Program-made: the position numbers and the translations under genes | The notes under the pieces: model-generated | Databases searched by the model: none | The model's input: only the letters and a program-made list of their open reading frames with translations | What the model was told of the DNA's origin: nothing | Source: Cellulosimicrobium sp. Marseille-Q4280 | GTDB lineage: Bacteria; Actinomycetota; Actinomycetes; Actinomycetales; Cellulomonadaceae | Assembly: GCF_943181405.1 (NCBI RefSeq) | Contig: NZ_CALPBY010000003.1 | Coordinates: forward strand, 124,001-188,000 | Reading direction: 5' to 3' | Length of the DNA: 64,000 nt | Shown here: piece by piece, positions 1-64,000 of the stretch | Position numbering within the stretch: the first letter of the stretch is position 1 | How the letters are laid out: the number at the start of each line of letters is the position of its first letter

Positions 1-1
1 C

Positions 2-244
2 GTCGTCACCACCACGCGTGCCTGCGTCGAGGGCGCGTCACGGCTCCTCGGCGACCTCGGCCTGGTCGACGTGCAGGCCGAGGGGACCGCGTTGTCCGCA
101 CGCCTGGGCATGGTCGCGCCGGAGAAGATCTCGGCCGCGATGGTCGGCGCCGGGCTCGACCTCGTCGGGCTCGAGGTCCGCCGGCCGAGCCTGGAGAACC
201 TGTTCGTCGAGCTGACCGGGGAGGGCTTCGATGTCGCTCGCTGA
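2..244 (+). CDS. ABC transporter ATP-binding protein, C-terminal fragment
   Basis: The reading frame is open from the left edge to a TGA at 242-244, so only about 80 C-terminal residues are visible. No Walker or signature motif lies inside the window. The closing residues (SLENLFVELTGEGFDVAR) resemble the end of ABC-2 type ATPases, where a short C-terminal domain with a conserved LEDLF/LENLF-like motif follows the nucleotide-binding domain. It overlaps the next gene, a membrane permease, by 14 bases, which supports a two-gene ABC exporter. The class is inferred from this tail and the neighbour. The substrate cannot be told. Confidence 0.7.
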   Translation, partial: VVTTTRACVEGASRLLGDLGLVDVQAEGTALSARLGMVAPEKISAAMVGAGLDLVGLEVRRPSLENLFVELTGEGFDVAR

Positions 245-1109
245 GCTGGAGACCGGCGCAGGGCCGGCGACCCCGCCCACCCGCACCCGCGGCGCCTTCA
301 CGAGGCTGCTGGGCAGCGAGATCCGCCTGGTCCTGGGCCGGCGTCGCAACGTCGTCCTGCTCGTCGGGCTCGCCCTCGTGCCCGTGCTGATCGGCACCGT
401 GGTGTTCGTGACCCAGGACACCGCGGTGGGTGCCGGAGGACCGCCGTTCCTCGACCGGGTGACCGGCAACGGCCTGTTCCTCGTGCTCACCGCGCTCGTC
501 GCGTGCCTGCCCCTGCTGCTGCCGCTGGTCGTGGGCATCGTCGCGGGTGACGCCGTCGCCGGCGAGGCGCAGGCCGGCACGCTGCGCTACCTCCTGCTGG
601 TCCCCGTGCCCCGCACCAGGCTCCTCGCCGCGAAGGCGCTCGCCGTGCTCGTCTTCGCGGCGTGCACGGTCGTCGCGATCGCCCTCTCCGGGCTCGTCAC
701 CGGCGCGGCGTACTTCGGGGTCGGCGACGTGACGCTGCTGTCGGGCGACACGGTCTCCACCGCCGAGGGCGTGGCGCGCACCGCGGGCATCGTCGCGTAC
801 GTCGGGCTGTCGCTCACCGGACTGGTCGCGGTGGGGCTGTTCTTCTCGACGCTGACCGAGGTCCCGGTCGCGGCGATGGCGGCGACAGTCGTCGTCGCGA
901 TCGTGTCCGGCGTCCTCGACGCCCTCCCGCAGCTGTCCGCCGTGCACGGCGCGCTCCTCACCCATCACTGGCTGGACGTCGGCGAGCTGCTGCGCGCGGA
1001 GATCGACGTCGGCGTGCTCGGCGGGGGCCTCGCCGTCCAGGCGGCGTGGGCGGCGGTCTTCGGCGCGCTCGCCTGGAGCCGCTTCACGACGGCGGACGTG
1101 TCGTCCTGA
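231..1109 (+). CDS. ABC-2 type transporter permease
   Basis: The 292-residue product has a basic cytoplasmic N-terminus and about six hydrophobic segments near residues 42-62, 84-110, 139-160, 188-208, 214-233 and 262-280. That is the usual size and topology of single-domain ABC-2 permeases. The stretch after the second segment (GDAVAGEAQAGTLRYLLL) matches the gate-like motif of this family (ExxxGTLxxLL). The ATG at 231 lies inside the end of the upstream ATPase gene, so translation is probably coupled. The exported substrate is unknown. ABC-2 pairs of this kind often export drugs, lipids or peptides, but nothing here chooses between them. Confidence 0.85.
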   Translation: MSLAELETGAGPATPPTRTRGAFTRLLGSEIRLVLGRRRNVVLLVGLALVPVLIGTVVFVTQDTAVGAGGPPFLDRVTGNGLFLVLTALVACLPLLLPLVVGIVAGDAVAGEAQAGTLRYLLLVPVPRTRLLAAKALAVLVFAACTVVAIALSGLVTGAAYFGVGDVTLLSGDTVSTAEGVARTAGIVAYVGLSLTGLVAVGLFFSTLTEVPVAAMAATVVVAIVSGVLDALPQLSAVHGALLTHHWLDVGELLRAEIDVGVLGGGLAVQAAWAAVFGALAWSRFTTADVSS

Positions 1110-1170
1110 GGCCACGACCCGGTACGGCCGAGGTGGCGAGGAGCGAGAAGCACAGCGGCGACGGCACGAC

Positions 1171-1212
1171 GGACGCCGTCGGCGCCGGGAGGTCCCGATG
1201 CCGACGGCGTCC
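1171..1212. terminator. Hairpin between convergent genes
   Basis: A perfect 13-bp inverted repeat (GGACGCCGTCGGC at 1171-1183 and its complement at 1200-1212) encloses a 16-nt loop. It lies between the ends of the permease and rtcB, which converge here. There is no T tract. In very high G+C genomes such hairpins commonly end transcripts, so it may serve both strands. Confidence 0.55.
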
Positions 1213-1229
1213 GCGTGGTGACCCCCGAG

Positions 1230-2462
1230 TCAGCCCTTGACGCAGAGCAGCGTCGTGAGTCGCGCGACGACCTCGACGAGGTCGGACTGCGCCGCGACGA
1301 CCGCGTCGAGGTCCTTGTACGCGCCGGGGATCTCGTCGAGCACCCCGGAGTCCTTGCGGCACTCCACGCCCGCCGTCTGCACCGCGAGGTCGTCGAGCGT
1401 GAAGGTCTTCTTCGCCTTCGTCCGCGACATCCGGCGACCGGCGCCGTGCGACGCCGACCAGTACGACTCCGGGTTCCCGAGGCCGCGCACGATGTACGAG
1501 CCGGTGCCCATCGACCCCGGGATGAGCCCGAGGTCACCCGCGCCGGCACGGATGGCGCCCTTGCGGGTGACGACGAGCTCCTGGCCGTCGACGTGCTCGA
1601 CCGCGACGTAGTTGTGATGGACGTTGACCGCCTCCTCGAACGTCACGTCCCGGTCGGGGAACGAGGCACGGACCGCGTCGACGACGAGCGTCATCATCAC
1701 CGCGCGAGACCGCGCCGCGTACTCCTGGGCCCACCAGAGATCGGCGAGGTACGCGTCCATCTCGGGCGTGCCGCCGAGGAAGACCGCGAGCTCGCGGTCG
1801 ACCAGTCCCTGGTTGTGCTCGAGCCGCTTGGCGATCGCCACGTGCTGCTCGGCGAGCGTCTTGCCGATGTTGCGGGAGCCCGAGTGGAGCTGGAGCCAGA
1901 CACGCCCCTCGGTGTCCGAGCACAGCTCGGCAAAGTGGTTGCCTGAGCCAAGCGTTCCGAGCTGACGACGGGCCCGGACCTCCAGGTCGGAGACCCTGCC
2001 GTGGAGGCGGCCGAACCGCGACCAGAACGCCTCGGCGCCGCGCGCGACCTCGGCGGGACCGCTCCCGGAGATGGACCGCAGCCGTCGGGGGTCGATCGGC
2101 TGGTCGTGCGCGTGGAACCCGACGGGGACGGCCGCCTCGATGCGCGAGCGGACCGCGCGCAGGTCGTCCGGCAGGTCCTCCACGGTGAGCGAGGTGCGCA
2201 CGCCGATCATGCCGCAGCCGATGTCGACGCCGACCGCGTTGGGCGAGACCGCATCGCGCATCGCGATGACGGAGCCGACGGTCGCGCCCTTCCCGAGGTG
2301 GACGTCGGGCATGACGCGCACGCCCTCGACCCAGGGCAGCGCGGCGATGTTGCGCAGCTGCTGGAGCGCGGCGCTCTCGACCTCGTGCTCGTGCGCCCAC
2401 ATCAGGGTGGGCGCCTTCGCGCCGGACAGCGGGACGGGGAACGCGTGGGCCTCGGTGCTCAC
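1230..2462 (-). CDS. rtcB: RtcB-type RNA ligase
   Basis: The 410-residue product is a GTP- and Mn-dependent 3'-phosphate RNA ligase that joins 2',3'-cyclic phosphate or 3'-phosphate ends to 5'-OH ends, as in tRNA repair or splicing. Visible family motifs are PDVHLGKGATVGS, GVDIGCGM, LGTLGSGNHF, SGSRNIGK and SHGAGRRMSR. The His of SHGAGR is the residue that carries the GMP adduct in this family. The length fits the short bacterial form. I chose GTG at 2462 because a GAGGAGG ribosome binding site lies about 8 nt upstream. An ATG 30 bases further out has no such site. A tRNA-like RNA gene lies 56 nt upstream on the same strand. No archease or RtcA gene is nearby. Confidence 0.93.
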   Translation of the reverse strand: MSTEAHAFPVPLSGAKAPTLMWAHEHEVESAALQQLRNIAALPWVEGVRVMPDVHLGKGATVGSVIAMRDAVSPNAVGVDIGCGMIGVRTSLTVEDLPDDLRAVRSRIEAAVPVGFHAHDQPIDPRRLRSISGSGPAEVARGAEAFWSRFGRLHGRVSDLEVRARRQLGTLGSGNHFAELCSDTEGRVWLQLHSGSRNIGKTLAEQHVAIAKRLEHNQGLVDRELAVFLGGTPEMDAYLADLWWAQEYAARSRAVMMTLVVDAVRASFPDRDVTFEEAVNVHHNYVAVEHVDGQELVVTRKGAIRAGAGDLGLIPGSMGTGSYIVRGLGNPESYWSASHGAGRRMSRTKAKKTFTLDDLAVQTAGVECRKDSGVLDEIPGAYKDLDAVVAAQSDLVEVVARLTTLLCVKG

Positions 2463-2518
2463 GGTGACGACCTCCTCGGGTCTTCTTCCCATGGTGCCCG
2501 CCGGGTGGCGGGACGGGG

Positions 2519-2592
2519 TGCGCGCGGAGGGGATCGAACCCTCGACGCCCGACCCGCGAGGGGCCGGCGCTCTTCCGCTGAGCTACGTGCGC
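2519..2592 (-). ncRNA. tRNA-like RNA upstream of rtcB with abnormal anticodon arm
   Basis: The minus strand folds as a 74-nt cloverleaf. The acceptor stem GCGCACG/CGCGCGC has one A-C mismatch, the D arm is GCTC/GAGC, the T stem GAGGG/CCCTC is perfect and its loop is TTCGATC. CCA is not encoded. The anticodon arm is wrong for a decoding tRNA. CCGGCCC pairs with GGGTCGG in a 7-bp stem closing a CTCGC loop, or as 6 bp with a 7-nt loop lacking U33. It lies 56 nt before rtcB on the same strand. Some bacterial RNA-repair operons carry Y-RNA-like RNAs that mimic tRNA. A substrate, regulator or leader role here is inference, and a degenerate tRNA gene is the main alternative. Confidence 0.7.
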
Positions 2593-2598
2593 TGGTGC

Positions 2599-2630
2599 CC
2601 TTTACGTCGGGCAGACGTCGTGACGAAAGG
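2599..2630 (-). other. Stem-loop just upstream of the tRNA-like RNA
   Basis: On the minus strand CCTTTCGTC pairs with GACGTAAAGG, leaving one bulged T and a 13-nt loop. The structure ends 6 nt before the 5' end of the tRNA-like fold. It could be part of a longer precursor RNA or a promoter-proximal structure. No clear -35/-10 pair for the minus strand was found between this hairpin and the tRNA-like RNA. Confidence 0.4.
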
Positions 2631-2757
2631 ACCACGAAGAAGCGCACCGCCCACCGTCATGCATTCACCACGGCCGCGCGGACGATGCACGCACGGCGCC
2701 GGCAAGAATGACGATGAATGGTCGCGGGAATGCAGCACCGACCGATGGTCGGCGCAT

Positions 2758-2793
2758 GAAAAAGGCCACCCCGGGAAATTCTCCGGAGCGGCC
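2758..2793 (-). terminator. Intrinsic terminator after the 43-codon gene
   Basis: On the minus strand an 11-bp stem (GGCCGCTCCGG with CCGGGGTGGCC, two wobble pairs) closes an 8-nt loop and is followed directly by TTTTT. This is the only classical hairpin-plus-T-run terminator noticed in the window. It lies 19 nt after the stop codon of the small gene. Confidence 0.85.
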
Positions 2794-2812
2794 CGTCGTG
2801 TCGACGCGAGGG

Positions 2813-2944
2813 TCAGACGACGGAGCCGCCGGAGGGCTCGAGAACATCCGTGGAGCAGCACTTTCGCGGCGCGCTCGACAGGCCGAGCTCGTGCTCGTCC
2901 CGCAGCACGGGACGACGCGAGTCGTACCGGTGGAATGCTCGCAC
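2813..2944 (-). CDS. Small protein of unknown function (43 aa)
   Basis: The frame begins at a GTG with GAGAGGAG about 7 nt upstream and runs 43 codons to a TGA. It is followed by a classical intrinsic terminator and preceded by a plausible promoter, so it forms a complete one-gene transcription unit. About 84% of third codon positions are G or C, as expected for coding DNA here. The product starts VRAFHRYDSRRPVLRDEHEL, is charged in its first half, and has an adjacent Cys-Cys pair in RKCCSTDVLEP followed by SGGSVV. There is no signal peptide or membrane segment. I do not recognise the family. It could be a metal- or redox-active small protein, or the precursor of a modified peptide, but no modifying enzyme lies nearby. 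Confidence 0.6.
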   Translation of the reverse strand: MRAFHRYDSRRPVLRDEHELGLSSAPRKCCSTDVLEPSGGSVV

Positions 2945-3007
2945 GGCGCTGCTCCTCTCTCGTCGATCTCCGCACCCGAAGGCACGGCTGTGGGTGGACC
3001 GAGGAAT

Positions 3008-3036
3008 ACCGTACGGCATTGACCGGAAGAGCACAA
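3008..3036 (-). promoter_or_regulatory. Candidate sigma-70 promoter for the 43-codon gene
   Basis: On the minus strand TTGTGC and TACGGT are separated by exactly 17 nt. Transcription from here would give a 5' leader of about 55 nt before the small gene. The boxes match the housekeeping consensus only partly. Confidence 0.45.
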
Positions 3037-3206
3037 CCCATTTGTGGAAGGTGGTCGTTAAAGATGTCGGGAGCGCAATTCGCGTGCCCGCGGTCGCGTC
3101 ACCGTCCCGGTCGCCGCCCCACGTGCGAGCACCCTCTCGCCTGCACACGATGGCGGTGCCGGGCTCGAGCACACGGGTCCGCACGCCTGACAGCCAGGAG
3201 GTCGCC

Positions 3207-4349
<1,143 letters not shown>

Positions 4350-4409
4350 CGGACCGTCCAGCCGGTCCCGTCCGGCGCGCGGCCCCCGCCTCGCGGCGAG
4401 GGCCGCCGT

Positions 4410-4802
4410 CTACCCGACAGGGCCGGGACCCTGGTCCCGCGCGACGGAGACCGCCCAGGCGACGAGCGGGACCTGGAGCGGGAGCCGACCCCACGCCACG
4501 GCCGGTCGCCGAGCCCACGCGCGCGCGCCGCGGCGCGAGTCGAGCGCCATCTTCACGTTGCCCGGGAACACCCCCACGAGGAGGGCGGCGCTCGCCGCTC
4601 CCCCGAGCCGGCGCGTCGACGGCAGCGCGAGCGCGACGGCGCACGCGAGCTCGGCCGCACCACTCCCCACGACCCACGCCCTCGGGGAGCCGAGACCCTC
4701 CGGGATCAGCGGCTCGAAGACCTGCGGTCGGACGAGGTGCAGCACGCCCGACGACCCGAGGAGGGTGGCGAGGCCGACGGCGGAGAGGGTTCGAGGGCGC
4801 AC
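4410..4802 (-). CDS. DoxX-family membrane protein
   Basis: The 130-residue protein has four predicted hydrophobic segments. It begins with a signal-like stretch followed by GVLHLVRPQVFEPLIPEGL, which matches the start of the small DoxX-like family. NVKMALDS and a final hydrophobic stretch also fit this group. The function of these small membrane proteins is poorly defined; some relatives form quinol-linked or redox complexes. It converges with the upstream dehydrogenase across a 60-base gap. No partner gene is adjacent. Confidence 0.75.
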   Translation of the reverse strand: MRPRTLSAVGLATLLGSSGVLHLVRPQVFEPLIPEGLGSPRAWVVGSGAAELACAVALALPSTRRLGGAASAALLVGVFPGNVKMALDSRRGARAWARRPAVAWGRLPLQVPLVAWAVSVARDQGPGPVG

Positions 4803-5013
4803 CGGTCGAGGCTACGGCGGGCGTGGCCCAGGTGCTCGGCGAGGTCTCGCCGTGTGCTGGCAGCGTCGCCGATCCGCGCTTGGCACACTTTTCTCGCGGT
4901 CTCGGATCAGGCAGCGCCGGTGTCAGGGACCGCCGGTAGGGTTCGGACGTTCCGGACAGACCTCCCGACGCCGACGGACGGGGCGGGACCGACCACGAGG
5001 AGACCGCCTCACC

Positions 5014-5841
5014 ATGATGGGTGCCAACCATGCCGCCACGGGAGCCGCAGCCTGGATCGCCGTGACGTCGACGGCCCCGTTCGCCCTCGGCCTGCACCCG
5101 GTGTCGTCGGTGGGGGTCATGACCGGCGCGGTGGTGTGCGCCGGAGCCGCGCTCCTGCCGGACGCGGACCACCACAACGGCACCTTCGCCCACTCCCTGC
5201 CGCCCGTCAGCGAGTGGGTCTCCGACGCCGTCGAGGCCGTCTCCGGAGGGCATCGGCAGGGCACGCACTCGTTCCTCGGCATCGCGGTGTTCACGGCGCT
5301 CGCCTGGGCTGCAGGGCTCCTGACGGTCGAGACCGAGTCGTTCGGCACCGTGTACGTCGGTGGTGGCGTCCTCGCCGTCCTGCTCGTCGCTCTGGCCCTC
5401 AAGGCCCTCAAGCTCACGCGCCGCGGCAAGCTCGCGCCGTGGCTCACGTCGCTCACCGTCGCCGCGCTCGTCGCCCTCTTCTCGCCCGAGGAGTGGAACT
5501 GGCTCCCCGTCGCCGTCGGCCTCGGCGTGACCGTGCACATCCTCGGCGACGTGCTCACGACGAACGGCGCCCCGCTGCTGTGGCCCGTGAAGCTGCGCTC
5601 GCCGCGCTGGGTGCGGCGCTCGCTCCTCGTGGACGACGTCTGGCGACCCGGGGGCAGCTTCGCCGTCCCGCTCCTCGGCGACACGGGCTCGGTGCGCGAA
5701 TGGCTGCTCGCGACGGCGGTCGGGCTCTACGCCGTGGTCGGGTTCACGTGGTCGGCGCTCGACCAGATGGGCTTCGACACGCTCGGGACGTGGGAGCGGC
5801 TCGTCACGGTGATCGGCAGCGCGGTGGCCGTCGCCTTCTGA
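5014..5841 (+). CDS. YdjM-like membrane-bound metal-dependent hydrolase
   Basis: The 275-residue polytopic protein has the layout of the DUF457/YdjM family: MGANHAATGAAAW at the N-terminus, LLPDADHHNGTFAHSL as the metal-binding DxDH-type motif near residues 50-63, then HRQGTHSFLG near 85 and HILGDVLTTNGAPLLWP near 180. The conserved His and Asp residues in these three motifs probably bind metal at the membrane surface. The physiological substrate of the family is unclear. A GAGGAG site lies about 8 nt before ATG 5014. The downstream stretch carries a 10-bp tandem repeat and a tiny leader ORF. Confidence 0.85.
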   Translation: MMGANHAATGAAAWIAVTSTAPFALGLHPVSSVGVMTGAVVCAGAALLPDADHHNGTFAHSLPPVSEWVSDAVEAVSGGHRQGTHSFLGIAVFTALAWAAGLLTVETESFGTVYVGGGVLAVLLVALALKALKLTRRGKLAPWLTSLTVAALVALFSPEEWNWLPVAVGLGVTVHILGDVLTTNGAPLLWPVKLRSPRWVRRSLLVDDVWRPGGSFAVPLLGDTGSVREWLLATAVGLYAVVGFTWSALDQMGFDTLGTWERLVTVIGSAVAVAF

Positions 5842-5870
5842 CGGCAGGCGGCGGCAGGCGGCGGCAGGTG
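5841..5870. repeat. 10-bp tandem repeat, three units
   Basis: Three back-to-back copies of a GCGGCAGGCG-type unit begin at the stop codon of the YdjM-like gene, the first and last differing at the edges. It is a short simple repeat, a likely site of length variation between strains. Confidence 0.8.
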
Positions 5871-5975
5871 AACGACACGTCGACGGCGGGAAAAGACGTT
5901 GCCGCACCCCACCCGGCGATGGCACGGTCTGACCAGCCGCCCGCGTCGTCGGGCACCGGAGGACGGAGGTACGCC

Positions 5976-6035
5976 ATGAGCTGGACGAGCCAGTCCCGCG
6001 TGTCCACCACCCCCGGGAGCGCCGCGCGCCGCTGA
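5976..6035 (+). CDS. Possible leader peptide (19 aa) before the RIO kinase gene
   Basis: ATG at 5976 follows GGACGGAGG by about 7 nt, one of the better ribosome binding sites in the region. The frame gives MSWTSQSRVSTTPGSAARR and stops at 6033-6035. A nested hairpin begins directly after the stop and ends before the kinase start. This arrangement suggests a translated leader that controls the downstream gene. The peptide shows no run of one amino acid that would mark classical attenuation. It may be chance. Confidence 0.35.
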   Translation: MSWTSQSRVSTTPGSAARR

Positions 6036-6077
6036 GCCGGCCGCCGTCCGCCCGCGCCGTACCGGCGCCGGGCCGGC
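6036..6077 (+). promoter_or_regulatory. Nested hairpin between leader ORF and RIO kinase
   Basis: GCCGGCC at 6036-6042 pairs with GGCCGGC at 6071-6077. Inside it GCGCCG at 6054-6059 pairs with CGGCGC at 6063-6068 over a TAC loop. There is no T tract. The position directly after the small ORF and 31 nt before the kinase start suits an attenuator or an RNA stabiliser. Confidence 0.4.
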
Positions 6078-6107
6078 ACCGAGCGCTCCTCGCCCGAAGG
6101 AGCCACC

Positions 6108-7040
6108 GTGCCCGAGCACGACCTGTCCGACCCGTACCCGTACCTGCCCCCGACGTTCGCGCGCGACCCGCGCACTCCCCCGCCGCGGCGCCTGCGCCGC
6201 ACGGACCGCCCTGACGATGCCGGCGAGTCCCTCGGCGTGCTGGACGCCGCGCTCGACCCCGATCAGCGGTGGTCGACGTGGCACGCCGTGGAGAAGGGCC
6301 AGCGCGGTCCCGAGCCGTACCCGCCGTGGCTCGTGACGGCCGACGCCGCCGTCGACACGGACCTCGGCGTCCTCAAGACCGGCAAGGAGGCGGACGTCTA
6401 CCTCGTCGAGCGCGCCGTCCCCGGCGACCCGGCCCGGCGGTCGCTGCTCGCCGCGAAGCGCTACCGCGACCTCGACCACCGGGCCTTCCGGCGCGACACC
6501 CTGTACACCGAGGACCGGAGCGTGCGGCGCACCCGAGACCGACGCGCCCTCGACCGCAAGTCCTCCTACGGGCGCCAGGTCGCGGCGGGCCAGTGGGCTG
6601 CGGCCGAGTTCGCGGCGCTGGCCGAGCTGTGGACTGCCGGCGTGCCTGTCCCCTACCCGGTGCAGATCGACGGGAACGAGATCCTCATGGAGTTCGTCGG
6701 GACGAGCGACGGCGACGCGCACGAGGCCGCACCGCGGCTCGCCCGCACGCGGCCGGACGCCGACGTGCTCGTCTCGTGGTGGGACCAGCTGCGCGACGCG
6801 ATGGCCGTCATGGCGCGCCTCGGCTACGCGCACGGCGACCTGTCCCCCTACAACGTGCTCGCCGACGACGACCGCCTGGTCCTCATCGACCTCCCGCAGG
6901 TCGTGGACCTCGTCGCGAACCCGTTCGGCACCGAGCTCCTCCTGCGCGACTGCCGGACCATGACCGCCTGGTTCCGCTCCCGTGGTCTCGACGCCGACGC
7001 GGACGAGCTGTTCGCCGACCTCCTCGCCCAGGCGTGGTGA
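6108..7040 (+). CDS. RIO-type serine protein kinase
   Basis: The 310-residue product has the compact RIO kinase fold. LKTGKEADVYLVE is the nucleotide-binding loop, the Lys of AAKRY near residue 126 is the likely ATP lysine, HGDLSPYNVL near residue 244 is the catalytic loop with its Asp and Asn, and LIDLPQ is the metal-binding Asp motif. RIO kinases lack the activation loop of ordinary eukaryotic-like kinases. Archaeal and eukaryotic members act in ribosome maturation, while bacterial roles are little known. The GTG start at 6108 has GAAGGAG upstream. The proline- and charge-rich first 60 residues are outside the domain. Confidence 0.88.
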   Translation: MPEHDLSDPYPYLPPTFARDPRTPPPRRLRRTDRPDDAGESLGVLDAALDPDQRWSTWHAVEKGQRGPEPYPPWLVTADAAVDTDLGVLKTGKEADVYLVERAVPGDPARRSLLAAKRYRDLDHRAFRRDTLYTEDRSVRRTRDRRALDRKSSYGRQVAAGQWAAAEFAALAELWTAGVPVPYPVQIDGNEILMEFVGTSDGDAHEAAPRLARTRPDADVLVSWWDQLRDAMAVMARLGYAHGDLSPYNVLADDDRLVLIDLPQVVDLVANPFGTELLLRDCRTMTAWFRSRGLDADADELFADLLAQAW

Positions 7041-7091
7041 CTTCCGCGCGCGCCCGCGCCGTGCGGCCGCGCGCAGGGTAGAAACGAGGAC

Positions 7092-7490
7092 ATGGAGTCC
7101 TACGACAGCGACGACGTCCAGGCGTTCCTCACCACGTTCGGGGTGGCGGTGAGCACGGGCGACCTCGACGCGATCGCGGAGGCGTACGCCTTCCCCGCGC
7201 TCACCGTGCGGCAGGGCTCGTCCGAGATCGTCCCCGACCCCGACACGGTGCGGGACGCCGCCCGGGACGCCGCTCGCGGTCACCGCGAGCGCGGGCTGGT
7301 GGCCGCCGCCCCGTACCTCGACGACGTCGAGGAGGTCGGCGACGCACTCCTGTGGGCGCGCGTGCGCTGGAGCTACCGGGACGAGAACGCGAACGAGAAG
7401 GAGTCGCGCACCGTGCGCTACCTGCTGCGCCGGGCCCGGGACGGGTTCGAGGTGTGCGTCGTCGTCCCGGAGGCGCCCGACGGCGCGTGA
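7092..7490 (+). CDS. NTF2-like (SnoaL-type) hypothetical protein
   Basis: The 132-residue acidic protein reads like an NTF2-fold domain: an N-terminal helix pair (FLTTFGVAVSTGDLDAIAEAYAFPAL), then helix and strand segments ending in RYLLRRARDGFEVCVVV. Proteins of this size and pattern serve as small hydrolases, isomerases or binding domains. Nothing visible fixes the ligand. It stands 51 bases after the RIO kinase on the same strand and may be cotranscribed. The downstream gene is convergent, 10 bases away. Confidence 0.6.
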   Translation: MESYDSDDVQAFLTTFGVAVSTGDLDAIAEAYAFPALTVRQGSSEIVPDPDTVRDAARDAARGHRERGLVAAAPYLDDVEEVGDALLWARVRWSYRDENANEKESRTVRYLLRRARDGFEVCVVVPEAPDGA

Positions 7491-7500
7491 GCCGCGGCTC

Positions 7501-8493
7501 TCAGCAGCCGCCGTCGGGCGCGACCGGCCCCTGCCGCGGCGCCCCGCCCTGCGGGTCCGGCGGGAGGTAGTCCAGGCGCACCCCGGCCGTGACCGGCACG
7601 GCGAGCACCGCGGAGTCGCCGGCCGCGCGCGACCAGTCGCGGGGGACGAGGAAGTAGGTCCCGCCCGCCTGCTGCACGAGGACGAGCCCGTCGTACCGGT
7701 ACCGGAAGGCGGCACCCTCCGGAGCGCAGACCAGCGGTTCCACGCCGGGTGCCACGAGCCGCAGGTCCGTCGTGCTGCGCACCACGACGCCGGGGTACCC
7801 GGCGAGCTCCGCCTCGAACTGACGGCCGCGGCTCTCCCCGATGTCCGCCGAGTAGTTCGCGACCGCCCAGAAGAGCGAGACGGCCACGAGGGTGAACACC
7901 GCCGCCCACTCGGTGAGGCGTGCGGCGACGGACGGTGGACGCCACTCCGGGCGGGAACGACGGAGCTCGTCGCGCCACCTCCGGACGACGGCGACCAGGA
8001 CCAGGAGGCCGAGCGCGAGGCAGAGCGGCGCGACCCAGGACGGGACGCCGTCCGCGAGCCCTCGTCCCGGCCAGACGGCCTGGAAGAGCCCGAACCCGAC
8101 GAGGACCGTTCCGACCACGCCGACGCCGAGGAGCACGCGCGGGTGCGGGCGCCGCTCGCCCGCGCGGACCGAGCCGCCGCGCACCCAGAGCGCGACGAGG
8201 ACGACGACCGCCACCACCGCGAGGGGCAGGAGGAAGCCGTCCTGGGCGAGCACCAGGTAGTCCGTCGACGTGAGCTGGAGGGACGTGACGTCGACACCGA
8301 AGTACTGGTAGAAGAACATGGCGCGCTGTCGGCCGAAGAAGTAGAGCAGCGCGGTGAGCAGTCCCGCAGGGGCCACGACCTCCGTGGCGATCCGCGCGAG
8401 GCGCGGCACGTCGGTGCTCGGGTCGGCGTCCTCCGGTGGCCGGGCGTCGGCCGGGCGGTCAGCACCGCGGGGTGCCGGAGGACCCTCGGTCAC
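7501..8493 (-). CDS. Membrane protein of unknown function
   Basis: The 330-residue protein has a proline- and acid-rich start, about five hydrophobic segments in the first 190 residues, and a soluble, probably extracytoplasmic C-terminal part of about 130 residues. I find no enzyme motif and do not recognise the family. Its GTG start overlaps the TGA of the upstream lipoprotein gene (GTGA), so the two are almost certainly translated together and may form one envelope-associated unit. This overlap decides the start; longer versions of the frame run through the lipoprotein gene. Confidence 0.7.
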   Translation of the reverse strand: MTEGPPAPRGADRPADARPPEDADPSTDVPRLARIATEVVAPAGLLTALLYFFGRQRAMFFYQYFGVDVTSLQLTSTDYLVLAQDGFLLPLAVVAVVVLVALWVRGGSVRAGERRPHPRVLLGVGVVGTVLVGFGLFQAVWPGRGLADGVPSWVAPLCLALGLLVLVAVVRRWRDELRRSRPEWRPPSVAARLTEWAAVFTLVAVSLFWAVANYSADIGESRGRQFEAELAGYPGVVVRSTTDLRLVAPGVEPLVCAPEGAAFRYRYDGLVLVQQAGGTYFLVPRDWSRAAGDSAVLAVPVTAGVRLDYLPPDPQGGAPRQGPVAPDGGC

Positions 8494-9065
8494 GGCCCGT
8501 CGCCCGTCGTGCCGCCCCCGGCGTCGGTACCGCTCGGGTCGCCGCCGGTGCCGGTCGTCGTGCTCGTCGTGCTCGTCGTACCGGGGTCCGTGGCGCCGGG
8601 CTCCGTGCTGCCGGGGTCCGTGCTGCCGGGGTCCGTGGTGGTCGCACTGCAGTCGGCCAGGAGGACGACGGTCGACCACCGCTCGACCGTGAGGTCCTCG
8701 CGCCACGCCGGGTCGGAGCCGTCGTAGAGGCAGCCGGGCCCGGCGTCGGAGGGGTCCGAGACGACGGTCACGCACAGCTCCCCACCACAGCTCGCCGTCA
8801 TCTCGTCGAGGAACGTCGCACGCACCTCGGCGAAGTCGATGCCGATCTGCTGCGCGGCGGTCCCCATCCTGACGGGCGAGCCGCCGGAGGCTCCGCCCTG
8901 CGCCGGGGGCGCTGCGCCGTCGGTCGCCGTCCCGGCGTCCGGTGCGGGCTGCTCGCCGTCCCAGCTGCACGCCGCGCCCGCGCACACGACCCCGGCCGTC
9001 AGCAGCACGGCGGTGACATGACGCGGGGACCGGCGTCGTCCGCCCTGTCCTGTCTCCGTCGACAT
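8490..9065 (-). CDS. Putative lipoprotein with Ser/Thr/Pro-rich tail
   Basis: The 191-residue product begins with a basic stretch and a hydrophobic segment (TAVLLTAGVVCAGAAC), giving a lipobox-like AGAAC with Cys near residue 33. A small domain with four cysteines follows (CGGELC and two later). The last 50 residues are low complexity, with DPGST-like repeats, suiting a wall-spanning linker, although a linker at the C-terminal end is unusual. It overlaps the next membrane protein gene by four bases. Function unknown. Confidence 0.7.
   Translation of the reverse strand: MSTETGQGGRRRSPRHVTAVLLTAGVVCAGAACSWDGEQPAPDAGTATDGAAPPAQGGASGGSPVRMGTAAQQIGIDFAEVRATFLDEMTASCGGELCVTVVSDPSDAGPGCLYDGSDPAWREDLTVERWSTVVLLADCSATTTDPGSTDPGSTEPGATDPGTTSTTSTTTGTGGDPSGTDAGGGTTGDGP
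8558..8640. repeat. Coding tandem repeats in the lipoprotein tail
   Basis: A 15-bp unit of the type CCGGGGTCCGTGCTG recurs about three times next to a run of GTCGTGCTC units. They encode the DPGST and STT stretches of the lipoprotein. Copy number is likely to vary among strains. Confidence 0.75.
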
Positions 9066-9141
9066 GGCCCGGTCCTTCCCGTGGTCCTCCTACGTGGAGG
9101 GAGCAGCCGCTCGGAACGCGTGATACCGGACGTCCCCGGGC

Positions 9142-12100
9142 TCAGCGGAAGTCGCGGGACGTGGTCGCCACCTGGAGCGAGAGCGGGGCGAGGTGCTCCG
9201 CGACGAGGTTCGTCGCGCCGTCGGCCCGCTCGAGCCGGCCCCGCACGACCATCGCCGCAGAGGCCCGCGCGACCTTGCGGAACCGGCGCCAGAGCCCGGC
9301 CGAGCAGACGACGTTGAGGATGCCCGTCTCGTCCTCGAGGGACAGGAACGTCACTCCCCTCGCCGTGCCGGGGCGCTGGCGGTGGGTCACGACGCCTCCG
9401 ACGGCGACGCGCGACCCCGGTCGCGGACGGGTACCGGGCGACTCCCCCGCCGCGCGTTCGGCCTCGTCGGCGTGCTCGATCTCCTCGGCCGCGCGCACCG
9501 CGCCCGCGACGGTGAGCACCCCGGCGGCGGTGAGACCGTCGCGCACGTACTGCGTCGGGTAGGAGTCGGTCGACACGCCGGTGGCCCACACGTCGGCGAC
9601 GGCGGTCTCGACGTCGCTCATGCCGGGCAGCGGCGGCGCCTCGACGCCGACGCTCACGCCCGGCAGCGTGCCCGGCCCTTCCTGCGACAGGGCGCCCGCG
9701 GCCCACAGCGCCTCGCGCCGTGACGTCCCGAGCGACTCCGTCGCGCCCGCGGTCGCCAGCCCTTCGAGCTGGGCGGTCGTGAGGTCGACGCGCCGCACGA
9801 GGTCGCGCAGGTCGGCGAACGGGCGAGGCCCGTCGTCGACCCACGACGACGCCCGGCCGGCCGGGAGTGTCTCAGCACCCTCCCCGTCCCCGTCCCGGGC
9901 AGCGACGATCCGCTCGGCGGCCTGCTTGCCGAGCCCGCGCACGCTCGCGAGCCCGAGCCGCACCGCGAGCCCGAGGTCCGGCTCGGGCCCGAACGCCGGG
10001 TCGATCGTCACCTCGCTGCTCGCCGGGGCACGGTCCGCGCCACCCCCCGCCGCGGGCGCCGGGAGTCGCTCGACCGTCGCCTCGACGCCCGACGCGTTGA
10101 CGTCCGGGCGCAGCACCGTCACGCCGTGCCGCCGCGCGTCGGCCACGAGCGACTGCGGCGAGTAGAACCCCATGGGCTGCGCCGCGAGCAGCCCCGCGTA
10201 GAACGCCGCGGGATGGTGCACCTTGAGCCACGAGCTCGCGTAGACGAGGAACGCGAACGAGTACGCGTGCGACTCCGGGAACCCGAAGTCGGCGAACGCC
10301 TTGAGCTTGTCGTAGATCTGCTCGCCCACGTCCGGCGGGACGCCGTTCCTCGCCATGCCCTCGAGGAGCCGGCCGTGCAGCGCCTCCATGCGCTCGACCG
10401 AGCGCTTCGACCCCATCGCCCGCCGCAGCTGGTCCGACTCCGCGGGCGAGAAGCCCGCGACGTCGATCGCCATCTGCATGAGCTGCTCCTGGAACAGCGG
10501 GACCCCGAGCGTCTTGCCGAGCGAGTTCTCCAGCAGCGGGTGGAGAAACGTCACCGGCTCCCGTCCCCGCGCGCGGTTGATGTACGGGTGCACGGAGCCG
10601 CCCTGGATCGGTCCCGGCCGGATGAGCGCGACCTCGATGACGATGTCGTAGAACCGCCGGGGACGCAGGCGCGGCAGCGTCGCCATCTGCGCGCGCGACT
10701 CCACCTGGAACACCCCCACGGTGTCCGCCGCGCACAGCAGGTCGTACACCGCCGGGTCGTCCTCCGGCAGCGTGTGCAGCTCCAGGTGCGACCCCTCGTG
10801 CTGCTCGACCAGGCCGAACCCGATGCGCAGCGCCGTGAGCATCCCGAGCCCCAGCAGGTCGAACTTCACGAGCCCCGCGTCGGCGCAGTCCTCCTTGTCC
10901 CACTGCAGGACCGTGCGCCCCTCCATGCGCGCCCACTCGACGGGGCACACCTCGATGACCGGACGGTCGCACATGACCATGCCGCCCGAGTGGATCCCGA
11001 GGTGCCGCGGCAGACGCAGCATCCGGTCCGCGAGGTCCAGCACCTCGTCGGGGATCTCGCCGTCCTCCGCGGCGGACGGCGGCCGCTGCTCGGGCACGAC
11101 GTCGTGCGTGTCGTCCGCGCGCAGCGCGCCCTCGATCCTGTTCCTGTGGTCACCACGCTCCCGGTCGCCTCCGGCCGGGGGGTGGGGACCGCGCTCGGGC
11201 CTACCATCCGGACCCTCGTCCCTCGGGTCCTCCCGCCAGGCCCGACCACGGCCCTCGGCGGTCCCCACCCCCCGCCCTCTGCCGTGCCCGTCGCCCTGGT
11301 CCTCGGCGAGGGGGTCGACGACGCGCGGACGCACCGCCCGGCCCGTCAGGTCGGGCGACCAGTCACCCCGGTGCCCGGCGTGCGGCCGCTCGTCGCGCCC
11401 ACCGGACGCGGCGTCGCGCGAGGCGCCGTCCCGGGAGGTGCCGGTGCGCGGGGAGGTGGGGGTGGCGCGCGCGGCCGTGGTCGGGTCTGGCGGGAGCGGG
11501 CCGAGGGACGAGGCCCGCGGATGGTAGGCCGCGCGCGCCACCCCCACCTCCCTCCCAGGTGACCCCGTCGGGCGAGCAGCCTCGGGCCCTGGCCCCCAGA
11601 GCGCGGCGACGCGCGCGTCCTTCTCGGCGGTCTTCGTCGCGATGTCCCGCTCCTTGGCGGCGCGGTCCGCCGCCGGCGACGACGGGTCCGGTCCGCGCAG
11701 GGAACCCCAGCGCTCGATGGACTTGCTCCAGGCGTCGGCCTGCCCGACGTCGTATCCGAGCGCGCGTGCGGCGTCGCGCACGGCGGACTTGGGACGGTAG
11801 GAGATGACGTTCGCGACCTGAGCGGCGTGCGTGCGTCCGAACTTCCCGTAGACGTGCTGGATGACCTCCTCGCGCCGCTCGGACTCGATGTCGACGTCGA
11901 TGTCGGGCGGGCCGTCGCGCTCGGGCGCGAGGAAGCGCTCGAACAGCAGGCCGTGGCGCACGGCGTCGACGGCGGTGATGCCGAGCGCGTAGCAGACGGC
12001 GGAGTTCGCGGCCGACCCGCGCCCTTGCGCGAGGATGCCGTGGACCCGGCAGAACTCGACGAGGTCGTAGACGACGAGGAAGTACCCGGGGAACTCGAGG

Positions 12101-13203
12101 TCCTCGATGACCGTCAGCTCGTGGTCGATCTGCCGCCACGCGCCGGGCACGCGCTCGCTCTCGCCCGGTCGTGGACGGGGTCCGTACCGCTCCTCGGCCC
12201 CGCGGCGCACGAGCTCGCGCAGCCACGTGGCCTCGGTGTGCCCGTCGGGCACGGGGTAGGGCGGGAGCCGCGGCGCGACGAGGCTCAGGTCGAACGCGCA
12301 CTCGTCGCCGAGCGCCGCGGCGGTCGCGACCGCCTCCGGGTACCGGCGGTGGCGCGTCAGCATCTCGGCCGCGGAGCGCAGGTGCGCGGTCGGGGCACCG
12401 GGCAGCCACCCGTCCATGTCGTCGAGCGACGACCGGGCGCGGACCGCCGCGAGCGCCCCCGCGAGGTCGGCGTCACGGGGCCGGGCGTAGTGCGCGGCGG
12501 TCGTCGCGACGAGCGGGAGCCGTGCGTCGGCGGCGAGGTCGGCGAGCGCGTCGTGCAGGTCGGCGGTGCGCGGGTCGTCGGACGCGGTGATCTCGACGGC
12601 GACGTTCCCGGCGCCGAAGACGGCGACGAGCCGGTCGAGCTCGCGGCGCGCGGCGGTGCGCCCCTCGGTGACGAGCGCCCGTCGGACGGCGCCCTTGCGG
12701 CACCCGGTGAGGACGAGCCACTGCCCGTCGGCCTCGTGCCCGAGCTCCTCGAGCCGGTAGTCGGCGGCGCCCTTGGTCCCGGTCGCGAGGTGCGCGGTGG
12801 CGATCGCGCGCGAGAGGTTCCGGTAGCCCTGGGGGCCGCGCGCGAGGGCGAGCAGGTGGGTGGAGCGCGGGTCGGGGACGCCGGTGGGCGGGTCGAGCAC
12901 GGGTGCGCCCGACGGCGCGCGCCGTCCCCGCACGGCCCCGCGTCCGGCCGGGTCCGCCGCGCCAGGGCCGGCGGGGACCGGCAGGTGCAGCTCCGCACCG
13001 AAGACGGTGGGCAGCGACACCTTCGCGGCGGCCTGGGAGAACCGGACGACGCCGTAGAGACCGTCGTGGTCGGTGATCGCGAGCGCGGACAGCCCGAGGC
13101 GCGCGCCCTCGGCGGCGAGCTCCTCGGGGTGGGACGCGCCGTCGAGGAAGCTGAACGCGGAGTGGGCGTGCAGCTCGGCGTACCGGGGGGTGCGGGAGGC
13201 CAT
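9142..13203 (-). CDS. dnaE2: Error-prone DNA polymerase DnaE2 with a large in-frame insertion
   Basis: The 1353-residue alpha-type polymerase is the catalytic part of the SOS mutasome. An N-terminal PHP domain (YAELHAHSAFSFLDGAS), the catalytic acidic triad in PDIDVDIES near residue 435, HLGIHSGGMV near 735, the FPESHAYSFA helix-hairpin region and a C-terminal OB-fold (VTFLSLEDETG) are all present. Relatives are about 1050-1150 residues long. The excess lies between DAWSK and HLGIHSGG, residues about 545-705. That stretch is Gly/Arg/Pro-rich and covers two inverted copies of a structured repeat. The frame is intact, so the protein may still work. ATG 13203 overlaps the imuB stop (TGATG). Confidence 0.93.
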   Translation of the reverse strand: MASRTPRYAELHAHSAFSFLDGASHPEELAAEGARLGLSALAITDHDGLYGVVRFSQAAAKVSLPTVFGAELHLPVPAGPGAADPAGRGAVRGRRAPSGAPVLDPPTGVPDPRSTHLLALARGPQGYRNLSRAIATAHLATGTKGAADYRLEELGHEADGQWLVLTGCRKGAVRRALVTEGRTAARRELDRLVAVFGAGNVAVEITASDDPRTADLHDALADLAADARLPLVATTAAHYARPRDADLAGALAAVRARSSLDDMDGWLPGAPTAHLRSAAEMLTRHRRYPEAVATAAALGDECAFDLSLVAPRLPPYPVPDGHTEATWLRELVRRGAEERYGPRPRPGESERVPGAWRQIDHELTVIEDLEFPGYFLVVYDLVEFCRVHGILAQGRGSAANSAVCYALGITAVDAVRHGLLFERFLAPERDGPPDIDVDIESERREEVIQHVYGKFGRTHAAQVANVISYRPKSAVRDAARALGYDVGQADAWSKSIERWGSLRGPDPSSPAADRAAKERDIATKTAEKDARVAALWGPGPEAARPTGSPGREVGVARAAYHPRASSLGPLPPDPTTAARATPTSPRTGTSRDGASRDAASGGRDERPHAGHRGDWSPDLTGRAVRPRVVDPLAEDQGDGHGRGRGVGTAEGRGRAWREDPRDEGPDGRPERGPHPPAGGDRERGDHRNRIEGALRADDTHDVVPEQRPPSAAEDGEIPDEVLDLADRMLRLPRHLGIHSGGMVMCDRPVIEVCPVEWARMEGRTVLQWDKEDCADAGLVKFDLLGLGMLTALRIGFGLVEQHEGSHLELHTLPEDDPAVYDLLCAADTVGVFQVESRAQMATLPRLRPRRFYDIVIEVALIRPGPIQGGSVHPYINRARGREPVTFLHPLLENSLGKTLGVPLFQEQLMQMAIDVAGFSPAESDQLRRAMGSKRSVERMEALHGRLLEGMARNGVPPDVGEQIYDKLKAFADFGFPESHAYSFAFLVYASSWLKVHHPAAFYAGLLAAQPMGFYSPQSLVADARRHGVTVLRPDVNASGVEATVERLPAPAAGGGADRAPASSEVTIDPAFGPEPDLGLAVRLGLASVRGLGKQAAERIVAARDGDGEGAETLPAGRASSWVDDGPRPFADLRDLVRRVDLTTAQLEGLATAGATESLGTSRREALWAAGALSQEGPGTLPGVSVGVEAPPLPGMSDVETAVADVWATGVSTDSYPTQYVRDGLTAAGVLTVAGAVRAAEEIEHADEAERAAGESPGTRPRPGSRVAVGGVVTHRQRPGTARGVTFLSLEDETGILNVVCSAGLWRRFRKVARASAAMVVRGRLERADGATNLVAEHLAPLSLQVATTSRDFR
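11177..11273 (+). repeat. Palindromic structured repeat family A, copy 1
   Basis: A perfect 16-bp outer stem (GGGGGGTGGGGACCGC at 11177-11192, complement at 11258-11273) encloses GGCCTACCATCC, an inner 6-bp hairpin (GGACCC/GGGTCC) with loop TCGTCCCTC, and CTCCCGCCAGGCCCGACCAC before GGCC. The loop and joining segments are nearly identical in copy 2, while both stems differ in sequence but still pair. Confidence 0.85.
11451..11552 (-). repeat. Palindromic structured repeat family A, copy 2 (inverted)
   Basis: A perfect 26-bp inverted repeat (11451-11476 with 11527-11552) forms the outer stem. Read on the minus strand the interior repeats GGCCTACCATCCG, then a hairpin GCGGGCC/GGCCCGC around loop TCGTCCCTC, then CTCCCGCCAGACCCGACCAC and GGCC. 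It is opposite in orientation to copy 1, 177 bp away, and both lie inside the dnaE2 frame. Confidence 0.85.
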
Positions 13204-14945
13204 CAGTCGTACACCCCCTCGACGGTCCAGCGACCGCGCGTGCTCGCGAGGAGCAGCCCACGACCGTCGTCGAGCAGCACCTGGAGGTGGACACGCCGGC
13301 GCGGCGAGGGCGTCCACCACCGCTCGGCCACGGGCCAGGGCCCGGCCCAGTCCACGACGGCGCTCTCCTCGCCCGCGTTCTCCTCGCCCACCCCCTCCGG
13401 CGCCCGGCGGCCCGTCGCGGTCGCCTCGTCCGCGGGGCACCGCACGGTCGCCGGCTCGCCGCTCATCGCGAGGCGCGCGTCGATCACGACGGGACGCGCG
13501 GCGTCGTCGAGCACGACGACGTCCTGCGGCGCGGTGGGCACGACGGCGGGCGCCGGGCTGGGCAGCGCGCCGGGCCAGGGGCGGGCGGGGTCCCGCGGGA
13601 GCGCGACGTCCTCGCCGAACGGGGCGAGGTGGACGCGGTCGGTCGCGTCGCGGCCGCCCTGGACGCGCGCGCGCAGCACGGCGTCGCCGCCGAGCAGGCC
13701 CTGGACGCGGCCGAGCGCGCGGTGCGCGCGCTGGTCCTCGCCGCTCGACGCGCCCCACAGGCGCGGTTGCTCGGCGCCCGCGGGGACGACCTCCTCGGCG
13801 GTGAGGGCGAGACGGGCGAGGGGTGCGCCATCGGGCACGTCGGCGGTACCGCCGGACCTGCGCCCGGCGGCCCGCAGCGAGGACGCGGTGAGCCAGCCCT
13901 CGAGCTGCCAGCGCACCCGGTCCGTGATGCGGGCAGGGCTCAGCACGCCCGTGGGGCCGTCGAGGCGCCACGTGCGCTCGAGGTCGTCGCCCTCGGTGGT
14001 GCGCGCGGTGATGCGCAGCCTCCCCGCGACGAGGGACCGGGTGACGAGCTGGTCGTGCAGGTCCTCCGCGAGCCGGCGCGCGGCGAACGTCGCGACGTCG
14101 ACGCGCTCGGCGGGCGGGTCGAGCTCGGCGGCGACGGCGACGTCCGGCTCGACGCGCCGCCGGGCGGGCGGGCGCAGGTCCTCGCCGCGCGCGAGGCGGT
14201 GCGCCCACGCGCCGGTCTCGCCGAAGCGTCCCTCGACGGTCGCGGCGGGCAGGGCGGCGAGCGCGCCGAGCGTGCGGACGCCGAGCCGGTCGAGGAGCTG
14301 GACGAGCTCGGCGACCGCGACCGCGACGTCGGGCCGGGTGGCGACGTGGACGAGGTCGGACGCGGGCCGCGCCGCGAGGAACGCCGCGGTCTCGCCCCGC
14401 GGCACCACCACGGAGGAGCGCGCGGCGAGCACCGCCGCGAGGATGCCGTCGGCGACACCCACCTGGGCCTCGTGGCCCGTGCGCTCGACGACGCGCGCCA
14501 CGAGCGCCTCCGCGAGCGCGGCGTCGGAGCCGTGGTAGCGGCTCGCGCCCGCGGCGGGCAGGAGCAGCAGGCCGGGCCGGGTGATCTCGAGCCCGGCCAC
14601 GACGGACTCCGCCGCGAGCGCCACGGGCTCGAACTCGCGGGCGTCGCGGGCGTCGTCGACGTCGAGCAGCTCGAGCTCGGGGCAGCACTCGCGGGCCCGA
14701 CGGCGCCGCATCCCCCGGCGCACCCCGGCGGCCCGCGCGGTGGCCGAGACGGCGACGACGCGGCGGCCGTCGTGCGTCGCGGCGGGCACGTGCGAGGGGA
14801 CCTCGCGGACGGCCATCGCGGCGAGCACGGGCCAGTCCGGGACCCACAGGGCGGCGGTGCGCGTCGACAGCCTGCCCACGTCGGTCACGGGCTGCCCTGC
14901 CTGCCCGGAGGCGGGGCGCGGTCCACGGGTCGGGCGGTCGGTCAT
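13203..14945 (-). CDS. imuB: Y-family polymerase-like protein ImuB
   Basis: The 580-residue protein has the truncated Y-family polymerase layout of ImuB: a palm/finger region beginning RTAALWVPDWPVLAA, the RRGMRRRRARECCPEL helix, and a little-finger region with LGALAALPAATVEGRFGETG. The catalytic acidic residues of active DinB are not evident, as expected for ImuB, which acts as an adaptor linking ImuA', DnaE2 and the sliding clamp. The C-terminal part is long and variable. The start ATG overlaps the imuA' stop by four bases and its stop overlaps the dnaE2 start by one base, so the three genes are translated as a unit. Confidence 0.9.
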   Translation of the reverse strand: MTDRPTRGPRPASGQAGQPVTDVGRLSTRTAALWVPDWPVLAAMAVREVPSHVPAATHDGRRVVAVSATARAAGVRRGMRRRRARECCPELELLDVDDARDAREFEPVALAAESVVAGLEITRPGLLLLPAAGASRYHGSDAALAEALVARVVERTGHEAQVGVADGILAAVLAARSSVVVPRGETAAFLAARPASDLVHVATRPDVAVAVAELVQLLDRLGVRTLGALAALPAATVEGRFGETGAWAHRLARGEDLRPPARRRVEPDVAVAAELDPPAERVDVATFAARRLAEDLHDQLVTRSLVAGRLRITARTTEGDDLERTWRLDGPTGVLSPARITDRVRWQLEGWLTASSLRAAGRRSGGTADVPDGAPLARLALTAEEVVPAGAEQPRLWGASSGEDQRAHRALGRVQGLLGGDAVLRARVQGGRDATDRVHLAPFGEDVALPRDPARPWPGALPSPAPAVVPTAPQDVVVLDDAARPVVIDARLAMSGEPATVRCPADEATATGRRAPEGVGEENAGEESAVVDWAGPWPVAERWWTPSPRRRVHLQVLLDDGRGLLLASTRGRWTVEGVYD

Positions 14946-15919
14946 CCCACGAGCCTCAGCCGGTGCGTCGTGCGCTGCGCCGGGGCGGGGAGCGTACCGT
15001 CGGCCACCCGCGGGTCCGCGTGGTGCCCTGCCGTCGTGCCGTCGCGCTCGACGAGGTACGCGGGCCAGTCCCGGCGGCCGAGCGGCAGCTCGACCTCGAG
15101 GCGGGCGGGCCGCGCCGCGCCCGCACGTCCCGCCCGCTCGACGCGCAGCGTGCGGCGGCGGAGCCAGCCCGCGCCGTGGTGGGCACCCGACCAGGCCCCG
15201 CCCGTCACGGTGAGCGCGACGTGCGCCCCCGGCCACGTCGTCGCGGCGAGCAGGACCGTGCCACGCTCCCTCGCGCGCGCCACGACGCGGCGCCTGTCGG
15301 CGTCGGTGAGGGCGGCCGCCGGGCCGACGACCACGACGTCCATCCCGTCGACGAGCGCCGCGAGGGCGACCGCGGCGTCCGGCCCCGGGCGGGGCACGAG
15401 CGCGAGCCGGCCGAGGTCGACACCGGCGTCCGCGGCGGCGAGCAGCCCGACGTCGGGCAGGCCGACCGCCGTCGTCCACGCCCCCGCCGCCGACGCGCCC
15501 GCGACGAGGGCGAGCAGCAGGCTCGTCGAGCCGCGCACGGCGAGCACCGTGCCGCGCCGGAGCGCCCCGGTGGGGAGCAGGGGGGCGAGCGCGTCGTGCA
15601 CGGGCCACGACCGCTCGTCGGGCGCCGTCGTCGTCGTCCGCGACGGCCCGCGCGGCGCGACGGGCGCCGACTGCCCGCCGGGACGTGCGACAGGGCGGAC
15701 GACGGGCGCCGGCTCAGGGCTCGCGACGGGAGCGAGGTCGGCGCGCGCGACCGGAGCGAGCGGCGTCACGAGCGGGTGGCGGCGATCGTGGTGGCGGACT
15801 CCGGCCCGCTCCTCCGCCCGGCGCAGGGCGGCACGGGCCAGGGCGGCGCGATCGGCCCGGTCGGTCGTGCCTGCGGCCTGCGCCGTCGGCTGCTCGCCCG
15901 GGTCGGCGAGAACGGTCAT
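14942..15919 (-). CDS. imuA': Mutasome protein ImuA'
   Basis: The 325-residue product is a diverged RecA/SulA-like protein. It is basic and Ala-rich in its first 100 residues, then has a RecA-like core (GTVLAVRGSTSLLLALVAGASAAGAW in the P-loop position, without a perfect Walker A). The family is recognised mainly by its place ahead of imuB and dnaE2. In mycobacteria it is needed for DnaE2-dependent damage-induced mutagenesis. ATG 15919 is chosen because GGAGG lies 5 nt upstream; frames further out run through the LexA box. The SOS box lies 57 bases upstream. Confidence 0.85.
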   Translation of the reverse strand: MTVLADPGEQPTAQAAGTTDRADRAALARAALRRAEERAGVRHHDRRHPLVTPLAPVARADLAPVASPEPAPVVRPVARPGGQSAPVAPRGPSRTTTTAPDERSWPVHDALAPLLPTGALRRGTVLAVRGSTSLLLALVAGASAAGAWTTAVGLPDVGLLAAADAGVDLGRLALVPRPGPDAAVALAALVDGMDVVVVGPAAALTDADRRRVVARARERGTVLLAATTWPGAHVALTVTGGAWSGAHHGAGWLRRRTLRVERAGRAGAARPARLEVELPLGRRDWPAYLVERDGTTAGHHADPRVADGTLPAPAQRTTHRLRLVG

Positions 15920-15975
15920 CTCGCCTCCAGGTCCTGCTCGTGCCGTGCGCCCGCCGCGATGAGGGATGGGCGCTT

Positions 15976-15991
15976 TCGAACAGACGTTCGA
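15976..15991 (-). promoter_or_regulatory. LexA (SOS) box
   Basis: TCGAACAGACGTTCGA is a perfect copy of the Gram-positive/actinobacterial LexA palindrome (TCGAAC-N4-GTTCGA). It is placed just upstream of imuA', as expected for damage-inducible control of the mutasome. A second, looser CGAACA/TGTTCG pair overlaps it at 15989-16007. Confidence 0.92.
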
Positions 15992-16196
15992 ACACCTCCA
16001 GTGTTCGACCGCCCTGGCGACCGTGTCAACTCCGCACGGGCAGGTCGTCGGCTTCGTCCGAATGCTCCTGCGAAACCCTCGACCATCGGTCGAACGTCGC
16101 CCCGGCTGTCGGTGAACCCTCGACCTCTCCCTGAGCCTTACCCCGCACCGGGTGCCGCGAGATGCCTGCGGGCGCCCGGTTCGGCACGATGTGGCC
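15992..16196. other. Rest of the divergent intergenic region imuA'/PEBP
   Basis: Apart from the LexA box this stretch holds one inverted repeat, TCGACCATCGGTCGA at 16079-16093, and no convincing ORF. The repeat could be an operator for the plus-strand gene, but its regulator is unknown. Confidence 0.4.
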
Positions 16197-16757
16197 ATGA
16201 CCACTGTGGACCTCGACTCGCGCCCCACCGCACCCGACCCCTACGACCGCCTGCCCGCGGTCCCGTCCTTCGCGCTCACGAGCACGGACCTCACCGAGGG
16301 CGAGCCCATGCCGGCCGTGCACGTCGCCGCGGACGGCGACCGCTCCCCTGCCCTCGCGTGGTCCGGCGCCCCGGAGGGCACCCGCTCGTTCGTCGTGTCG
16401 TGCTTCGACCCGGACGCCCCGACCCCCGCCGGCTTCTGGCACTGGACCGTCGCCGACCTCCCCACCACCGTGACGTCCCTCGAGACCGGTGCCGGGGCCC
16501 CGGACGGCGCCGGGCTGCCCGGCGGCGCGTTCCAGGTCCGCAACGACGGCGGAGAGCCCGGCTACACGGGCGCCGCGCCGCCCGCGGGCGATCGCCCGCA
16601 CCGCTACGTGTTCGCCGTGCACGCGCTCGACGTCGACTCGCTCGCCGACACCGCGGGCCTCGGCCCCGACGCCACGCCGACCGCGGTAGCGTTCAACGCG
16701 CTGTTCCACACGCTCGGGCGCGCGACCCTCACCGTGACGTACCAGGCGCAGGGCTGA
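16197..16757 (+). CDS. YbhB/YbcL family (PEBP/RKIP-like) protein
   Basis: The 186-residue protein carries the bacterial PEBP signature: [39 protein letters not shown] with its DPDAP and HW residues in the ligand pocket, [23 protein letters not shown] (the GPxPPxGxxHRY-type motif), and a C-terminal helix. The family binds phospholipid head groups or similar anions. Its bacterial role is not settled. ATG 16197 keeps the typical domain start; an in-frame ATG 45 bases earlier would add residues with no family resemblance. No operon partner is evident. Confidence 0.88.
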
Positions 16758-16828
16758 CCGCCCGGTCCTGGTCGGGACCGGTCGGCGGGCACGCTCGACG
16801 TACCGTCGCCGAACCACCGGAAGGACCC

Positions 16829-17407
16829 ATGGACGCACCGGCCCTGCCCACGCTCGGCTCCCTGCTCTGGGAACCCGCGCTCGACCACCTCGACCTCGTC
16901 GCCCCCGTGACGGCGGACGCGCTGCGCCGCTGGGCCGACGTCGACCCCGACGTCGCCGCCCTGGTGGCCGTCACCGAGATCGACCCCGACCTCGCGGACA
17001 CCGCGACCCTCAACGAGACGTTCGCGCTGCCCGTCGAGGCGTCGGCGAACTGCGTCGTCGTGGGCGGCTCGCGCGCGGGCGACGAGCGGGTCGCCGCCGC
17101 CGTGGTGCGCGCGCACACGCGCGCCGACGTCAACACGCGCATCCGCAAGCTCCTCGACGTGCGCAAGGCGTCGTTCCTGCCGACCGACCGCGCGACGGCC
17201 GGGTCCGGCATGGAGTACGGCGGGATCACGCCTGTCGGGCTGCCCGAGGGATGGCGCGTCCTCGTCGACGCGCGCGTCGTGACCGACGGCGAGCTCGCGC
17301 TGATCGGCAGCGGCGTCCGGCGCTCGAAGCTGCTCCTGCCGGGCGCGCTGCTGGGACGCCTGCCCGGCGTCGAGGTGGTCGACGACCTCGCCGTCCCGGT
17401 CGGCTGA
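16829..17407 (+). CDS. YbaK/EbsC-type aminoacyl-tRNA deacylase domain protein
   Basis: The 192-residue protein fits the YbaK/ProX editing-domain family. NCVVVGGSRAGDERVAAAVV, RIRKLLDVRKASFLPTDRATAGSGMEYGGITPVGLPEGWRVLVDARV and the final GSGVRRSKLLLPG match the family's conserved core, including the Lys/Arg-rich strand and the GGxxPxG-type motif. Such proteins hydrolyse mischarged tRNAs. The specificity of this diverged member is open. A GGAAGG site precedes the ATG by about 6 nt. A strong hairpin follows the gene. Confidence 0.85.
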   Translation: MDAPALPTLGSLLWEPALDHLDLVAPVTADALRRWADVDPDVAALVAVTEIDPDLADTATLNETFALPVEASANCVVVGGSRAGDERVAAAVVRAHTRADVNTRIRKLLDVRKASFLPTDRATAGSGMEYGGITPVGLPEGWRVLVDARVVTDGELALIGSGVRRSKLLLPGALLGRLPGVEVVDDLAVPVG

Positions 17408-17425
17408 CACCTCCGCACCGACGCC

Positions 17426-17458
17426 GAGGGCCCCGCCGGACGATCCGGCGGGGCCCTC
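17426..17458. terminator. Bidirectional hairpin terminator
   Basis: A perfect 15-bp stem (GAGGGCCCCGCCGGA at 17426-17440, complement at 17444-17458) closes a CGA triloop. It sits between the convergent deacylase and siderophore-interacting genes and can serve both. Confidence 0.85.
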
Positions 17459-17474
17459 GCACGTCAGGACGTCG

Positions 17475-18479
17475 TCAGCTCTCGGCGCGGCCCTCGCGCC
17501 AGTAGCCCATGAACGCGACGGCGCGGCGGTCGACGCCGAGCTCGGCGACGAGGTGACGGCGCAGCGTCTTGATGGCGCTCGCCTCGCCCGCGAGCCACGC
17601 GTAGAGGACGGTCTCGTCCTCGAGCAGGGCCGGGACCTCCCACAGGATGGACGCGTCGACGTCGACGTCCTCGAGCGAGTCGGCGGTGACGCACTGCGAC
17701 GGTGGGTCGGTGCCCAGCACCCCCGCGCCGAGGATCCGCTCGGCGGCCTCCTTGACGGCGGGCACGAGCAGCGCGCCGTGCTCCGCACCCTCGGCGTGGC
17801 CGTCGACCTCGTCGCGCGCGAGGAACGTCACCCGCACGCCGGCCGGGGCGACGAGCTCGCGCGCGTCGTCGGCGTGCGGCACCTCGACGAAGACCTCGCC
17901 CCACGCGTCACCGGGAAGGTCCTCGCAGATCGCGGCGATCGCGGGCAGCGCGGTCTCGTCGCCCGCGAGCAGGAGCGCGTGGGCGCGCGCCGGCGGGTGG
18001 AACTCGATGCCGCCCGTGGGGCCGTCGGAACGCGCGTCCGGCCCGAGCAGGACGAGCGGCGTGCCGACCTCGGCCCCGAGCGCCCAGCGCGACGCGGGAC
18101 CGGCGTCCCCGTGGAGCACGACGTCGACGTCGACCTCCTGCACCTCGGGACGCACGGCGACGGTCGTGTAGGTGCGGAACGGGTTCCGACGCTCCTCGGG
18201 CTGGGCGCGCCAGGCCGCGTACCAGTCGTCGGAGCGCACGAGGTGCTCGTAGCCGCCGTCCGCGAGGGGCAGGACGAACTTGATGCGGACGTCGCGGCCC
18301 GGGTCGGCGAAGTGCTCGAGCTCCGGTCCGGTGAACGTGAAGCGGCGGAAGCTCGGCGTGAGCTGCTCGATCCGCGCGACCTCGACGTCGAAGAACTGCC
18401 ACGGGTTCGCGCGCCGCGCTGCGGCGCGGGCGGCGGTCCGACGGGTGGCGGTCCGGGGCATCTCGACGGTCTGACTCAC
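17475..18479 (-). CDS. Siderophore-interacting protein (FAD-dependent ferric reductase)
   Basis: The 334-residue protein belongs to the SIP/ViuB group of flavin reductases that release iron from imported ferric siderophores in the cytoplasm. The FAD-binding barrel has [13 protein letters not shown] and [15 protein letters not shown] (the RxYT flavin motif). The NAD(P)H-binding half has [18 protein letters not shown] and ends [14 protein letters not shown]. The GTG start at 18479 has no ribosome binding site. A TAGCCT box ends 7 nt before it and lies inside an iron box, suggesting a leaderless, iron-repressed transcript. It follows the siderophore permease gene but has its own promoter. Confidence 0.9.
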
Positions 18480-18481
18480 AC

Positions 18482-18497
18482 AGGTGAGGCTAACCTA
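18482..18497 (-). promoter_or_regulatory. IdeR/DtxR-type iron box before the siderophore-interacting gene
   Basis: On the minus strand TAGGTTAGCCTCACCT matches the IdeR/DtxR operator consensus (TTAGGTTAGSCTAACCT) at all but one or two positions. It covers the likely -10 element, TAGCCT, so bound repressor would block initiation directly. Confidence 0.85.
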
Positions 18498-18559
18498 CGC
18501 GACACCACCGTGGTCAACCCGTCCACGTCCGGAACGGCCAGGACCGGCGGTGATCCGCG

Positions 18560-20725
18560 TCACGCGCTCCGGCCGCGGCTGCGCCACAGGAGGTAGACGA
18601 AGTACGGCGCGCCGAGGAGCGCGGTCCCGAGACCGGCGGGGATCTGGTCGGGTGCGATGACGAACCGGCCGAGGGTGTCCGCGACCGACACGAGCAGCGC
18701 ACCCAGCAGCATCGCGACGGGCACCACGCGGGAGTGCCGCGACCCGACGAGCGCCCGGGCCGCGTGCGGGGCGACGAGCCCCACGAACGCCATCACACCC
18801 ACCGCGCACACCGCGGCCGCGGTGAGGAACGCCGCCGCGCCGAGCAGCAGCAGGCGCGTGCGGTCGAGGGAGATGCCGAGCACGCGCGGGGTGTCCTCGT
18901 CGAGCGCGAGGACGTCGAGGTCACGACGGTGCACGGCCGCCAGCGGCGTGACCACGAGGAGCGCGAGCGCCACGGGGATCACCTGGCTCAGCGTGCGACC
19001 GTACGTCGAGCCGGACAGCCACGTGAGGGCGAGGTTCACGTCCCAGGGCGCGACGACCACGATGATCAGGGTGATGAGCGCCATGACGCCGGCCTGCGCC
19101 CCGATGCCGATGAGCACGAGCCGGTCCGAGCTGAGACCGCCGCGGTACGACAGCCCGTAGACGAGGCCGAAGACCGCGAAGGCCCCCACCGCCGCCGCGG
19201 CGGACATCGGCCAGATCCCGACGCCGGGGACGAGCAGGATCATCGTCACGGCGCCGAGGCCCGCGCCCGACGTCACGCCGAGCAGGCCCGGCTCGGCGAG
19301 CGGGTTGCGGCACACGGCCTGGACGATCGTGCCGGCGAGCGCGAGCGCGGCACCGGCGAGCAGGGCCGCGAGCACGCGCGGGAGGCGCTGGTCGAGGACG
19401 AAGTCGATCTGCCTGCCGGCCACGCCGTCCCACCAGTTCGCGACGTCGCCGAGGAGCACGACCCGGTCGCCGAGCAGGAGGCCGGCGACGGTCGCCGCGA
19501 CGACGAGCAGGCCGAGCAGACCGACGACGACGAAGACGGTCGTGCGCGTGCGCGGGCGACCGAGCGCGCCGTGGGTCGACTGCGCGCCCGGTCCGGCGTC
19601 ACGCAGCCGGCGCGCGAGCCAGATGAGCAGCCCGGCGCCGAGGACCGTCGTGACGACGCCCGTGGGGACCGCGATGGACGTCGTGCCGGGCAGGAGCACG
19701 CGGAGCAGCACGTCGGCGCCCAGGATGACGACGACGCCGACGACCGCCGCGAAGGGCAGGAGCAGGGCGTGCCGCCCGAGACCCGGGACGCGCCGTGCGA
19801 CGAGCCGCGCGATGACGGGCGCCGCGAGGCCGACGAACCCGACCGGTCCGGCGACGGTCACCGCGATCGCGGCGAGCAGCACCGCGACGAGGACCGCCAC
19901 GACGCGCGTGCGCCGCACGTCGACGCCCAGCACCGTCGCGGCGTCGTCGCCGAGCCCGAGCAGGTCCAGCCGGCGTGCGAGCAGGAGGGCGCCGAGCACG
20001 CCCACGACGACGACCGGCGTCGCGAGGGTCACCGTGCGCGTGCCGGACTGGACGATCGAGCCGCTCCCCCACGCGAACAGCCCGAGGGTCTCCTGCTCGA
20101 AGAGCACGAGGAGGACCGTCGTCAGGGCGTGCAGGGCGAGCATGATCGCCGACCCGGCGAGGACGAGGCGCGTCGGCCCGTCGGCCCCGCCGCGGGACAG
20201 GACGAGGACGAGGCACGCCGCGGCGAGCCCGCCGAGGAACGCGAGACCGCCCTGGAGGTAGAACGGCACGCTCAGGCCGAACGCCGCGACGGCGACCACC
20301 GTGAGGTAGGCGCCGGCGTTGACGGCGAGCGTGTCCGGGGACGCGAGCGGGTTGCGCGCGACCGACTGCAGCACCGCGCCCGCGACGCCGAGCGCGACCC
20401 CGAGGAGCAGCCCCGCGAGCAGCCGCGGCACGCGCGACGCGACGAGCACGGCGACCGTCTGGTCCGCGCCGTCGCCGGTGAGGAGGCGCAGCAGGTCGAG
20501 CGGGCCGACCGCCGCGGTGCCCTGCGAGAGGTGCACCGCGGCGAGGACGGCCGCGAGCAGGAGGGCGAGGCCGAAGGCGGTGACGATCCCGAGCCGGGAC
20601 GACCGCACGGGGCGCACGGCCGGGACCGGCGTGCCCGGCCCCGGCTCCTCGGTCACGACGGCCGGAGCCGGCTCCTCCAGCAGGAGGGCGTCCGGCTCCG
20701 CCGTCGTGCGGTCACGCGTCGTCAT
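18560..20725 (-). CDS. Ferric-siderophore ABC permease, double FecCD domain
   Basis: The 721-residue protein contains two complete FecCD-type permease units in one chain (about residues 40-375 and 395-721), like FhuB of enterobacteria. The first half has LLAGLLLGVALGVAGAVLQSVARNPLASPD and the second LAALLAGAALALAGTIVQAVCRNPLAEPGLLG, the same helix and GxxxQ/RNPLA motif. Each half ends with the VGFVGLxAPxxAR coupling loop. About 20 membrane helices are expected. The fused chain replaces the usual pair of permease subunits for the ATPase and lipoprotein encoded upstream. It starts 37 bases after the binding-protein gene. Confidence 0.93.
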   Translation of the reverse strand: MTTRDRTTAEPDALLLEEPAPAVVTEEPGPGTPVPAVRPVRSSRLGIVTAFGLALLLAAVLAAVHLSQGTAAVGPLDLLRLLTGDGADQTVAVLVASRVPRLLAGLLLGVALGVAGAVLQSVARNPLASPDTLAVNAGAYLTVVAVAAFGLSVPFYLQGGLAFLGGLAAACLVLVLSRGGADGPTRLVLAGSAIMLALHALTTVLLVLFEQETLGLFAWGSGSIVQSGTRTVTLATPVVVVGVLGALLLARRLDLLGLGDDAATVLGVDVRRTRVVAVLVAVLLAAIAVTVAGPVGFVGLAAPVIARLVARRVPGLGRHALLLPFAAVVGVVVILGADVLLRVLLPGTTSIAVPTGVVTTVLGAGLLIWLARRLRDAGPGAQSTHGALGRPRTRTTVFVVVGLLGLLVVAATVAGLLLGDRVVLLGDVANWWDGVAGRQIDFVLDQRLPRVLAALLAGAALALAGTIVQAVCRNPLAEPGLLGVTSGAGLGAVTMILLVPGVGIWPMSAAAAVGAFAVFGLVYGLSYRGGLSSDRLVLIGIGAQAGVMALITLIIVVVAPWDVNLALTWLSGSTYGRTLSQVIPVALALLVVTPLAAVHRRDLDVLALDEDTPRVLGISLDRTRLLLLGAAAFLTAAAVCAVGVMAFVGLVAPHAARALVGSRHSRVVPVAMLLGALLVSVADTLGRFVIAPDQIPAGLGTALLGAPYFVYLLWRSRGRSA

Positions 20726-20762
20726 CGCGGTGCGTCGTGCCTCTCGTCGCCCAGAGGGGTGG

Positions 20763-21764
20763 TCAGGCCGTCACGGCGGCGACGAGGGCGTCGACGTAGG
20801 CCGCGCCGGAGAGCGGGCCGCCGAACATCCAGATGCCGTCCGGGAGGCGGTGCACGTCGCCGGCGGTGACGAACGGGAGCTGCTCCCACACCGCGTTGCC
20901 TGCGAGGCCGTCGACGAACGGGTCGCCGCCGTCGGCGTCGTTCGCGGAGTAGACGAACTGCACGTCACCGAGCTGCGTGAGGCCCTCGACGTCGGTCTGC
21001 GCGAGCCCGTAGTCCGGGTCGCCGCCCTCGGTCCACGCGTTGACCAGGCCGACCTCCTCGCCGAGCGCGCCGAAGTACGACCCGGGCGTGTACATGCGGA
21101 TCGCCACCGTGTCGTTGGTGATCCAGCCGTCCGCCATGGCGAACTCGCCGCCCGCGAGCCCGGCCTCCTCGATCGCCGTCGTGCCGGCCTCGACCGTCGC
21201 GTCGAACTCCTCGAGCACCGTCGCCGCCTCGTCCTCGGTGCCCGTGACCTGCGCGAGCGTCTCGACCGTGGAGCGCATGTAGCCGAGGGGGTCCTCGCCG
21301 TCGGAGCCGCGCAGCGCCAGGACCGGCGCGATCTCCTCGATCTGGGCGATGACGTTCTCGGGGACGTCGGTCGTCGTGACCACGAGGTCGGGCTCGAGCG
21401 CGGAGATGGCGTCGAGGCTCGGCTCGCCGCGCGTGCCGACGTCGGGCGTGCCCTCGTCGATCGGTGCGACGGTGTTCCACGTGTTGTAGCCCTCGACGTC
21501 GGCCTGGCCCGCCGGGTCGACGCCCAGCGCGACGAGGTTCTCGGTGAGGCCCCACTCGAGCGAGACGACGTCCGCGGCCGGGGCGTCGAGCGTGTGCTCG
21601 CCGCGCTCGTCGGTGTAGGTGACGGGGCCGGCCGAGTCGCCGGCCGCGGCGTCCTCGGTCGCGTCCGTGGCCGGGTCCTCGGTCGTGCCGCACGCGGCGA
21701 GCGCGAACGTCGTGGCGAGCGCGAGGGCGCCCACGGCGAGCGAGCGGGATCGGGAGGAGCGCAT
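20763..21764 (-). CDS. Ferric-siderophore-binding lipoprotein
   Basis: The 333-residue product has a lipoprotein signal (SLAVGALALATTFALAAC, Cys near 25) and an acidic linker, then the two-lobed periplasmic-binding fold of the FepB/FhuD class: VVSLEWGLTENLVALGVDPAGQ at the first lobe, EPSLDAISALEPDLVVTT and the long linking helix. It captures ferric siderophores outside the membrane and docks on the fused permease. ATG 21764 gives the proper signal peptide. It sits 62 bases after the ATPase gene in the same operon. The siderophore class cannot be told. Confidence 0.9.
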   Translation of the reverse strand: MRSSRSRSLAVGALALATTFALAACGTTEDPATDATEDAAAGDSAGPVTYTDERGEHTLDAPAADVVSLEWGLTENLVALGVDPAGQADVEGYNTWNTVAPIDEGTPDVGTRGEPSLDAISALEPDLVVTTTDVPENVIAQIEEIAPVLALRGSDGEDPLGYMRSTVETLAQVTGTEDEAATVLEEFDATVEAGTTAIEEAGLAGGEFAMADGWITNDTVAIRMYTPGSYFGALGEEVGLVNAWTEGGDPDYGLAQTDVEGLTQLGDVQFVYSANDADGGDPFVDGLAGNAVWEQLPFVTAGDVHRLPDGIWMFGGPLSGAAYVDALVAAVTA

Positions 21765-21826
21765 GGGTGTCCTTCGGTTCGGTGGGGTGCCCGCGGCGCG
21801 GGCGGAGGTGCGGAAGGGTGGAGCGG

Positions 21827-22687
21827 TCAGACGTGCAGGGCGGCGCCGGCGCGCGACGCGTGGCGCCCGAGCGGCTCGCAGCAGGTGCGTCCTGTGAGCG
21901 GGTGCGTGTAGACGTCCACGTGGATGCCGTACACCTCGGTGAGCAGCTCCGACGTGAGCACGTCCTCGGCGCTGCCCGACGCGCGCACCACGCCCATCTG
22001 CAGGAGCACGACGTGGTCCGCGACGGACGCCGCCTGGTTGAGGTCGTGCAGCACGACCCCGACGGCGACGCCGTGCTCGGTCGCGAGGTCGCGGACGAGG
22101 TCGAGCAGCTCCACCTGGTACCGCAGGTCGAGGTAGGTGGTGGGCTCGTCGAGCAGGAGCACGCCCGTGTCCTGCGCGAGGCACGTGGCGAGCCACACGC
22201 GCTGCAGCTCCCCGCCCGAGAGCTCGTCCACGCCGCGCTCGGCCATCGGCGTGATGCCCGTGACCTCCATCGCGTGGGCGACGGCGCGCGGCCCGTCGGC
22301 GTCGTTCGAGCGGAAGCGTCCCCGGTACGGGTGGCGCCCGTACGCGACGACGTCGCGCACGTTCACCCCGCTCGGGGTGGGCCGGCTCTGCGACAGCAGG
22401 GTGACGCGGCGCGCGAAGTCCCGGGGGTGCAGCGCGAGCGCGTCGGCGGCGTCGTCGAGCGTGACCGTCCCGGCGTCGGGGCGGTGCAGGCGCGCGAGCG
22501 AGCGCAGGAGCGTGGACTTGCCGGACCCGTTGGGGCCGATGAGTGCCGTGACCTCGCCGGGGACGAGGTCGAGGCCGGCGCCGTGCACCACGGTGCGGGC
22601 GTCGTACGACAGGTGCAGGTCGTGCCCGGACAGGGCCGCGGCACCGAGCCGGCGGGACGTGTCGGGCACGACTGAGGTTCCACTCAC
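21827..22687 (-). CDS. Ferric-siderophore ABC transporter ATPase
   Basis: The 286-residue ATPase has all FepC/FhuC-type motifs: Walker A GPNGSGKST, Q-loop LLSQSR, signature LSGGELQR, Walker B GVLLLDEPTTYLDL and the switch His in VVLHDLNQ. VVAYGRHPYRGRF is typical of iron-siderophore importers. It powers the double permease encoded downstream. The GTG start at 22687 is preceded closely by an iron box and TTAGCCT, the same layout as at the siderophore-interacting gene, so it is likely leaderless and iron-repressed. It is the first gene of the uptake operon. Confidence 0.93.
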   Translation of the reverse strand: MSGTSVVPDTSRRLGAAALSGHDLHLSYDARTVVHGAGLDLVPGEVTALIGPNGSGKSTLLRSLARLHRPDAGTVTLDDAADALALHPRDFARRVTLLSQSRPTPSGVNVRDVVAYGRHPYRGRFRSNDADGPRAVAHAMEVTGITPMAERGVDELSGGELQRVWLATCLAQDTGVLLLDEPTTYLDLRYQVELLDLVRDLATEHGVAVGVVLHDLNQAASVADHVVLLQMGVVRASGSAEDVLTSELLTEVYGIHVDVYTHPLTGRTCCEPLGRHASRAGAALHV

Positions 22688-22688
22688 A

Positions 22689-22706
22689 TAGGTGAGGCTA
22701 ATCTAT
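22689..22706 (-). promoter_or_regulatory. IdeR/DtxR-type iron box before the uptake operon
   Basis: On the minus strand TAGATTAGCCTCACCTAT lies directly before the GTG start. It shares TTAGCCTCACCT and the following TGTGAGT with the iron box at 18482-18497, including identical spacing to the start codon. Confidence 0.85.
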
Positions 22707-22746
22707 GCACGGCGTGCTGATCCAGGGGCTGCGGGTGCGACGGACG

Positions 22747-23607
22747 TCACGCCCGTCGGGTACCGGGCTCGTGCTGGTGGGCCGACGGCGCGCGGTCCTC
22801 GTCCGCGGCGTGGGCCCGCGTGGGTGACGCGACGTGCTCACCGCCGAGCGCGACGGGCACGACGAGGGCGCGGTGGTCGGACAGCCCCGTGTCGACCGCG
22901 AGCGCCGGCGCTGTGGCGCGGACCGCCCCGTGCGCGAGCACGTGGTCGAGCTGGCGTGCCGGTGCCCCGACGGGGAACGTCGCGGCGCTCGCCAGCGGCT
23001 GCCACCCGCTCGTGCGGGCCGCCTGCGGCGCGTCGATGTTGAGGTCGCCCATGAGCACGACGGGCTCTACGGCGTCCTCGGCGAGCGAGCGCGTGAGCCG
23101 GACGAGCTGGGTGAGGTTGCGCCCGGGCACGAAGGTCAGGTGCGCGCACACGACGGTGAGCGGCCCTGCGGGGGCGTCGAGGCTCGCCACGAGCGCGGCA
23201 CGTGGCTCGTCGCGCACGAGCGTGGGCACGCGGCTGCCGGGGAAGCGCACGGGCACCCGTGTGCGCGGCGGCGGCATGACGACGGTCCGCCAGGCCCGGA
23301 CGGGGAACCTGCTCACGACGGCGATCCCGTACGCCGCCTGGCCGGGCTGCTGCTCGCCCGTGGGCGCGGACCACACGCCCGGCTCGCCGACGAGCGTCGC
23401 GACGAACCGGTGGTCGACCGCCCCCGCGGCCTCGGCCGCGACGGCCGTGAGGTCGGCGCCGTGGGACCGGGGCTGGTCGCGGTCGACCTCCTGGAGCGCG
23501 AGGACGTCGGCGTCGAGCGCGCGGACGGCGCCCGCGAAGCGGTCGAGGTCGACCCTGTCGTCGACCGTCGACCGCCCGTGGAGGATGTTGAACGTCGCGA
23601 GGCGCAT
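22747..23607 (-). CDS. Endonuclease/exonuclease/phosphatase family protein
   Basis: The 286-residue protein is an EEP-fold phosphodiesterase. MRLATFNILHGRS holds the metal-ligand Asn, DVLALQEVDRDQPRS the catalytic Glu, VVCAHLTFVPGRN and VVLMGDLNI the Asp/Asn pair, and LDHVLAHG and LSDHRALVV the final Asp/His pair. Relatives cleave DNA, sphingomyelin or phosphoinositides. There is no signal peptide, so a cytoplasmic nuclease or phosphatase is the safest reading. The ATG at 23607 gives the canonical first strand. The last 25 residues are His- and Arg-rich and variable. It diverges from the next gene. Confidence 0.9.
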   Translation of the reverse strand: MRLATFNILHGRSTVDDRVDLDRFAGAVRALDADVLALQEVDRDQPRSHGADLTAVAAEAAGAVDHRFVATLVGEPGVWSAPTGEQQPGQAAYGIAVVSRFPVRAWRTVVMPPPRTRVPVRFPGSRVPTLVRDEPRAALVASLDAPAGPLTVVCAHLTFVPGRNLTQLVRLTRSLAEDAVEPVVLMGDLNIDAPQAARTSGWQPLASAATFPVGAPARQLDHVLAHGAVRATAPALAVDTGLSDHRALVVPVALGGEHVASPTRAHAADEDRAPSAHQHEPGTRRA

Positions 23608-23740
23608 CGTCTCGATTCTGGGCGCGCCGGCGTCACGCCGCACCCCGCACGGTCCGTCCGGCGCGGCACGCGTGCGCTCGACCGGCGTGCGACGGGCGCG
23701 CGACGTGCCGGTGGACGGCGCGTGGTGTAGACCCTGGGGC

Positions 23741-24370
23741 ATGGTGGACGACAGAGAGGCCCTGCACGACGGCCTGCGCATGACCGCGGCGGCGCTCGCC
23801 GAGGCCGGGATCCCGCACGCGCTCGTCGGCGGGTACGCCGCGTGGGCGCGCGGCGCACCCGAGCCGAGCCACGACGCCGACTTCGCGATCCGCGAGGTCG
23901 ACGTGGACCGGGCGCGCGAGGTGCTGGCCGAGGCGGGCCTCGAGATCACGGAGCCGACGGAGAACTGGCTGTTCAAGGCGTACCACCACGGCGAGCTCGT
24001 CGACGTGCTCTACCGCATGGTCGGCGAGCCGATCGACGACGACCTCCTCGCCCGGACCGACGAGCTCGAGGTCCTCGCGGTCCGCATGCCCGTGCTGTCG
24101 GCGACGGAGATCATGGCGTCGAAGCTGCGCGTGATCGGCGAGCACTTCTGCGACTTCTCGCGCCTGCTCCCCGTCGCCCGTGCGATGCGCGAGCAGATCG
24201 CCTGGCCCGAGGTGCGCGAGCGGGTCGACGACAACCCCTACGCCCGCGCGTTCCTGTTCCTCCTCGACGAGCTGGGCGTCGTCGACAAGGCGGAGATGCG
24301 CGACCCCGCCGCGGAGCGCGGCGCGGCGTCCGGCCCTGCCTCGGGAGACCCGTCGAGCCACGTGGAGTGA
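23741..24370 (+). CDS. Nucleotidyltransferase-fold protein, AbiEii-like
   Basis: The 209-residue protein resembles the minimal nucleotidyltransferase group. GIPHALVGGYAAWARGAPEPSHDADFAIRE matches the G(G/S)xAxxxxG...DxD core, with DAD as metal ligands, and VLSATEIMASKLRVIGEHFCDFSRLLPVARA resembles the C-terminal helices of AbiEii-like proteins that contact the substrate. Such proteins modify tRNA or proteins, sometimes as toxins, but no antitoxin-like partner lies beside it. Start ATG 23741 lies 7 nt after a TAGACC element, so it may be leaderless. Upstream DNA is divergent from the nuclease gene. Confidence 0.8.
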   Translation: MVDDREALHDGLRMTAAALAEAGIPHALVGGYAAWARGAPEPSHDADFAIREVDVDRAREVLAEAGLEITEPTENWLFKAYHHGELVDVLYRMVGEPIDDDLLARTDELEVLAVRMPVLSATEIMASKLRVIGEHFCDFSRLLPVARAMREQIAWPEVRERVDDNPYARAFLFLLDELGVVDKAEMRDPAAERGAASGPASGDPSSHVE

Positions 24371-24449
24371 CGGCGGCGCTCGGCGCGCGAGCGGGCGCGA
24401 TCGTGCTCAGGGTGGAGGGGTACCGCCCCCGACACCAGGAGGTATCTCG

Positions 24450-24899
24450 ATGAGCACGGTCACCCAGTCCGTCGACGTCAGCGTCCCCGTCCGCACCGCC
24501 TACGACCAGTGGACGCAGTTCGAGGAGTTCCCCCGCTTCATGGAGGGCGTGGAGGAGATCCGGCAGCTCGACGCGACGCACACGCACTGGAGGACGAAGA
24601 TCGGCGGCGTGGAGCGCGAGTTCGACGCCGAGATCACGGAGCAGCACCCCGACGAGCGCGTCGCGTGGAACAGCACGTCCGGCCCGGACCACGCGGGCGT
24701 CGTGACGTTCCACCGCCTGAGCGACACCGAGACGCGCGTGACGGTCCAGCTCGACTGGTCGCCCGAGGGCGTCGTGGAGAAGGCCGGCGACCTGCTGCAG
24801 CTCGACGAGCGCCGCGTCAAGGGCGACCTCGCGCGGTTCAAGGAGTTCATCGAGTCGCGCGGCGTCGAGACGGGCGCCTGGCGCGGCGACGTCAGCTGA
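24450..24899 (+). CDS. SRPBCC (START-like/coenzyme Q-binding) protein
   Basis: The 149-residue protein is a single SRPBCC domain. SVDVSVPVRTAYDQWTQFEEFPRFMEGVEEIRQLD is the typical first strand and helix pair of the polyketide cyclase/COQ10 group, followed by FDAEITEQHPDERVAW and a long C-terminal helix. It binds a hydrophobic ligand that cannot be inferred. AGGAGG lies 7 nt before the ATG. A terminator hairpin follows at once, so the gene is probably monocistronic. Confidence 0.88.
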   Translation: MSTVTQSVDVSVPVRTAYDQWTQFEEFPRFMEGVEEIRQLDATHTHWRTKIGGVEREFDAEITEQHPDERVAWNSTSGPDHAGVVTFHRLSDTETRVTVQLDWSPEGVVEKAGDLLQLDERRVKGDLARFKEFIESRGVETGAWRGDVS

Positions 24900-24915
24900 C
24901 GGTTGAAAGAACCAC

Positions 24916-24954
24916 GACGGAGCGGGTCCGGGGCCTCCTCGGGCCCGCTCCGTC
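24916..24954 (+). terminator. Hairpin terminator after the SRPBCC gene
   Basis: GACGGAGCGGG (24916-24926) pairs with CCCGCTCCGTC (24944-24954) over a 17-nt loop that can extend the stem (TCCGGG...CTCGGG). It begins 17 nt after the stop codon. Confidence 0.75.
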
Positions 24955-25012
24955 GCGCCGGCGGCCTCCGGCGGCCGTGCGCACCGGCTCCGCGTGTCCC
25001 ATGCTGAGGCCC

Positions 25013-25834
25013 ATGCCCGCTCGCACGTCGTCCTGTATCCCGGTGGAGGACGAGACCGACGTGCGGTTCACCGTCGGCGACCTCACGGCCGTCGCGCACG
25101 TCAGCGGTGCCGTCTCCCCAGCGCTCGTCGTCGTCCTCGTGCACGGACTGGGTTCCTCCGCCCGCGCCTTCCGTCCGGTCGTCGACGAGCTCGCACGCCG
25201 CGACGACCTCCGCGCGGCCGTCCATGCCATCGACCTCCCCGGGTACGGCGCCTCGCCGCGCACAGGACGCGACGTCCCGCTCGAGGAGCACGCGGCGCTC
25301 GTCGCCACGTACGTCCGCGACCACGTCCTGGCTGCGTCGCCCGACGGCGTCTCTCCGCCCCCGGTCGTGCTCGTGGGCCACTCGATGGGTGGCCAGGTCG
25401 TCGGCCAGGCGATGGTCGACCACCCCCGCGAGGCCCCCGCCGGGGTGCTCGTCGGACCGACCGCGGACCGCCACGCCCGCACCGCGCCGCACCACGCCCT
25501 GCGCCTCCTGCGCGACGCGTTCGGCGAGCGGCCCCGAGCGCTCGGGACGCTCGCCGTCGACTACGTGCTGCGCTGCACCCTGGCGTACTACGCGCGCCAG
25601 ACGCGACGCATGCTCGCCCACCACCTCGAGGAGGTCGTGCCGCGCGTGCCGGGACGCGTCGTCGTGCTGCGCGGCAGGGCCGACCCGGTCGCGCCGCACC
25701 GCTGGGCCCGCGAGCTCGCGGACGCCGCGCCGCACGGCGAGCTGCGCGAAGTGGTCGGACGTCACCACGCGATGGACTCCGACCCGGGCGCGATCGTCGA
25801 CGCGGTCGTCCACGCGGCGAAGGAGGTGCCGTGA
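25013..25834 (+). CDS. Alpha/beta hydrolase
   Basis: The 273-residue protein has the alpha/beta-hydrolase core: VVVLVHGLGSSARAF with the oxyanion-hole HG, VVLVGHSMGGQVV with nucleophile Ser in GHSMGG, LRGRADPVAP with the acid Asp, and GRHHAMDSDP with the catalytic His. It is probably a cytoplasmic esterase or lipase. An in-frame ATG 12 bases earlier is also possible. Its stop overlaps the next hydrolase start as GTGA, which suggests the two enzymes act on related substrates. Confidence 0.85.
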   Translation: MPARTSSCIPVEDETDVRFTVGDLTAVAHVSGAVSPALVVVLVHGLGSSARAFRPVVDELARRDDLRAAVHAIDLPGYGASPRTGRDVPLEEHAALVATYVRDHVLAASPDGVSPPPVVLVGHSMGGQVVGQAMVDHPREAPAGVLVGPTADRHARTAPHHALRLLRDAFGERPRALGTLAVDYVLRCTLAYYARQTRRMLAHHLEEVVPRVPGRVVVLRGRADPVAPHRWARELADAAPHGELREVVGRHHAMDSDPGAIVDAVVHAAKEVP

Positions 25835-26544
25835 GCGCGAGCATCTCCACCCGCGCCCGGCATCTGGCCGACTGGGCCGCGGACTACGTCTACGCGGGCA
25901 CCCGACAGGTCGAGCACGGCCTGCGCGCCCGACGAGCGGTGCCCTCCGGCGCGGGCGACCGCGCCCCGGTCCTGCTCCTGCCCGGCGTGTACGAGACGTG
26001 GCAGTTCCTGCTGCCCGTGGCCCGGCCGCTCGCGGCGGCGGGCCACCCGGTGCACGTCGTGCCGGACCTGCGGTACAACCGCGCGCCCGTCGCGGCGGGC
26101 GCCGGGCTCGCCGCGGCGTACCTCGAGGAGGCCGACCTGCGCGGCGCCGTCCTCGTCGCGCACAGCAAGGGCGGTCTGATCGGCAAGCGCGTCATGCTCT
26201 CCCCCGCCGGCGGTCGTGTCGCCGGGATGGTCGCGGTCGCGACGCCGTTCCGCGGCTCGCGGTGGGCCCGCTACCTCGTGGGCCGTACGCTGCGCGCCTT
26301 CTCCCCCACCGACACCGAGCTCCTCGCGCTCGTGGCGGAGCGGGCCGTCGACGCGCGCATCACCGCCGTCTACCCGCGGTTCGACCCGCACATCCCCGAG
26401 ACCGGCGCGCTGCCCGGCGCGACGAACATCGAGCTGCCGCTGTCCGGCCACTTCAGGCCGCTCGGCGACCCGCGCCTCGTCGAGGTCGTCGTGCGCGAGG
26501 TCGAGCGCCTCGCGGCAGCCGTCGCGCCGCGCCCCGAGCCGTAG
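25831..26544 (+). CDS. Lipase-like alpha/beta hydrolase
   Basis: The 237-residue protein has PVLLLPGVYETWQFLLPVARPLAAAGHPVHVVPDL as the first strand and oxyanion loop, and VLVAHSKGGLIGKRVM with nucleophile Ser in AHSKGG. VATPFRGSRWARYL and a late His (LSGHFRPLGDP) complete a triacylglycerol-lipase-like layout, close to proteins annotated as PGAP1-like or esterase/lipase. There is no signal peptide. The GTG start overlaps the upstream hydrolase stop by four bases, fixing the start and indicating coupled translation. Confidence 0.85.
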   Translation: MSASISTRARHLADWAADYVYAGTRQVEHGLRARRAVPSGAGDRAPVLLLPGVYETWQFLLPVARPLAAAGHPVHVVPDLRYNRAPVAAGAGLAAAYLEEADLRGAVLVAHSKGGLIGKRVMLSPAGGRVAGMVAVATPFRGSRWARYLVGRTLRAFSPTDTELLALVAERAVDARITAVYPRFDPHIPETGALPGATNIELPLSGHFRPLGDPRLVEVVVREVERLAAAVAPRPEP

Positions 26545-26559
26545 TCGGGGCGAGACGGC

Positions 26560-27441
26560 TCAGGCGACGCGCGTCGCCCAGAACGCCACCGCCGACGCCG
26601 CGGCGACGTTGAGCGAGTCCACTCCCCCGGCCATCGGGATCGTCACGACCCGGTCGGCCGCCTCGACCGCGCCGCGCGACAGCCCGTCGCCCTCGGTCCC
26701 GAGGACGAGCGCGAGGCGCTCCGGCGCGTCGGCGACGAGGTCGTCCAGGGTCACCGCGTCGTCGGACAGCGCGAGCGCCGCGACCGTGAAGCCGTCCTCC
26801 TGCAGCGCCGCGAGCCCGCCGGGCCAGCTCTCGAACCGCGTCCACGGCACCTGGAACACCGTGCCCATGCTCACGCGCACCGACCGGCGGTACAGCGGGT
26901 CGGCGCACCGCGGCGAGACGAGCACGGCGTCCACGCCGAGAGCGGCCGCAGAACGGAAGATCGCGCCCACGTTCGTGTGGTCCACGACGTCCTCGATCAC
27001 GGCCACGCGTCGGGCGCCCGCCCCGCCACGGGCGCCCGTCACGAGCGCGTGCACGCTGGGCAGCGGCGGGCGGTGCATGGCCGCGAGCGCCCCGCGGTGC
27101 AGGTGGAACCCGGTGATCGCCTCGAGCACGTCGGGCTCGCCGACGAACACCGGCACGGGCTCGCCCGTGCCGCCCGGCGCGTCGTCGACGGGGAACCTCG
27201 CGGCGAGCCCGGCGATGTCCTCGGCCAGGTCCGCGAGCCAGCGCTCCGCCATGAGGAACGACCGGGGCCGGTGCCCCGCGGCGAGCGCGCGCCGGATGAC
27301 GGTCGAGCTCTCCGCGATGTAGAGCCCCTTCTCCGGCTCGTGCTTCGCGCGCAGCGCCACGTCGGTCAGGCTCGTGTAGTCGGCGAGCCGCTCGTCGGCG
27401 GGGTCGGTGACGCGGACGACGTGCAGGCTCTCGGGGATCAC
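26560..27441 (-). CDS. TrmH/SpoU family RNA 2'-O-methyltransferase
   Basis: The 293-residue enzyme has an N-terminal substrate-binding domain and the C-terminal SPOUT knot: VIEDVVDHTNVGAIFRSAAALGVDAVLVSPRCADPLYRR (motif 1 with the catalytic Asn/Arg region), LALVLGTEGDGLSRG (motif 2) and VTIPMAGGVDSLNVAAASAVAFW (motif 3). It would methylate a ribose 2'-OH in rRNA or tRNA using SAM. The start of the protein, ending in HEPEKGLYIAES, is typical of actinobacterial members. The exact target is unknown. It converges with the lipase-like gene. Confidence 0.92.
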   Translation of the reverse strand: MIPESLHVVRVTDPADERLADYTSLTDVALRAKHEPEKGLYIAESSTVIRRALAAGHRPRSFLMAERWLADLAEDIAGLAARFPVDDAPGGTGEPVPVFVGEPDVLEAITGFHLHRGALAAMHRPPLPSVHALVTGARGGAGARRVAVIEDVVDHTNVGAIFRSAAALGVDAVLVSPRCADPLYRRSVRVSMGTVFQVPWTRFESWPGGLAALQEDGFTVAALALSDDAVTLDDLVADAPERLALVLGTEGDGLSRGAVEAADRVVTIPMAGGVDSLNVAAASAVAFWATRVA

Positions 27442-27459
27442 GCCGTCGATTCTCCCCGA

Positions 27460-30400
27460 TCAGCCGACCGCGGCGGGAACGCCGAGCACCGGGGGCGTGG
27501 TCGCCCGGTGGGTGCCCGCACCGGGCCGGGGCGTGCCGAGCCGGCCGAGCACCGTGTCGAGGGCCAGGTGGTACGCCCACGCGCGGGGGTAGGCGCTGTG
27601 CGCGGCCACGGTGAGCAGGTAGGCGCCGCGGTCGACCTCGTCCGCGCCGTGGTCCACGGGGTTCGTGCCGTAGGACACGACGGGGAACCCGAGGAAGTCG
27701 GTACGACGCCACAGGTTGACCCACGCGGGCTGCCGCTCGTGGTGCCGCAGGAGCCGGACGAGCGTGGGCGTCGCCGGTTCGAGCGGTGCGGTGCCGGGCC
27801 CGGCGCACGCGCGCGACCACGCGGCGTCGGCGGCGCGGCGCTCGGCCGTCGCGCCCTCCCCGTGGAGGCGCGCCGCCCGGTAGGCGCGCTCCGCCGCGTC
27901 GGCGTCGTCCCCGAGCGCGCGACGCCCCGCCACGACGGCTCCCGTCACGGCGTCCTCCGCCACCTCGAGCGGCACCCGGGCGGCCTCGAGCGCCTTCCTC
28001 GCCGCGGCGACGTCGGCCCGCAGCCGCTCGACGCGGTCCTCGGGCATCCGGCGCGCCGTCGCGCTCCGCAGGCGGCGCTCGGCCTGCCGCAGCTCGGCGT
28101 CACGCTCCACCGCCTTCCTGCGCAGCGCGTCGTGCGCGGCGAGCGCGCTCCCCGCCGCGCTGCCGGCCCGTGCCCCGGGGGCCTGGAGCAGAGCGGCGTC
28201 GCGCAGCGCGACCCGAGGGTTCGTGGTCTGCCGACGCCACGGGTCCCCGCGCCACGCCGGCCCGCCGCACGGCGGGGTCCCGAGCACCTGCGGACCGAGC
28301 AGGGACGGGAAGAACCGGCCGAAGTACGGACGGAGCTGGACCCCGTACGTGAGGAGCCCGAGCCTGCCGTCGCCGTCCGTCCGGAGCGCGGGCGCGACGT
28401 CGCCGGTGCGCGGTGCCGGGTTCCCCGCACGGCCCAGCACGACGGCGACCGCCATGACGGCCCCGAGCGAGTGCGCCGAGAGCACGACGCGACGCCGTGG
28501 TGCCACGCCCGGCCGTCGGGCGGCCGGAAGGTCCTCGGCGTCGAGCCACGCCTCCACGCGCGCCGCGACCTCGGGGACGGTGCGCTCGGCGTAGCACGGC
28601 GGGCCGAACGGGTGCGCGCTGCGCGGCAGGAAGCACATGAGGTCCCACAGCAGGCCCCAGGGCCGGGAGACCCCCTCCGCCCCTGCGGCGACGAAGCTCG
28701 CCACGAGCGCGACGGCGAGCGCCCCGACCGCGGGCACCGCGACGGCGGCCAGCTGGTCCCAGCCGAGGTCCCAGACCCCCGCCACCGACTCCCCGGCCCG
28801 CCCCAGCAGGATCGTCACGACGAGCGTGCACCAGGACGCGAGGGCGAGGACCCCGACGGCGTTCTCGGCCCGGTGGGTGACGCCCGCGACCTGTCGGGCG
28901 CGGACGGCTCGACGTGCCGCGACGGGGATGTCGGCGACCCGTTGCCGCGTGCCCTCGGTCCGCTGCCGCTCGGCCTCGGCGATGCTCGACGCCGCCCACG
29001 CCGTCGGTCCGGTCGTGTCGGACTCCGTCCCGGCCGCACGTCCGATCCACGTCGTCCACGGTCGGGTGAGGTCGTGCAGCCCCGGCGCGGCGAGCGCGAG
29101 CAGCCCGAGGAGCGCCGTCACGCAGAGCACGAGGGCGCTGATGCCGAACTCGGTGTACGCCGACGGCACGGGCACGTCCTGCACGCCCGGCACGGTCCGG
29201 ACGATCGCGACGCTGAGCTGCCCCTCGGCGTCCGGGCGCGTGTCCCGGCCGCCCGCCAGGTAGACCTGGGTCCCCAGGACCAGCAGGCTCGTGAGCACGG
29301 CCGCCGTCGCGGTGGCGGTCAGCAGGAACACCCCGGGACCGCCGCCCGACCAGCCCGACCAGCGCTCGGGGCCCTGCCGACGGACCGGCGAGAGCGCCGG
29401 GACGAGCGCGACGCCGAGCGGCACCGCGAGCGCCGCGACGGCGCCCCAGACGAGGAGCGCGTTGGTGGTCTCCCCGTACGCGGCGACGGCGCCGGCGTCG
29501 TCCACCACCCGCGCCACGGCGACGACCGTGAGGCACGCCGTGACGACCAGCGGGACCGTCGCCCAGACGAGCGTGGGGACGCGTCTGCGCCACAGCAGCG
29601 CGGCCGCGGCGATCCCGGTCAGGGCCGCACCCAGCATCGTGGGAGCGACGTCGATCCCGACGTACGACGGCAGCTCGACCCCCGGGGCCCGGCGGGAGCT
29701 GAGCACCGCGGAGGCGACCCAGAGGGCCACGGCGAGGACGAGTGCGGCGACGGCGAGGGCACCCTTCCAGCGGGGCGGCGTCACCTGGATCCCGTCGTCG
29801 TCGTTGCGCAGCGCGACGACCACCCCGCACAGGGCGAGGACGACCGCCCCGGCGACGAGGAGGGCCGTGCCCGTCCCCGGCCGGTCGTCGGTCCACGCGA
29901 GCAGGACCGCGACGAGCGCCACCGCGCCCGCGAGGTGCGCGAGGAGAGCCGAAGGGCCGGCGACGCGCCGGCTCCAGAACCCGGCCCGGTAGAGCAGCGG
30001 CCCCGTGCCCGCGCCGACACGCACCTGCCCCGCCCGCGCGAGGGAGACGCGCTCGTCGAACCGGACCTGGCCCGCACGGGCGACGGCGACGAGCAGGAGG
30101 ACGACGGCGATCGGCACGAGCGAGAGCAGCACCACCCGGTCGCCGTGGTCGGTGCGCGCGAGCCCGTCGAGCAGCGACGGGACGCGCGCGCACACGTCGA
30201 CGGTCGTCGCGTCCGGCGCCACGACGCCCATGCACCGCGTGCCGACGACGAGGACGGTGACGGTCGTGACCGCCGCGGTGAGGAGGAGCGTGAGGGCGAG
30301 ACCGAAGACGCGGACGGCCGCCGCCGTCGCCTCGGGCCGCGCGCGCTCGACGGTCTCGTCGGAGCGGCGGGCCGGGGCGCGGGCGACCTCGTCGTCCTCG

Positions 30401-30801
30401 GCCCCGGGCACGCGCCGGGCCCAGTACGCGACGTTCGCGAGACCGAACGGCACGTTGAGCGCCCACAGCGCGCGCGTCAGCCCGCGGCCGACGGCGCCGA
30501 CGGCCCCGGACAGGGGAAAGGCCCCGAGCCGCGCCATCGCGCCCCACGAGTAGGCCTCGCGCCGCACGTCCGCGCGGACCGCGTGGAGGTCGCCCGGCGC
30601 GACCGGGTGCTCCGCGGACCCCGGCACGCGATCCCGCGCGTCGGCCTCGGCGTTCGCGACCCAGAAGCTGCCCAGGCCGTCCCCGTCGCACTGCTCGACC
30701 TCGCCCGGCGGGAGGTCGAGCATGCCGTGCGGCGGCGTGTTCGCCACGCCGTGGATCCGCAGCTCGAGGACGGTCCGCTCGGTCGTGCGCTCCTCAGGCA
30801 T
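27460..30801 (-). CDS. Large polytopic membrane protein with embedded serine-hydrolase motif
   Basis: The 1113-residue protein starts with a soluble segment (VLELRIHGVANTPPHGMLDLPPGE) that recalls the first strand and oxyanion loop of a hydrolase. About ten or more membrane segments follow, and near residues 755-775 RVVLSAHSLGAVMAVAVVL contains a GxSxG-like AHSLG nucleophile elbow. The C-terminal 250 residues are soluble and Arg/Ala-rich with a predicted helical region. So the hydrolase elements flank and follow the membrane region. Such proteins occur in actinobacteria as large lipase-like membrane proteins of unknown role. ATG 30801 follows GGAGG by 9 nt. No secretion or immunity partner is adjacent. 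Confidence 0.7.
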   Translation of the reverse strand: MPEERTTERTVLELRIHGVANTPPHGMLDLPPGEVEQCDGDGLGSFWVANAEADARDRVPGSAEHPVAPGDLHAVRADVRREAYSWGAMARLGAFPLSGAVGAVGRGLTRALWALNVPFGLANVAYWARRVPGAEDDEVARAPARRSDETVERARPEATAAAVRVFGLALTLLLTAAVTTVTVLVVGTRCMGVVAPDATTVDVCARVPSLLDGLARTDHGDRVVLLSLVPIAVVLLLVAVARAGQVRFDERVSLARAGQVRVGAGTGPLLYRAGFWSRRVAGPSALLAHLAGAVALVAVLLAWTDDRPGTGTALLVAGAVVLALCGVVVALRNDDDGIQVTPPRWKGALAVAALVLAVALWVASAVLSSRRAPGVELPSYVGIDVAPTMLGAALTGIAAAALLWRRRVPTLVWATVPLVVTACLTVVAVARVVDDAGAVAAYGETTNALLVWGAVAALAVPLGVALVPALSPVRRQGPERWSGWSGGGPGVFLLTATATAAVLTSLLVLGTQVYLAGGRDTRPDAEGQLSVAIVRTVPGVQDVPVPSAYTEFGISALVLCVTALLGLLALAAPGLHDLTRPWTTWIGRAAGTESDTTGPTAWAASSIAEAERQRTEGTRQRVADIPVAARRAVRARQVAGVTHRAENAVGVLALASWCTLVVTILLGRAGESVAGVWDLGWDQLAAVAVPAVGALAVALVASFVAAGAEGVSRPWGLLWDLMCFLPRSAHPFGPPCYAERTVPEVAARVEAWLDAEDLPAARRPGVAPRRRVVLSAHSLGAVMAVAVVLGRAGNPAPRTGDVAPALRTDGDGRLGLLTYGVQLRPYFGRFFPSLLGPQVLGTPPCGGPAWRGDPWRRQTTNPRVALRDAALLQAPGARAGSAAGSALAAHDALRRKAVERDAELRQAERRLRSATARRMPEDRVERLRADVAAARKALEAARVPLEVAEDAVTGAVVAGRRALGDDADAAERAYRAARLHGEGATAERRAADAAWSRACAGPGTAPLEPATPTLVRLLRHHERQPAWVNLWRRTDFLGFPVVSYGTNPVDHGADEVDRGAYLLTVAAHSAYPRAWAYHLALDTVLGRLGTPRPGAGTHRATTPPVLGVPAAVG

Positions 30802-30910
30802 CCTGCCCACCTCCGACGTGCACGTCGTGCGGCCGTCGCGCGACGCTGCCCACGACGTAGGGAGGGTCGAGCGGCGCGAACCTGCCACGGGACGGCGCCA
30901 GGAATTCTGT

Positions 30911-30928
30911 CCAGACGGTCTAGACTGG
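30911..30928. promoter_or_regulatory. Candidate operator/promoter of the toxin-antitoxin pair
   Basis: The segment CCAGACGGTCTAGACTGG contains the 8-bp palindrome GTCTAGAC flanked by CCAG and CTGG, and overlaps a TAGACT -10-like box about 20 nt before the antitoxin start. Antitoxins of this family bind such operators and repress their own operon. Confidence 0.5.
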
Positions 30929-30947
30929 CCAGCGGGAGGTGGCGACG

Positions 30948-31205
30948 ATGACCAGCTGGCAGGTCCAGGACGCGAAGCAGCGTCTCAGCGAGGTGCTGCG
31001 ACAGGCGGCCGACGGCACACCCCAGGTGATCACCCGGCACGGCAAGGACGTCGCCGTGGTCGTGGGGATCGACCTCTATCACGAGCTGACGGGCGTCCGT
31101 CTCGAGCTCGTCGACTACCTCCTGCAGGCGCCCGAGGCCGAGGACCTCGAGGTGGTGCGCGACCGGTCCACCCCGCGCGAGGTCGACCTGGAGACCGGTT
31201 CGTGA
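30948..31205 (+). CDS. Phd/YefM-type antitoxin
   Basis: The 85-residue protein has the N-terminal Phd/YefM DNA-binding fold (SWQVQDAKQRLSEVLRQAADGTPQVITRHGKDVAVVVGIDLYHEL), with the usual prevent-host-death pattern, and an acidic C-terminal tail expected to fold onto the toxin. It would neutralise the VapC-like toxin encoded directly downstream and repress the operon. GGGAGG precedes ATG 30948 by 9 nt. A GTG nine bases earlier is a weaker alternative start. Its TGA overlaps the toxin GTG. Confidence 0.92.
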   Translation: MTSWQVQDAKQRLSEVLRQAADGTPQVITRHGKDVAVVVGIDLYHELTGVRLELVDYLLQAPEAEDLEVVRDRSTPREVDLETGS

Positions 31206-31624
31206 GGTATCTGCTGGACACGGACGTCGTCTCCGAGCTGGTCAGGTCGCGCCCCCACGCGCACGTCGTGTCGTGGCTCCGCGGGCTGCGCACGGACCAG
31301 CTCCATCTCTCCGTGCTGACGATCGGGGAGATCCGCGCCGGCATCGAACGACTGGCGCCACGCGACCCGCGACGGGCGAACGCCCTCGACGCGTGGGTCC
31401 GTGGGCTGGAGGACGGCTACGCCGACCGCCTTCTGCCCGTGACCCTCGACGTCGCCGCGCGGTGGTCGACGCTGCACGCGACGCGGACGCTCCCGGCCGT
31501 GGACTCGCTGCTCGCGGCGACCGCGCTCGTGCACGGCCTCACGGTCGCGACCCGCAACGCCCGGGACTTCCGTGACGCGGGCGTCCCCGTCGTCGACCCG
31601 TTCACCGACCCGAGCGGGCGCTGA
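31202..31624 (+). CDS. vapC: VapC-type PIN-domain toxin
   Basis: The 140-residue PIN-domain ribonuclease has all acidic positions: Asp in RYLLDTDVVSEL near residue 6, Glu in TIGEIRAGIERL near 43, and Asp in PAVDSLLAATAL near 100, with the final TRNARDF typical of VapC (FitB-like). It would cleave tRNA or rRNA when freed from its antitoxin. The GTG start at 31202 overlaps the antitoxin stop (GTGA), giving coupled translation. The gene is intact. Confidence 0.92.
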   Translation: MRYLLDTDVVSELVRSRPHAHVVSWLRGLRTDQLHLSVLTIGEIRAGIERLAPRDPRRANALDAWVRGLEDGYADRLLPVTLDVAARWSTLHATRTLPAVDSLLAATALVHGLTVATRNARDFRDAGVPVVDPFTDPSGR

Positions 31625-31674
31625 GGGACGTTCGCCCTCTCGCGCGATGCGCCCGCGAGCGGTCGAATGGGCAC

Positions 31675-34530
31675 ATGGGACCCGCGCCGGACGCCGTGCC
31701 GACCTCCACCACGACCCTCGCCGACGACCCCGCGCTCGCCGCGCCGTGGTCCCGGCCGCCCGCCGACGTCGTCGTCGCGCTGCGGTCCACGGACGGCGGC
31801 CTCGCCGGTGACGACGCCGCCGCGCGCCTCGCGGAGGTGGGCCCGAACCGCCTCGCGCCGCCGCAGCGCGACCCGCTGTGGAAGCGCATCCTGGTCCACT
31901 TCGACGACATCCTCATCTACATCCTGCTCGTGTCCGCGGTGCTCAAGGCGATCCTCGGCGACTGGGTCGACTTCACCGTGATCCTCGCGGTCGCCGTCAT
32001 CAACGCGGCGATCGGGTTCATCCAGGAGGGGCGGGCCGAGAGCGCGCTCGACGGCATCCGCAACATGCTCTCGGTCACCGCGCAGGTCCGGCGCGACGGG
32101 GCGTGGGCGAGCATCGACGCCGACGACGTCGTGCCGGGCGACGTCGTGCGCGTGCGCTCGGGCGACAAGGTGCCCGCCGACGTGCGCCTGCTGCAGGCGA
32201 CGAACCTGCGCGTCGAGGAGTCGGCGCTCACGGGCGAGTCGGTGGCGTCGTCGAAGAAGGTCGCGGCCGTCGAGGCGGACGCGGGCGTCGGCGACCGGAC
32301 GAGCATGCTGTTCTCCGGCACGATCGTCGCCGCCGGGCAGGGCGTGGGCGTCGTCACGGCGACCGGCCAGGCGACCGAGATCGGCCGCATCCAGACGATG
32401 ATCTCCGAGGTCCGCAACCTCGAGACGCCGCTCACGCGCCAGCTCGACCGCTTCGGCAAGATCCTCGCGGTCCTCATCCTCGCGATGGCCGTCGTCATGG
32501 TGATCATCGGGCGCGTCGTCCACGACTTCTCCGTGCCCGAGCTGATCTCGGCGTCCATCGGGTTCGCCGTCGCGGCGGTCCCGGAAGGGCTGCCCGCGCT
32601 CGTGACCATCACGCTCGCGCTCGGCGTCCAGCAGATGGCGCGGCGGCGCGCGATCACGCGCAAGCTCCCCGCGGTCGAGACCCTCGGATCGGTGACGACG
32701 ATCTGCTCGGACAAGACGGGGACTCTCACGAAGAACGAGATGACCGCGCGCACGGTGCGCGCGTCCGCCCGGTCGTTCGCGGTCGCGGGCGCCGGGTACG
32801 CGCCGGTGGGCGAGGTCACGGTCGGGTCCGACGGGGCGGGGCCGGGCGGTGCGGGGCCGGGCGGTGCGGGGACCGACGCACCACGCCGGCACGCCGACCT
32901 CGCCGAGGACCACGACCTCGCCGCCGTGGCGACGGCCATGATGCTGTGCAACGACGCGCGCATCGTGCCCGACGACGCCGACGCCGACGGGTGGCGCCTG
33001 GTCGGCGAGCCCACCGAGGGAGCGCTGCGCACGCTCGGCATGAAGGCCGGCGTCGACCCGACGGGGTGGCGGCGCGTCGCCGTCGTGCCGTTCGAGTCCG
33101 AGAACAAGTTCATGGCGACGCTCGACGCCGATCCCGACGGCGCGCTGCACGTGCACGTCAAGGGTGCCCCCGACCGCGTGCTCGACCGCTGCTCGACGCA
33201 GACCGGCACGGACGGGAACCCGGAGCCGCTCGACCGGGACCTGTGGGAGCAGCAGATCGACGCGCTCGGGGCGCGAGGGCTGCGCGTCCTCGCGGCCGCG
33301 CGCACGACGGCGCCCGACGGGACGTCGACGCTCGACGCGGACGACGTCGCGACGGGGCTCGAGCTCTGCGGTCTCGTCGGGATCGTCGACCCGCCGCGAC
33401 CCGAGGCGGTCGCAGCGATCGCCGAGTGCCGCGACGCGGGCATCCGCGTGAAGATGATCACCGGCGACCACGCCGGGACGGCCGTCGCGATCGGTCGGGA
33501 GATGGGCATCGTGGACGGCTCCCCCGACGGCGGCGACGAGCACTCCGCCCCCGCGGTCCTCACCGGCCCCGAGCTCGAGGCGATGTCGACGGAGAAGCTG
33601 CGCGCCGTCGTGCGCGACGTCGACGTCTACGCGCGCACGAGCCCCGAGCACAAGATCCGGATCGTCTCCGCGCTGCAGTCCCACGGCGAGGTCGTCGCGA
33701 TGACGGGCGACGGCGTGAACGACGCACCGGCCCTCACGCAGGCGGACGTCGGCGTCGCGATGGGCATCAAGGGCACCGAGGCGACGAAGGAGGCCGCGGA
33801 GGTCGTCCTCGCGGACGACAACTTCGCGACGATCGAGCGCGCCGTGAAGGAGGGGCGGCGGATCTACGACAACATCCGCAAGTCGGTGCTCTTCCTCCTG
33901 CCGACCAACGGCGCGCAGTCGCTCGTCATCCTGGTGGCAGTCCTGTTCGGGCTCACGCTCCCGCTCCAGCCCGTCCAGGTGCTGTGGATCAACATGATCA
34001 CCGCGGTCACGCTCTCCCTCGCGCTCGCGTACGAGAGGGCCGAGCCCGACGTCATGCGCCGCGCGCCGCGCGACCCCGGCGCGTCGATCCTGGACGGCGC
34101 GTACCTGCGCCGCGTCCTGCTCGTGTCGCTCCTCATCGGCGGGGCGACGATCCTGCTGTTCTACGTCGAGCGCGCGCAGGGCGTACCGCTCGCGGAGGCG
34201 CAGACGACGGCCGTGACGATGCTCGCCCTCGGCCAGCTCGCGTACCTCTTCAACTGCCGGTTCCTCGACCGGTCGAGCCTCACGCTCGACGTCCTGCGCG
34301 GCAACCGGGTGGTCTGGATCTCGGCCGCCACGCTGCTCGTCCTCCAGGCGGTCTTCGTCTACGCGCCCTTCATGCACACGTGGTTCGAGTCCGCACCCAT
34401 CGACGCCGCGGAGTGGGGCAAGACGCTCGGGCTCTCGGTCGTCGTGTTCCTTCTCGTCGAGGTCACCAAGTGGGTCGACCGGCGCTGGCTGGCGCGCGAC
34501 CACGTCCCCGCGCCGGCGGTCCGGGCGTGA
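31675..34530 (+). CDS. Cation-transporting P-type ATPase (type II, calcium/PMR1-like)
   Basis: The 951-residue pump has an N-terminal cation-ATPase domain, the actuator loop with [13 protein letters not shown]4 with [14 protein letters not shown], the phosphorylation site [12 protein letters not shown] (Asp346), the N domain with [11 protein letters not shown], the hinge [12 protein letters not shown] and six C-terminal helices. PEGL in TM4 and the C-terminal domain place it with type II pumps moving Ca2+ or Mn2+; the ion is not certain. The N domain contains an AGPGG repeat encoded by a 15-bp tandem unit. The start is the ATG at 31675, with only a poor ribosome binding site. Confidence 0.93.
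32834..32871. repeat. 15-bp coding tandem repeat in the P-type ATPase
   Basis: About two and a half copies of GCGGGGCCGGGCGGT encode [13 protein letters not shown] in a surface loop of the nucleotide-binding domain. The in-frame unit length would permit copy-number change without breaking the gene. Confidence 0.75.
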
Positions 34531-34654
34531 GCGGGCGGTGCGCCACCGGGCCGGGAGCGGCCGGCTGACGCCGGACGCCGCGGCCTTGGCCCCCCTGGAC
34601 GTCTCGGCGGACCTGCACGCACGCGCGAAGCACCGTCCGTACCGCCCCGTCGAG

Positions 34655-34676
34655 CGCCCGGCGCCCGGCGCCCGGG
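34655..34676. repeat. 7-bp tandem repeat between the ATPase and exporter genes
   Basis: Three copies of GCGCCCG lie just beyond the stop codon of the minus-strand exporter gene. The rest of the gap from 34531 holds several short G+C-rich hairpins, which may serve as terminators for the two convergent genes. Confidence 0.6.
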
Positions 34677-34677
34677 C

Positions 34678-36804
34678 TCAGCCGGCCGACGGCGGGGCCG
34701 GCACCCGGTCGGCGGAGACGGCGGGCGGCTCGGCGTCGTCCTCGGCCTCTGCCCCGACCGGGGCGGCGAACTGGCTCTCGTAGAGGCGCGAGTAGGCACC
34801 GCCCGCGGCGAGGAGCTCGTCGTGGGACCCCTGCTCGACGATGTCGCCGTGCTCCATGACGAGGATCGTGTCGGCGTCCCGGATGGTCGACAGACGGTGC
34901 GCGATGACGAACGACGTGCGCCCTGCGCGCAGCGCGTTCATCGCCTGCTGCACGAGCACCTCCGTCCGCGTGTCCACCGAGCTCGTCGCCTCGTCGAGCA
35001 CCAGGATCGCCGGGTCGGCGAGGAACGCGCGCGCGATCGTGAGGAGCTGCTTCTCCCCCGCGCTCACGCTCGAGCCCTCGTCGTCGATCACCGTCGCGTA
35101 CCCGTCGGGCAGCGTGCGCACGAACGGGTCGACGTGCGTCGCCCGCGTCGCGGCGAGGAAGGCCTCCTCGTCGACGTCCCGGCCGTCGCGCACGCCGTAC
35201 CGCAGGTTCTCCTCGATCGTGCCCTTGAACAGCCAGGTGTCCTGCAGGACCATGCCGATGTCGGAGCGCAGGTCGTCGCGCGTCATGTCCCGGGTGTCCA
35301 CGCCGTCGAGGGTGATGCGACCCGAGTCGACGTCGTAGAAGCGCATGAGGAGGTTGACGAGCGTGGTCTTGCCCGCGCCCGTCGGCCCGACGATCGCGAT
35401 CGTCCGGCCGGGCTCCACCGTCAGGTCGAGGTGCTCGATGAGCGGGACCTCGGGGTCGTAGGAGAACGACACGTCCTCGAACGCGACCCGGCCCCGGACC
35501 GTGCCGACCCTCGCGGCGGGCGACGGGTCCGGCGTCTGCTCCTGCGCGTCGAGCAGGTCGTAGACCCGCTCGGCCGACGCCACGCCGGACTGGAGCAGGT
35601 TCATCATCGACGCGATCTGCGTGATCGGCTGCGTGAACTGGCGCGAGTACTGGATGAACGCCTGCACGTCACCGAGCGTCATGGTGCCGGACGCGACCCG
35701 CAGGCCACCGACCACCGCGACGATGACGTAGTTGAGGTTCGCGATGAAGCCCATCGCCGGCTGGATGGTGCCGGAGATGAACTGCGCCTTGAAGCTCGCG
35801 TCGTACATCGCCGCGTTCTCGCGCTCGAAGTCGTCGACCGCCGTCTGCTGGTGGCCGTAGACCTTCACCAGGGTGTGCCCGGTGTACATCTCCTCGATGT
35901 GGGCGTTGAGACGCCCGGTCGCGGCCCACTGCTGGATGAACTGCGGCTGCGAGCGCTTGGCGATCTGGGCGGTGACGACCACCGACAGCGGGACGGTCAC
36001 GAGCGCGACGACCGCGAGCAGCGGCGAGATCCAGAACATCGCGCCGAGCACGCCGACCACCGTGAGCACCGACGTGACGAGCTGGGACAGCGTCTGCGTG
36101 AGCGTCTGCGAGATGTTGTCGATGTCGTTCGTCACGCGCGAGAGGATCTCGCCGCGCTGGTTGCGGTCGAAGTACGACAGCGGCAGGCGCGCGAGCTTGG
36201 CCTGCACCTCGCCGCGCAGCCGGTAGACCGTGCGCTGCACGACGATCGCCGTGATGCGCCCCTGCAGCCAGCCGAACAGGAACGACCCCACGTACACCGC
36301 GAGCACCCAGCCGAGCACGGTCGCGAGCGCCGTGAAGTCGATCCCCTGGCCGGGCACGAGGCCCGGGACGCCGGAGACGAGGTCCGCGACCTGGTCCTGC
36401 CCCTGCGACCGCAGCGCCTCGACGGCTTGCGCCTGCGTCGTGCCGGCAGGGAGCTGGGACCCGACGACGCCCGCGAAGATGATGTTCGTGGCGTTGCCCA
36501 GGAGCTTGGGTCCGGCGACCGCGAGCGCCACGGACACGACGCCGAGGATCACGACCGCGACGATCGGCACGCGCTCGGGCCGCAGGGACGCCGCGAACCG
36601 GCGCAGCGACGCCTTGAAGTCCAGCGCCTTCTCCGCGGGCATGCCCATGCCGCCCATGGGTCCGTGCCCGCCGCCGCGGGGGCGGCCCTCGAGACGCGCG
36701 CCCTTCGCGGGCGTGGTCGCGGCGCCGGTCGCGGGTGCTGCGGCGCCGGACCGGTCCGTGCCCGACGACGCGGGCGTGCGCGAGGAGTCCTGCTCGCGGC
36801 TCAT
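34678..36804 (-). CDS. ABC exporter half-transporter (permease-ATPase), second of pair
   Basis: The 708-residue protein has a long low-complexity cytoplasmic N-terminus (about 80 residues, Gly/Pro-rich), six membrane helices, and one ATPase domain: Walker A GPTGAGKTT, Q-loop MVLQDTWLFKG, Walker B AILVLDEATSSVD and an H-loop in VIAHRLSTI. The signature is SVSAGEKQLL, in which Gly is followed by Glu as in the second subunit of heterodimeric exporters. Its ATG overlaps the upstream half-transporter stop (ATGA). The pair likely exports a lipid or drug and is controlled by the TetR gene upstream. Confidence 0.92.
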   Translation of the reverse strand: MSREQDSSRTPASSGTDRSGAAAPATGAATTPAKGARLEGRPRGGGHGPMGGMGMPAEKALDFKASLRRFAASLRPERVPIVAVVILGVVSVALAVAGPKLLGNATNIIFAGVVGSQLPAGTTQAQAVEALRSQGQDQVADLVSGVPGLVPGQGIDFTALATVLGWVLAVYVGSFLFGWLQGRITAIVVQRTVYRLRGEVQAKLARLPLSYFDRNQRGEILSRVTNDIDNISQTLTQTLSQLVTSVLTVVGVLGAMFWISPLLAVVALVTVPLSVVVTAQIAKRSQPQFIQQWAATGRLNAHIEEMYTGHTLVKVYGHQQTAVDDFERENAAMYDASFKAQFISGTIQPAMGFIANLNYVIVAVVGGLRVASGTMTLGDVQAFIQYSRQFTQPITQIASMMNLLQSGVASAERVYDLLDAQEQTPDPSPAARVGTVRGRVAFEDVSFSYDPEVPLIEHLDLTVEPGRTIAIVGPTGAGKTTLVNLLMRFYDVDSGRITLDGVDTRDMTRDDLRSDIGMVLQDTWLFKGTIEENLRYGVRDGRDVDEEAFLAATRATHVDPFVRTLPDGYATVIDDEGSSVSAGEKQLLTIARAFLADPAILVLDEATSSVDTRTEVLVQQAMNALRAGRTSFVIAHRLSTIRDADTILVMEHGDIVEQGSHDELLAAGGAYSRLYESQFAAPVGAEAEDDAEPPAVSADRVPAPPSAG

Positions 36805-38534
36805 GCTGCCTCCTCCATGGAGAGCTGGGAGTAGACGATCTCCTGGTAGGTCTCGTCGGACTCGAGGAGCTCGGTGTGCGTGCCGCGGCCGACGATGCGG
36901 CCGTGGTCGAGCACGAGGATCTGGTCGGCGCCGCGGATGGTCGCGACACGCTGCGCGACCACGATGACCGTGGCGTGCCGGGTGCGCGGCGCGAGGGCCG
37001 CGCGCAGCCGCGCGTCGGTCGCGTAGTCGAGCGCGGAGAACGAGTCGTCGAAGAGGTACACCGCGGGGTCGCGCACGATCGCGCGGGCGATCGCGAGCCG
37101 TTGGCGCTGTCCGCCCGAGAAGTTCGTGCCGCCCTGCGCGACCGGGGTGTCGAGCCCGGCGTCGAGCGCCTCGACGAAGTCGCGGGCCTGCGCGACGTCG
37201 AGCGCGGCCCACATCTCCTCCTCCGTCGCGTCGGGCTTGCCGTAGCGCAGGTTGTCGGCGATCGTCCCGGAGAACAGGTACGCCTTCTGCGGCACGAGGC
37301 CGAGGAGCGAGCCGAGGTCGGCGCCGGTGAGGTCGCGCACGTCGGTGCCGTCGATGCGCACGGCGCCTGCCGTGACGTCGAACAGCCGCGGCACGAGGTT
37401 GAGGAGCGTCGTCTTGCCCGCACCCGTCGAGCCGATGATCGCGGTCGTCATGCCGGGCTCCGCGACGAACGAGACGTCGTGCAGGACCGGGTCCTCGGCA
37501 CCGGGGTAGCGGAACTCCACGCCCTCGACCTCCACGCGGCCCGTGCGTCGCGTGAGGACGGCCGGCTGCTCCGGCTCGACGACGGTGGCCCGCGTGCTCA
37601 GGACGGCGGTGATGCGCTCGGCGGAGACCGCCGCGCGCGGCACCATCATGAACATCATCGTCGACATCATCACGGCCATGAGGATGTACATGAGGTAGGA
37701 CAGGAACGCCGTCAGCGCGCCGACCTCCATGGCGCCCTCGTCGATCTGCCTGCCGCCGAACCACAGCACCGCGACGCTCGACGCGTTCATGACGAGCATG
37801 ACCGTCGGGAACATGAGCGCCATGAGCTTGCCGGCCTTGAGCGAGACGTCGAACAGGGCGTCGTTCGCGACGTCGAACCGCTCCGCCTCGCGCCGCTCGC
37901 GGACGAACGCGCGGATGACGCGGATACCGGTGATCTGCTCGCGCAGCACGGCGTTGATCGCGTCGATCCGCTGCTGCATCGTGCGGAAGTACGGGACCAT
38001 CCGCCAGATGATCAGCCCGACGCTCACGCCGAGGACCGGCACGATCACGAGCAGGAGGCCGGAGAGCTCGACGTTCTCCTGCAGTGCCATGACGACGCCG
38101 CCCACGAGCATGATCGGTGCCATGACCATGATCGTCAGGGACAGCAGGACGAGCATCTGGACCTGCTGCACGTCGTTGGTGGTCCGGGTGATGAGGGAGG
38201 GGGCGCCGAACTGGCCCATCTCCTGCGCGGAGAAGCGCTGCACGTTGGTGAACAGCCCTGCGCGCACGTCACGTCCGAACGACATCGCGACGCGCGCGCC
38301 GAAGTACACCGCGGCGACCGCGCACACGACCTGGCCGAGGCTCACGAGGAGCATGAGGCCGCCGGTGCGCACGATGTAGGCGGTGTCGCCCTGCGTCACG
38401 CCCTGGTCGATGATGTCGGCGTTGAGGCTCGGCAGGTACAGCGACGCGAGCGTCGCGAGGAGCTGGAGCACGAGGAGGACGACGATCGGCGTCCGGTAGG
38501 GACGCAACCGCGTCCGCAGGAGGCTGACGAGCAT
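36801..38534 (-). CDS. ABC exporter half-transporter (permease-ATPase), first of pair
   Basis: The 577-residue protein has six membrane helices followed by an ATPase domain with Walker A GSTGAGKTT, Q-loop GLVPQKAYLFSG, signature NFSGGQRQR, and VYLFDDSFSALDY, where the catalytic Glu after Walker B is Asp-Ser. That makes this the degenerate site typical of heterodimeric exporters, with the H-loop position occupied by Gln (VVAQRVATI). So one canonical and one degenerate ATP site form between the two subunits. The coding pair overlaps by four bases. Drug or lipid export is likely; the substrate is unknown. Confidence 0.92.
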   Translation of the reverse strand: MLVSLLRTRLRPYRTPIVVLLVLQLLATLASLYLPSLNADIIDQGVTQGDTAYIVRTGGLMLLVSLGQVVCAVAAVYFGARVAMSFGRDVRAGLFTNVQRFSAQEMGQFGAPSLITRTTNDVQQVQMLVLLSLTIMVMAPIMLVGGVVMALQENVELSGLLLVIVPVLGVSVGLIIWRMVPYFRTMQQRIDAINAVLREQITGIRVIRAFVRERREAERFDVANDALFDVSLKAGKLMALMFPTVMLVMNASSVAVLWFGGRQIDEGAMEVGALTAFLSYLMYILMAVMMSTMMFMMVPRAAVSAERITAVLSTRATVVEPEQPAVLTRRTGRVEVEGVEFRYPGAEDPVLHDVSFVAEPGMTTAIIGSTGAGKTTLLNLVPRLFDVTAGAVRIDGTDVRDLTGADLGSLLGLVPQKAYLFSGTIADNLRYGKPDATEEEMWAALDVAQARDFVEALDAGLDTPVAQGGTNFSGGQRQRLAIARAIVRDPAVYLFDDSFSALDYATDARLRAALAPRTRHATVIVVAQRVATIRGADQILVLDHGRIVGRGTHTELLESDETYQEIVYSQLSMEEAA

Positions 38535-38664
38535 GGGTTTCCTGTCCGGGTGGGGGCTGCGGGACGGGGACGGCGGTGCCGCGGCCCGCGCGGGCGGGAC
38601 GGCGGCGAGAGGTCGCCGGGCGAGCGGCGGCCGCACGGGCGTCGGCGGGTGCCGGCGACCGGGG

Positions 38665-39396
38665 TCAGGGTGAGGGGTCGGTCGCGACGGCCGCGCCGAC
38701 GCCGCCCAGGACCAGGTCGGCGAGCTGTGCGGCGTCGAGCCTGGCACCGCCCGCCGCGTGCGGCAAGGCGTTTCCGAAGACCAGGGAGAACAGCGCGCGC
38801 GCCGCGACCGACGACTCGACGCGCAGCTCGTCGCGGTGCGGCTCGAGACGGCGCTCGATCGCCTCGACCATCGCCGTCGCCGAGCGTTCGCGTGCGTCCA
38901 CACCCGCCCCGTGCGCGCCGTGCAGCCCGCGGACGCGGCCGCTCGGGGAACCGCGGTCCGGTCCCCGCCCGGCCTCGCCCCGGGGAGCGGCCGGGTCTGG
39001 GCGGGTCGGGTCGAGCACCTGGTGGGCTGCCGCCAACACGCGCATGCCGATGCGCTGCGCCTCGAGCAGGAGCTCGACCAGGCTCGTCACGAGAGGGCGC
39101 AGGTCGTCGTCGGGCAGCGCGTCGATCATCCCGACCGCCGGCGCAGGGTCGAGCGAGCGGACCACGGCGGCGCGCAGGATCTCGTCCTTGTCGGCGAACG
39201 CCCGGAACAGCGTGCCCTCGGCCACGCCGGCCGCGTCGGCGATCTGGCGTGTCGTGACCCCGGCACCGTGCTGGACGAGGAGCGGGATCGTCGCCGCGGC
39301 GATCGCGGCACGGCGCTCCTCGCGCGACAGGGGGCGCGCCCGCTTGCGCTCGGGCGAGCTCCCAGCCCGTGCCGGGGTGTCGGACGTCTGGGTCAC
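38665..39396 (-). CDS. TetR-family transcriptional regulator
   Basis: The 243-residue regulator has an N-terminal helix-turn-helix (RRAAIAAATIPLLVQHGAGVTTRQIADAAGVAEGTLFRAFADKDEILRAAVV) after a basic lead of about 25 residues. The C-terminal ligand domain is unclassified. It is encoded immediately upstream of the exporter pair, on the same strand, and a perfect TetR-style palindrome lies at its own start, so it probably represses itself and the exporter until an export substrate binds. GTG 39396 lies 15 bases from the palindrome. Confidence 0.92.
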   Translation of the reverse strand: MTQTSDTPARAGSSPERKRARPLSREERRAAIAAATIPLLVQHGAGVTTRQIADAAGVAEGTLFRAFADKDEILRAAVVRSLDPAPAVGMIDALPDDDLRPLVTSLVELLLEAQRIGMRVLAAAHQVLDPTRPDPAAPRGEAGRGPDRGSPSGRVRGLHGAHGAGVDARERSATAMVEAIERRLEPHRDELRVESSVAARALFSLVFGNALPHAAGGARLDAAQLADLVLGGVGAAVATDPSP

Positions 39397-39411
39397 GGCA
39401 GGACGATAACT

Positions 39412-39427
39412 GAGTGAGCACTCACTC
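39412..39427. promoter_or_regulatory. TetR-type operator
   Basis: GAGTGAGCACTCACTC is a perfect 7-bp inverted repeat with a 2-bp spacer, the form of operator often found at exporter-linked TetR genes. It lies just upstream of the regulator start and would overlap its promoter. Confidence 0.85.
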
Positions 39428-39467
39428 GCAAGGCTCGTCCGCCCTCGGCGAACCCGGACGCACGAGA

Positions 39468-39491
39468 CCCCGCACCCGGTCGGGTGCGGGG
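39468..39491 (-). terminator. Hairpin terminator after the SPFH gene
   Basis: CCCCGCACCCG and its exact complement CGGGTGCGGGG pair across a GT loop. The hairpin lies 20 bases after the SPFH stop codon on the minus strand. Confidence 0.85.
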
Positions 39492-39511
39492 CCTCCTGGA
39501 CGCGCCCGGGC

Positions 39512-40819
39512 TCAGCGGGTCGGCGGGTACGACGGCGGTGGGCCGGCCGTGGGCGGCTCGTCGCCCGACGGCTCGTCCTCGACGGACGGCGGAGGCGGCG
39601 GGGCGTAGGGTGCGGCACCACCGAGGGGCCGAGGGGCCGCGGAACCCGGCTCGGACGGCGTCCCTCGGTGCATTCCCCCGGGATGCTGCCCGCGCTCCGT
39701 CATCGGGTCGAACGGCAGCCCGGACCGCGTGCCCGAGCTCGTGGCGTCGGCCGTCGCGGCCTCCGCCTGGCGACGTGCCTCGGCGAGCGCCTCCGCGGGA
39801 TCGGTGAGCGACGGCGTCCCGAACCTCACGCGGTCGCGGTCGCGCTCGCGCCGCGCCTCGGCGCTGGCCTCCGCCGCCTCCGCGTCCTCCGCGGGCGTCG
39901 GGCCCGGCACTCCCCCGCCGTCGATGCCGGGCACGCCGCCGAAGCCCTTGGCGATCGAGCCGAGCGCCGCCGTGAACTCGGTCGGCACGACCCACAGCTT
40001 GCTCGCCGTGCCGTTGGCGATCTGCGGCAGCATCTGCAGATACTGGTACGCGAGGAGCTTGGGGTCGGCGTCGCCCTCGTGGATCGCGTCGAAAACCTGG
40101 AGGATCGCGCGCGCCTCGCCCTCCGCCGTGAGGATCTTCGCCTGCGCGTCACCCTCGGCGCGCAGGATCGCGGCCTGCTTCTCGCCCTCGGCCGTGAGGA
40201 TCTGGGACTGCTTGAAGCCCTCCGCCGTGAGGATCGCGGCACGACGGTCGCGCTCGGCCCGCATCTGCTGCTCCATCGACCCCTGCACGCTCGCCGGCGG
40301 GTCGATCGACTTCAGCTCGACGCGGTTCACGCGGATGCCCCACCGCCCGGTGGCGTCGTCGAGCACGCCGCGCAGCTGGCCGTTGATCTGGTCACGGCTC
40401 GTGAGCGTCTGCTCGAGGTCCATCGACCCGATGACGTTGCGCAGCGTGGTGACGGTGAGCTGTTCGATCGCCGTGATGTAGTTCGCGATCTCGTACACCG
40501 CGGACTTCGGGTCCGTGACCTGGAAGTAGATGACGGTGTCGATGCTCACCACGAGGTTGTCCGACGTGATGACCGGCTGCGGCGGGAACGAGACGACCTG
40601 CTCGCGCAGGTCGACGGACGCGCGGACCCTGTCGACGAACGGGACGAGCAGGTGCAGGCCGGGCTCGAGGGTGCGCGAGTAGCGCCCGAGCCGCTCGACG
40701 ATGAGCGCGACGGCCTGCGGGACGATGCGCACCGCCTTGGCGAGCGCGACGATCACGAAGATCAGGACGAGCGCGAGGACGATGTACGCGAGGATCGTTC
40801 CGGGGCTGGGGTCGGTCAT
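39512..40819 (-). CDS. SPFH/Band 7 family membrane-associated protein
   Basis: The 435-residue protein has one N-terminal membrane helix (ILAYIVLALVLIFVIVALAKAV), the SPFH domain (VALIVERLGRYSRTLEPGLHLLVPFVDRV and SFPPQPVITSDNLVVSIDTVIYFQV), and a charged coiled-coil region with AEGFKQSQILTAEGEKQAAILRAEG repeats. The C-terminal tail is Pro/Gly/Glu-rich and disordered. It belongs to the stomatin/QmcA group that forms membrane-scaffold rings. The upstream NfeD gene is its usual partner. CAGGAGGCAG lies 7 nt before ATG. Confidence 0.92.
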   Translation of the reverse strand: MTDPSPGTILAYIVLALVLIFVIVALAKAVRIVPQAVALIVERLGRYSRTLEPGLHLLVPFVDRVRASVDLREQVVSFPPQPVITSDNLVVSIDTVIYFQVTDPKSAVYEIANYITAIEQLTVTTLRNVIGSMDLEQTLTSRDQINGQLRGVLDDATGRWGIRVNRVELKSIDPPASVQGSMEQQMRAERDRRAAILTAEGFKQSQILTAEGEKQAAILRAEGDAQAKILTAEGEARAILQVFDAIHEGDADPKLLAYQYLQMLPQIANGTASKLWVVPTEFTAALGSIAKGFGGVPGIDGGGVPGPTPAEDAEAAEASAEARRERDRDRVRFGTPSLTDPAEALAEARRQAEAATADATSSGTRSGLPFDPMTERGQHPGGMHRGTPSEPGSAAPRPLGGAAPYAPPPPPSVEDEPSGDEPPTAGPPPSYPPTR

Positions 40820-40891
40820 CGGCTGCCTCCTGGTCGTCTGCCCCGGCCCGGCCGGGCCTGGGTGGTGTGCCGTGGGGACGTCTCGGTCCGG

Positions 40892-41344
40892 TCAGGCTCC
40901 TCGAGGGTGCTCCGCCGGCAGCGGTGCGACGACGGCGGTCGCGCCGTCGATGCGCAGGACGCGCACGTCGGTTCCCGCGGGGATCGCCGCGGCGTCGGGC
41001 TCCGTGCGCGCCGTCCACACCTCGCCGACGAGCTTGACCCGGCCGCCGACCTCGGTGACCTGGTCGACGACGAGCGCGGCCCGCCCGACGTGCGCGGCGA
41101 CGTTCGTCTCGGCGAGGGGAACGCGGTCCCGCAGGCCGCGCAGCAGCCACGGCCGCAGCGTGAGGAGGAGGATCACGCTCACGACGGCGAACGTGAGGAT
41201 CTGGAGCCACAGCGGTCCGCCCGCCGCGTTCACGCCGGCCGCGGCGAGAGCGCCGCCGGCGAACATGATGAGCACCAGGTCGAGCGAGATGATCTCGATC
41301 AGCGCGAAGACGAGCGCGCCCCCGACCCACCACAGCCAGTCCAT
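40892..41344 (-). CDS. NfeD-like membrane protein
   Basis: The 150-residue protein has an N-terminal block of membrane helices (LWWVGGALVFALIEIISLDLVLIMFAGGALAA and LQILTFAVVSVILLLTLRPWLL) and a C-terminal OB-fold domain (GRAALVVDQVTEVGGRVKLVGEVWTAR). This is the short NfeD layout that works with an SPFH partner, encoded 72 bases downstream. Together they organise membrane microdomains; the details are inferred from family knowledge. A GGGGG site precedes ATG 41344. Confidence 0.92.
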   Translation of the reverse strand: MDWLWWVGGALVFALIEIISLDLVLIMFAGGALAAAGVNAAGGPLWLQILTFAVVSVILLLTLRPWLLRGLRDRVPLAETNVAAHVGRAALVVDQVTEVGGRVKLVGEVWTARTEPDAAAIPAGTDVRVLRIDGATAVVAPLPAEHPRGA

Positions 41345-41369
41345 CTCGACCCCCGATCGTCCGTGCGGT

Positions 41370-41386
41370 CTTTACGAGTACTTTAC
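41370..41386 (-). promoter_or_regulatory. AT-rich direct repeat upstream of the NfeD/SPFH operon
   Basis: CTTTAC occurs twice, at 41370-41375 and 41381-41386, exactly 11 bases apart, in the most A+T-rich patch of the neighbourhood. The spacing (one helical turn) suits a regulator site or part of the promoter for the NfeD gene about 30 bases downstream. Confidence 0.45.
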
Positions 41387-41456
41387 CGAACTATCGGGCT
41401 GGATGCACGCGTCGTCGGGCGGAGGCGAGTCGTTGCCCCGCGCCCGTCCGACCTGG

Positions 41457-42245
41457 TCAGGGCCGAGCCGCGCGCGCCATCCAGCGCCCGCCGCCGTGCG
41501 CCACGACCAGCGGGATCCCGAAGGCCTCGCTGAGGTTCTCGGCCGTGAGGACCTCACCGATCGGTCCTGCCCGGTGGACCGCGCCGTCGCGCAGCAGCAT
41601 GAGGTGCGTGAAGCCCGGCGGGATCTCCTCGACGTGGTGCGTGACCAGCACGAGGACGGGCGACGCCGGGTCCCCGGCCAGCTCCGAGAGCGCCCCGACC
41701 AGCTCCTCACGACCGCCGAGGTCCAGACCGGCGGCGGGCTCGTCGAGCAGGAGGATCTCGGGGTCGGTCATGAGCGCGCGGGCGATCTGCGTCCGCTTGC
41801 GCTCGCCCTCCGACAACGTCCCGAACGTGCGGTCCGCCAGGCCGTCCACCCCGAACGCGCGCAGCAGGTCGTCCGCGCGCTCGGTGTCGAAGTCCTCGTA
41901 GCTCTCGCGCCACCGCCCGGTCACTCCGTACGCGGCGGTGAGCACGACGTCGCGCACCGTCTCGTCGCCGGGGATGCGCTCGGCGAGCGCCGCCGAGGCC
42001 AGCCCGATGCGCGGACGCAGCTCGAACACGTCCACGCGCCCCAGGCGCTCCCCCAGCACCTCCGCCGACCCCGACGTGGGGTGCATGCGCGCCGAGGCGA
42101 TCTGCAGCATGGTCGTCTTGCCGGCGCCGTTGCGGCCCAGGATCACCCAGCGCTCGCCCTCGTTCACCTGCCAGTCCACCGCGTCGAGGATGGTCGTGGT
42201 GCCACGTCGGACCGTGACGCCCTGCAGGTCGAGAACCGCGCTCAT
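41457..42245 (-). CDS. ABC transporter ATP-binding protein (stand-alone)
   Basis: The 262-residue ATPase has Walker A GRNGAGKTT, Q-loop region RIGLAS, signature LSEGERKRTQIARALM, Walker B ILLLDEPAAGLDL and the H-loop VTHHVEEI. SEGER in place of SGGQ and VTHHVEEIPPG are features of the YlmA/ModF-like cytosolic group. No permease gene is near. The start ATG 42245 is 27 bases from the divergent gene start, so promoters overlap. Its role is unknown; coupling with the divergent hypothetical gene is inferred from position only. Confidence 0.88.
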   Translation of the reverse strand: MSAVLDLQGVTVRRGTTTILDAVDWQVNEGERWVILGRNGAGKTTMLQIASARMHPTSGSAEVLGERLGRVDVFELRPRIGLASAALAERIPGDETVRDVVLTAAYGVTGRWRESYEDFDTERADDLLRAFGVDGLADRTFGTLSEGERKRTQIARALMTDPEILLLDEPAAGLDLGGREELVGALSELAGDPASPVLVLVTHHVEEIPPGFTHLMLLRDGAVHRAGPIGEVLTAENLSEAFGIPLVVAHGGGRWMARAARP

Positions 42246-42272
42246 GGTCACCGACCCTATAGGTTGGCCGAC

Positions 42273-43112
42273 GTGGATTCCCATTCGTCCAGCAGGCCCG
42301 GGGCGGCCTCGGCGTCCGCGCCCGGCGCGCTGCCCCGCAGCGCACTGCTCGCGCTGTGGCTGCGGGCCGCGCACCGCGCTCCCGCCGACGACGAGGCCCT
42401 CGCGCGCGCCGTGCACGCCGTCGAGCGGGACGACGAGCCGCACGTCGCCTCCGGCGCGCTGGGCGACGTCCGGCTGGCCGACCTCGTCGGCGCGTGGTCG
42501 GGCGGCGCGAGCGCCGTCGTCGCGCTCGCGCCCGTCCCGGGGGACGTGACGGGCGTCCCGCCCGAGGTCGCCGCCGCGGCCACCGACGCCGGCGAGTGCG
42601 TCCTCGTCACGACGTCCGCGGGGTCGTGGGCGCTCGCGCCGGAGGTCAGCGAGTTCGGCAGCGACCTCGAACCCGGCCACCTCGTGACGTGGCAGGTGAC
42701 GGCCGTCGCGCCGTGGACCACCCGCGTGCTCGGCGCCACCGGGACGCTGGGCGAGGCCGAGCACGAGCTGCGGACGGCCCTCCTCGTCGCGACGCAGGCG
42801 CTCGACGCGCTCGACGTCGCGCGCTGGCGCGAGGACGCGGCCGACGCCATCGCCGGCCTGCGCTCCGGCGGCGCCCCCTCGTGGCAGCTCCCGGCAGCCC
42901 TCGACGCTCGCGCGGTACGCGTCCTCGAGCAGGCCGTGCGGCTGCGCGCGATCGTCGACCTCGCGGCGGCCGACGACGGCGGCGCGGTCAACCTCTGGCA
43001 GGCGGACCAGCGCTCGACGGCGCTCCGTGAGGTCGACCGCGCGTCCCGCCGCGCGATCGGCGCCGCGACGCTCTGGGTCGGCGACGACACGACCGGCCAG
43101 CCCCACCCCTGA
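42273..43112 (+). CDS. Hypothetical protein
   Basis: The 279-residue product is Ala-rich and soluble. After a Ser/Ala-rich lead of 20 residues it has an N-terminal helical region ([18 protein letters not shown]) and two separate beta-rich stretches, then a long helix ([32 protein letters not shown]). No enzyme motif is visible and I do not recognise the family. GTG 42273 is preceded by TAGGTT at 7 nt, suggesting a leaderless transcript. It is divergent from the lone ABC ATPase and followed by the structured-repeat interval. Confidence 0.65.
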
Positions 43113-43165
43113 GCCCGTCCGGTCTCGGCGCGGCGCGTCCGGCTGGTCACGTGGCGGTCACGGCC

Positions 43166-43274
43166 GCGGTGGGGTGAGACCGTGCGCTCGGGCTGGCGCG
43201 CCGTCACCTCGACCTGCGAGGTCACGTTCTCGCGCGCGCTTCTACGCCCTTCGCACACGGTCCCACCCCACCGC
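43166..43274 (+). repeat. Structured repeat family B, copy 1
   Basis: The outer stem (22 bases, 43166-43187 with 43253-43274) matches at 20 of 22 positions. Inside it lie TCGGGCTGGCGCGCC, GTCACCTCG, a small hairpin ACCTGCGAGGT, an inner GCGCGC/GCGCGC stem, and ACGCCCTTC. Copy 2 keeps the single-stranded blocks and changes the stems together. Confidence 0.75.
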
Positions 43275-43403
43275 TCGTCCTGACCGTCACCGTCCCGTCG
43301 CGGTCCGCCCAGGCGAGGACGTGGCCGCTTGTCGGCGCGTCAGCCGGTTCGGCACGCCGATGCGCGCGACTCTGGCGAGAACCGGCCGAGGCGAGACCAC
43401 GGC

Positions 43404-43510
43404 GGCCGGGGCGGGTGACGTGCGAAGGGCGTCAGAGCCGCGCTCCCAGAAGGCGAGCCGACGGGCCGAGGTGACGGCGCGGCAGCCCGAGCACGTGACC
43501 CGCCCCGGCC
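43404..43510 (-). repeat. Structured repeat family B, copy 2 (inverted)
   Basis: The outer stem (43404-43423 with 43491-43510) matches at 19 of 20 positions with a sequence unlike copy 1. Read on the minus strand, TCGGGCTGCCGCGCC, GTCACCTCG and ACGCCCTTC recur at the same places. The inner stem becomes GCCGCGC/GCGCGGC, a paired change relative to copy 1. Confidence 0.75.
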
Positions 43511-43554
43511 ACCCAGCCCGACCCCGCCCCACGCACCCGCGGGAGACGCGCGCG

Positions 43555-44766
43555 TCAGGACTGACCCAGCACCGTCCGGTAGACCTCGAGCGTGCGCTCG
43601 CCGATCGCGTCCCACGCGAAGTGCTCCTCGACGCGCGTGCGCGCGGCGCGGCCCATCTCGGCGGCGCGCGCGGGGCCGGTGGCGAGCTGCGTGAGGGCGT
43701 CGGCGAGGTCGGCGACGAAGCGGTCGGGGTCGAGCGGGGTGCCGGTACCGTCGTCCGACTGGTCGATCGGGACGAGGAGGCCCGTCACGCCGTCGTCGAC
43801 GACCTCGGGGATGCCGCCGGTCGCCGTCCCCACCACAGGGAGGCCGACCGCCATCGCCTCGAGGTTGACGATGCCCAGGGGCTCGTAGACCGACGGGCAG
43901 ACGAAGACCGTCGACGCGGCGAGGACGGCGACGAGCTCTGCGCGCGGCAGCATCTGCTCGATCCACACGACGCCCGTGCGCTCGGCCTGCAGCACCTCGA
44001 CGGCGCCGCTGACCTCGGCGGCGATCTCCGGGGTGTCGGGGGCGCCCGCGCACAGCACGAGCTGGACCTCGGGGGGCAGCTCGCGCGCCGCGCGGAGCAG
44101 GTACGGCAAGCCCTTCTGCCGCGTGATCCGCCCGACGAAGACGACGGCAGGCCGGTCCGGGTCGATGCCCAGGTCCCGCACGACGCGGTCCGCGACCACG
44201 CGGGCGGCGTCGCCCTCGGGCCGGCGCCACCCCTCGAGGTCGATGCCGTTGTGGACGACGTGGACCTTCGCGGGATCGACCTGCGGGTACACCCGCAGGA
44301 TGTCGTCCCGCATGCCGGCCGAGACCGCGATCACCCCGGCGGCGCCCTCGTAGGCCGTGCGCTCCGCCCACGACGACAGCGCGTACCCGCCGCCGAGCTG
44401 CTCGGCCTTCCACGGGCGCAGCGGTTCGAGCGAGTGCGCGGACAGCACGTGCGGCACGCCGTGCAGGAGCCCCGCGAGGTGCCCGGCGAGGTTGGCGTAC
44501 CAGGTGTGCGAGTGCACGAGGTCGGCGCCGGCGACGTCACCCGCCATCGCGAGGTCGACGCCGAACGTGCCGAGCGCCGGGTTGGCCCCGGACAGGACGC
44601 CCGGCACGGAGTAGCCCGTGACGTCCTCCTCGGAGCGCGGCCCGTCGAAGCAGCGCACGCGCACGTCGACGTGGCGGCGCAGGACGGCGGACAGCTCGGC
44701 GACGTGCACGCCGGCACCGCCGTACACGTGCGGCGGGTACTCGCGGGTCAGCAGGTCGACTCTCAC
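43555..44766 (-). CDS. glgA: Glycogen synthase, actinobacterial GT4 type
   Basis: The 403-residue GT-B glycosyltransferase begins [25 protein letters not shown] (GTG start), followed by [45 protein letters not shown] and the EX7E motif in [17 protein letters not shown]. Actinobacterial GlgA of this kind (GlgM-like) makes maltose-1-phosphate or elongates alpha-1,4-glucan from ADP-glucose. Divergence from glgC, which makes ADP-glucose, fits that role. A TAGCGT box 5 nt before the GTG suggests a leaderless mRNA. Confidence 0.92.
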
Positions 44767-44773
44767 GCGCCAC

Positions 44774-44779
44774 ACGCTA
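44774..44779 (-). promoter_or_regulatory. Likely leaderless -10 box for glgA
   Basis: On the minus strand TAGCGT lies 7 nt before the GTG start; there is no room for a ribosome binding site. Confidence 0.5.
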
Positions 44780-44868
44780 GTGCACGACGCCGCGGGCGCC
44801 ACGGGACGCCCACGGCCGGACCGGGACCAGGATCCGGCTCCCGGCTGCGAGGCCCCGTCCCGAGGGAC

Positions 44869-44874
44869 TACGGT
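44869..44874 (+). promoter_or_regulatory. Likely leaderless -10 box for glgC
   Basis: TACGGT lies 6 nt before the ATG at 44881 and no ribosome binding site precedes the start. Transcription would begin at or next to the start codon. Confidence 0.55.
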
Positions 44875-44880
44875 CTGGGC

Positions 44881-46122
44881 ATGGCCGCCGCACCCCGAGT
44901 TCTCGCCATCGTCCTCGCCGGGGGCGAGGGCAAGCGCCTCATGCCCCTCACGGAGTCCCGGGCCAAGCCTGCCGTGCCGTTCGGCGGCATCTACCGGCTG
45001 GTGGACTTCGCCCTGTCGAACCTCGTGAACTCGCACTACCTGAAGATCGTCGTGCTCACGCAGTACAAGTCGCACAGCCTGGACCGGCACATCACGAAGA
45101 CGTGGCGCATGTCGGCCCTGCTGGGCAACTACGTGGCCCCGGTCCCCGCGCAGCAGCGTGTCGGCAAGCACTGGTACCTCGGCAGCGCGGACGCGATCTA
45201 CCAGTGCCTCAACATCATCGACGACGAGCGCCCCGACATCGTGGTCGTGGTCGGCGCCGACCACGTCTACCGCATGGACTTCTCCCAGATGGTCGACGCG
45301 CACGTCGCCTCGGGCGCCCAGCTCACGGTCGCCGGCATCCGGCAGCCGATCGGCATGGCCGACCAGTTCGGCGTCATCGAGACGGACGCGAAGGACCCGA
45401 CGAAGATCGCGGCCTTCCGGGAGAAGCCGACGGACCCGGTCGGGCTGCCGGACTCCCCCCAGGAGATCCTCGCGTCGATGGGCAACTACGTCATCGACAC
45501 GGACGCGCTCGTCGAGTCGGTGACGTCCGACGCCGCGAACGCAGGCTCGCGGCACGACATGGGCGGCGACATCGTCCCGGCGTTCGTGGAGAAGGGGACG
45601 GCGGCGGTCTACGACTTCATCCGCAACGACGTCCCCGGCTCGACCGACCGGGACCGCGACTACTGGCGCGACGTGGGGACCATCGACTCGTACTACGACG
45701 CGAACAAGGACCTCATCGCGGTCACACCGGTCTTCAACCTGTACAACGAGGAGTGGCCCCTGCACACGGGCTACGTCGGCCTGCCGCCCGCGAAGTTCGT
45801 GCACGCCGGTCGGGGTCGCCTCGGCCACGCGGCGGACTCGCTCGTCTCCCCCGGTGTCATCATCTCGGGCGCGACGGCGGTCGGCTCGGTCCTGTCGCCC
45901 GGCACGTACCTGCACTCGTGGTCGTCGGTCTCGGACTCGGTCCTCATGGACGGCGTCCAGGTGCACCGTCACGCGCAGGTGCACCGCGCCATCATCGACA
46001 AGAACGTCGTGATCCAGGAGCAGGCACGCATCGGGCTCGACCCGGAGCAGGACCGCGCGCGCGGCTTCACGGTCACGGAGTCCGGCATCACCGTGGTCCC
46101 CAAGGGGACGGTCGTCGAGTGA
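44881..46122 (+). CDS. glgC: Glucose-1-phosphate adenylyltransferase
   Basis: The 413-residue enzyme makes ADP-glucose from ATP and glucose-1-phosphate, the committed step of glycogen synthesis. The N-terminal nucleotidyltransferase domain has [26 protein letters not shown] and [19 protein letters not shown] binds sugar phosphate. The C-terminal part holds left-handed beta-helix repeats ([16 protein letters not shown] and [28 protein letters not shown]). Length is normal. It diverges from glgA over 114 bases and its stop overlaps the serB start as GTGA. Confidence 0.95.
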
Positions 46123-46838
46123 CCGCACCTACCGCACTGGATCAGCCCCAGCACCAGGACGGACGCGCCGTGACGAGCACCCGCCCCGCCCGGCTGCTCG
46201 TGATGGACGTCGACTCGACGCTCATCGAGCAGGAGGTCATCGAGCTCCTCGCGGACCACGCCGGGACCCGGGAGCAGGTCGCGGCAGTCACCGAGCGCGC
46301 CATGCGCGGCGAGATCGACTTCGCCGCCTCGCTGCGCGAGCGCGTCGCGACGCTCGAGGGCGTCCCTGTCGAGGCGTTCGCGGACGTGCGGGGACGCGCC
46401 ACCCTCACGCCGGGCGCCGCGGAGCTGGTGGCCGAGGCACGCCGCCGCGGGTGGGAGGTCGGGCTGGTGTCCGGCGGGTTCGAGGAGATCGTGGCGCACC
46501 TCGCCGCGGAGCTCGGCATCACGCTGTTCCGCGCCAACCGGCTCGAGGTCGCGGACGGCCGGCTGACCGGCCGCACGGTGGGGCCCGTCATCGACCGGGC
46601 CGCGAAGGCCGCGACGCTGCTCGACCTCGCGGCGCGCACCGGCGTCCCGGTCGCGGACACGATCGCCGTCGGGGACGGCGCGAACGACCTGGACATGATC
46701 GCGGCGGCCGGTGTCGGGATCGCGTTCGCGGCCAAGCCCGTCGTGCGCGAGCAGGCGCCCTTCAGCGTGGACGGACCCCGGCTCGACGCCGTGCTGGACG
46801 TCGTCGACCGCGCGGACGCGGCGGCCGGACGCCGCTGA
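46119..46838 (+). CDS. serB: Phosphoserine phosphatase (HAD superfamily)
   Basis: The 239-residue HAD enzyme has motif [21 protein letters not shown] (nucleophile and acid Asp), motif [13 protein letters not shown], the Lys in DRAAKAATL and motif [23 protein letters not shown]. It dephosphorylates phosphoserine in serine synthesis. There is no N-terminal ACT domain, unlike longer SerB forms. GTG 46119 overlaps the glgC stop by four bases; an inner GTG near 46169 would trim a variable lead. A hairpin follows the gene. Confidence 0.9.
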
Positions 46839-46866
46839 GCCGTCGCGCAGGTCGCGCAGGAACGGC

Positions 46867-46901
46867 GGCGGGCCGGCACCGGGTCCCGGTACCGGCCCGC
46901 C
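46867..46901. terminator. Hairpin terminator between serB and the SixA-like gene
   Basis: GGCGGGCCGGCACCGGG pairs with CCCGGTACCGGCCCGCC except for one mismatched pair, over a T loop. It lies between convergent genes and can act on both. Confidence 0.85.
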
Positions 46902-46908
46902 GCGACGT

Positions 46909-47463
46909 TCAGGCCGTGGGTCGACCCACGTAGGTGAGGAGCGCCCCGCGCGGTCCCCAGTCCTCCCACGCGGCGTCGGACTCGAGGACGCTGTAGGTCG
47001 CGGTCGGCACGCCGACGCGCACCTGGGCGAGCGCTCCGCCGTCCGACGCAGGATCCGCGAGGTGCGTGGCCGTGGCGGCCATCGTCGGTTCGTGGCCGAC
47101 GACGAGCAGCGTCCGCACGCGCGCGTCGGTCTGCCCGAGGAGGTCGAGGACGTCCGCGACGTCTGCCGCGTACAGCGTGTCGGTGATCGTCACGTCCGGC
47201 TCGACGTCGCCGAGGTGCGACGCGAGGAGGTCCCACGTCTGGCGCGTGCGGAGCGCCGACGAGCACAGGACGCGGTCGGGCACGAGGTCGCTCTCGCGCA
47301 GGGCGACGCCGACCCGTCCCGCCTGACGGCGACCGTCGAGCCGGAGCGGTCGCAGGACGTCGTCGACGGCTCCTGCCCGCTCGGCCTTCGCGTGGCGCAG
47401 GAGGACGAGGCGCCGTGCGCCGCCCGTCCCGATCTCCTCGGCCACCTGCGCCACCTGCCTCAC
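46909..47463 (-). CDS. SixA-like histidine phosphatase
   Basis: The 184-residue protein has the RHG-type motif in RRLVLLRHAKAERAG, with the catalytic His, CSSALRTRQTWDLL with the second Arg, and LLVVGHEPTMAA with the late His. It matches SixA, a phosphohistidine phosphatase, and MutT-linked relatives. The target here is unknown. The GTG start overlaps the fabI stop (GTGA), so it is the last gene of the fabG-fabI unit, though no link to fatty-acid synthesis is known. Confidence 0.88.
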   Translation of the reverse strand: MRQVAQVAEEIGTGGARRLVLLRHAKAERAGAVDDVLRPLRLDGRRQAGRVGVALRESDLVPDRVLCSSALRTRQTWDLLASHLGDVEPDVTITDTLYAADVADVLDLLGQTDARVRTLLVVGHEPTMAATATHLADPASDGGALAQVRVGVPTATYSVLESDAAWEDWGPRGALLTYVGRPTA

Positions 47464-48227
47464 TGACCCATGGCGTGCACGCCGCCGTCGACGTGCACGA
47501 TCTCACCGGTCGTCGCCGGGAACCAGTCGGAGAGGAGGGCGACGACGGCACGCGCAGCCGGCTCGGCGGTGGTCTGGTCCCAGCCGAGAGGGGCACGCGT
47601 CGGCCAGGCGTCCTCCATCGTCGCGAAGCCGGGGATCGACTTGGCGGCCGTCGTGCGGATCGGGCCCGCGGACACGAGGTTCGCGCGGATGCCGTCGGGG
47701 CCGAGGTCGCGCGCGAGGTAGCGGTTGGCGGACTCCAGCCCGGCCTTCGCGACGCCCATCCAGTCGTAGACCGGCCAGGCGAACTGCGCGTCGAACGTGA
47801 GGCCGACGAGCGCCCCGCCGTTCGTCATGAGCGGCTTGGCAGCCGTCGCGAGCGACTTGTAGGAGAACGTGGAGACCTGCAGCGCGGTCGCGACGTCCTC
47901 CCAGGAGGCCGAGAGGAAGTTGCCGCCCATGACGGACTGGGGGGCGAAGCCGATCGAGTGCACGACGCCGTCGAGCACCTCCACGTGCTCGCGGACCGCG
48001 TCGGCGAGGCCGTCGAGGTCGGACTGGTCGGTGACGTCGAGCTGGACGACGGGTGCCTCGGCGGGGAGCCGCTTGGCGAACGCCTGCGTGAGCTTCATCT
48101 GGCGGCCGAACGAGGAGAGCACGACCTCTGCTCCCTCCTCCTGGGCGAGCCGCGCCGCGTGGAACGCGATCGAGGAGTCCGTGAGGACCCCCGTCACCAG
48201 GAGCTTCTTGCCGTCGAGCAGACCCAT
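47460..48227 (-). CDS. fabI: Enoyl-[acyl-carrier-protein] reductase
   Basis: The 255-residue NADH-dependent reductase performs the last reduction of each fatty-acid elongation cycle. LLVTGVLTDSSIAFHAA is the atypical nucleotide-binding loop of FabI/InhA, VHSIGFAP and the catalytic Tyr/Lys in YDWMGVAKA (Tyr-x6-Lys) follow, and PIRTTAAKSIPGF is the substrate-binding loop. The length is standard. It lies 110 bases after fabG, which has the same order in many actinobacteria. Confidence 0.93.
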   Translation of the reverse strand: MGLLDGKKLLVTGVLTDSSIAFHAARLAQEEGAEVVLSSFGRQMKLTQAFAKRLPAEAPVVQLDVTDQSDLDGLADAVREHVEVLDGVVHSIGFAPQSVMGGNFLSASWEDVATALQVSTFSYKSLATAAKPLMTNGGALVGLTFDAQFAWPVYDWMGVAKAGLESANRYLARDLGPDGIRANLVSAGPIRTTAAKSIPGFATMEDAWPTRAPLGWDQTTAEPAARAVVALLSDWFPATTGEIVHVDGGVHAMGQ

Positions 48228-48337
48228 CGGTTTCCTTCCGTCGTGCGCCCGGTGGACGGGCGCGCTGGGGCGAGCGTACTGAAAGAGAGCGGGATCCGGG
48301 CGGCGTGGGACGCCCGGGGGTGCGGAGGTGCGAGGCG

Positions 48338-49063
48338 TCAGTGGCCCATGCCAAGGCCGCCGTCCACGGGGATCACGGCCCCGGAGACGTACGCGGCGTC
48401 GGCGGACGCGAGGAACCGGACGACGCCCGCGACCTCCTCGGGCTGCGCGAACCGGCCTGCCGGGATCGCCGCCTTGTAGGCGGCCTGGCGCTCCTCCGGC
48501 AGCTCGGCGGTCATCGCGGTGTCGATGAAGCCCGGCGCGACGACGTTCGCCGTGATGCCGCGCGACCCGAGCTCGCGCGTGATGGAGCGCGCCATGCCGA
48601 CGAGCGCAGACTTCGACGCCGCGTAGTTGACCTGGCCCGCGCCGCCGTAGAGCCCGATGACGGACGACACGAGGACGATGCGCCCGCGGCGCTGCCTGAT
48701 CATGCCCTTCGTCACGCGCCGCACGCAGCGGAAGGTCCCGGTGAGGTTGACGTCGACGACGGACTCGAAGTCCTCGTCCGTCATGCGCAGCAGGAGCTGG
48801 TCGCGCGTCACGCCGGCGTTGGCGACGAGCACCTCGACGGGCCCGAGCTCGTTCTCGATCTCGGTGAAGGCGGCGTCGACCGCGGCCGTGTCGGTGATGT
48901 CGGCGACCGCGCCGAAGACGCCCTCCGGCAGGTCCCCGCCGCGGTACACGGTGGCGACCCGGTCGCCGTCGGCCACGAACCGCTCGGCGATGGCACGGCC
49001 GATCCCGCGCGCGGCGCCGGTGACGACGACGGTGCGCGGGGCGGGGTTGGTGACTTCGGACAC
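48338..49063 (-). CDS. fabG: 3-oxoacyl-[acyl-carrier-protein] reductase
   Basis: The 241-residue short-chain dehydrogenase has the dinucleotide motif VVVTGAARGIGRA, VLVANAGVTRDQLLLRM, the catalytic Ser in VLVSSVIG, and Tyr/Lys in YAASKSALV. The strong FabG resemblance in the C-terminal part (PGFIDTAMTAELPE) and the position before fabI support beta-ketoacyl-ACP reductase. GTG 49063 has GAGGAG at 8 nt. In mycobacteria the same order (mabA-inhA) encodes the reductases of mycolate synthesis; here a general fatty-acid role is likelier. Confidence 0.92.
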   Translation of the reverse strand: MSEVTNPAPRTVVVTGAARGIGRAIAERFVADGDRVATVYRGGDLPEGVFGAVADITDTAAVDAAFTEIENELGPVEVLVANAGVTRDQLLLRMTDEDFESVVDVNLTGTFRCVRRVTKGMIRQRRGRIVLVSSVIGLYGGAGQVNYAASKSALVGMARSITRELGSRGITANVVAPGFIDTAMTAELPEERQAAYKAAIPAGRFAQPEEVAGVVRFLASADAAYVSGAVIPVDGGLGMGH

Positions 49064-49213
49064 GTGGGTCTCCTCGGTGGCGACGGCGGGGAGGTGCGCG
49101 CCCGCGTCGGCAGGCGCTCGGCACCGCACCGAACCTACCCCGTGAGCCGGAGCGGGTGCGCGCGCGGACCGTCATACGTCGCCGCCGCGCGCTTTGTGGG
49201 GTCCGCACAAACG

Positions 49214-49219
49214 TAGACT
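49214..49219 (+). promoter_or_regulatory. Likely leaderless -10 box for the DUF3099 gene
   Basis: TAGACT lies 6 nt before GTG 49226 and there is no ribosome binding site. Confidence 0.5.
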
Positions 49220-49225
49220 GGTGGG

Positions 49226-49582
49226 GTGAGCACACGACGTGCGGGCGGGCGGCCCTCGGAGCCCGTCCCCAGCATCACGGCCGCCCCTCAGCCGCTGGCC
49301 GAGGACCAGGCGCGCCGCACGCGCCGGTACCTCGTGCAGATGGGGATCCGCATCGTGTGCTTCGTCGCGGCGATCGCCGTGTGGAACACGCTGCCGTGGC
49401 TCACCCTGATCCTCGCGGTCGCGGCCGTCGTGCTGCCGTACGTGGCGGTTCTCGGTGCGAACGCTGGGCGCGACCAGGTGCACTACGACACCTCCCCGAT
49501 GGAGCACCGCGCCCTGCCGCCCGGCGACGTGCCCGGCGGTCACGGCCTCGGCCCCGGACCGACGTCCGGAGGCCCTCGATGA
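49226..49582 (+). CDS. DUF3099-type small membrane protein
   Basis: The 118-residue protein has a basic N-terminal part (QPLAEDQARRTRRYLVQMGIRIVC) and two membrane helices (VCFVAAIAVWNTLPWLTLILAVAAVVLPYVAVLGA), then a Pro/Gly-rich tail. This pattern (SITxAxxxLxxDxxxRxRRYLxxMxxR) is that of the actinobacterial DUF3099 family. The function is unknown. The stop overlaps the next gene (ATGA). The GTG is directly preceded by a -10-like box, so the mRNA is probably leaderless. Confidence 0.85.
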   Translation: MSTRRAGGRPSEPVPSITAAPQPLAEDQARRTRRYLVQMGIRIVCFVAAIAVWNTLPWLTLILAVAAVVLPYVAVLGANAGRDQVHYDTSPMEHRALPPGDVPGGHGLGPGPTSGGPR

Positions 49583-49827
49583 CGGACGTCCTGGGCCTCG
49601 CCGACCCGGTCGGCGACGAGGAGCTGGTGTGCAGCGCGAAGGGCTGCCGCGAGGGCGCTGCGTGGGGCCTCCTGTGGAACAACCCCAAGATCCACACGCC
49701 CGAGCGGCGCAAGGTCTGGCTCGCGTGCGACGCCCACCGTGAGCACCTCGAGACGTTCCTCGGCGCGCGCTCGTTCTGGCGGTCGACCGTGCCCGTCGAC
49801 GACCTCGAGCGCCGGTCGGCACCGTGA
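49579..49827 (+). CDS. Small zinc-ribbon-like conserved protein
   Basis: The 82-residue protein has CSAKGCREGAAWGLLWNNPKIHTPERRKVWLACDAHREHLETFL. Cys-x4-Cys and a later Cys-x2-His form a probable zinc site. Similar short proteins occur next to DUF3099 and SURF1 genes in Micrococcales. Function unknown. ATG 49579 overlaps the preceding stop and its TGA overlaps the SURF1 GTG, so the three genes form one translationally coupled run. Confidence 0.75.
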   Translation: MTDVLGLADPVGDEELVCSAKGCREGAAWGLLWNNPKIHTPERRKVWLACDAHREHLETFLGARSFWRSTVPVDDLERRSAP

Positions 49828-50834
49828 CGGCAGCACCTCCCGGGCCGGGCGCTCCCTCGACCGCCCTGGGCCCGACGCCGCAGCGCGCCACCGCGAACGC
49901 GCACCAGCCCCGCACGCCGCGTCAGTGGGTGACCCTCGCCGTCGGTGTGGTCGTGCTCGTCGCGCTGTGCCTCGTCGCAGGGCGCTGGCAGTGGAACCGG
50001 TACGTCGCGCGCGACGCAGAGATCCAGCAGATCGAGGCGAACTACGTCTCGGACCCCGTCCCCGTGGCCGACGTCCTGCCGTCGCCGGGTGCCGTGCTCG
50101 ACGGCGCCGACGTGTGGCGGCCCGTGACGCTCGAGGGCCGGTACGAGGCCGACGCGACCGTGCTCCTGCGCAACCGCCCCGTCGGCGGGAGCCCGGGCTT
50201 CCACGTCCTCGTGCCGTTCGTCACCGCGCCGGGCCCGGGCGCGCCCGACGGGCTCGTCGTCGTCGTGGACCGCGGCTTCGTGCCGCTCGGCACCGACGCC
50301 GTGACCCCCGGCGACCTGCCCGCCCCGCCGGAGGGCGAGGTCGAGGCGACCGTCACGCTGCGGGCCGACGAGCCGCCGTCGGGCCGGGACGCGCCCGACG
50401 CCCAGGTGCAGGCGATCTCCACCGACCAGGTGCTCGCCGCCGGACCGGACGGCGCCGCGTGGGCCGACGGCCGGACCGTCGGCGCCTACGGGCAGCTGCG
50501 GTCCGAGGAACCGGCGGCCGCCGACCCGCTCGAGACCCTGCCGAAGCCCGACACCGACCCCGGGTCGCACCTGTCCTACGCGTTCCAGTGGGCCGTGTTC
50601 GCGCTCGGTGCCGTCGCCGGGTTCTGGCTGCTCGTGCGCCGGGACCGGCGCGACGCGCGCGGCGAGGACACCACGCTCACCGCGGGCGACCTCCTCGCCG
50701 CCGACGACCCCGGCGCCGCGCGCGCCCGCCGCGACGCCCGCACCCGACGCCCCACCGCGGAGGACGAGGAGGACGCGCTCGTCGACGCACAGCTCGACGC
50801 CGCGCGTCAGGCGAGCGAGACCAGCTCCGCGTAG
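49824..50834 (+). CDS. SURF1-family protein
   Basis: The 336-residue protein has two membrane helices (VTLAVGVVVLVALCLVAGRWQWNRY and YAFQWAVFALGAVAGFWLLVRRD) flanking an extracytoplasmic domain with VTLEGRYEADATVLLRNRPVGGSPGFHVLVPF. SURF1 helps assemble cytochrome c oxidase by placing heme a. That role is expected here too. The C-terminal tail is charged and variable. GTG 49824 overlaps the upstream stop. Its end overlaps the convergent ABC-F gene by 28 bases. Confidence 0.92.
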   Translation: MTAAPPGPGAPSTALGPTPQRATANAHQPRTPRQWVTLAVGVVVLVALCLVAGRWQWNRYVARDAEIQQIEANYVSDPVPVADVLPSPGAVLDGADVWRPVTLEGRYEADATVLLRNRPVGGSPGFHVLVPFVTAPGPGAPDGLVVVVDRGFVPLGTDAVTPGDLPAPPEGEVEATVTLRADEPPSGRDAPDAQVQAISTDQVLAAGPDGAAWADGRTVGAYGQLRSEEPAAADPLETLPKPDTDPGSHLSYAFQWAVFALGAVAGFWLLVRRDRRDARGEDTTLTAGDLLAADDPGAARARRDARTRRPTAEDEEDALVDAQLDAARQASETSSA

Positions 50835-52405
50835 CCGTCGTTCCAGAGGTCCTCGTCGCCGTCGGGCAGCAGGAGCACGCGCTCGGGCTCGAGGGCCTCG
50901 ACCGCGCCGTCGTCGTGCGTCACCATGACGACCGCGCCCTCGTAGGTCTTCAGGGCGCCGAGGATCTCGGCGCGCGACGCGGGGTCGAGGTTGTTCGTCG
51001 GCTCGTCGAGCAGCAGGACGTTCGCCGAGGACACGACGAGCGTCGCGAGCGCGAGGCGCGTCTTCTCGCCGCCGGAGAGCACGTTGGTCGGCTTGTCCGC
51101 GTCGTCGCCCGAGAACAGGAACGACCCGAGCGTCGAGCGCACCTCGGTGTCGGAGAGGTCCGGCGCGGCATGGCGAAGGTTCTCCACGACGGTCACGTCC
51201 ATGTCGAGCGTGTCGTGCTCCTGGGCGTAGTAGCCGATCTTCAGGCCGTGGCCGGGGTGCACCTCCCCCGTGTCCGGCTTCTCGACGCCGCCGAGGATCC
51301 GCAGGAGCGTCGTCTTGCCGGCGCCGTTGAGCCCGAGCACGACGACGCGGCTGCCCCGGTCGATCGCGAGGTCGACGCCCGCGAAGACCTCCTGCGACCC
51401 GTACGCCTTGGACAGGCCGGACGCGGTGAGGGGCGTGCGCCCGCACGGGGCCGGCTTCGGGAAGCGGAGCTTCGCGACCTTGTCCGACTGGCGCTCGCCC
51501 TCGATGCCGGCCAGCAGCTTCTCCGCCCGCCGCATCATGTTCTGCGCCGCGACGGCCTTGCTCGCCTTGGCGCGCATCTTCTCGCCCTGGGCCTGCAGCA
51601 CCCCAGCCTTCTTCTCGGCGTTCTGCCGCTCCCGGCGACGGCGGCGCTCGTCCGACTCGCGCTGCGCGAGGTACGCGTCCCAGCCGAGGTTGTACTGGTC
51701 GAGCTCGCCGCGGTTGGCGTCCAGGTGGAACACCTTGTTCACGGTCGCACGCAGCAGCTCGGTGTCGTGGGAGATCACGACGAAGCCGCCGGAGTACCCC
51801 TTGAGGTAGTCGCGCAGCCAGATGATCGAGTCGGCGTCGAGGTGGTTCGTCGGCTCGTCGAGGAGCAGGGTCTCGACCCCGGAGAACAGGATGCGCGCGA
51901 GCTCGATGCGGCGGCGCTGGCCACCCGAGAGCGTGTTGAGCGGCTGGGCGAGCACGCGGTCGTCGAGACCGAGGTTGCTCGTGATCCGGTGCGCCTCGCT
52001 CTCCGCGGCGTAACCGCCCGCGGCCTGGAAGCGCGCCTCGAGCCGCGGGTAGCGCTCCATCGCCGCCTCGTGCGTCTCGACGTCGGCGCTCGCCATGGCG
52101 CCCTCCGTCTCGCGCATCTGACGGACGATCGAGTCGAGGTTGCGGGCCGAGAGCACGCGGTCCAGCGCGACGACGGCGAGGTCGCCCGTGCGCGGGTCCT
52201 GCGGGAGGTAGCCGATGTCGCCGCCGCGCGTGATCTTCCCCGCCGTCGGCTGGGTCTCTCCCGCGAGGGTCTTGGTCAGGGTGGTCTTGCCGGCGCCGTT
52301 GCGACCGACGAGGCCGATCCGGTCGCCGGAGGCGATCTGGAACGTGGCCTCGTGCAGCAGGACACGGGCGCCGACACGCAGCTCGACGCCGTGGGCGGTG
52401 ATCAC
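50807..52405 (-). CDS. ABC-F family ATPase
   Basis: The 532-residue protein has two ABC domains in tandem with no membrane segment: Walker A GRNGAGKTT and GLNGAGKTT, signatures LSGGQRRR and LSGGEKTR, Walker B LLLDEPTNHLD and LLLDEPTNNLD, and the linker with charged Lys/Arg-rich helices (RRRRRERQNAEKKAGVLQAQGEKMRAKASKAVA) between them. ABC-F proteins bind the ribosomal E site. Some protect against antibiotics, others (EttA-like) gate translation. Which applies cannot be told. GTG 52405 has no strong ribosome binding site. Confidence 0.93.
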   Translation of the reverse strand: MITAHGVELRVGARVLLHEATFQIASGDRIGLVGRNGAGKTTLTKTLAGETQPTAGKITRGGDIGYLPQDPRTGDLAVVALDRVLSARNLDSIVRQMRETEGAMASADVETHEAAMERYPRLEARFQAAGGYAAESEAHRITSNLGLDDRVLAQPLNTLSGGQRRRIELARILFSGVETLLLDEPTNHLDADSIIWLRDYLKGYSGGFVVISHDTELLRATVNKVFHLDANRGELDQYNLGWDAYLAQRESDERRRRRERQNAEKKAGVLQAQGEKMRAKASKAVAAQNMMRRAEKLLAGIEGERQSDKVAKLRFPKPAPCGRTPLTASGLSKAYGSQEVFAGVDLAIDRGSRVVVLGLNGAGKTTLLRILGGVEKPDTGEVHPGHGLKIGYYAQEHDTLDMDVTVVENLRHAAPDLSDTEVRSTLGSFLFSGDDADKPTNVLSGGEKTRLALATLVVSSANVLLLDEPTNNLDPASRAEILGALKTYEGAVVMVTHDDGAVEALEPERVLLLPDGDEDLWNDGYAELVSLA

Positions 52406-52597
52406 GGGAGGGTCCTCTCGGGTGGTTCGTGGTGCCCGACGGCGGCCGGTCGCCTCGGCCTCGGACGGGCCCAGGGCTGTCGCAGGGCCGTCGCAGGCGG
52501 GACCGGCCCGCGGAGGGCCGGGTCGATTCTACGGGCCGGACGGCCCGTTCACCGGACCGCCCGCCCGGGGGCCTGGTGACCGGCTCGGAGGTACCTT

Positions 52598-53509
52598 GTG
52601 CTCGTGACGTTCCAGGAGGGTGGCTCGTTCGAGGGTGGCCGCGTGCGCAAGGGCGGTGGCCGGGGTCGCGGACCGATGATCGCGGGCGGCGGGATCGGTG
52701 CCGTGCTCGTCGCGCTCGCCGTCGCGTTCTTCAGCGGCCAGACGGGCATCGACCTCAGCGGCTTGACCGGCGAGGACGGCAGCGGGTCGGACGCGCTCGG
52801 CGAGGGGCAGGCGCAGGCCGTCGGCGACTGCACCGCCGAGCAGGCCAACACCGACCTCGAGTGCGAGCTCAGCGCGACCGCGCAGGCGCTCGACGCGTAC
52901 TGGGACGAGGCGCTCCCCGCCCAGTCCGGCGTCCGGTACGAGCTCCCCGAGGTCGTGAGCTTCACCGGCCAGGTGTCGACCGGCTGCGGCGCCGCGACGA
53001 GCGCCGTCGGGCCGTTCTACTGCCCGAGCGACCGCACGGTGTACATCGACGTGGGCTTCTACGACGACCTCACGTCGCGCTTCGGCGCGAACGACGGCGG
53101 CCTCGCGCGCATGTACGTCGTCGCCCACGAGTTCGGGCACCACATCGAGCAGCAGATCGGGGCGATGGAGGCGGCCGACCGCAGCGGCACCGGCCCGGAG
53201 TCCGACGCGGTGCGGATCGAGCTCATGGCCGACTGCCTCGCGGGCATGTGGGCCGGGCACGCCGCGACGACGGTCGACCCGGACACCGGCGTGACGTTCC
53301 TCGAGCCCGTCACGGAGCAGCAGCTGCGCGACGCGCTGTCCGCCGCGTCCGCCGTCGGCGACGACCGCATCCAGGAGTCCGCGACCGGCCAGGTGAACCC
53401 GGAGGCGTGGACGCACGGGTCGAGCGAGCAGCGCCAGCGCTGGTTCACGATCGGCTACGACGGCGGCACGCTCCAGGACTGCAACGCGCTCGACGCCCCG
53501 TCGCTCTGA
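52598..53509 (+). CDS. YpfJ-type neutral zinc metallopeptidase
   Basis: The 303-residue protein starts with a basic, Gly-rich cytoplasmic lead (VRKGGGRGRG), one membrane helix (GAVLVALAVAFFSG), and an extracytoplasmic domain with the zinc motif VVAHEFGHHIEQQIG (HExxH) and a downstream RIELMADCLAGMWAGHA acid/zinc ligand region. SDRTVYIDVGFYDDL is a family hallmark. GGAGG lies 6 nt before GTG 52598, preferred over the next GTG. The cysteine in CGAATS and a later one suggest a disulfide. The substrate is unknown. Confidence 0.92.
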   Translation: MLVTFQEGGSFEGGRVRKGGGRGRGPMIAGGGIGAVLVALAVAFFSGQTGIDLSGLTGEDGSGSDALGEGQAQAVGDCTAEQANTDLECELSATAQALDAYWDEALPAQSGVRYELPEVVSFTGQVSTGCGAATSAVGPFYCPSDRTVYIDVGFYDDLTSRFGANDGGLARMYVVAHEFGHHIEQQIGAMEAADRSGTGPESDAVRIELMADCLAGMWAGHAATTVDPDTGVTFLEPVTEQQLRDALSAASAVGDDRIQESATGQVNPEAWTHGSSEQRQRWFTIGYDGGTLQDCNALDAPSL

Positions 53510-53524
53510 CGCTCCGCAGCGAGA

Positions 53525-54652
53525 TCAGAGCTCGATCGAGTACATCCGCGAGCCGCTGACCTTCTCGTAGCCGAGGCTCGCGTACAGCCCGTGGGCGCCG
53601 GACGGGTTCTCGGTGTCGACGTCGAGGCTCGCGTACTGCATCCCGTCCGCCGCCATCGCCCGCATCGCGGCCGCGAGCGCCGCGACGGCGACCTTGCGCC
53701 CGCGGTACGCGCGGCGCACCCCGAGGAGCTCGGTGTAGCCGAACGTGTAGCCGCGGACCGGGAAGTCCTCGTCGTAGCGCCCGGCCATCTCGTAGCCGAC
53801 GACGAGCGGCTCGCCGGCCCGCAGCGTCGCCGCGGTCTCCGGGTCCGTGTGCGGGTCGGCCAGGAGAGCGTCGACGTCCGGGGCGTCGTCGACCACGAGG
53901 AAGGACCACTGCGGCGCGAACTCGCTGCGGCCGTGCGTCCAGGCCTCGGGCGTGCGCGGCTCGCTCCCCCAGTGGTCGCGGAAGGCGTCGTTGTGCGCGA
54001 GGCGCGTCGCCTCGTCGAGCTCCTCGGACCAGGGCACGACGCGCAGCGCGCCGTCGAGAGGGACCCCCGGGACCGGTGCGACGAGATCACGGCGCAGGTC
54101 CGAGTAGAAGCGGCGGGCCTCGAAGCCGAACCGCTCGTAGAGACGCGCCTTCGACGGCGGGTCGGTGTCCTCCCCGTAGAGCGCGAGGCGGGCCGGGATC
54201 TCCTTGCCGCTCGCCGCGAGCACCTGACGCGCTCGCGCGACCGACCAGGCGAGCACCTCACGCCCGACGCCGCGGCCCCGGTGGGACGCGTGGACGCCGC
54301 CCCACAGGAAGGCACGCAGGGTGTTCGTGTCGCCGGGGTGGGTGTCGACGAGGGCGTACGCGCGCAGCGTGCCGTCGGCGTCGACACCGACGAGCGAGTC
54401 CGTCTCGAACGCGCGCCACGGCGCGGTGAACAGCTCCTCGACCTCGGCGAGCGTCTCGCGGAACGGCTCGGCGTCGGTCGCGGCGATCTCGTTCTTCAGC
54501 GTGAGCAGGGCGGGGGCGTCGGCCGCGACGGCGGGGCGCCACGTCAGGTCGCCCGCGGTCACGGGCGGGAGGGTCTCGGGCGCCGCGGCGCGCTGCGCGA
54601 TGGGAGCGAGCGGCGCGGCGGTCGTCGCGGTCGTGACCGGGCTGGAGGGCAT
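53525..54652 (-). CDS. Double-GNAT acetyltransferase
   Basis: The 375-residue protein has two GNAT domains: LWGGVHASHRGRGVGREVLAWSVARAR in the first (RGxGxG/A-like acetyl-CoA loop) and TELLGVRRAYRGRKVAVAALAAAMRAM in the second. SLDVDTENPSGAHGLYASLGYEKV ends the second with the usual N-x4-GLYxxLGF motif. This arrangement resembles mycothiol synthase MshD, but the sequence does not settle that. ATG 54652 is preceded by in-frame codons without family features. Confidence 0.85.
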   Translation of the reverse strand: MPSSPVTTATTAAPLAPIAQRAAAPETLPPVTAGDLTWRPAVAADAPALLTLKNEIAATDAEPFRETLAEVEELFTAPWRAFETDSLVGVDADGTLRAYALVDTHPGDTNTLRAFLWGGVHASHRGRGVGREVLAWSVARARQVLAASGKEIPARLALYGEDTDPPSKARLYERFGFEARRFYSDLRRDLVAPVPGVPLDGALRVVPWSEELDEATRLAHNDAFRDHWGSEPRTPEAWTHGRSEFAPQWSFLVVDDAPDVDALLADPHTDPETAATLRAGEPLVVGYEMAGRYDEDFPVRGYTFGYTELLGVRRAYRGRKVAVAALAAAMRAMAADGMQYASLDVDTENPSGAHGLYASLGYEKVSGSRMYSIEL

Positions 54653-54761
54653 GCGGACCACGCTATGCGAGCGGTCGCCGTCGGGCACGCGTATTTCTCG
54701 GGCGTCCGCGCCGCCGAGCATCACGAGTGAGACGTCCCTCCGGGCCGTCGCCACCGGCGTC

Positions 54762-54767
54762 TAGGCT
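54762..54767 (+). promoter_or_regulatory. Likely leaderless -10 box for metH
   Basis: TAGGCT is 6 nt before ATG 54774 and no ribosome binding site separates them. No cobalamin riboswitch was seen upstream. Confidence 0.55.
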
Positions 54768-54773
54768 TCCCCC

Positions 54774-57700
54774 ATGCCGACTGCAGCCGTCCAGGAGATC
54801 GCCGACGCCCGCTCCCAGGCCTTTGCCGAGGCGCTGCGCACACGCGTCGTCGTCGCCGACGGCGCGATGGGCACGATGATCCAGGCGCAGGACCCGAGCC
54901 TCGAGGACTACGAGGGGCTCGAGGGCTGCAACGAGATCCTCAACGTGTCGCGACCCGACATCATCGGCTCCGTGCACGACGCGTACCTCGAGGTCGGCGT
55001 CGACGCGATCGAGACCAACACGTTCGGCGCGAACTGGTCCAACCTCTCGGACTACGACATCGACCACCGCATCCGCGAGCTCGCGGCCGCGGGTGCGCGC
55101 ATCGCGCGCGAGCGCGCCGACGCCTTCACGACCCCCGACCACCCGCGCTGGGTGCTCGGCTCGATGGGCCCCGGGACCAAGCTCCCCAGCCTCGGCCACA
55201 CCACGTACGCGCACCTGCGCGACACGTTCGCGGAGCAGGCCGCGGGGCTGCTGGAGGGTGGCGCGGATGCCATCTTGGTCGAGACGAGCCAGGACCTGCT
55301 GCAGACCAAGGCCGCCGTGAACGGGTCGCGGGCCGCAATGCGCGACGTGGGGCGATCGGTCCCGGTCATCGCCCAGGTGACGGTGGAGACCACGGGCACC
55401 ATGCTCATGGGCTCGGAGATCGGCGCGGCGCTCACCACGCTGCAGGCCCTGAAGGTCGACGCGATCGGGCTCAACTGCGCCACCGGTCCCGCGGAGATGA
55501 GCGAGCACCTGCGCCACCTGTCGCGCCACGCGGAGATCCCCGTCACGTGCATGCCCAACGCGGGCCTTCCGGTGCTCGGGCCCGACGGCGCGTCGTACCC
55601 GCTGACGCCCGACGAGCTCGCCGCCGCGCACACGCAGTTCGTGCAGGAGTTCGGGCTCGGGCTCGTCGGCGGCTGCTGCGGGACGACGCCCGAGCACCTG
55701 CGCCGCGTGGTCGAGGCCGTGCGGGCGCGACCGGTGGCCGAGCGGCACCCGCAGCGCGAGAACGGCGTCGCGAGCCTGTACTCGCACACGGACCTGCACC
55801 AGGACGCGTCGTTCCTCGCGATCGGCGAGCGGACGAACGCGAACGGCTCCAAGGCGTTCCGCGAGGCGATGCTCGCGGAGAACTGGGAGGAGTGCGTCGA
55901 GATCGCGCGCGCGCAGACGCGTGACGGCGCCCACCTGCTCGACGTGTGCATCGACTACGTGGGCCGTGACGGCGTCGCGGACGTGCGCGAGGTGGTCTCG
56001 CGCCTCGCGAGCGCGTCGACGCTGCCGCTCGTCGTCGACTCGACCGAGCCGGAGGTCATCGCGGCCGGACTCGAGCTCGTCGGCGGGCGCGCCGTCGTGA
56101 ACTCGGTGAACTTCGAGGACGGCGACGGCCCGACGTCGCGGTTCGCGCGGGTCATGCCGCACGTCGTGGAGCACGGCGCGGCGGTCGTCGCGCTGACGAT
56201 CGACGAGGAGGGCCAGGCGCGGACCACCGAGACGAAGGTCGCGATCGCGACGCGCCTCGTGGAGACGCTCACGCGCGACTGGGGCCTGCGCGTCGACGAC
56301 ATCATCGTCGACGCCCTGACGTTCCCCATCGCGACCGGGCAGGAGGAGACACGACGCGACGCGATCGAGACGATCGAGGCGATCCGGGAGATCACGCGCC
56401 GCTTCCCCGGCATCCACACGACGCTCGGGGTGTCGAACGTGTCGTTCGGGCTCAACCCGGCCGCGCGCACCGTGCTCAACTCGGTGTTCCTCCACGAGGC
56501 CGTCGAGGCGGGCCTGGACTCCGCGATCGTGCACGCGGCGAAGATCCTCCCGCTCGCGCAGATCCCTGACGAGCAGCGCGAGGCCGCACTCGACCTCGTG
56601 TGGGACCGGCGCCGGTACGACGACGAGGGCAACCTCGTGCACGACCCGCTGGCCGTGCTGCTCGACCTCTTCGAGGGCGTGGACTCGGCCGCGCTCAAGG
56701 ACCAGCGTGCGGCCGAGCTCGCCGCGCTGCCCGTCGGCGAGCGCCTCGAGCGGCGCATCGTCGACGGCGCGCGCAAGGGCCTCGAGGACGACCTCGACAC
56801 CGCCCTGGCCGACGGCATGAAGGCGCTCGAGATCGTCAACGACCACCTGCTCGAGGGCATGAAGGTCGTCGGCGACCTGTTCGGGCGCGGCGAGATGCAG
56901 CTCCCGTTCGTGCTGCAGTCGGCCGAGGTGATGAAGACGGCCGTCGCGCACCTCGAGCCGCACATGGAGCGCGTCGAGGGCGACACGGGGAGCAAGGGCA
57001 CGATCGTGCTCGCGACCGTGCGCGGCGACGTGCACGACATCGGCAAGAACCTCGTCGACATCATCCTCACGAACAACGGCTACACGGTCGTCAACATCGG
57101 CATCAAGCAGCCGATCTCGGCGATGATCGAGGCGGCCGAGCAGCACGACGCCGACGTCATCGGCATGTCGGGGCTCCTCGTGAAGTCGACGGTCGTCATG
57201 AAGGAGAACCTCGCGGAGCTCGCGTCGCGCGGGCTCGCGGAGCGGTGGCCGGTGCTGCTCGGCGGCGCGGCACTCACGCGGACGTACGTCGAGGACGACC
57301 TCGCGGGCCAGTTCCCCGGCGTCGTGCGGTACGCGCGCGACGCGTTCGAGGGGCTGCGGCTCATGGAGCCGCTCGTGCGCGTCGCGCGCGGCGAGTCGCC
57401 CGACACCGTGGGCCTGCCCGCGCTGAAGAAGCGCCGGCACGCCGTGGTCACCGTGACCGAGACCGCGCCCGAGGACCTGCCCGCGCGGTCCGACGTCGCG
57501 GCGGACAACCCGGTCCCGACCCCTCCCTTCTGGGGCACGCGCCTGGTCAAGGGCGTGCGCCTCGCGGACTACGCGGCGTTCCTCGACGAGCGCGCGACGT
57601 TCATGGGCCAGTGGGGCCTCAAGCCCGGTCGTGGGGACGACGGCGCGTCGTACGAGGAGCTCGTCGAGACCGAGGGCCGGCCGCGGCTCAACGCGTGGCT

Positions 57701-58367
57701 CGACCGGATCCGCACCGAGGGCATGGTCGACCCGGCGGTCGTCTACGGGTACTTCCCCGTGTGGTCGGAGGGCGACGACGTCGTCGTGGCGCACCACGGC
57801 GCCGGGCTCGCGGGGATCGGCGCGCCGGACGGCGGGTCAGGCGGCGAGCCGGGGACCGAGCGCCTGCGCTTCACGTTCCCCCGGCAGCGGCGCGACCGGC
57901 ACCTGTGCCTCGCCGACTTCGTCAAGCCGCGGTCGTGGGTCGAGGAGACCGGCCGGTACGACGTGCTGCCCGTGCAGCTCGTGACGATGGGCGCGTCGGT
58001 CGACCAGCACTCCGCCACGCTCTTCGCCGGCAACCACTACCGCGAGTACATGGAGCTGCACGGGCTGTCGGTGCAGCTCACCGAGGCGCTCGCCGAGATG
58101 TGGCACGCGCGGGTGCGGTCGGAGCTGGGCTTCGCCGACGAGGACCCGAGCGCGGTCGAGGACATGTTCAAGCTCGAGTACCGCGGCGCGCGCTTCTCGC
58201 TCGGGTACCCCGCGTGCCCGGACATGGAGGACCGCACGAAGGTCGTCGAGCTTCTGCGCCCCGAGCGCGTCGGCGTCGAGCTGTCGGCGGAGCTCCAGCT
58301 CCACCCCGAGCAGTCCACCGACGCTTTCGTCCTGCACCACCCCGAGGCCAAGTACTACTCCGTGTGA
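54774..58367 (+). CDS. metH: Cobalamin-dependent methionine synthase
   Basis: The 1197-residue enzyme carries all four MetH modules. The homocysteine domain has VADGAMGTMIQ and the zinc Cys pair GGCCGTT at 301-302. The pterin (methyl-tetrahydrofolate) domain has IGERTNANGS and VDSTEPEVI. The cobalamin domain has DVHDIGKN with the lower-axial His754 and MSGLLVKST. The reactivation domain ends FRLGYPACPDM-like (FSLGYPACPDMEDRTKV). The length is standard. It stands alone between divergent and convergent neighbours. Confidence 0.96.
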   Translation: MPTAAVQEIADARSQAFAEALRTRVVVADGAMGTMIQAQDPSLEDYEGLEGCNEILNVSRPDIIGSVHDAYLEVGVDAIETNTFGANWSNLSDYDIDHRIRELAAAGARIARERADAFTTPDHPRWVLGSMGPGTKLPSLGHTTYAHLRDTFAEQAAGLLEGGADAILVETSQDLLQTKAAVNGSRAAMRDVGRSVPVIAQVTVETTGTMLMGSEIGAALTTLQALKVDAIGLNCATGPAEMSEHLRHLSRHAEIPVTCMPNAGLPVLGPDGASYPLTPDELAAAHTQFVQEFGLGLVGGCCGTTPEHLRRVVEAVRARPVAERHPQRENGVASLYSHTDLHQDASFLAIGERTNANGSKAFREAMLAENWEECVEIARAQTRDGAHLLDVCIDYVGRDGVADVREVVSRLASASTLPLVVDSTEPEVIAAGLELVGGRAVVNSVNFEDGDGPTSRFARVMPHVVEHGAAVVALTIDEEGQARTTETKVAIATRLVETLTRDWGLRVDDIIVDALTFPIATGQEETRRDAIETIEAIREITRRFPGIHTTLGVSNVSFGLNPAARTVLNSVFLHEAVEAGLDSAIVHAAKILPLAQIPDEQREAALDLVWDRRRYDDEGNLVHDPLAVLLDLFEGVDSAALKDQRAAELAALPVGERLERRIVDGARKGLEDDLDTALADGMKALEIVNDHLLEGMKVVGDLFGRGEMQLPFVLQSAEVMKTAVAHLEPHMERVEGDTGSKGTIVLATVRGDVHDIGKNLVDIILTNNGYTVVNIGIKQPISAMIEAAEQHDADVIGMSGLLVKSTVVMKENLAELASRGLAERWPVLLGGAALTRTYVEDDLAGQFPGVVRYARDAFEGLRLMEPLVRVARGESPDTVGLPALKKRRHAVVTVTETAPEDLPARSDVAADNPVPTPPFWGTRLVKGVRLADYAAFLDERATFMGQWGLKPGRGDDGASYEELVETEGRPRLNAWLDRIRTEGMVDPAVVYGYFPVWSEGDDVVVAHHGAGLAGIGAPDGGSGGEPGTERLRFTFPRQRRDRHLCLADFVKPRSWVEETGRYDVLPVQLVTMGASVDQHSATLFAGNHYREYMELHGLSVQLTEALAEMWHARVRSELGFADEDPSAVEDMFKLEYRGARFSLGYPACPDMEDRTKVVELLRPERVGVELSAELQLHPEQSTDAFVLHHPEAKYYSV

Positions 58368-58398
58368 GCAACCGGGCGACGGGCACCACGGACCGGCG

Positions 58399-59403
58399 TC
58401 AGGAGGTCGTGCCGCCGTAGTGCGCGGCCAGGCGCCGCAGCCCTTCGTCGACGCCCACGGCGGGGCGCCAGCGCAGGTCGCGGCGCGTGGCGCGCTGGTC
58501 GAACCAGTGCGCGGTCGACAGCTGCTCGGCGAGGAAGCGCGTCATCGGCGGCTCGTCGGTGCCCGGGCGCACGCGCCAGACGGCCTCGACGAGGCTGCCC
58601 GCGGCCCGCGCGACCCCGGCCGGCACGCGCCACCGCGGTGGCTCGACGCCACCCGCGCGGCAGATGCCCGCGAGCAGGTCGGCGACGGTGCGCGGCTCGC
58701 CGTTGGTCAGCACGTATGCGCGCCCGTGCACGTCGTGGGCGCGGTCGAGCGCCGCGAGGATGCCGTCCGCGGCGTTGTCCACGTAGAGCGTGTCGATGAG
58801 CGCCGCGCCGTGACCCAGCAGCGGCAGGCGCCCGCCCGCCGCCCGCTCGAGCACCCGCTCGACCAGCTGGGTGTCGCCCGGCCCCCACACGATGTGCGGG
58901 CGCACGGCGACGACGCTCGGCCCGGTCCCGCCCGACCCGTCCGGCTGCCGACGGCGGTCGCGGCCCAGGGCGAGCACCTCGGCCGCCGCCTTGGTGCGCG
59001 CGTACTCGCCACGCGCGTGCCGGGGGTCGGCCGGCGTCGTGCCCGCCCCGACCAGGGACGAGCCCAGGTGGGCCACGGACGGCGAGGACACCTGCACGAA
59101 CCGCTCGACCCCGGCGCGCTCGGCCGCGTCGAGGAGCGCGCGGGTGCCCTCGACGTTCACGGCGTGGAACTCCGCGGGATCGCCTGCGAGCGACACCTTG
59201 GCCGCGAGGTGCACGACCGCGTCGGCGCCCTCGACGGCGCGCGCGACTGCCGCCGGGTCGGTCACGGACCCCTGGACGTCCTGGACGCCCGGCACACCGG
59301 AGGAGCGGCGCTGGAGCGTACGGACCTCGTCGCCGCGGGCCACGAGCGCGCGGGCGACGGCGCCTCCGAGAAGCCCCGACGCCCCGGTCACGAGCACGGT
59401 CAC
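58399..59403 (-). CDS. oleD: OleD-type NAD(P)-dependent 2-alkyl-3-ketoalkanoate reductase
   Basis: The 334-residue SDR enzyme begins VLVTGASGLLGGAVARAL (GxxGxxG), with VHLAAKVSLAG and the catalytic Tyr/Lys in GEYARTKAAAEVL. VVAVRPHIVWGPGDTQLVERVL and TLYVDNAADG are typical of the 3-beta-HSD-like group. In the ole pathway it reduces the beta-keto acid from OleA to the hydroxy acid. Its GTG start overlaps the oleBC stop (GTGA), fixing both start and operon. Confidence 0.93.
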   Translation of the reverse strand: MTVLVTGASGLLGGAVARALVARGDEVRTLQRRSSGVPGVQDVQGSVTDPAAVARAVEGADAVVHLAAKVSLAGDPAEFHAVNVEGTRALLDAAERAGVERFVQVSSPSVAHLGSSLVGAGTTPADPRHARGEYARTKAAAEVLALGRDRRRQPDGSGGTGPSVVAVRPHIVWGPGDTQLVERVLERAAGGRLPLLGHGAALIDTLYVDNAADGILAALDRAHDVHGRAYVLTNGEPRTVADLLAGICRAGGVEPPRWRVPAGVARAAGSLVEAVWRVRPGTDEPPMTRFLAEQLSTAHWFDQRATRRDLRWRPAVGVDEGLRRLAAHYGGTTS

Positions 59404-62060
59404 GGGCGCCCCACCCGCCCGCCGGCGAGGACGCGGTCCGCCCAGGCGGCGAGGCGCGTCCGGTCGATCTTGGAGTTGTGCCGCACGTCGGTGGGCATGC
59501 GCGGCACCACGAGCACGGCCGCGAGCGGCACGGGCGACACGGCGCGCACGGCGGCGGTCAGCGCCCCGGGCGCCAGCCCGGGGCGCCGGGCGCCGGGCAC
59601 GGTCTCGACCACGGCGACCGCCTGCTGCAGGCCCGCGGGCCCGACGCCGACGACGGCGGCCCGCCGCACCTGCGCCACCCGCTCGACGTGCTGCTCCGGC
59701 CCCACGGGCGCCAGCGGGCCGTCGGAGGTGCGGAGCACGTGCCCGAGCCGCCCCTCGATCCACAGGCGGCCCTGCGCGTCGAGGTGTCCGACGTCGCCCG
59801 TGCGGTGCCAGCGCCCGCGCGGGGTGTCGCGCTCGGCGGCCAGGTCGGTGAGCCACAGCCGGTCGTAGCGCTCCTTGAGGTGCCCGGCCCGCACGAGGAC
59901 CTCGCCGAGCACGCCGGGTGCCGCCGACGGCGCGCCGGTCGCGGCGCCGTCGTCGTCGAGCGCGCTGACGAGCACCTCCGCCCCGGGCAAGGGGAGGCCG
60001 ACGCACACGCCCGCGTCGGGGGCCGCGGCAGCGTCACGGATGCCGTCGAGCGTGACGTCCGTGACCAGCAGGCACTCCGTCATCCCGTACGGGGTGTGCG
60101 CGGTGGCCGCGGGCATGAGCCCGGCGGCCGAGCCGAGCAGCTCGGCCGAGATCGGCGCGCCCGTGGAGAGGAACGTGCGCACGCGCACGAGGGCGGCGCG
60201 GTCGGCGGTGTCGAGCGCGTCGGCGGTCGCGACCACGTTGAGGATCGCGGCGGGCGAGAGGAACACGATGCGCGCGTCCGACGCGCGCACGGCGTCGGCG
60301 ACGGCCCGGGCGGTGAGCGTGCGCGGCGAGGAGACGTCCATGCGCGGCGTCACCGACCGGGTGCCGAGCGCCGGCCCGAGCAGCGCGAACGGGGCGAAGC
60401 CCGTGACGAGCCCGGTGTCCGGGCCGACGTCGAAGTGCTCGGCGAGCGTGTCCCGCAACGCGGAGAGGCGGGCGTGCGAGTACACGACGCCCTTGGCCGG
60501 GCCCGTGGACCCGGACGTGAACAGCACGGCGGCCTCGTCGTCGGGGCGGGGCTCGGACGGCAGCGCGATGCCCTCCCCGGCGCGCGCGACGTCGACGAGC
60601 TCGTGCGCCACGCCCAGCGCCCGCCGGACCGCGGGCGCGAGCGGGTCGGCCGAGATCCGCACGCCGGGCCAGCCGAGCGCGCGCGCCGCGGCCAGACCCT
60701 TGGTCTGCGCGACGACGAACCGCGGCCACGCCCCGCGCTGGGCGCGCGTGAGCCCGCGGACGCCCAGACCGGCGTCGGCGACCACCACGACCGCCCCGAT
60801 CCGCAAGCACGCGTAGACCAGCGCGGTCAGCGTGGGCCCCGGTTCCACCAGCAGCGACACCCGGTCGCCCTGGCGCACCCCGATCGCGTGCAGCCCCGCG
60901 GCCACCCGCTGCACCTGCCGGTGCAGCGCCCGCCAGCTCACGGCCCGGGCGGACCCGCCGGCATCGGTCACCGCCATGTCCAGCACCGCGGGCGCGTCGT
61001 CCCCCGCCCTCGCGTCCAGCCCCGCCCACAGCGGCACGAACGGCGAGGCTGCTCCCCCGTCGGCGCCGGTGGTCCCGGCAGCGGCCTCGGACAGCACCTC
61101 GCCCCCGAGCCACCCGAGAACAGCAGGCGTCCAGTCCGCGTCCTCGGCGACGAGATGGCCGGCGTCCGCGAACCGGTGCACGTGCGCGTGCGGCAGCCGG
61201 CGCACGAGGTCGTCGAGGTAGCGGTCGGAGAACACCGGGTCGTGCGGTCCCCACAGCAGCACGGCGGGCACGCGGAGCCTCGCGACGCCGGCGGCGACGC
61301 GGTCGAGCTCGGGCGCGCTGGGGTGCGCGGCGTCCACGGGGATGTCGGCGACGAAGCCCTCGATCCCGTCGCGGTCGTGCGCGGCGCGGTAGGGCAGCCG
61401 GTAGGCGCCCGCGACGTCGGCAGGCAGGGGCGGGCGCGCCAGGGCGAGCGTCGTGTCGAGGAAGGCGGTCGTCGTGCGGGTGCCGAGCCGGTGCACGGGC
61501 CCGGCGAGCGCGAGGCGCAGCGGCGCGGGCAGCGCCGCGCCGTCGGGCTGGTGCACGGCCGTGTTGAGCAGCGCGACGCCGGCGAGGAGGTCGGGGTGGT
61601 CGACGGCCCAGCCGAGGGAGACGACGCCGCCCCAGTCGTGGCCGAGGGTGACGACGGGCCCGGCGAGGCCGAGGGCGTCCGTGAAGGCACCCAGGTCGGC
61701 GACGCGCCGGGCGAGCGGGCGGTGCTCGCCGGTGCGGGCGGAGAACCCCATCTCGAGCTGGTCGACGGCGACGACGCGCCACGCTGCACCGCCGCCCCGG
61801 GCGGCGGCGACGGAGCCGGTCACGAGCCGCCGCCACAGGTAGGACCACGTGGGGTTGCCGTGCACGGCGAGCACCGTGCCGACGGGCGCGAGACCGCTCC
61901 GCTCGAGCTCGGGGCCCGTGTCGAGGTAGTGCCAGGTCGCGCCCCGGGCGTCGCGCAGCACGTGGCTGTACCGCGGGTCCAGGCCGGGCAGCCCGGGCGG
62001 GACGGTGCGAGCGGGGCGGAGAAGGGGGTCGGCCGCGGGCGTGGAGGCGGGCCCTGTCAC
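59400..62060 (-). CDS. oleBC: OleB-OleC fusion (beta-lactone decarboxylase plus beta-lactone synthetase)
   Basis: The 886-residue protein joins two ole enzymes. Residues 1-330 form the OleB part: a haloalkane-dehalogenase-like fold with HGNPTW at 68-73, the nucleophile Asp142 in GHDWGG, acid at Asp274 and His302 in AGHLV. The OleC part is an acyl-adenylate-type ligase with TSGSTGPAKG near 514-523, TPYGMTE near 670 and a C-terminal NSKIDRT. OleC closes the hydroxy acid to a beta-lactone, which OleB decarboxylates to a cis-olefin. Such fusions are known in actinobacteria. GTG starts and stops overlap both neighbours. Confidence 0.93.
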   Translation of the reverse strand: MTGPASTPAADPLLRPARTVPPGLPGLDPRYSHVLRDARGATWHYLDTGPELERSGLAPVGTVLAVHGNPTWSYLWRRLVTGSVAAARGGGAAWRVVAVDQLEMGFSARTGEHRPLARRVADLGAFTDALGLAGPVVTLGHDWGGVVSLGWAVDHPDLLAGVALLNTAVHQPDGAALPAPLRLALAGPVHRLGTRTTTAFLDTTLALARPPLPADVAGAYRLPYRAAHDRDGIEGFVADIPVDAAHPSAPELDRVAAGVARLRVPAVLLWGPHDPVFSDRYLDDLVRRLPHAHVHRFADAGHLVAEDADWTPAVLGWLGGEVLSEAAAGTTGADGGAASPFVPLWAGLDARAGDDAPAVLDMAVTDAGGSARAVSWRALHRQVQRVAAGLHAIGVRQGDRVSLLVEPGPTLTALVYACLRIGAVVVVADAGLGVRGLTRAQRGAWPRFVVAQTKGLAAARALGWPGVRISADPLAPAVRRALGVAHELVDVARAGEGIALPSEPRPDDEAAVLFTSGSTGPAKGVVYSHARLSALRDTLAEHFDVGPDTGLVTGFAPFALLGPALGTRSVTPRMDVSSPRTLTARAVADAVRASDARIVFLSPAAILNVVATADALDTADRAALVRVRTFLSTGAPISAELLGSAAGLMPAATAHTPYGMTECLLVTDVTLDGIRDAAAAPDAGVCVGLPLPGAEVLVSALDDDGAATGAPSAAPGVLGEVLVRAGHLKERYDRLWLTDLAAERDTPRGRWHRTGDVGHLDAQGRLWIEGRLGHVLRTSDGPLAPVGPEQHVERVAQVRRAAVVGVGPAGLQQAVAVVETVPGARRPGLAPGALTAAVRAVSPVPLAAVLVVPRMPTDVRHNSKIDRTRLAAWADRVLAGGRVGRP

Positions 62061-63079
62061 CAGGCCAGCTCCAGCATCGCCGTGTTGATGCCGGAGCCCA
62101 CGCCCATGAGCAGCACGCGGTCGCCGGCGCTGAGCGTGCCCTGCTCCTCGGCGAGCGTGATCGGCACGGACGCCGGCCCCACGTTGCCGAGCCGCTCGTA
62201 GGTGGTGGGCACGCGGGAGCGGTCCAGGCCCACCGCCTCGACGATCGCGTCGGTGTGCACGCGCGAGACCTGGTGCGTGATGTACCGGTCCATGGAGGAC
62301 CAGTCCCAGTCGGCGACGGCGTCCTTCCAGGCGTCCACGACGAGCTCGAGGCCGCCCTCGAGCAGCGCCTGGGCATCGGTGAACATGCCGTCGGTGCTGC
62401 CCACGCACAGGTCGTGGAACCGGGTGGCCGCGCGGGTGACGCCGCCGCGCACGCGGTGGGCACGCGGGTGCTCGTCCGCGCGGCCCAGCACGGCGGCGGC
62501 CGAGCCGGATCCGAGCGTGAGCGAGGCGAACTCCTGCATGAAGTCGTCGCGGTCGCGGTCCTCGCGCAGCAGCCGCTCGATCGTGCGGTCGTGGATGACG
62601 TCCGCGTCCTCGCCGTCCACGACGACCGCGTAGCGGATCTGCCCGGACTCGATCATGCCCGCGGCGAGGCTCATGCCGTTGATGAAGCCGAGGCACGCGT
62701 TGGCGACGTCGAAGTTGGTGGCGGACGACGGCAGGTCGAGCCCGTGGTGCAGCCGCACCGCGACCGACGGCTCGAGATGCTTGCGCGTGACCGACGTGTT
62801 GATCAGGAGCCCGACGTCGCTCGGGTCCACCCCGGCGGCGCGGAGCGCCTCCTGCCCCGCGGCGACCGTCGCGTCGTCGACGTCCTCCTCGGCGGTCCAG
62901 GTGCGCCGCTCGCGCACGCCCGCCACGCGTTGCAGCAGCGTGGACGGCAGACGCAGCCGCCGCAGCGCGGGGGCGAGACGCTCCTGCACCTCGGCGGACG
63001 TCCGCACGCCGGCGGGAAGCCGGCTGGTGACGGACAGCAGCGCGACGTTGGTGAACCTGGCGGTGGCGTTACCTGACAC
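62057..63079 (-). CDS. oleA: OleA-type acyl-CoA head-to-head condensing enzyme
   Basis: The 340-residue thiolase-fold enzyme joins two long-chain fatty acyl groups in a Claisen condensation to a 2-alkyl-3-keto acid. The catalytic Cys129 lies in FDVANACLGFING, with His269 in YITHQVSR and Asn299 in LGNVGPAS. Glu103 in HLEPS takes the place of the OleA glutamate needed for the head-to-head reaction. GTG 63079 follows GGAG by about 7 nt. The stop overlaps the oleBC start. Product chain length cannot be predicted. Confidence 0.93.
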   Translation of the reverse strand: MSGNATARFTNVALLSVTSRLPAGVRTSAEVQERLAPALRRLRLPSTLLQRVAGVRERRTWTAEEDVDDATVAAGQEALRAAGVDPSDVGLLINTSVTRKHLEPSVAVRLHHGLDLPSSATNFDVANACLGFINGMSLAAGMIESGQIRYAVVVDGEDADVIHDRTIERLLREDRDRDDFMQEFASLTLGSGSAAAVLGRADEHPRAHRVRGGVTRAATRFHDLCVGSTDGMFTDAQALLEGGLELVVDAWKDAVADWDWSSMDRYITHQVSRVHTDAIVEAVGLDRSRVPTTYERLGNVGPASVPITLAEEQGTLSAGDRVLLMGVGSGINTAMLELAW

Positions 63080-63385
63080 ACGAGCTCCAGACGGCCGGAC
63101 GCACGAGCGCCCGGCTCAGCGACGAGACGACCGGGGGGCGCCTGACCGCCGGTGCGGCAGCGCGACCGCGCCGGGCGGGGGCCGACGGCTGGTGCCGTCC
63201 ACTCCCGCGTCCCCGAGCGTAGGACGCTCGGCGGTTTCCCGCCGTTCCAACCGGGCGCTGTGGGATGCGCCACGTCGGCACGGCGGCTCGCAGAGGGGCG
63301 TGGCCCGCTCCTCGTGATCGATGACTTCCCCGGCGCCGCGCGGTCTACCCCGGGGACCGAGACGGCGAGCGACCTGGAGACGACC
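63080..63385. other. Divergent intergenic region upstream of oleA with adjacent hairpins
   Basis: No gene is evident. On the minus strand a GGCGG-GAAA-CCGCC hairpin (63230-63243) is followed by a CCGAGCG/CGCTCGG stem with a 5-nt loop (63213-63231). The two share two bases, so they are alternatives rather than a pair. If transcription of oleA begins upstream of them the mRNA leader exceeds 130 nt. On the plus strand no clear promoter box was seen for the DHFR-like gene. Confidence 0.5.
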
Positions 63386-64000
63386 ATGGGACTCATCGAG
63401 ATCGAGCTGTTCACGACCCTCGACCTCGTCGGGCAGGCGCCCGGCGGGCCGGAGGAGGACCCCGAGAACGCGTTCCCCTTCGGCGGCTGGCAGGCGCCGC
63501 TGCTCGACGACGTCGCCGGTGCGCAGATCGACGCCGCGTACGAGGGCACGGACGCGCTGCTGCTCGGCCGGCGGACGTACGACATCTTCGCGTCCTACTG
63601 GCCGCACCAGGAGGACGGCCCGGACGGCGGCTTCGCGACGCTCTTCAACCGCATCCCCAAGTACGTCGCCTCGCGCGGAACGCCCGACCTGCCCTGGGCC
63701 GGGTCGACGCAGCTCGGACCCGACCTGGCGACGGCGGTGCGCGAGGTCCGCGACCGGCACGAGCACGTCAAGGTCGTCGGCAGCCTGAACCTGGTGCAGT
63801 CCCTCCTGCGCGAGAAGCTGTTCGACCGCCTCGACCTGTGGGTGCACCCGATCGTCCTCGGCGTCGGGAAGACCGTGTTCGACGGCGGAGCCGTCCCCAC
63901 GAACCTCACGCTCCTCGAGCCCGCGGCGTCCAGCCCGACGGGCACGGTGCTCATGCGGTACGGGCTCGCCGACGGGACGCCCGGGACGGGCGACATGAGC
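63386..64000 (+). CDS. RibD C-terminal/dihydrofolate-reductase-like protein, 3' end outside window
   Basis: The frame starts at ATG 63386 after GGAG and stays open to the edge (205 codons). LFTTLDLVGQAPGGPEEDPENAFPFGGWQAP and TDALLLGRRTYDIFASYWPHQ match the RibD_C/DHFR-like family, as do VKVVGSLNLVQSLLREKLFDRLDLWVHPIVLGVGKTVFDGG. Many such small proteins are annotated as dihydrofolate reductase family, but most lack a proven activity. The last visible residues (GDMS) are beyond the usual domain end, so only a short tail is missing. Confidence 0.88.
   Translation, partial: MGLIEIELFTTLDLVGQAPGGPEEDPENAFPFGGWQAPLLDDVAGAQIDAAYEGTDALLLGRRTYDIFASYWPHQEDGPDGGFATLFNRIPKYVASRGTPDLPWAGSTQLGPDLATAVREVRDRHEHVKVVGSLNLVQSLLREKLFDRLDLWVHPIVLGVGKTVFDGGAVPTNLTLLEPAASSPTGTVLMRYGLADGTPGTGDMS

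Follow-up and report, generated by a model that had tools for sequence, protein, structure and literature searches.

What are the two palindromes that face each other inside the dnaE2 reading frame of Cellulosimicrobium sp. Marseille-Q4280, and what keeps them there? Within the window, the whole 64,000-nucleotide stretch of this genome that we analyzed, both lie in frame in a gene for an error-prone DNA polymerase (Table 1). This confirms the preliminary description, which had placed two inverted copies of one element here, with perfect outer stems of 16 and 26 bp and almost exactly shared unpaired blocks. Both stems are indeed perfect over those lengths, but that of copy 1 is not a single helix, as a small internal loop lies between its 16-bp outer helix and a 5-bp helix, GGGCC/GGCCC, that sits beside the core. 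The unpaired blocks CGGATGGTAGGCC and CCGAGGGACGAGG show 13/13 identity between copy 1 and copy 2 when read in inverse orientation. Folding of all four strands is better than that of their dinucleotide shuffles (z of -5.06 to -7.60, with 0/200 shuffles as good).

Table 1. The dnaE2 frame of the window, its variable linker and the parts of the two element copies (positions count from the first letter of the window).
Feature	Position	Strand	Remarks
dnaE2 (error-prone DNA polymerase III alpha-like) frame	9142..13203	-	open frame; Pfam PHP, DNA_pol3_alpha, finger, HHH, OB
DnaE2 variable linker, AWSKSIERWG to IPDEVLDLADRM (both flanks conserved)	11056..11703	-	648 bp here
Element copy 1	11177..11273	+ (TACCATCC strand = +; folded GTAG strand = -)	model match G000:C3:135183-135267, 73.6 bits
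Copy 1 outer stem, 5' arm	11177..11192	+	partner 11258-11273
Copy 1 outer stem, 3' arm	11258..11273	+	partner 11177..11192
Copy 1 conserved unpaired TACCATCC	11202..11209	+	
Copy 1 inner stem GGACCC/GGGTCC, loop TCGTCCCTC	11210..11230	+	
Copy 1 conserved unpaired TCCCGCCAGGCCCGACCAC	11231..11249	+	
Element copy 2, head to head with copy 1	11451..11552	- (TACCATCC strand = -; folded GTAG strand = +)	model match G000:C3:135459-135544, 76.2 bits
Copy 2 outer stem arm, 26 bp	11451..11476	+	partner 11527-11552
Copy 2 outer stem, other arm	11527..11552	+	partner 11451..11476
Copy 2 conserved internal-loop strand GTGGTCGGGTCTGGCGGGA, as on folded strand	11477..11495	+	
Copy 2 inner stem GCGGGCC/GGCCCGC, loop GAGGGACGA	11496..11518	+	
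Copy 2 conserved unpaired GGATGGTA	11519..11526	+	

The two copies belong to a dispersed family of elements, each about 80-110 nt long, that are scattered over Cellulosimicrobium genomes in intergenic positions and, in frame, within some genes. BLAST with the window pair gives 67 matches in the host genome, counting both strands. From 40 fetched host stretches we took 43 copies, and 41 of these were aligned to make a covariance model, R1. The model finds 46 matches in the host genome at E <= 0.001, two of which, at the ends of contigs C5 and C8, look like one element cut by assembly. Among the 39 genomes searched, host included, R1 matches occur in all 17 from the genus, with 12-83 in each of the 16 others, and the 22 genomes from outside the genus gave one weak match, in G035. 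The search proposed in the preliminary description thus turned up further copies throughout the genus. A near-identical element with the same flank is found at the ends of two host contigs (L020:46-126 and L024:77-157), and such hairpins likewise mark the ends of several contigs in relatives.

Further members occur in Luteimicrobium, Isoptericola, Oerskovia and Actinomyces, among the matches listed, and the family has scattered members in other actinobacterial families. Across the class, 8 of 394 genomes, host included, have a model match under stricter filters, by which 11 host copies scored. An exact match to the core pattern is present in 6 of the 394, again including the host, and the reversed control pattern matches one genome. 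In the matches of four distant genomes (G306, G405, G246 and G120), ACCATCC and CTCCCGCCAGRCCC are largely preserved, mostly with an outer stem that pairs, and the inner loop varies; in three others (G237, G254 and G174) the core deviates. In viral contigs, two sequences match the pattern exactly but show no stem by eye, and a single 191-base query containing the element matched nothing in plasmids or phages. Elements are also carried by records named Sphaerisporangium cinnabarinum ATCC 31213 (L113, L121, L142, L146, L173 and L208); the name is probably wrong.

That the element matched no known repeat, as first noted, agrees with our searches. Rfam 15 gives no match at E <= 1 in window positions 9000-14000, and three matches across 12 member loci, all below the gathering score and at coordinates other than those of the elements. 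In openly licensed PMC papers, searched by titles and the starts of abstracts, no paper on this element is among the matches listed.

Members share one anatomy, in which a long variable outer stem, P1, leads to a fixed internal loop, beyond which a short inner stem, P2, also variable, is capped by a loop of 9 nt. The consensus of the TACC strand runs P1 arm, TACCATCC, P2, TCGTYCCTC, P2', TCCCGCCAGRCCCNCCAC, P1' arm. On the complementary GTAG strand, which is the folded strand in our analysis, the fixed internal loop is asymmetric, with 8 + 18 nt (GGATGGTA / GTGGNGGGYCTGGCGGGA), and GTA(G) closes it inside the hairpin rather than at the end of the palindrome. We measured P1 by a rule of our own after collapsing 220 elements into 145 distinct rows and dropping rows with less than 36 nt of flank; its median length is 21 bp (interquartile range 18-27, maximum 34). 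P1 is shorter than 12 bp in 28 of the 145 distinct copies, some of which have an internal loop near the core, as copy 1 does, and others of which are decayed. Copies ending ACCCACCAC are included, in corrected register, in the stem and site-pair analyses.

The stems covary well beyond controls. Alignment A3 draws 109 sequences, 107 of them distinct, from 100 chosen loci. Pairing holds in 96.1% of its stem cells, covariation reaches 0.633 compared to 0.133 in shuffles and at most 0.091 in slid controls, and both sides have changed in 608 cells compared to 159 in shuffles. Two of the five measures are barely or not above shuffles, namely pairs changed on both sides (33/500 shuffles as high) and further pair types (203/500). 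A3 was fitted to the R1 structure and is biased towards it. Alignment A1, made by sequence alone and leaving out L020, a contig-end duplicate of L024, and the mis-registered L043, gives 0.539 compared to 0.146. Neither a lack of further copies nor chance-level covariation, either of which would have spoken against a selected structure, was therefore seen.

Paired stem changes could also accumulate without any selection on the fold, if the element were a DNA palindrome whose arms are kept perfect by copying one from the other, through template switching or conversion. The very long perfect stems would suit such copying, and so would the spectrum of changes, in which C-G to G-C swaps are common and G-U pairs very few, as well as deletion scars centered on the palindrome (see below), which show that it recombines. 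However, arm-to-arm copying predicts equal numbers of A.C and G.T mismatches, and the P1 mismatches, scored on the TACC strand, comprise 40 A.C and 7 G.T site-position events (p = 1e-6). It also leaves the conserved unpaired core unexplained. We consider this explanation quite improbable.

The same mismatches point to the GTAG strand, which reads GGATGGTAG, as the strand that folds, as each A.C on the TACC strand is a G.U or G.T on the GTAG strand. Mutation bias does not explain the excess, because flanks read in the same orientation have no corresponding asymmetry (352 A/G differences and 378 C/T differences). The GTAG strand is calculated to be the more stable one in 142 of 145 copies, by a median of 7.8 kcal/mol, compared to 0.7 in the other direction for control flanks, and part of this gain may come from its G-rich loop. 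RNA, single-stranded DNA and a DNA cruciform had all been left open by the preliminary description. The mismatch pattern favors one single strand over a symmetric cruciform, and the wobble evidence does not tell RNA from single-stranded DNA.

Comparison of orthologous sites separates what is conserved from what is free to change. For 22 of the 40 fetched host loci, other species have a copy at the corresponding position of their own locus. Our copies form 82 site groups, of which 49 are single because each genome was fetched in part. A group of 50 members that shared repeats had brought together artificially was excluded from the orthologue pairs; 28 groups gave an orthologous pair, and the most diverged pair was used for each. 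Identity at these 28 sites is 96.9% in the 5' unpaired block, 96.6% in the 3' unpaired block, 95.2% in the P2 loop and 88.2% in P1, where the comparison ends at the end of either stem and covers at most 18 bp; the flanks are 75.2% identical. The P1 changes comprise 35 double Watson-Crick changes and, among single changes, 14 to A.C, 2 to G.T and 5 others. Paired substitutions around constant loops had been read at the outset as the mark of a structure under selection, and these double changes, together with the covariation above, bear that reading out. From the sequences we infer that the unpaired core is kept by selection at the site, because conversion from one copy to another could produce this pattern only by leaving untouched the stems, which start at the very edge of the core.

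These sites bear directly on the possibility that the family is a purely selfish miniature mobile element, resembling the Rickettsia palindromic elements, in which structure matters only for transposition and copies within genes survive only in tolerant linkers. One genome, G006, has 14 copies with an equal score of 90.4 bits, the 12 that were read being identical over arms and core, and a selfish element would also account for in-frame copies in unrelated proteins and for the patchy distribution. Yet a core conserved at fixed orthologous sites, with flanks only 75% identical, is unexpected for a dead insertion, conversion should homogenize the stems as well, although they differ right beside the core, and no Y1 transposase was found in the genus. 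A selfish element of this kind is thus a possibility to which we give some, but clearly less than even, credence.

As a separate observation, repeat-flanked copies in G004, G006 and G007 (L215-L234) share one stem at many sites, and the host stem differs at the matching sites; this pattern looks like concerted change of both arms.

By our home-made gene calls, 45 host copies divide into 21 between tandem genes, 11 between convergent genes, 1 between divergent genes, 9 inside open reading frames and 3 unclear, and most of the intergenic ones lie about 40-200 bp past a stop codon. Such placing is what one would expect of a cis-acting RNA element at 3' ends, whether an mRNA stabilizer, a transcription terminator or a processing site, and the wobble pairs, which point to a single-stranded and possibly RNA fold, are compatible with it. 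However, gene orientation is weakly biased in the wrong sense, as in 26 of the 38 site groups between tandem genes the TACC strand is the sense strand and the folded strand is antisense. Another 13 of the 82 site groups lie inside open reading frames in both orientations, and the two window copies, the only ones scanned, have no intrinsic terminator, that is, a stem-loop followed by a T run. A role at 3' ends is therefore unlikely.

Sampled GC skew was too noisy for a test of replication strand. With dnaA positions, and a terminus assumed to lie opposite dnaA, 59 of 93 copies have their TACC strand running with the fork, and 34 have it running against the fork. This bias is weak and goes against the idea of single-stranded DNA on the lagging template, and shared sites and gene orientation confound it. 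Repeats of 21 bp containing GAGGTAG lie within 500 bp of 78 of the 220 copies (not collapsed), and their units point towards the element, with 206 sense and 0 antisense units upstream and 15 sense and 120 antisense units downstream, compared to a background of 38 units in 480 kb.

The pairing of copies seen in the window recurs. Copies less than 800 bp apart in the genus are head to head, TACC to TACC, at 7/7 loci, which represent about five distinct sites (L109 and L182 are the same place, as are L165 and L314), and the model adds another such pair, L103. Counter to this general rule, the distant genome G237 has three close pairs in the same orientation. The pair at L109:4543-4837 and L182:7045-7341 combines one imperfect and one perfect stem, as in the window. 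It lies upstream of a PHP-domain gene (the domain was tested in L109 only, and the L182 DNA is similar), which we take to be dnaE1-like.

Head-to-head pairing had first suggested REPIN/BIME elements moved by a RAYT transposase. REPIN-RAYT systems, as the consulted portions of their descriptions have it (PMC3116915, PMC2817692), consist of paired inverted hairpins that are non-autonomous, and the present hairpins are likewise paired, inverted and non-autonomous. Unlike in those systems, no RAYT was found in the genus, as PF01797 (IS200-like/RAYT) is absent from 17/17 genus genomes, with 5 of 14 control genomes positive. The layout thus stands, whereas movement by a RAYT does not, and the anatomy is also unlike that of REPs. 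According to the accessible text of Di Nocera et al. (2013; PMC3733652), GTAG-/CGTC-tagged REPs are 20-40 bp long, have stems of 5-13 bp and an unpaired tag at one end, occur predominantly as head-to-head dimers, lie mostly between tandem or convergent genes and have many of their intragenic units in DNA synthesis and repair genes; the word 'actinobacteria' does not occur in that text. As far as that text describes tagged REPs, our elements resemble them as dispersed palindromes with head-to-head dimers, tandem or convergent placing, intragenic units and a GTAG motif beside the stem. They differ in their length of about 80-110 nt, a P1 of mostly 18-27 bp (at most 34), a second helix, the 8 + 18 nt loop and the position of GTAG inside the hairpin. 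Of the features that define GTAG-tagged REPs, then, head-to-head dimers are found in the genus, and the size, the stem length and the terminal unpaired GTAG are not. With length and stems far above those of REPs, an internal motif and no RAYT, we regard a RAYT-moved REPIN/BIME as highly implausible.

Two other comparisons help to place the family. Rickettsia palindromic elements occur in frame in protein genes and between genes, according to the same accessible text (PMC3733652). The present elements are like them in having in-frame copies within protein genes (dnaE2, ligD and others), and unlike them in clade, in anatomy and in a core fixed across several actinobacterial families, a distinction drawn from descriptions and not from sequence. 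Like the structured RNAs in Rfam 15, they have covarying helices around a fixed internal loop; unlike those, they match no curated model at the elements searched.

IS110 is an unlikely mover for two reasons. A match to this family is missing from 12 of the 17 genus genomes, and where G004, G010, G014 and G015 each have their one IS110 place, a pattern search of the surrounding stretches detected no element. In G012, 5/5 IS110 places (one match being in two pieces) lie inside the 21-bp GAGGTAG repeats beside an element, so insertion sequences can target the neighborhood of the element, as they target REPs according to the portion of PMC1525189 consulted. At these loci (L360-L364), the transposase match lies 0.6-0.8 kb from the hairpin, and the junctions fall at the same point within the repeat.

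Taken together, these observations favor a REP/RPE-like dispersed element with a new anatomy of its own that is kept by selection on a single-stranded fold, a reading to which we assign a probability of roughly 0.6. The GTAG strand, whether RNA or single-stranded DNA, would be the one that folds, and a putative protein would read its fixed internal loop. The copies would have arisen by earlier copying or transposition, perhaps as head-to-head pairs, through an enzyme other than a present-day IS200-like/RAYT transposase. Many would now be inherited in place, either because the folded element is useful or because it is still required for its own upkeep. A bolder version, which we put forward tentatively, is that the family is a class of strand-specific structured nucleic-acid elements of Actinomycetes, in which the internal loop would serve an undescribed protein or a ribozyme-like activity as its site of binding or reaction, active in dozens of copies per genome, among them copies inside the mRNAs of repair genes such as dnaE2 and ligD.

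Most dispersed palindromes described so far are short, and those understood best are linked to RAYTs. The present family is larger and is found in a genus in which no Y1 transposase could be detected; its internal loop is nearly fixed, its stems covary freely, and copies lie in frame in conserved protein genes. Its covarying copies, scars and pairs form a natural set for studying the function of a dispersed hairpin and which of the two, RNA or single-stranded DNA, is the acting form.

Host genes with copies inside them include those for LigD, biotin carboxylase, a thioredoxin-NHL protein, a P-type ATPase, a BPD/ABC fusion and DnaE2, and by arithmetic on domain coordinates the copies lie mostly between or beyond the matched domains. 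Core length is modal in 22 of 23 in-gene members and differs by 3 in the other, whereas 16 of 88 members elsewhere are off by a non-multiple of 3 (Fisher p = 0.04). The test was limited to groups of 2-9 members and thus does not include the 10-member group to which the window copies belong; it counts a third dnaE2 copy (L254/L278) among the members outside genes, and as lengths there are equal, the frame-break counts are unchanged.

Copies within the dnaE2 linker are found in 3 of 17 genus genomes, with two in the host, two in G015 and one in C. terreum; in G015, the third dnaE2 copy lies further on, beyond the two linker copies. The best explanation of the dnaE2 copies is that they are tolerated in-frame passengers in a variable linker, outside the polymerase mechanism. 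Orthologous dnaE2 genes had been proposed as a place to look for empty sites, and 14 of the 17 genus genomes do have a linker in which no complete element was found, of 231-366 bp. No clean pre-insertion site was found at the absences compared; several are scars and some leave no trace.

In ligD, a single complete copy is present in 12 of the 16 readable genomes (of 17), the two orientations being equally frequent at six each, and three of the four without a copy (G004, G010 and G001) carry remnants whose arms are nested around the same center. Remnants of the same nested form occur at the third dnaE2 site in G014 and G003. Such remnants fit loss by central deletion; there is no clear remnant in the other element-less genomes, G013 for ligD and G008, G013, G000 and G004 for the third dnaE2 site. 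At an intergenic site, compared between L187, without the element, and L126, gain and loss are both possible. We had considered that stems might derive from the target, with an element-less dnaE2 site holding one arm that is copied on insertion, and we dropped this idea because the third dnaE2 site and the ligD linker show nested scars.

Elements face in opposite directions at matching sites in ligD, at L041 and in dnaE2. For ligD, inversion in place was rejected, as G015 has a TACC-sense remnant followed by a GTAG-sense copy; the arrangement of these sequences is better read as differential loss from a head-to-head pair. The ligD linker of G015 (L355) also contains, after the element, a tandem repeat that encodes alternating D-T/D-I residues.
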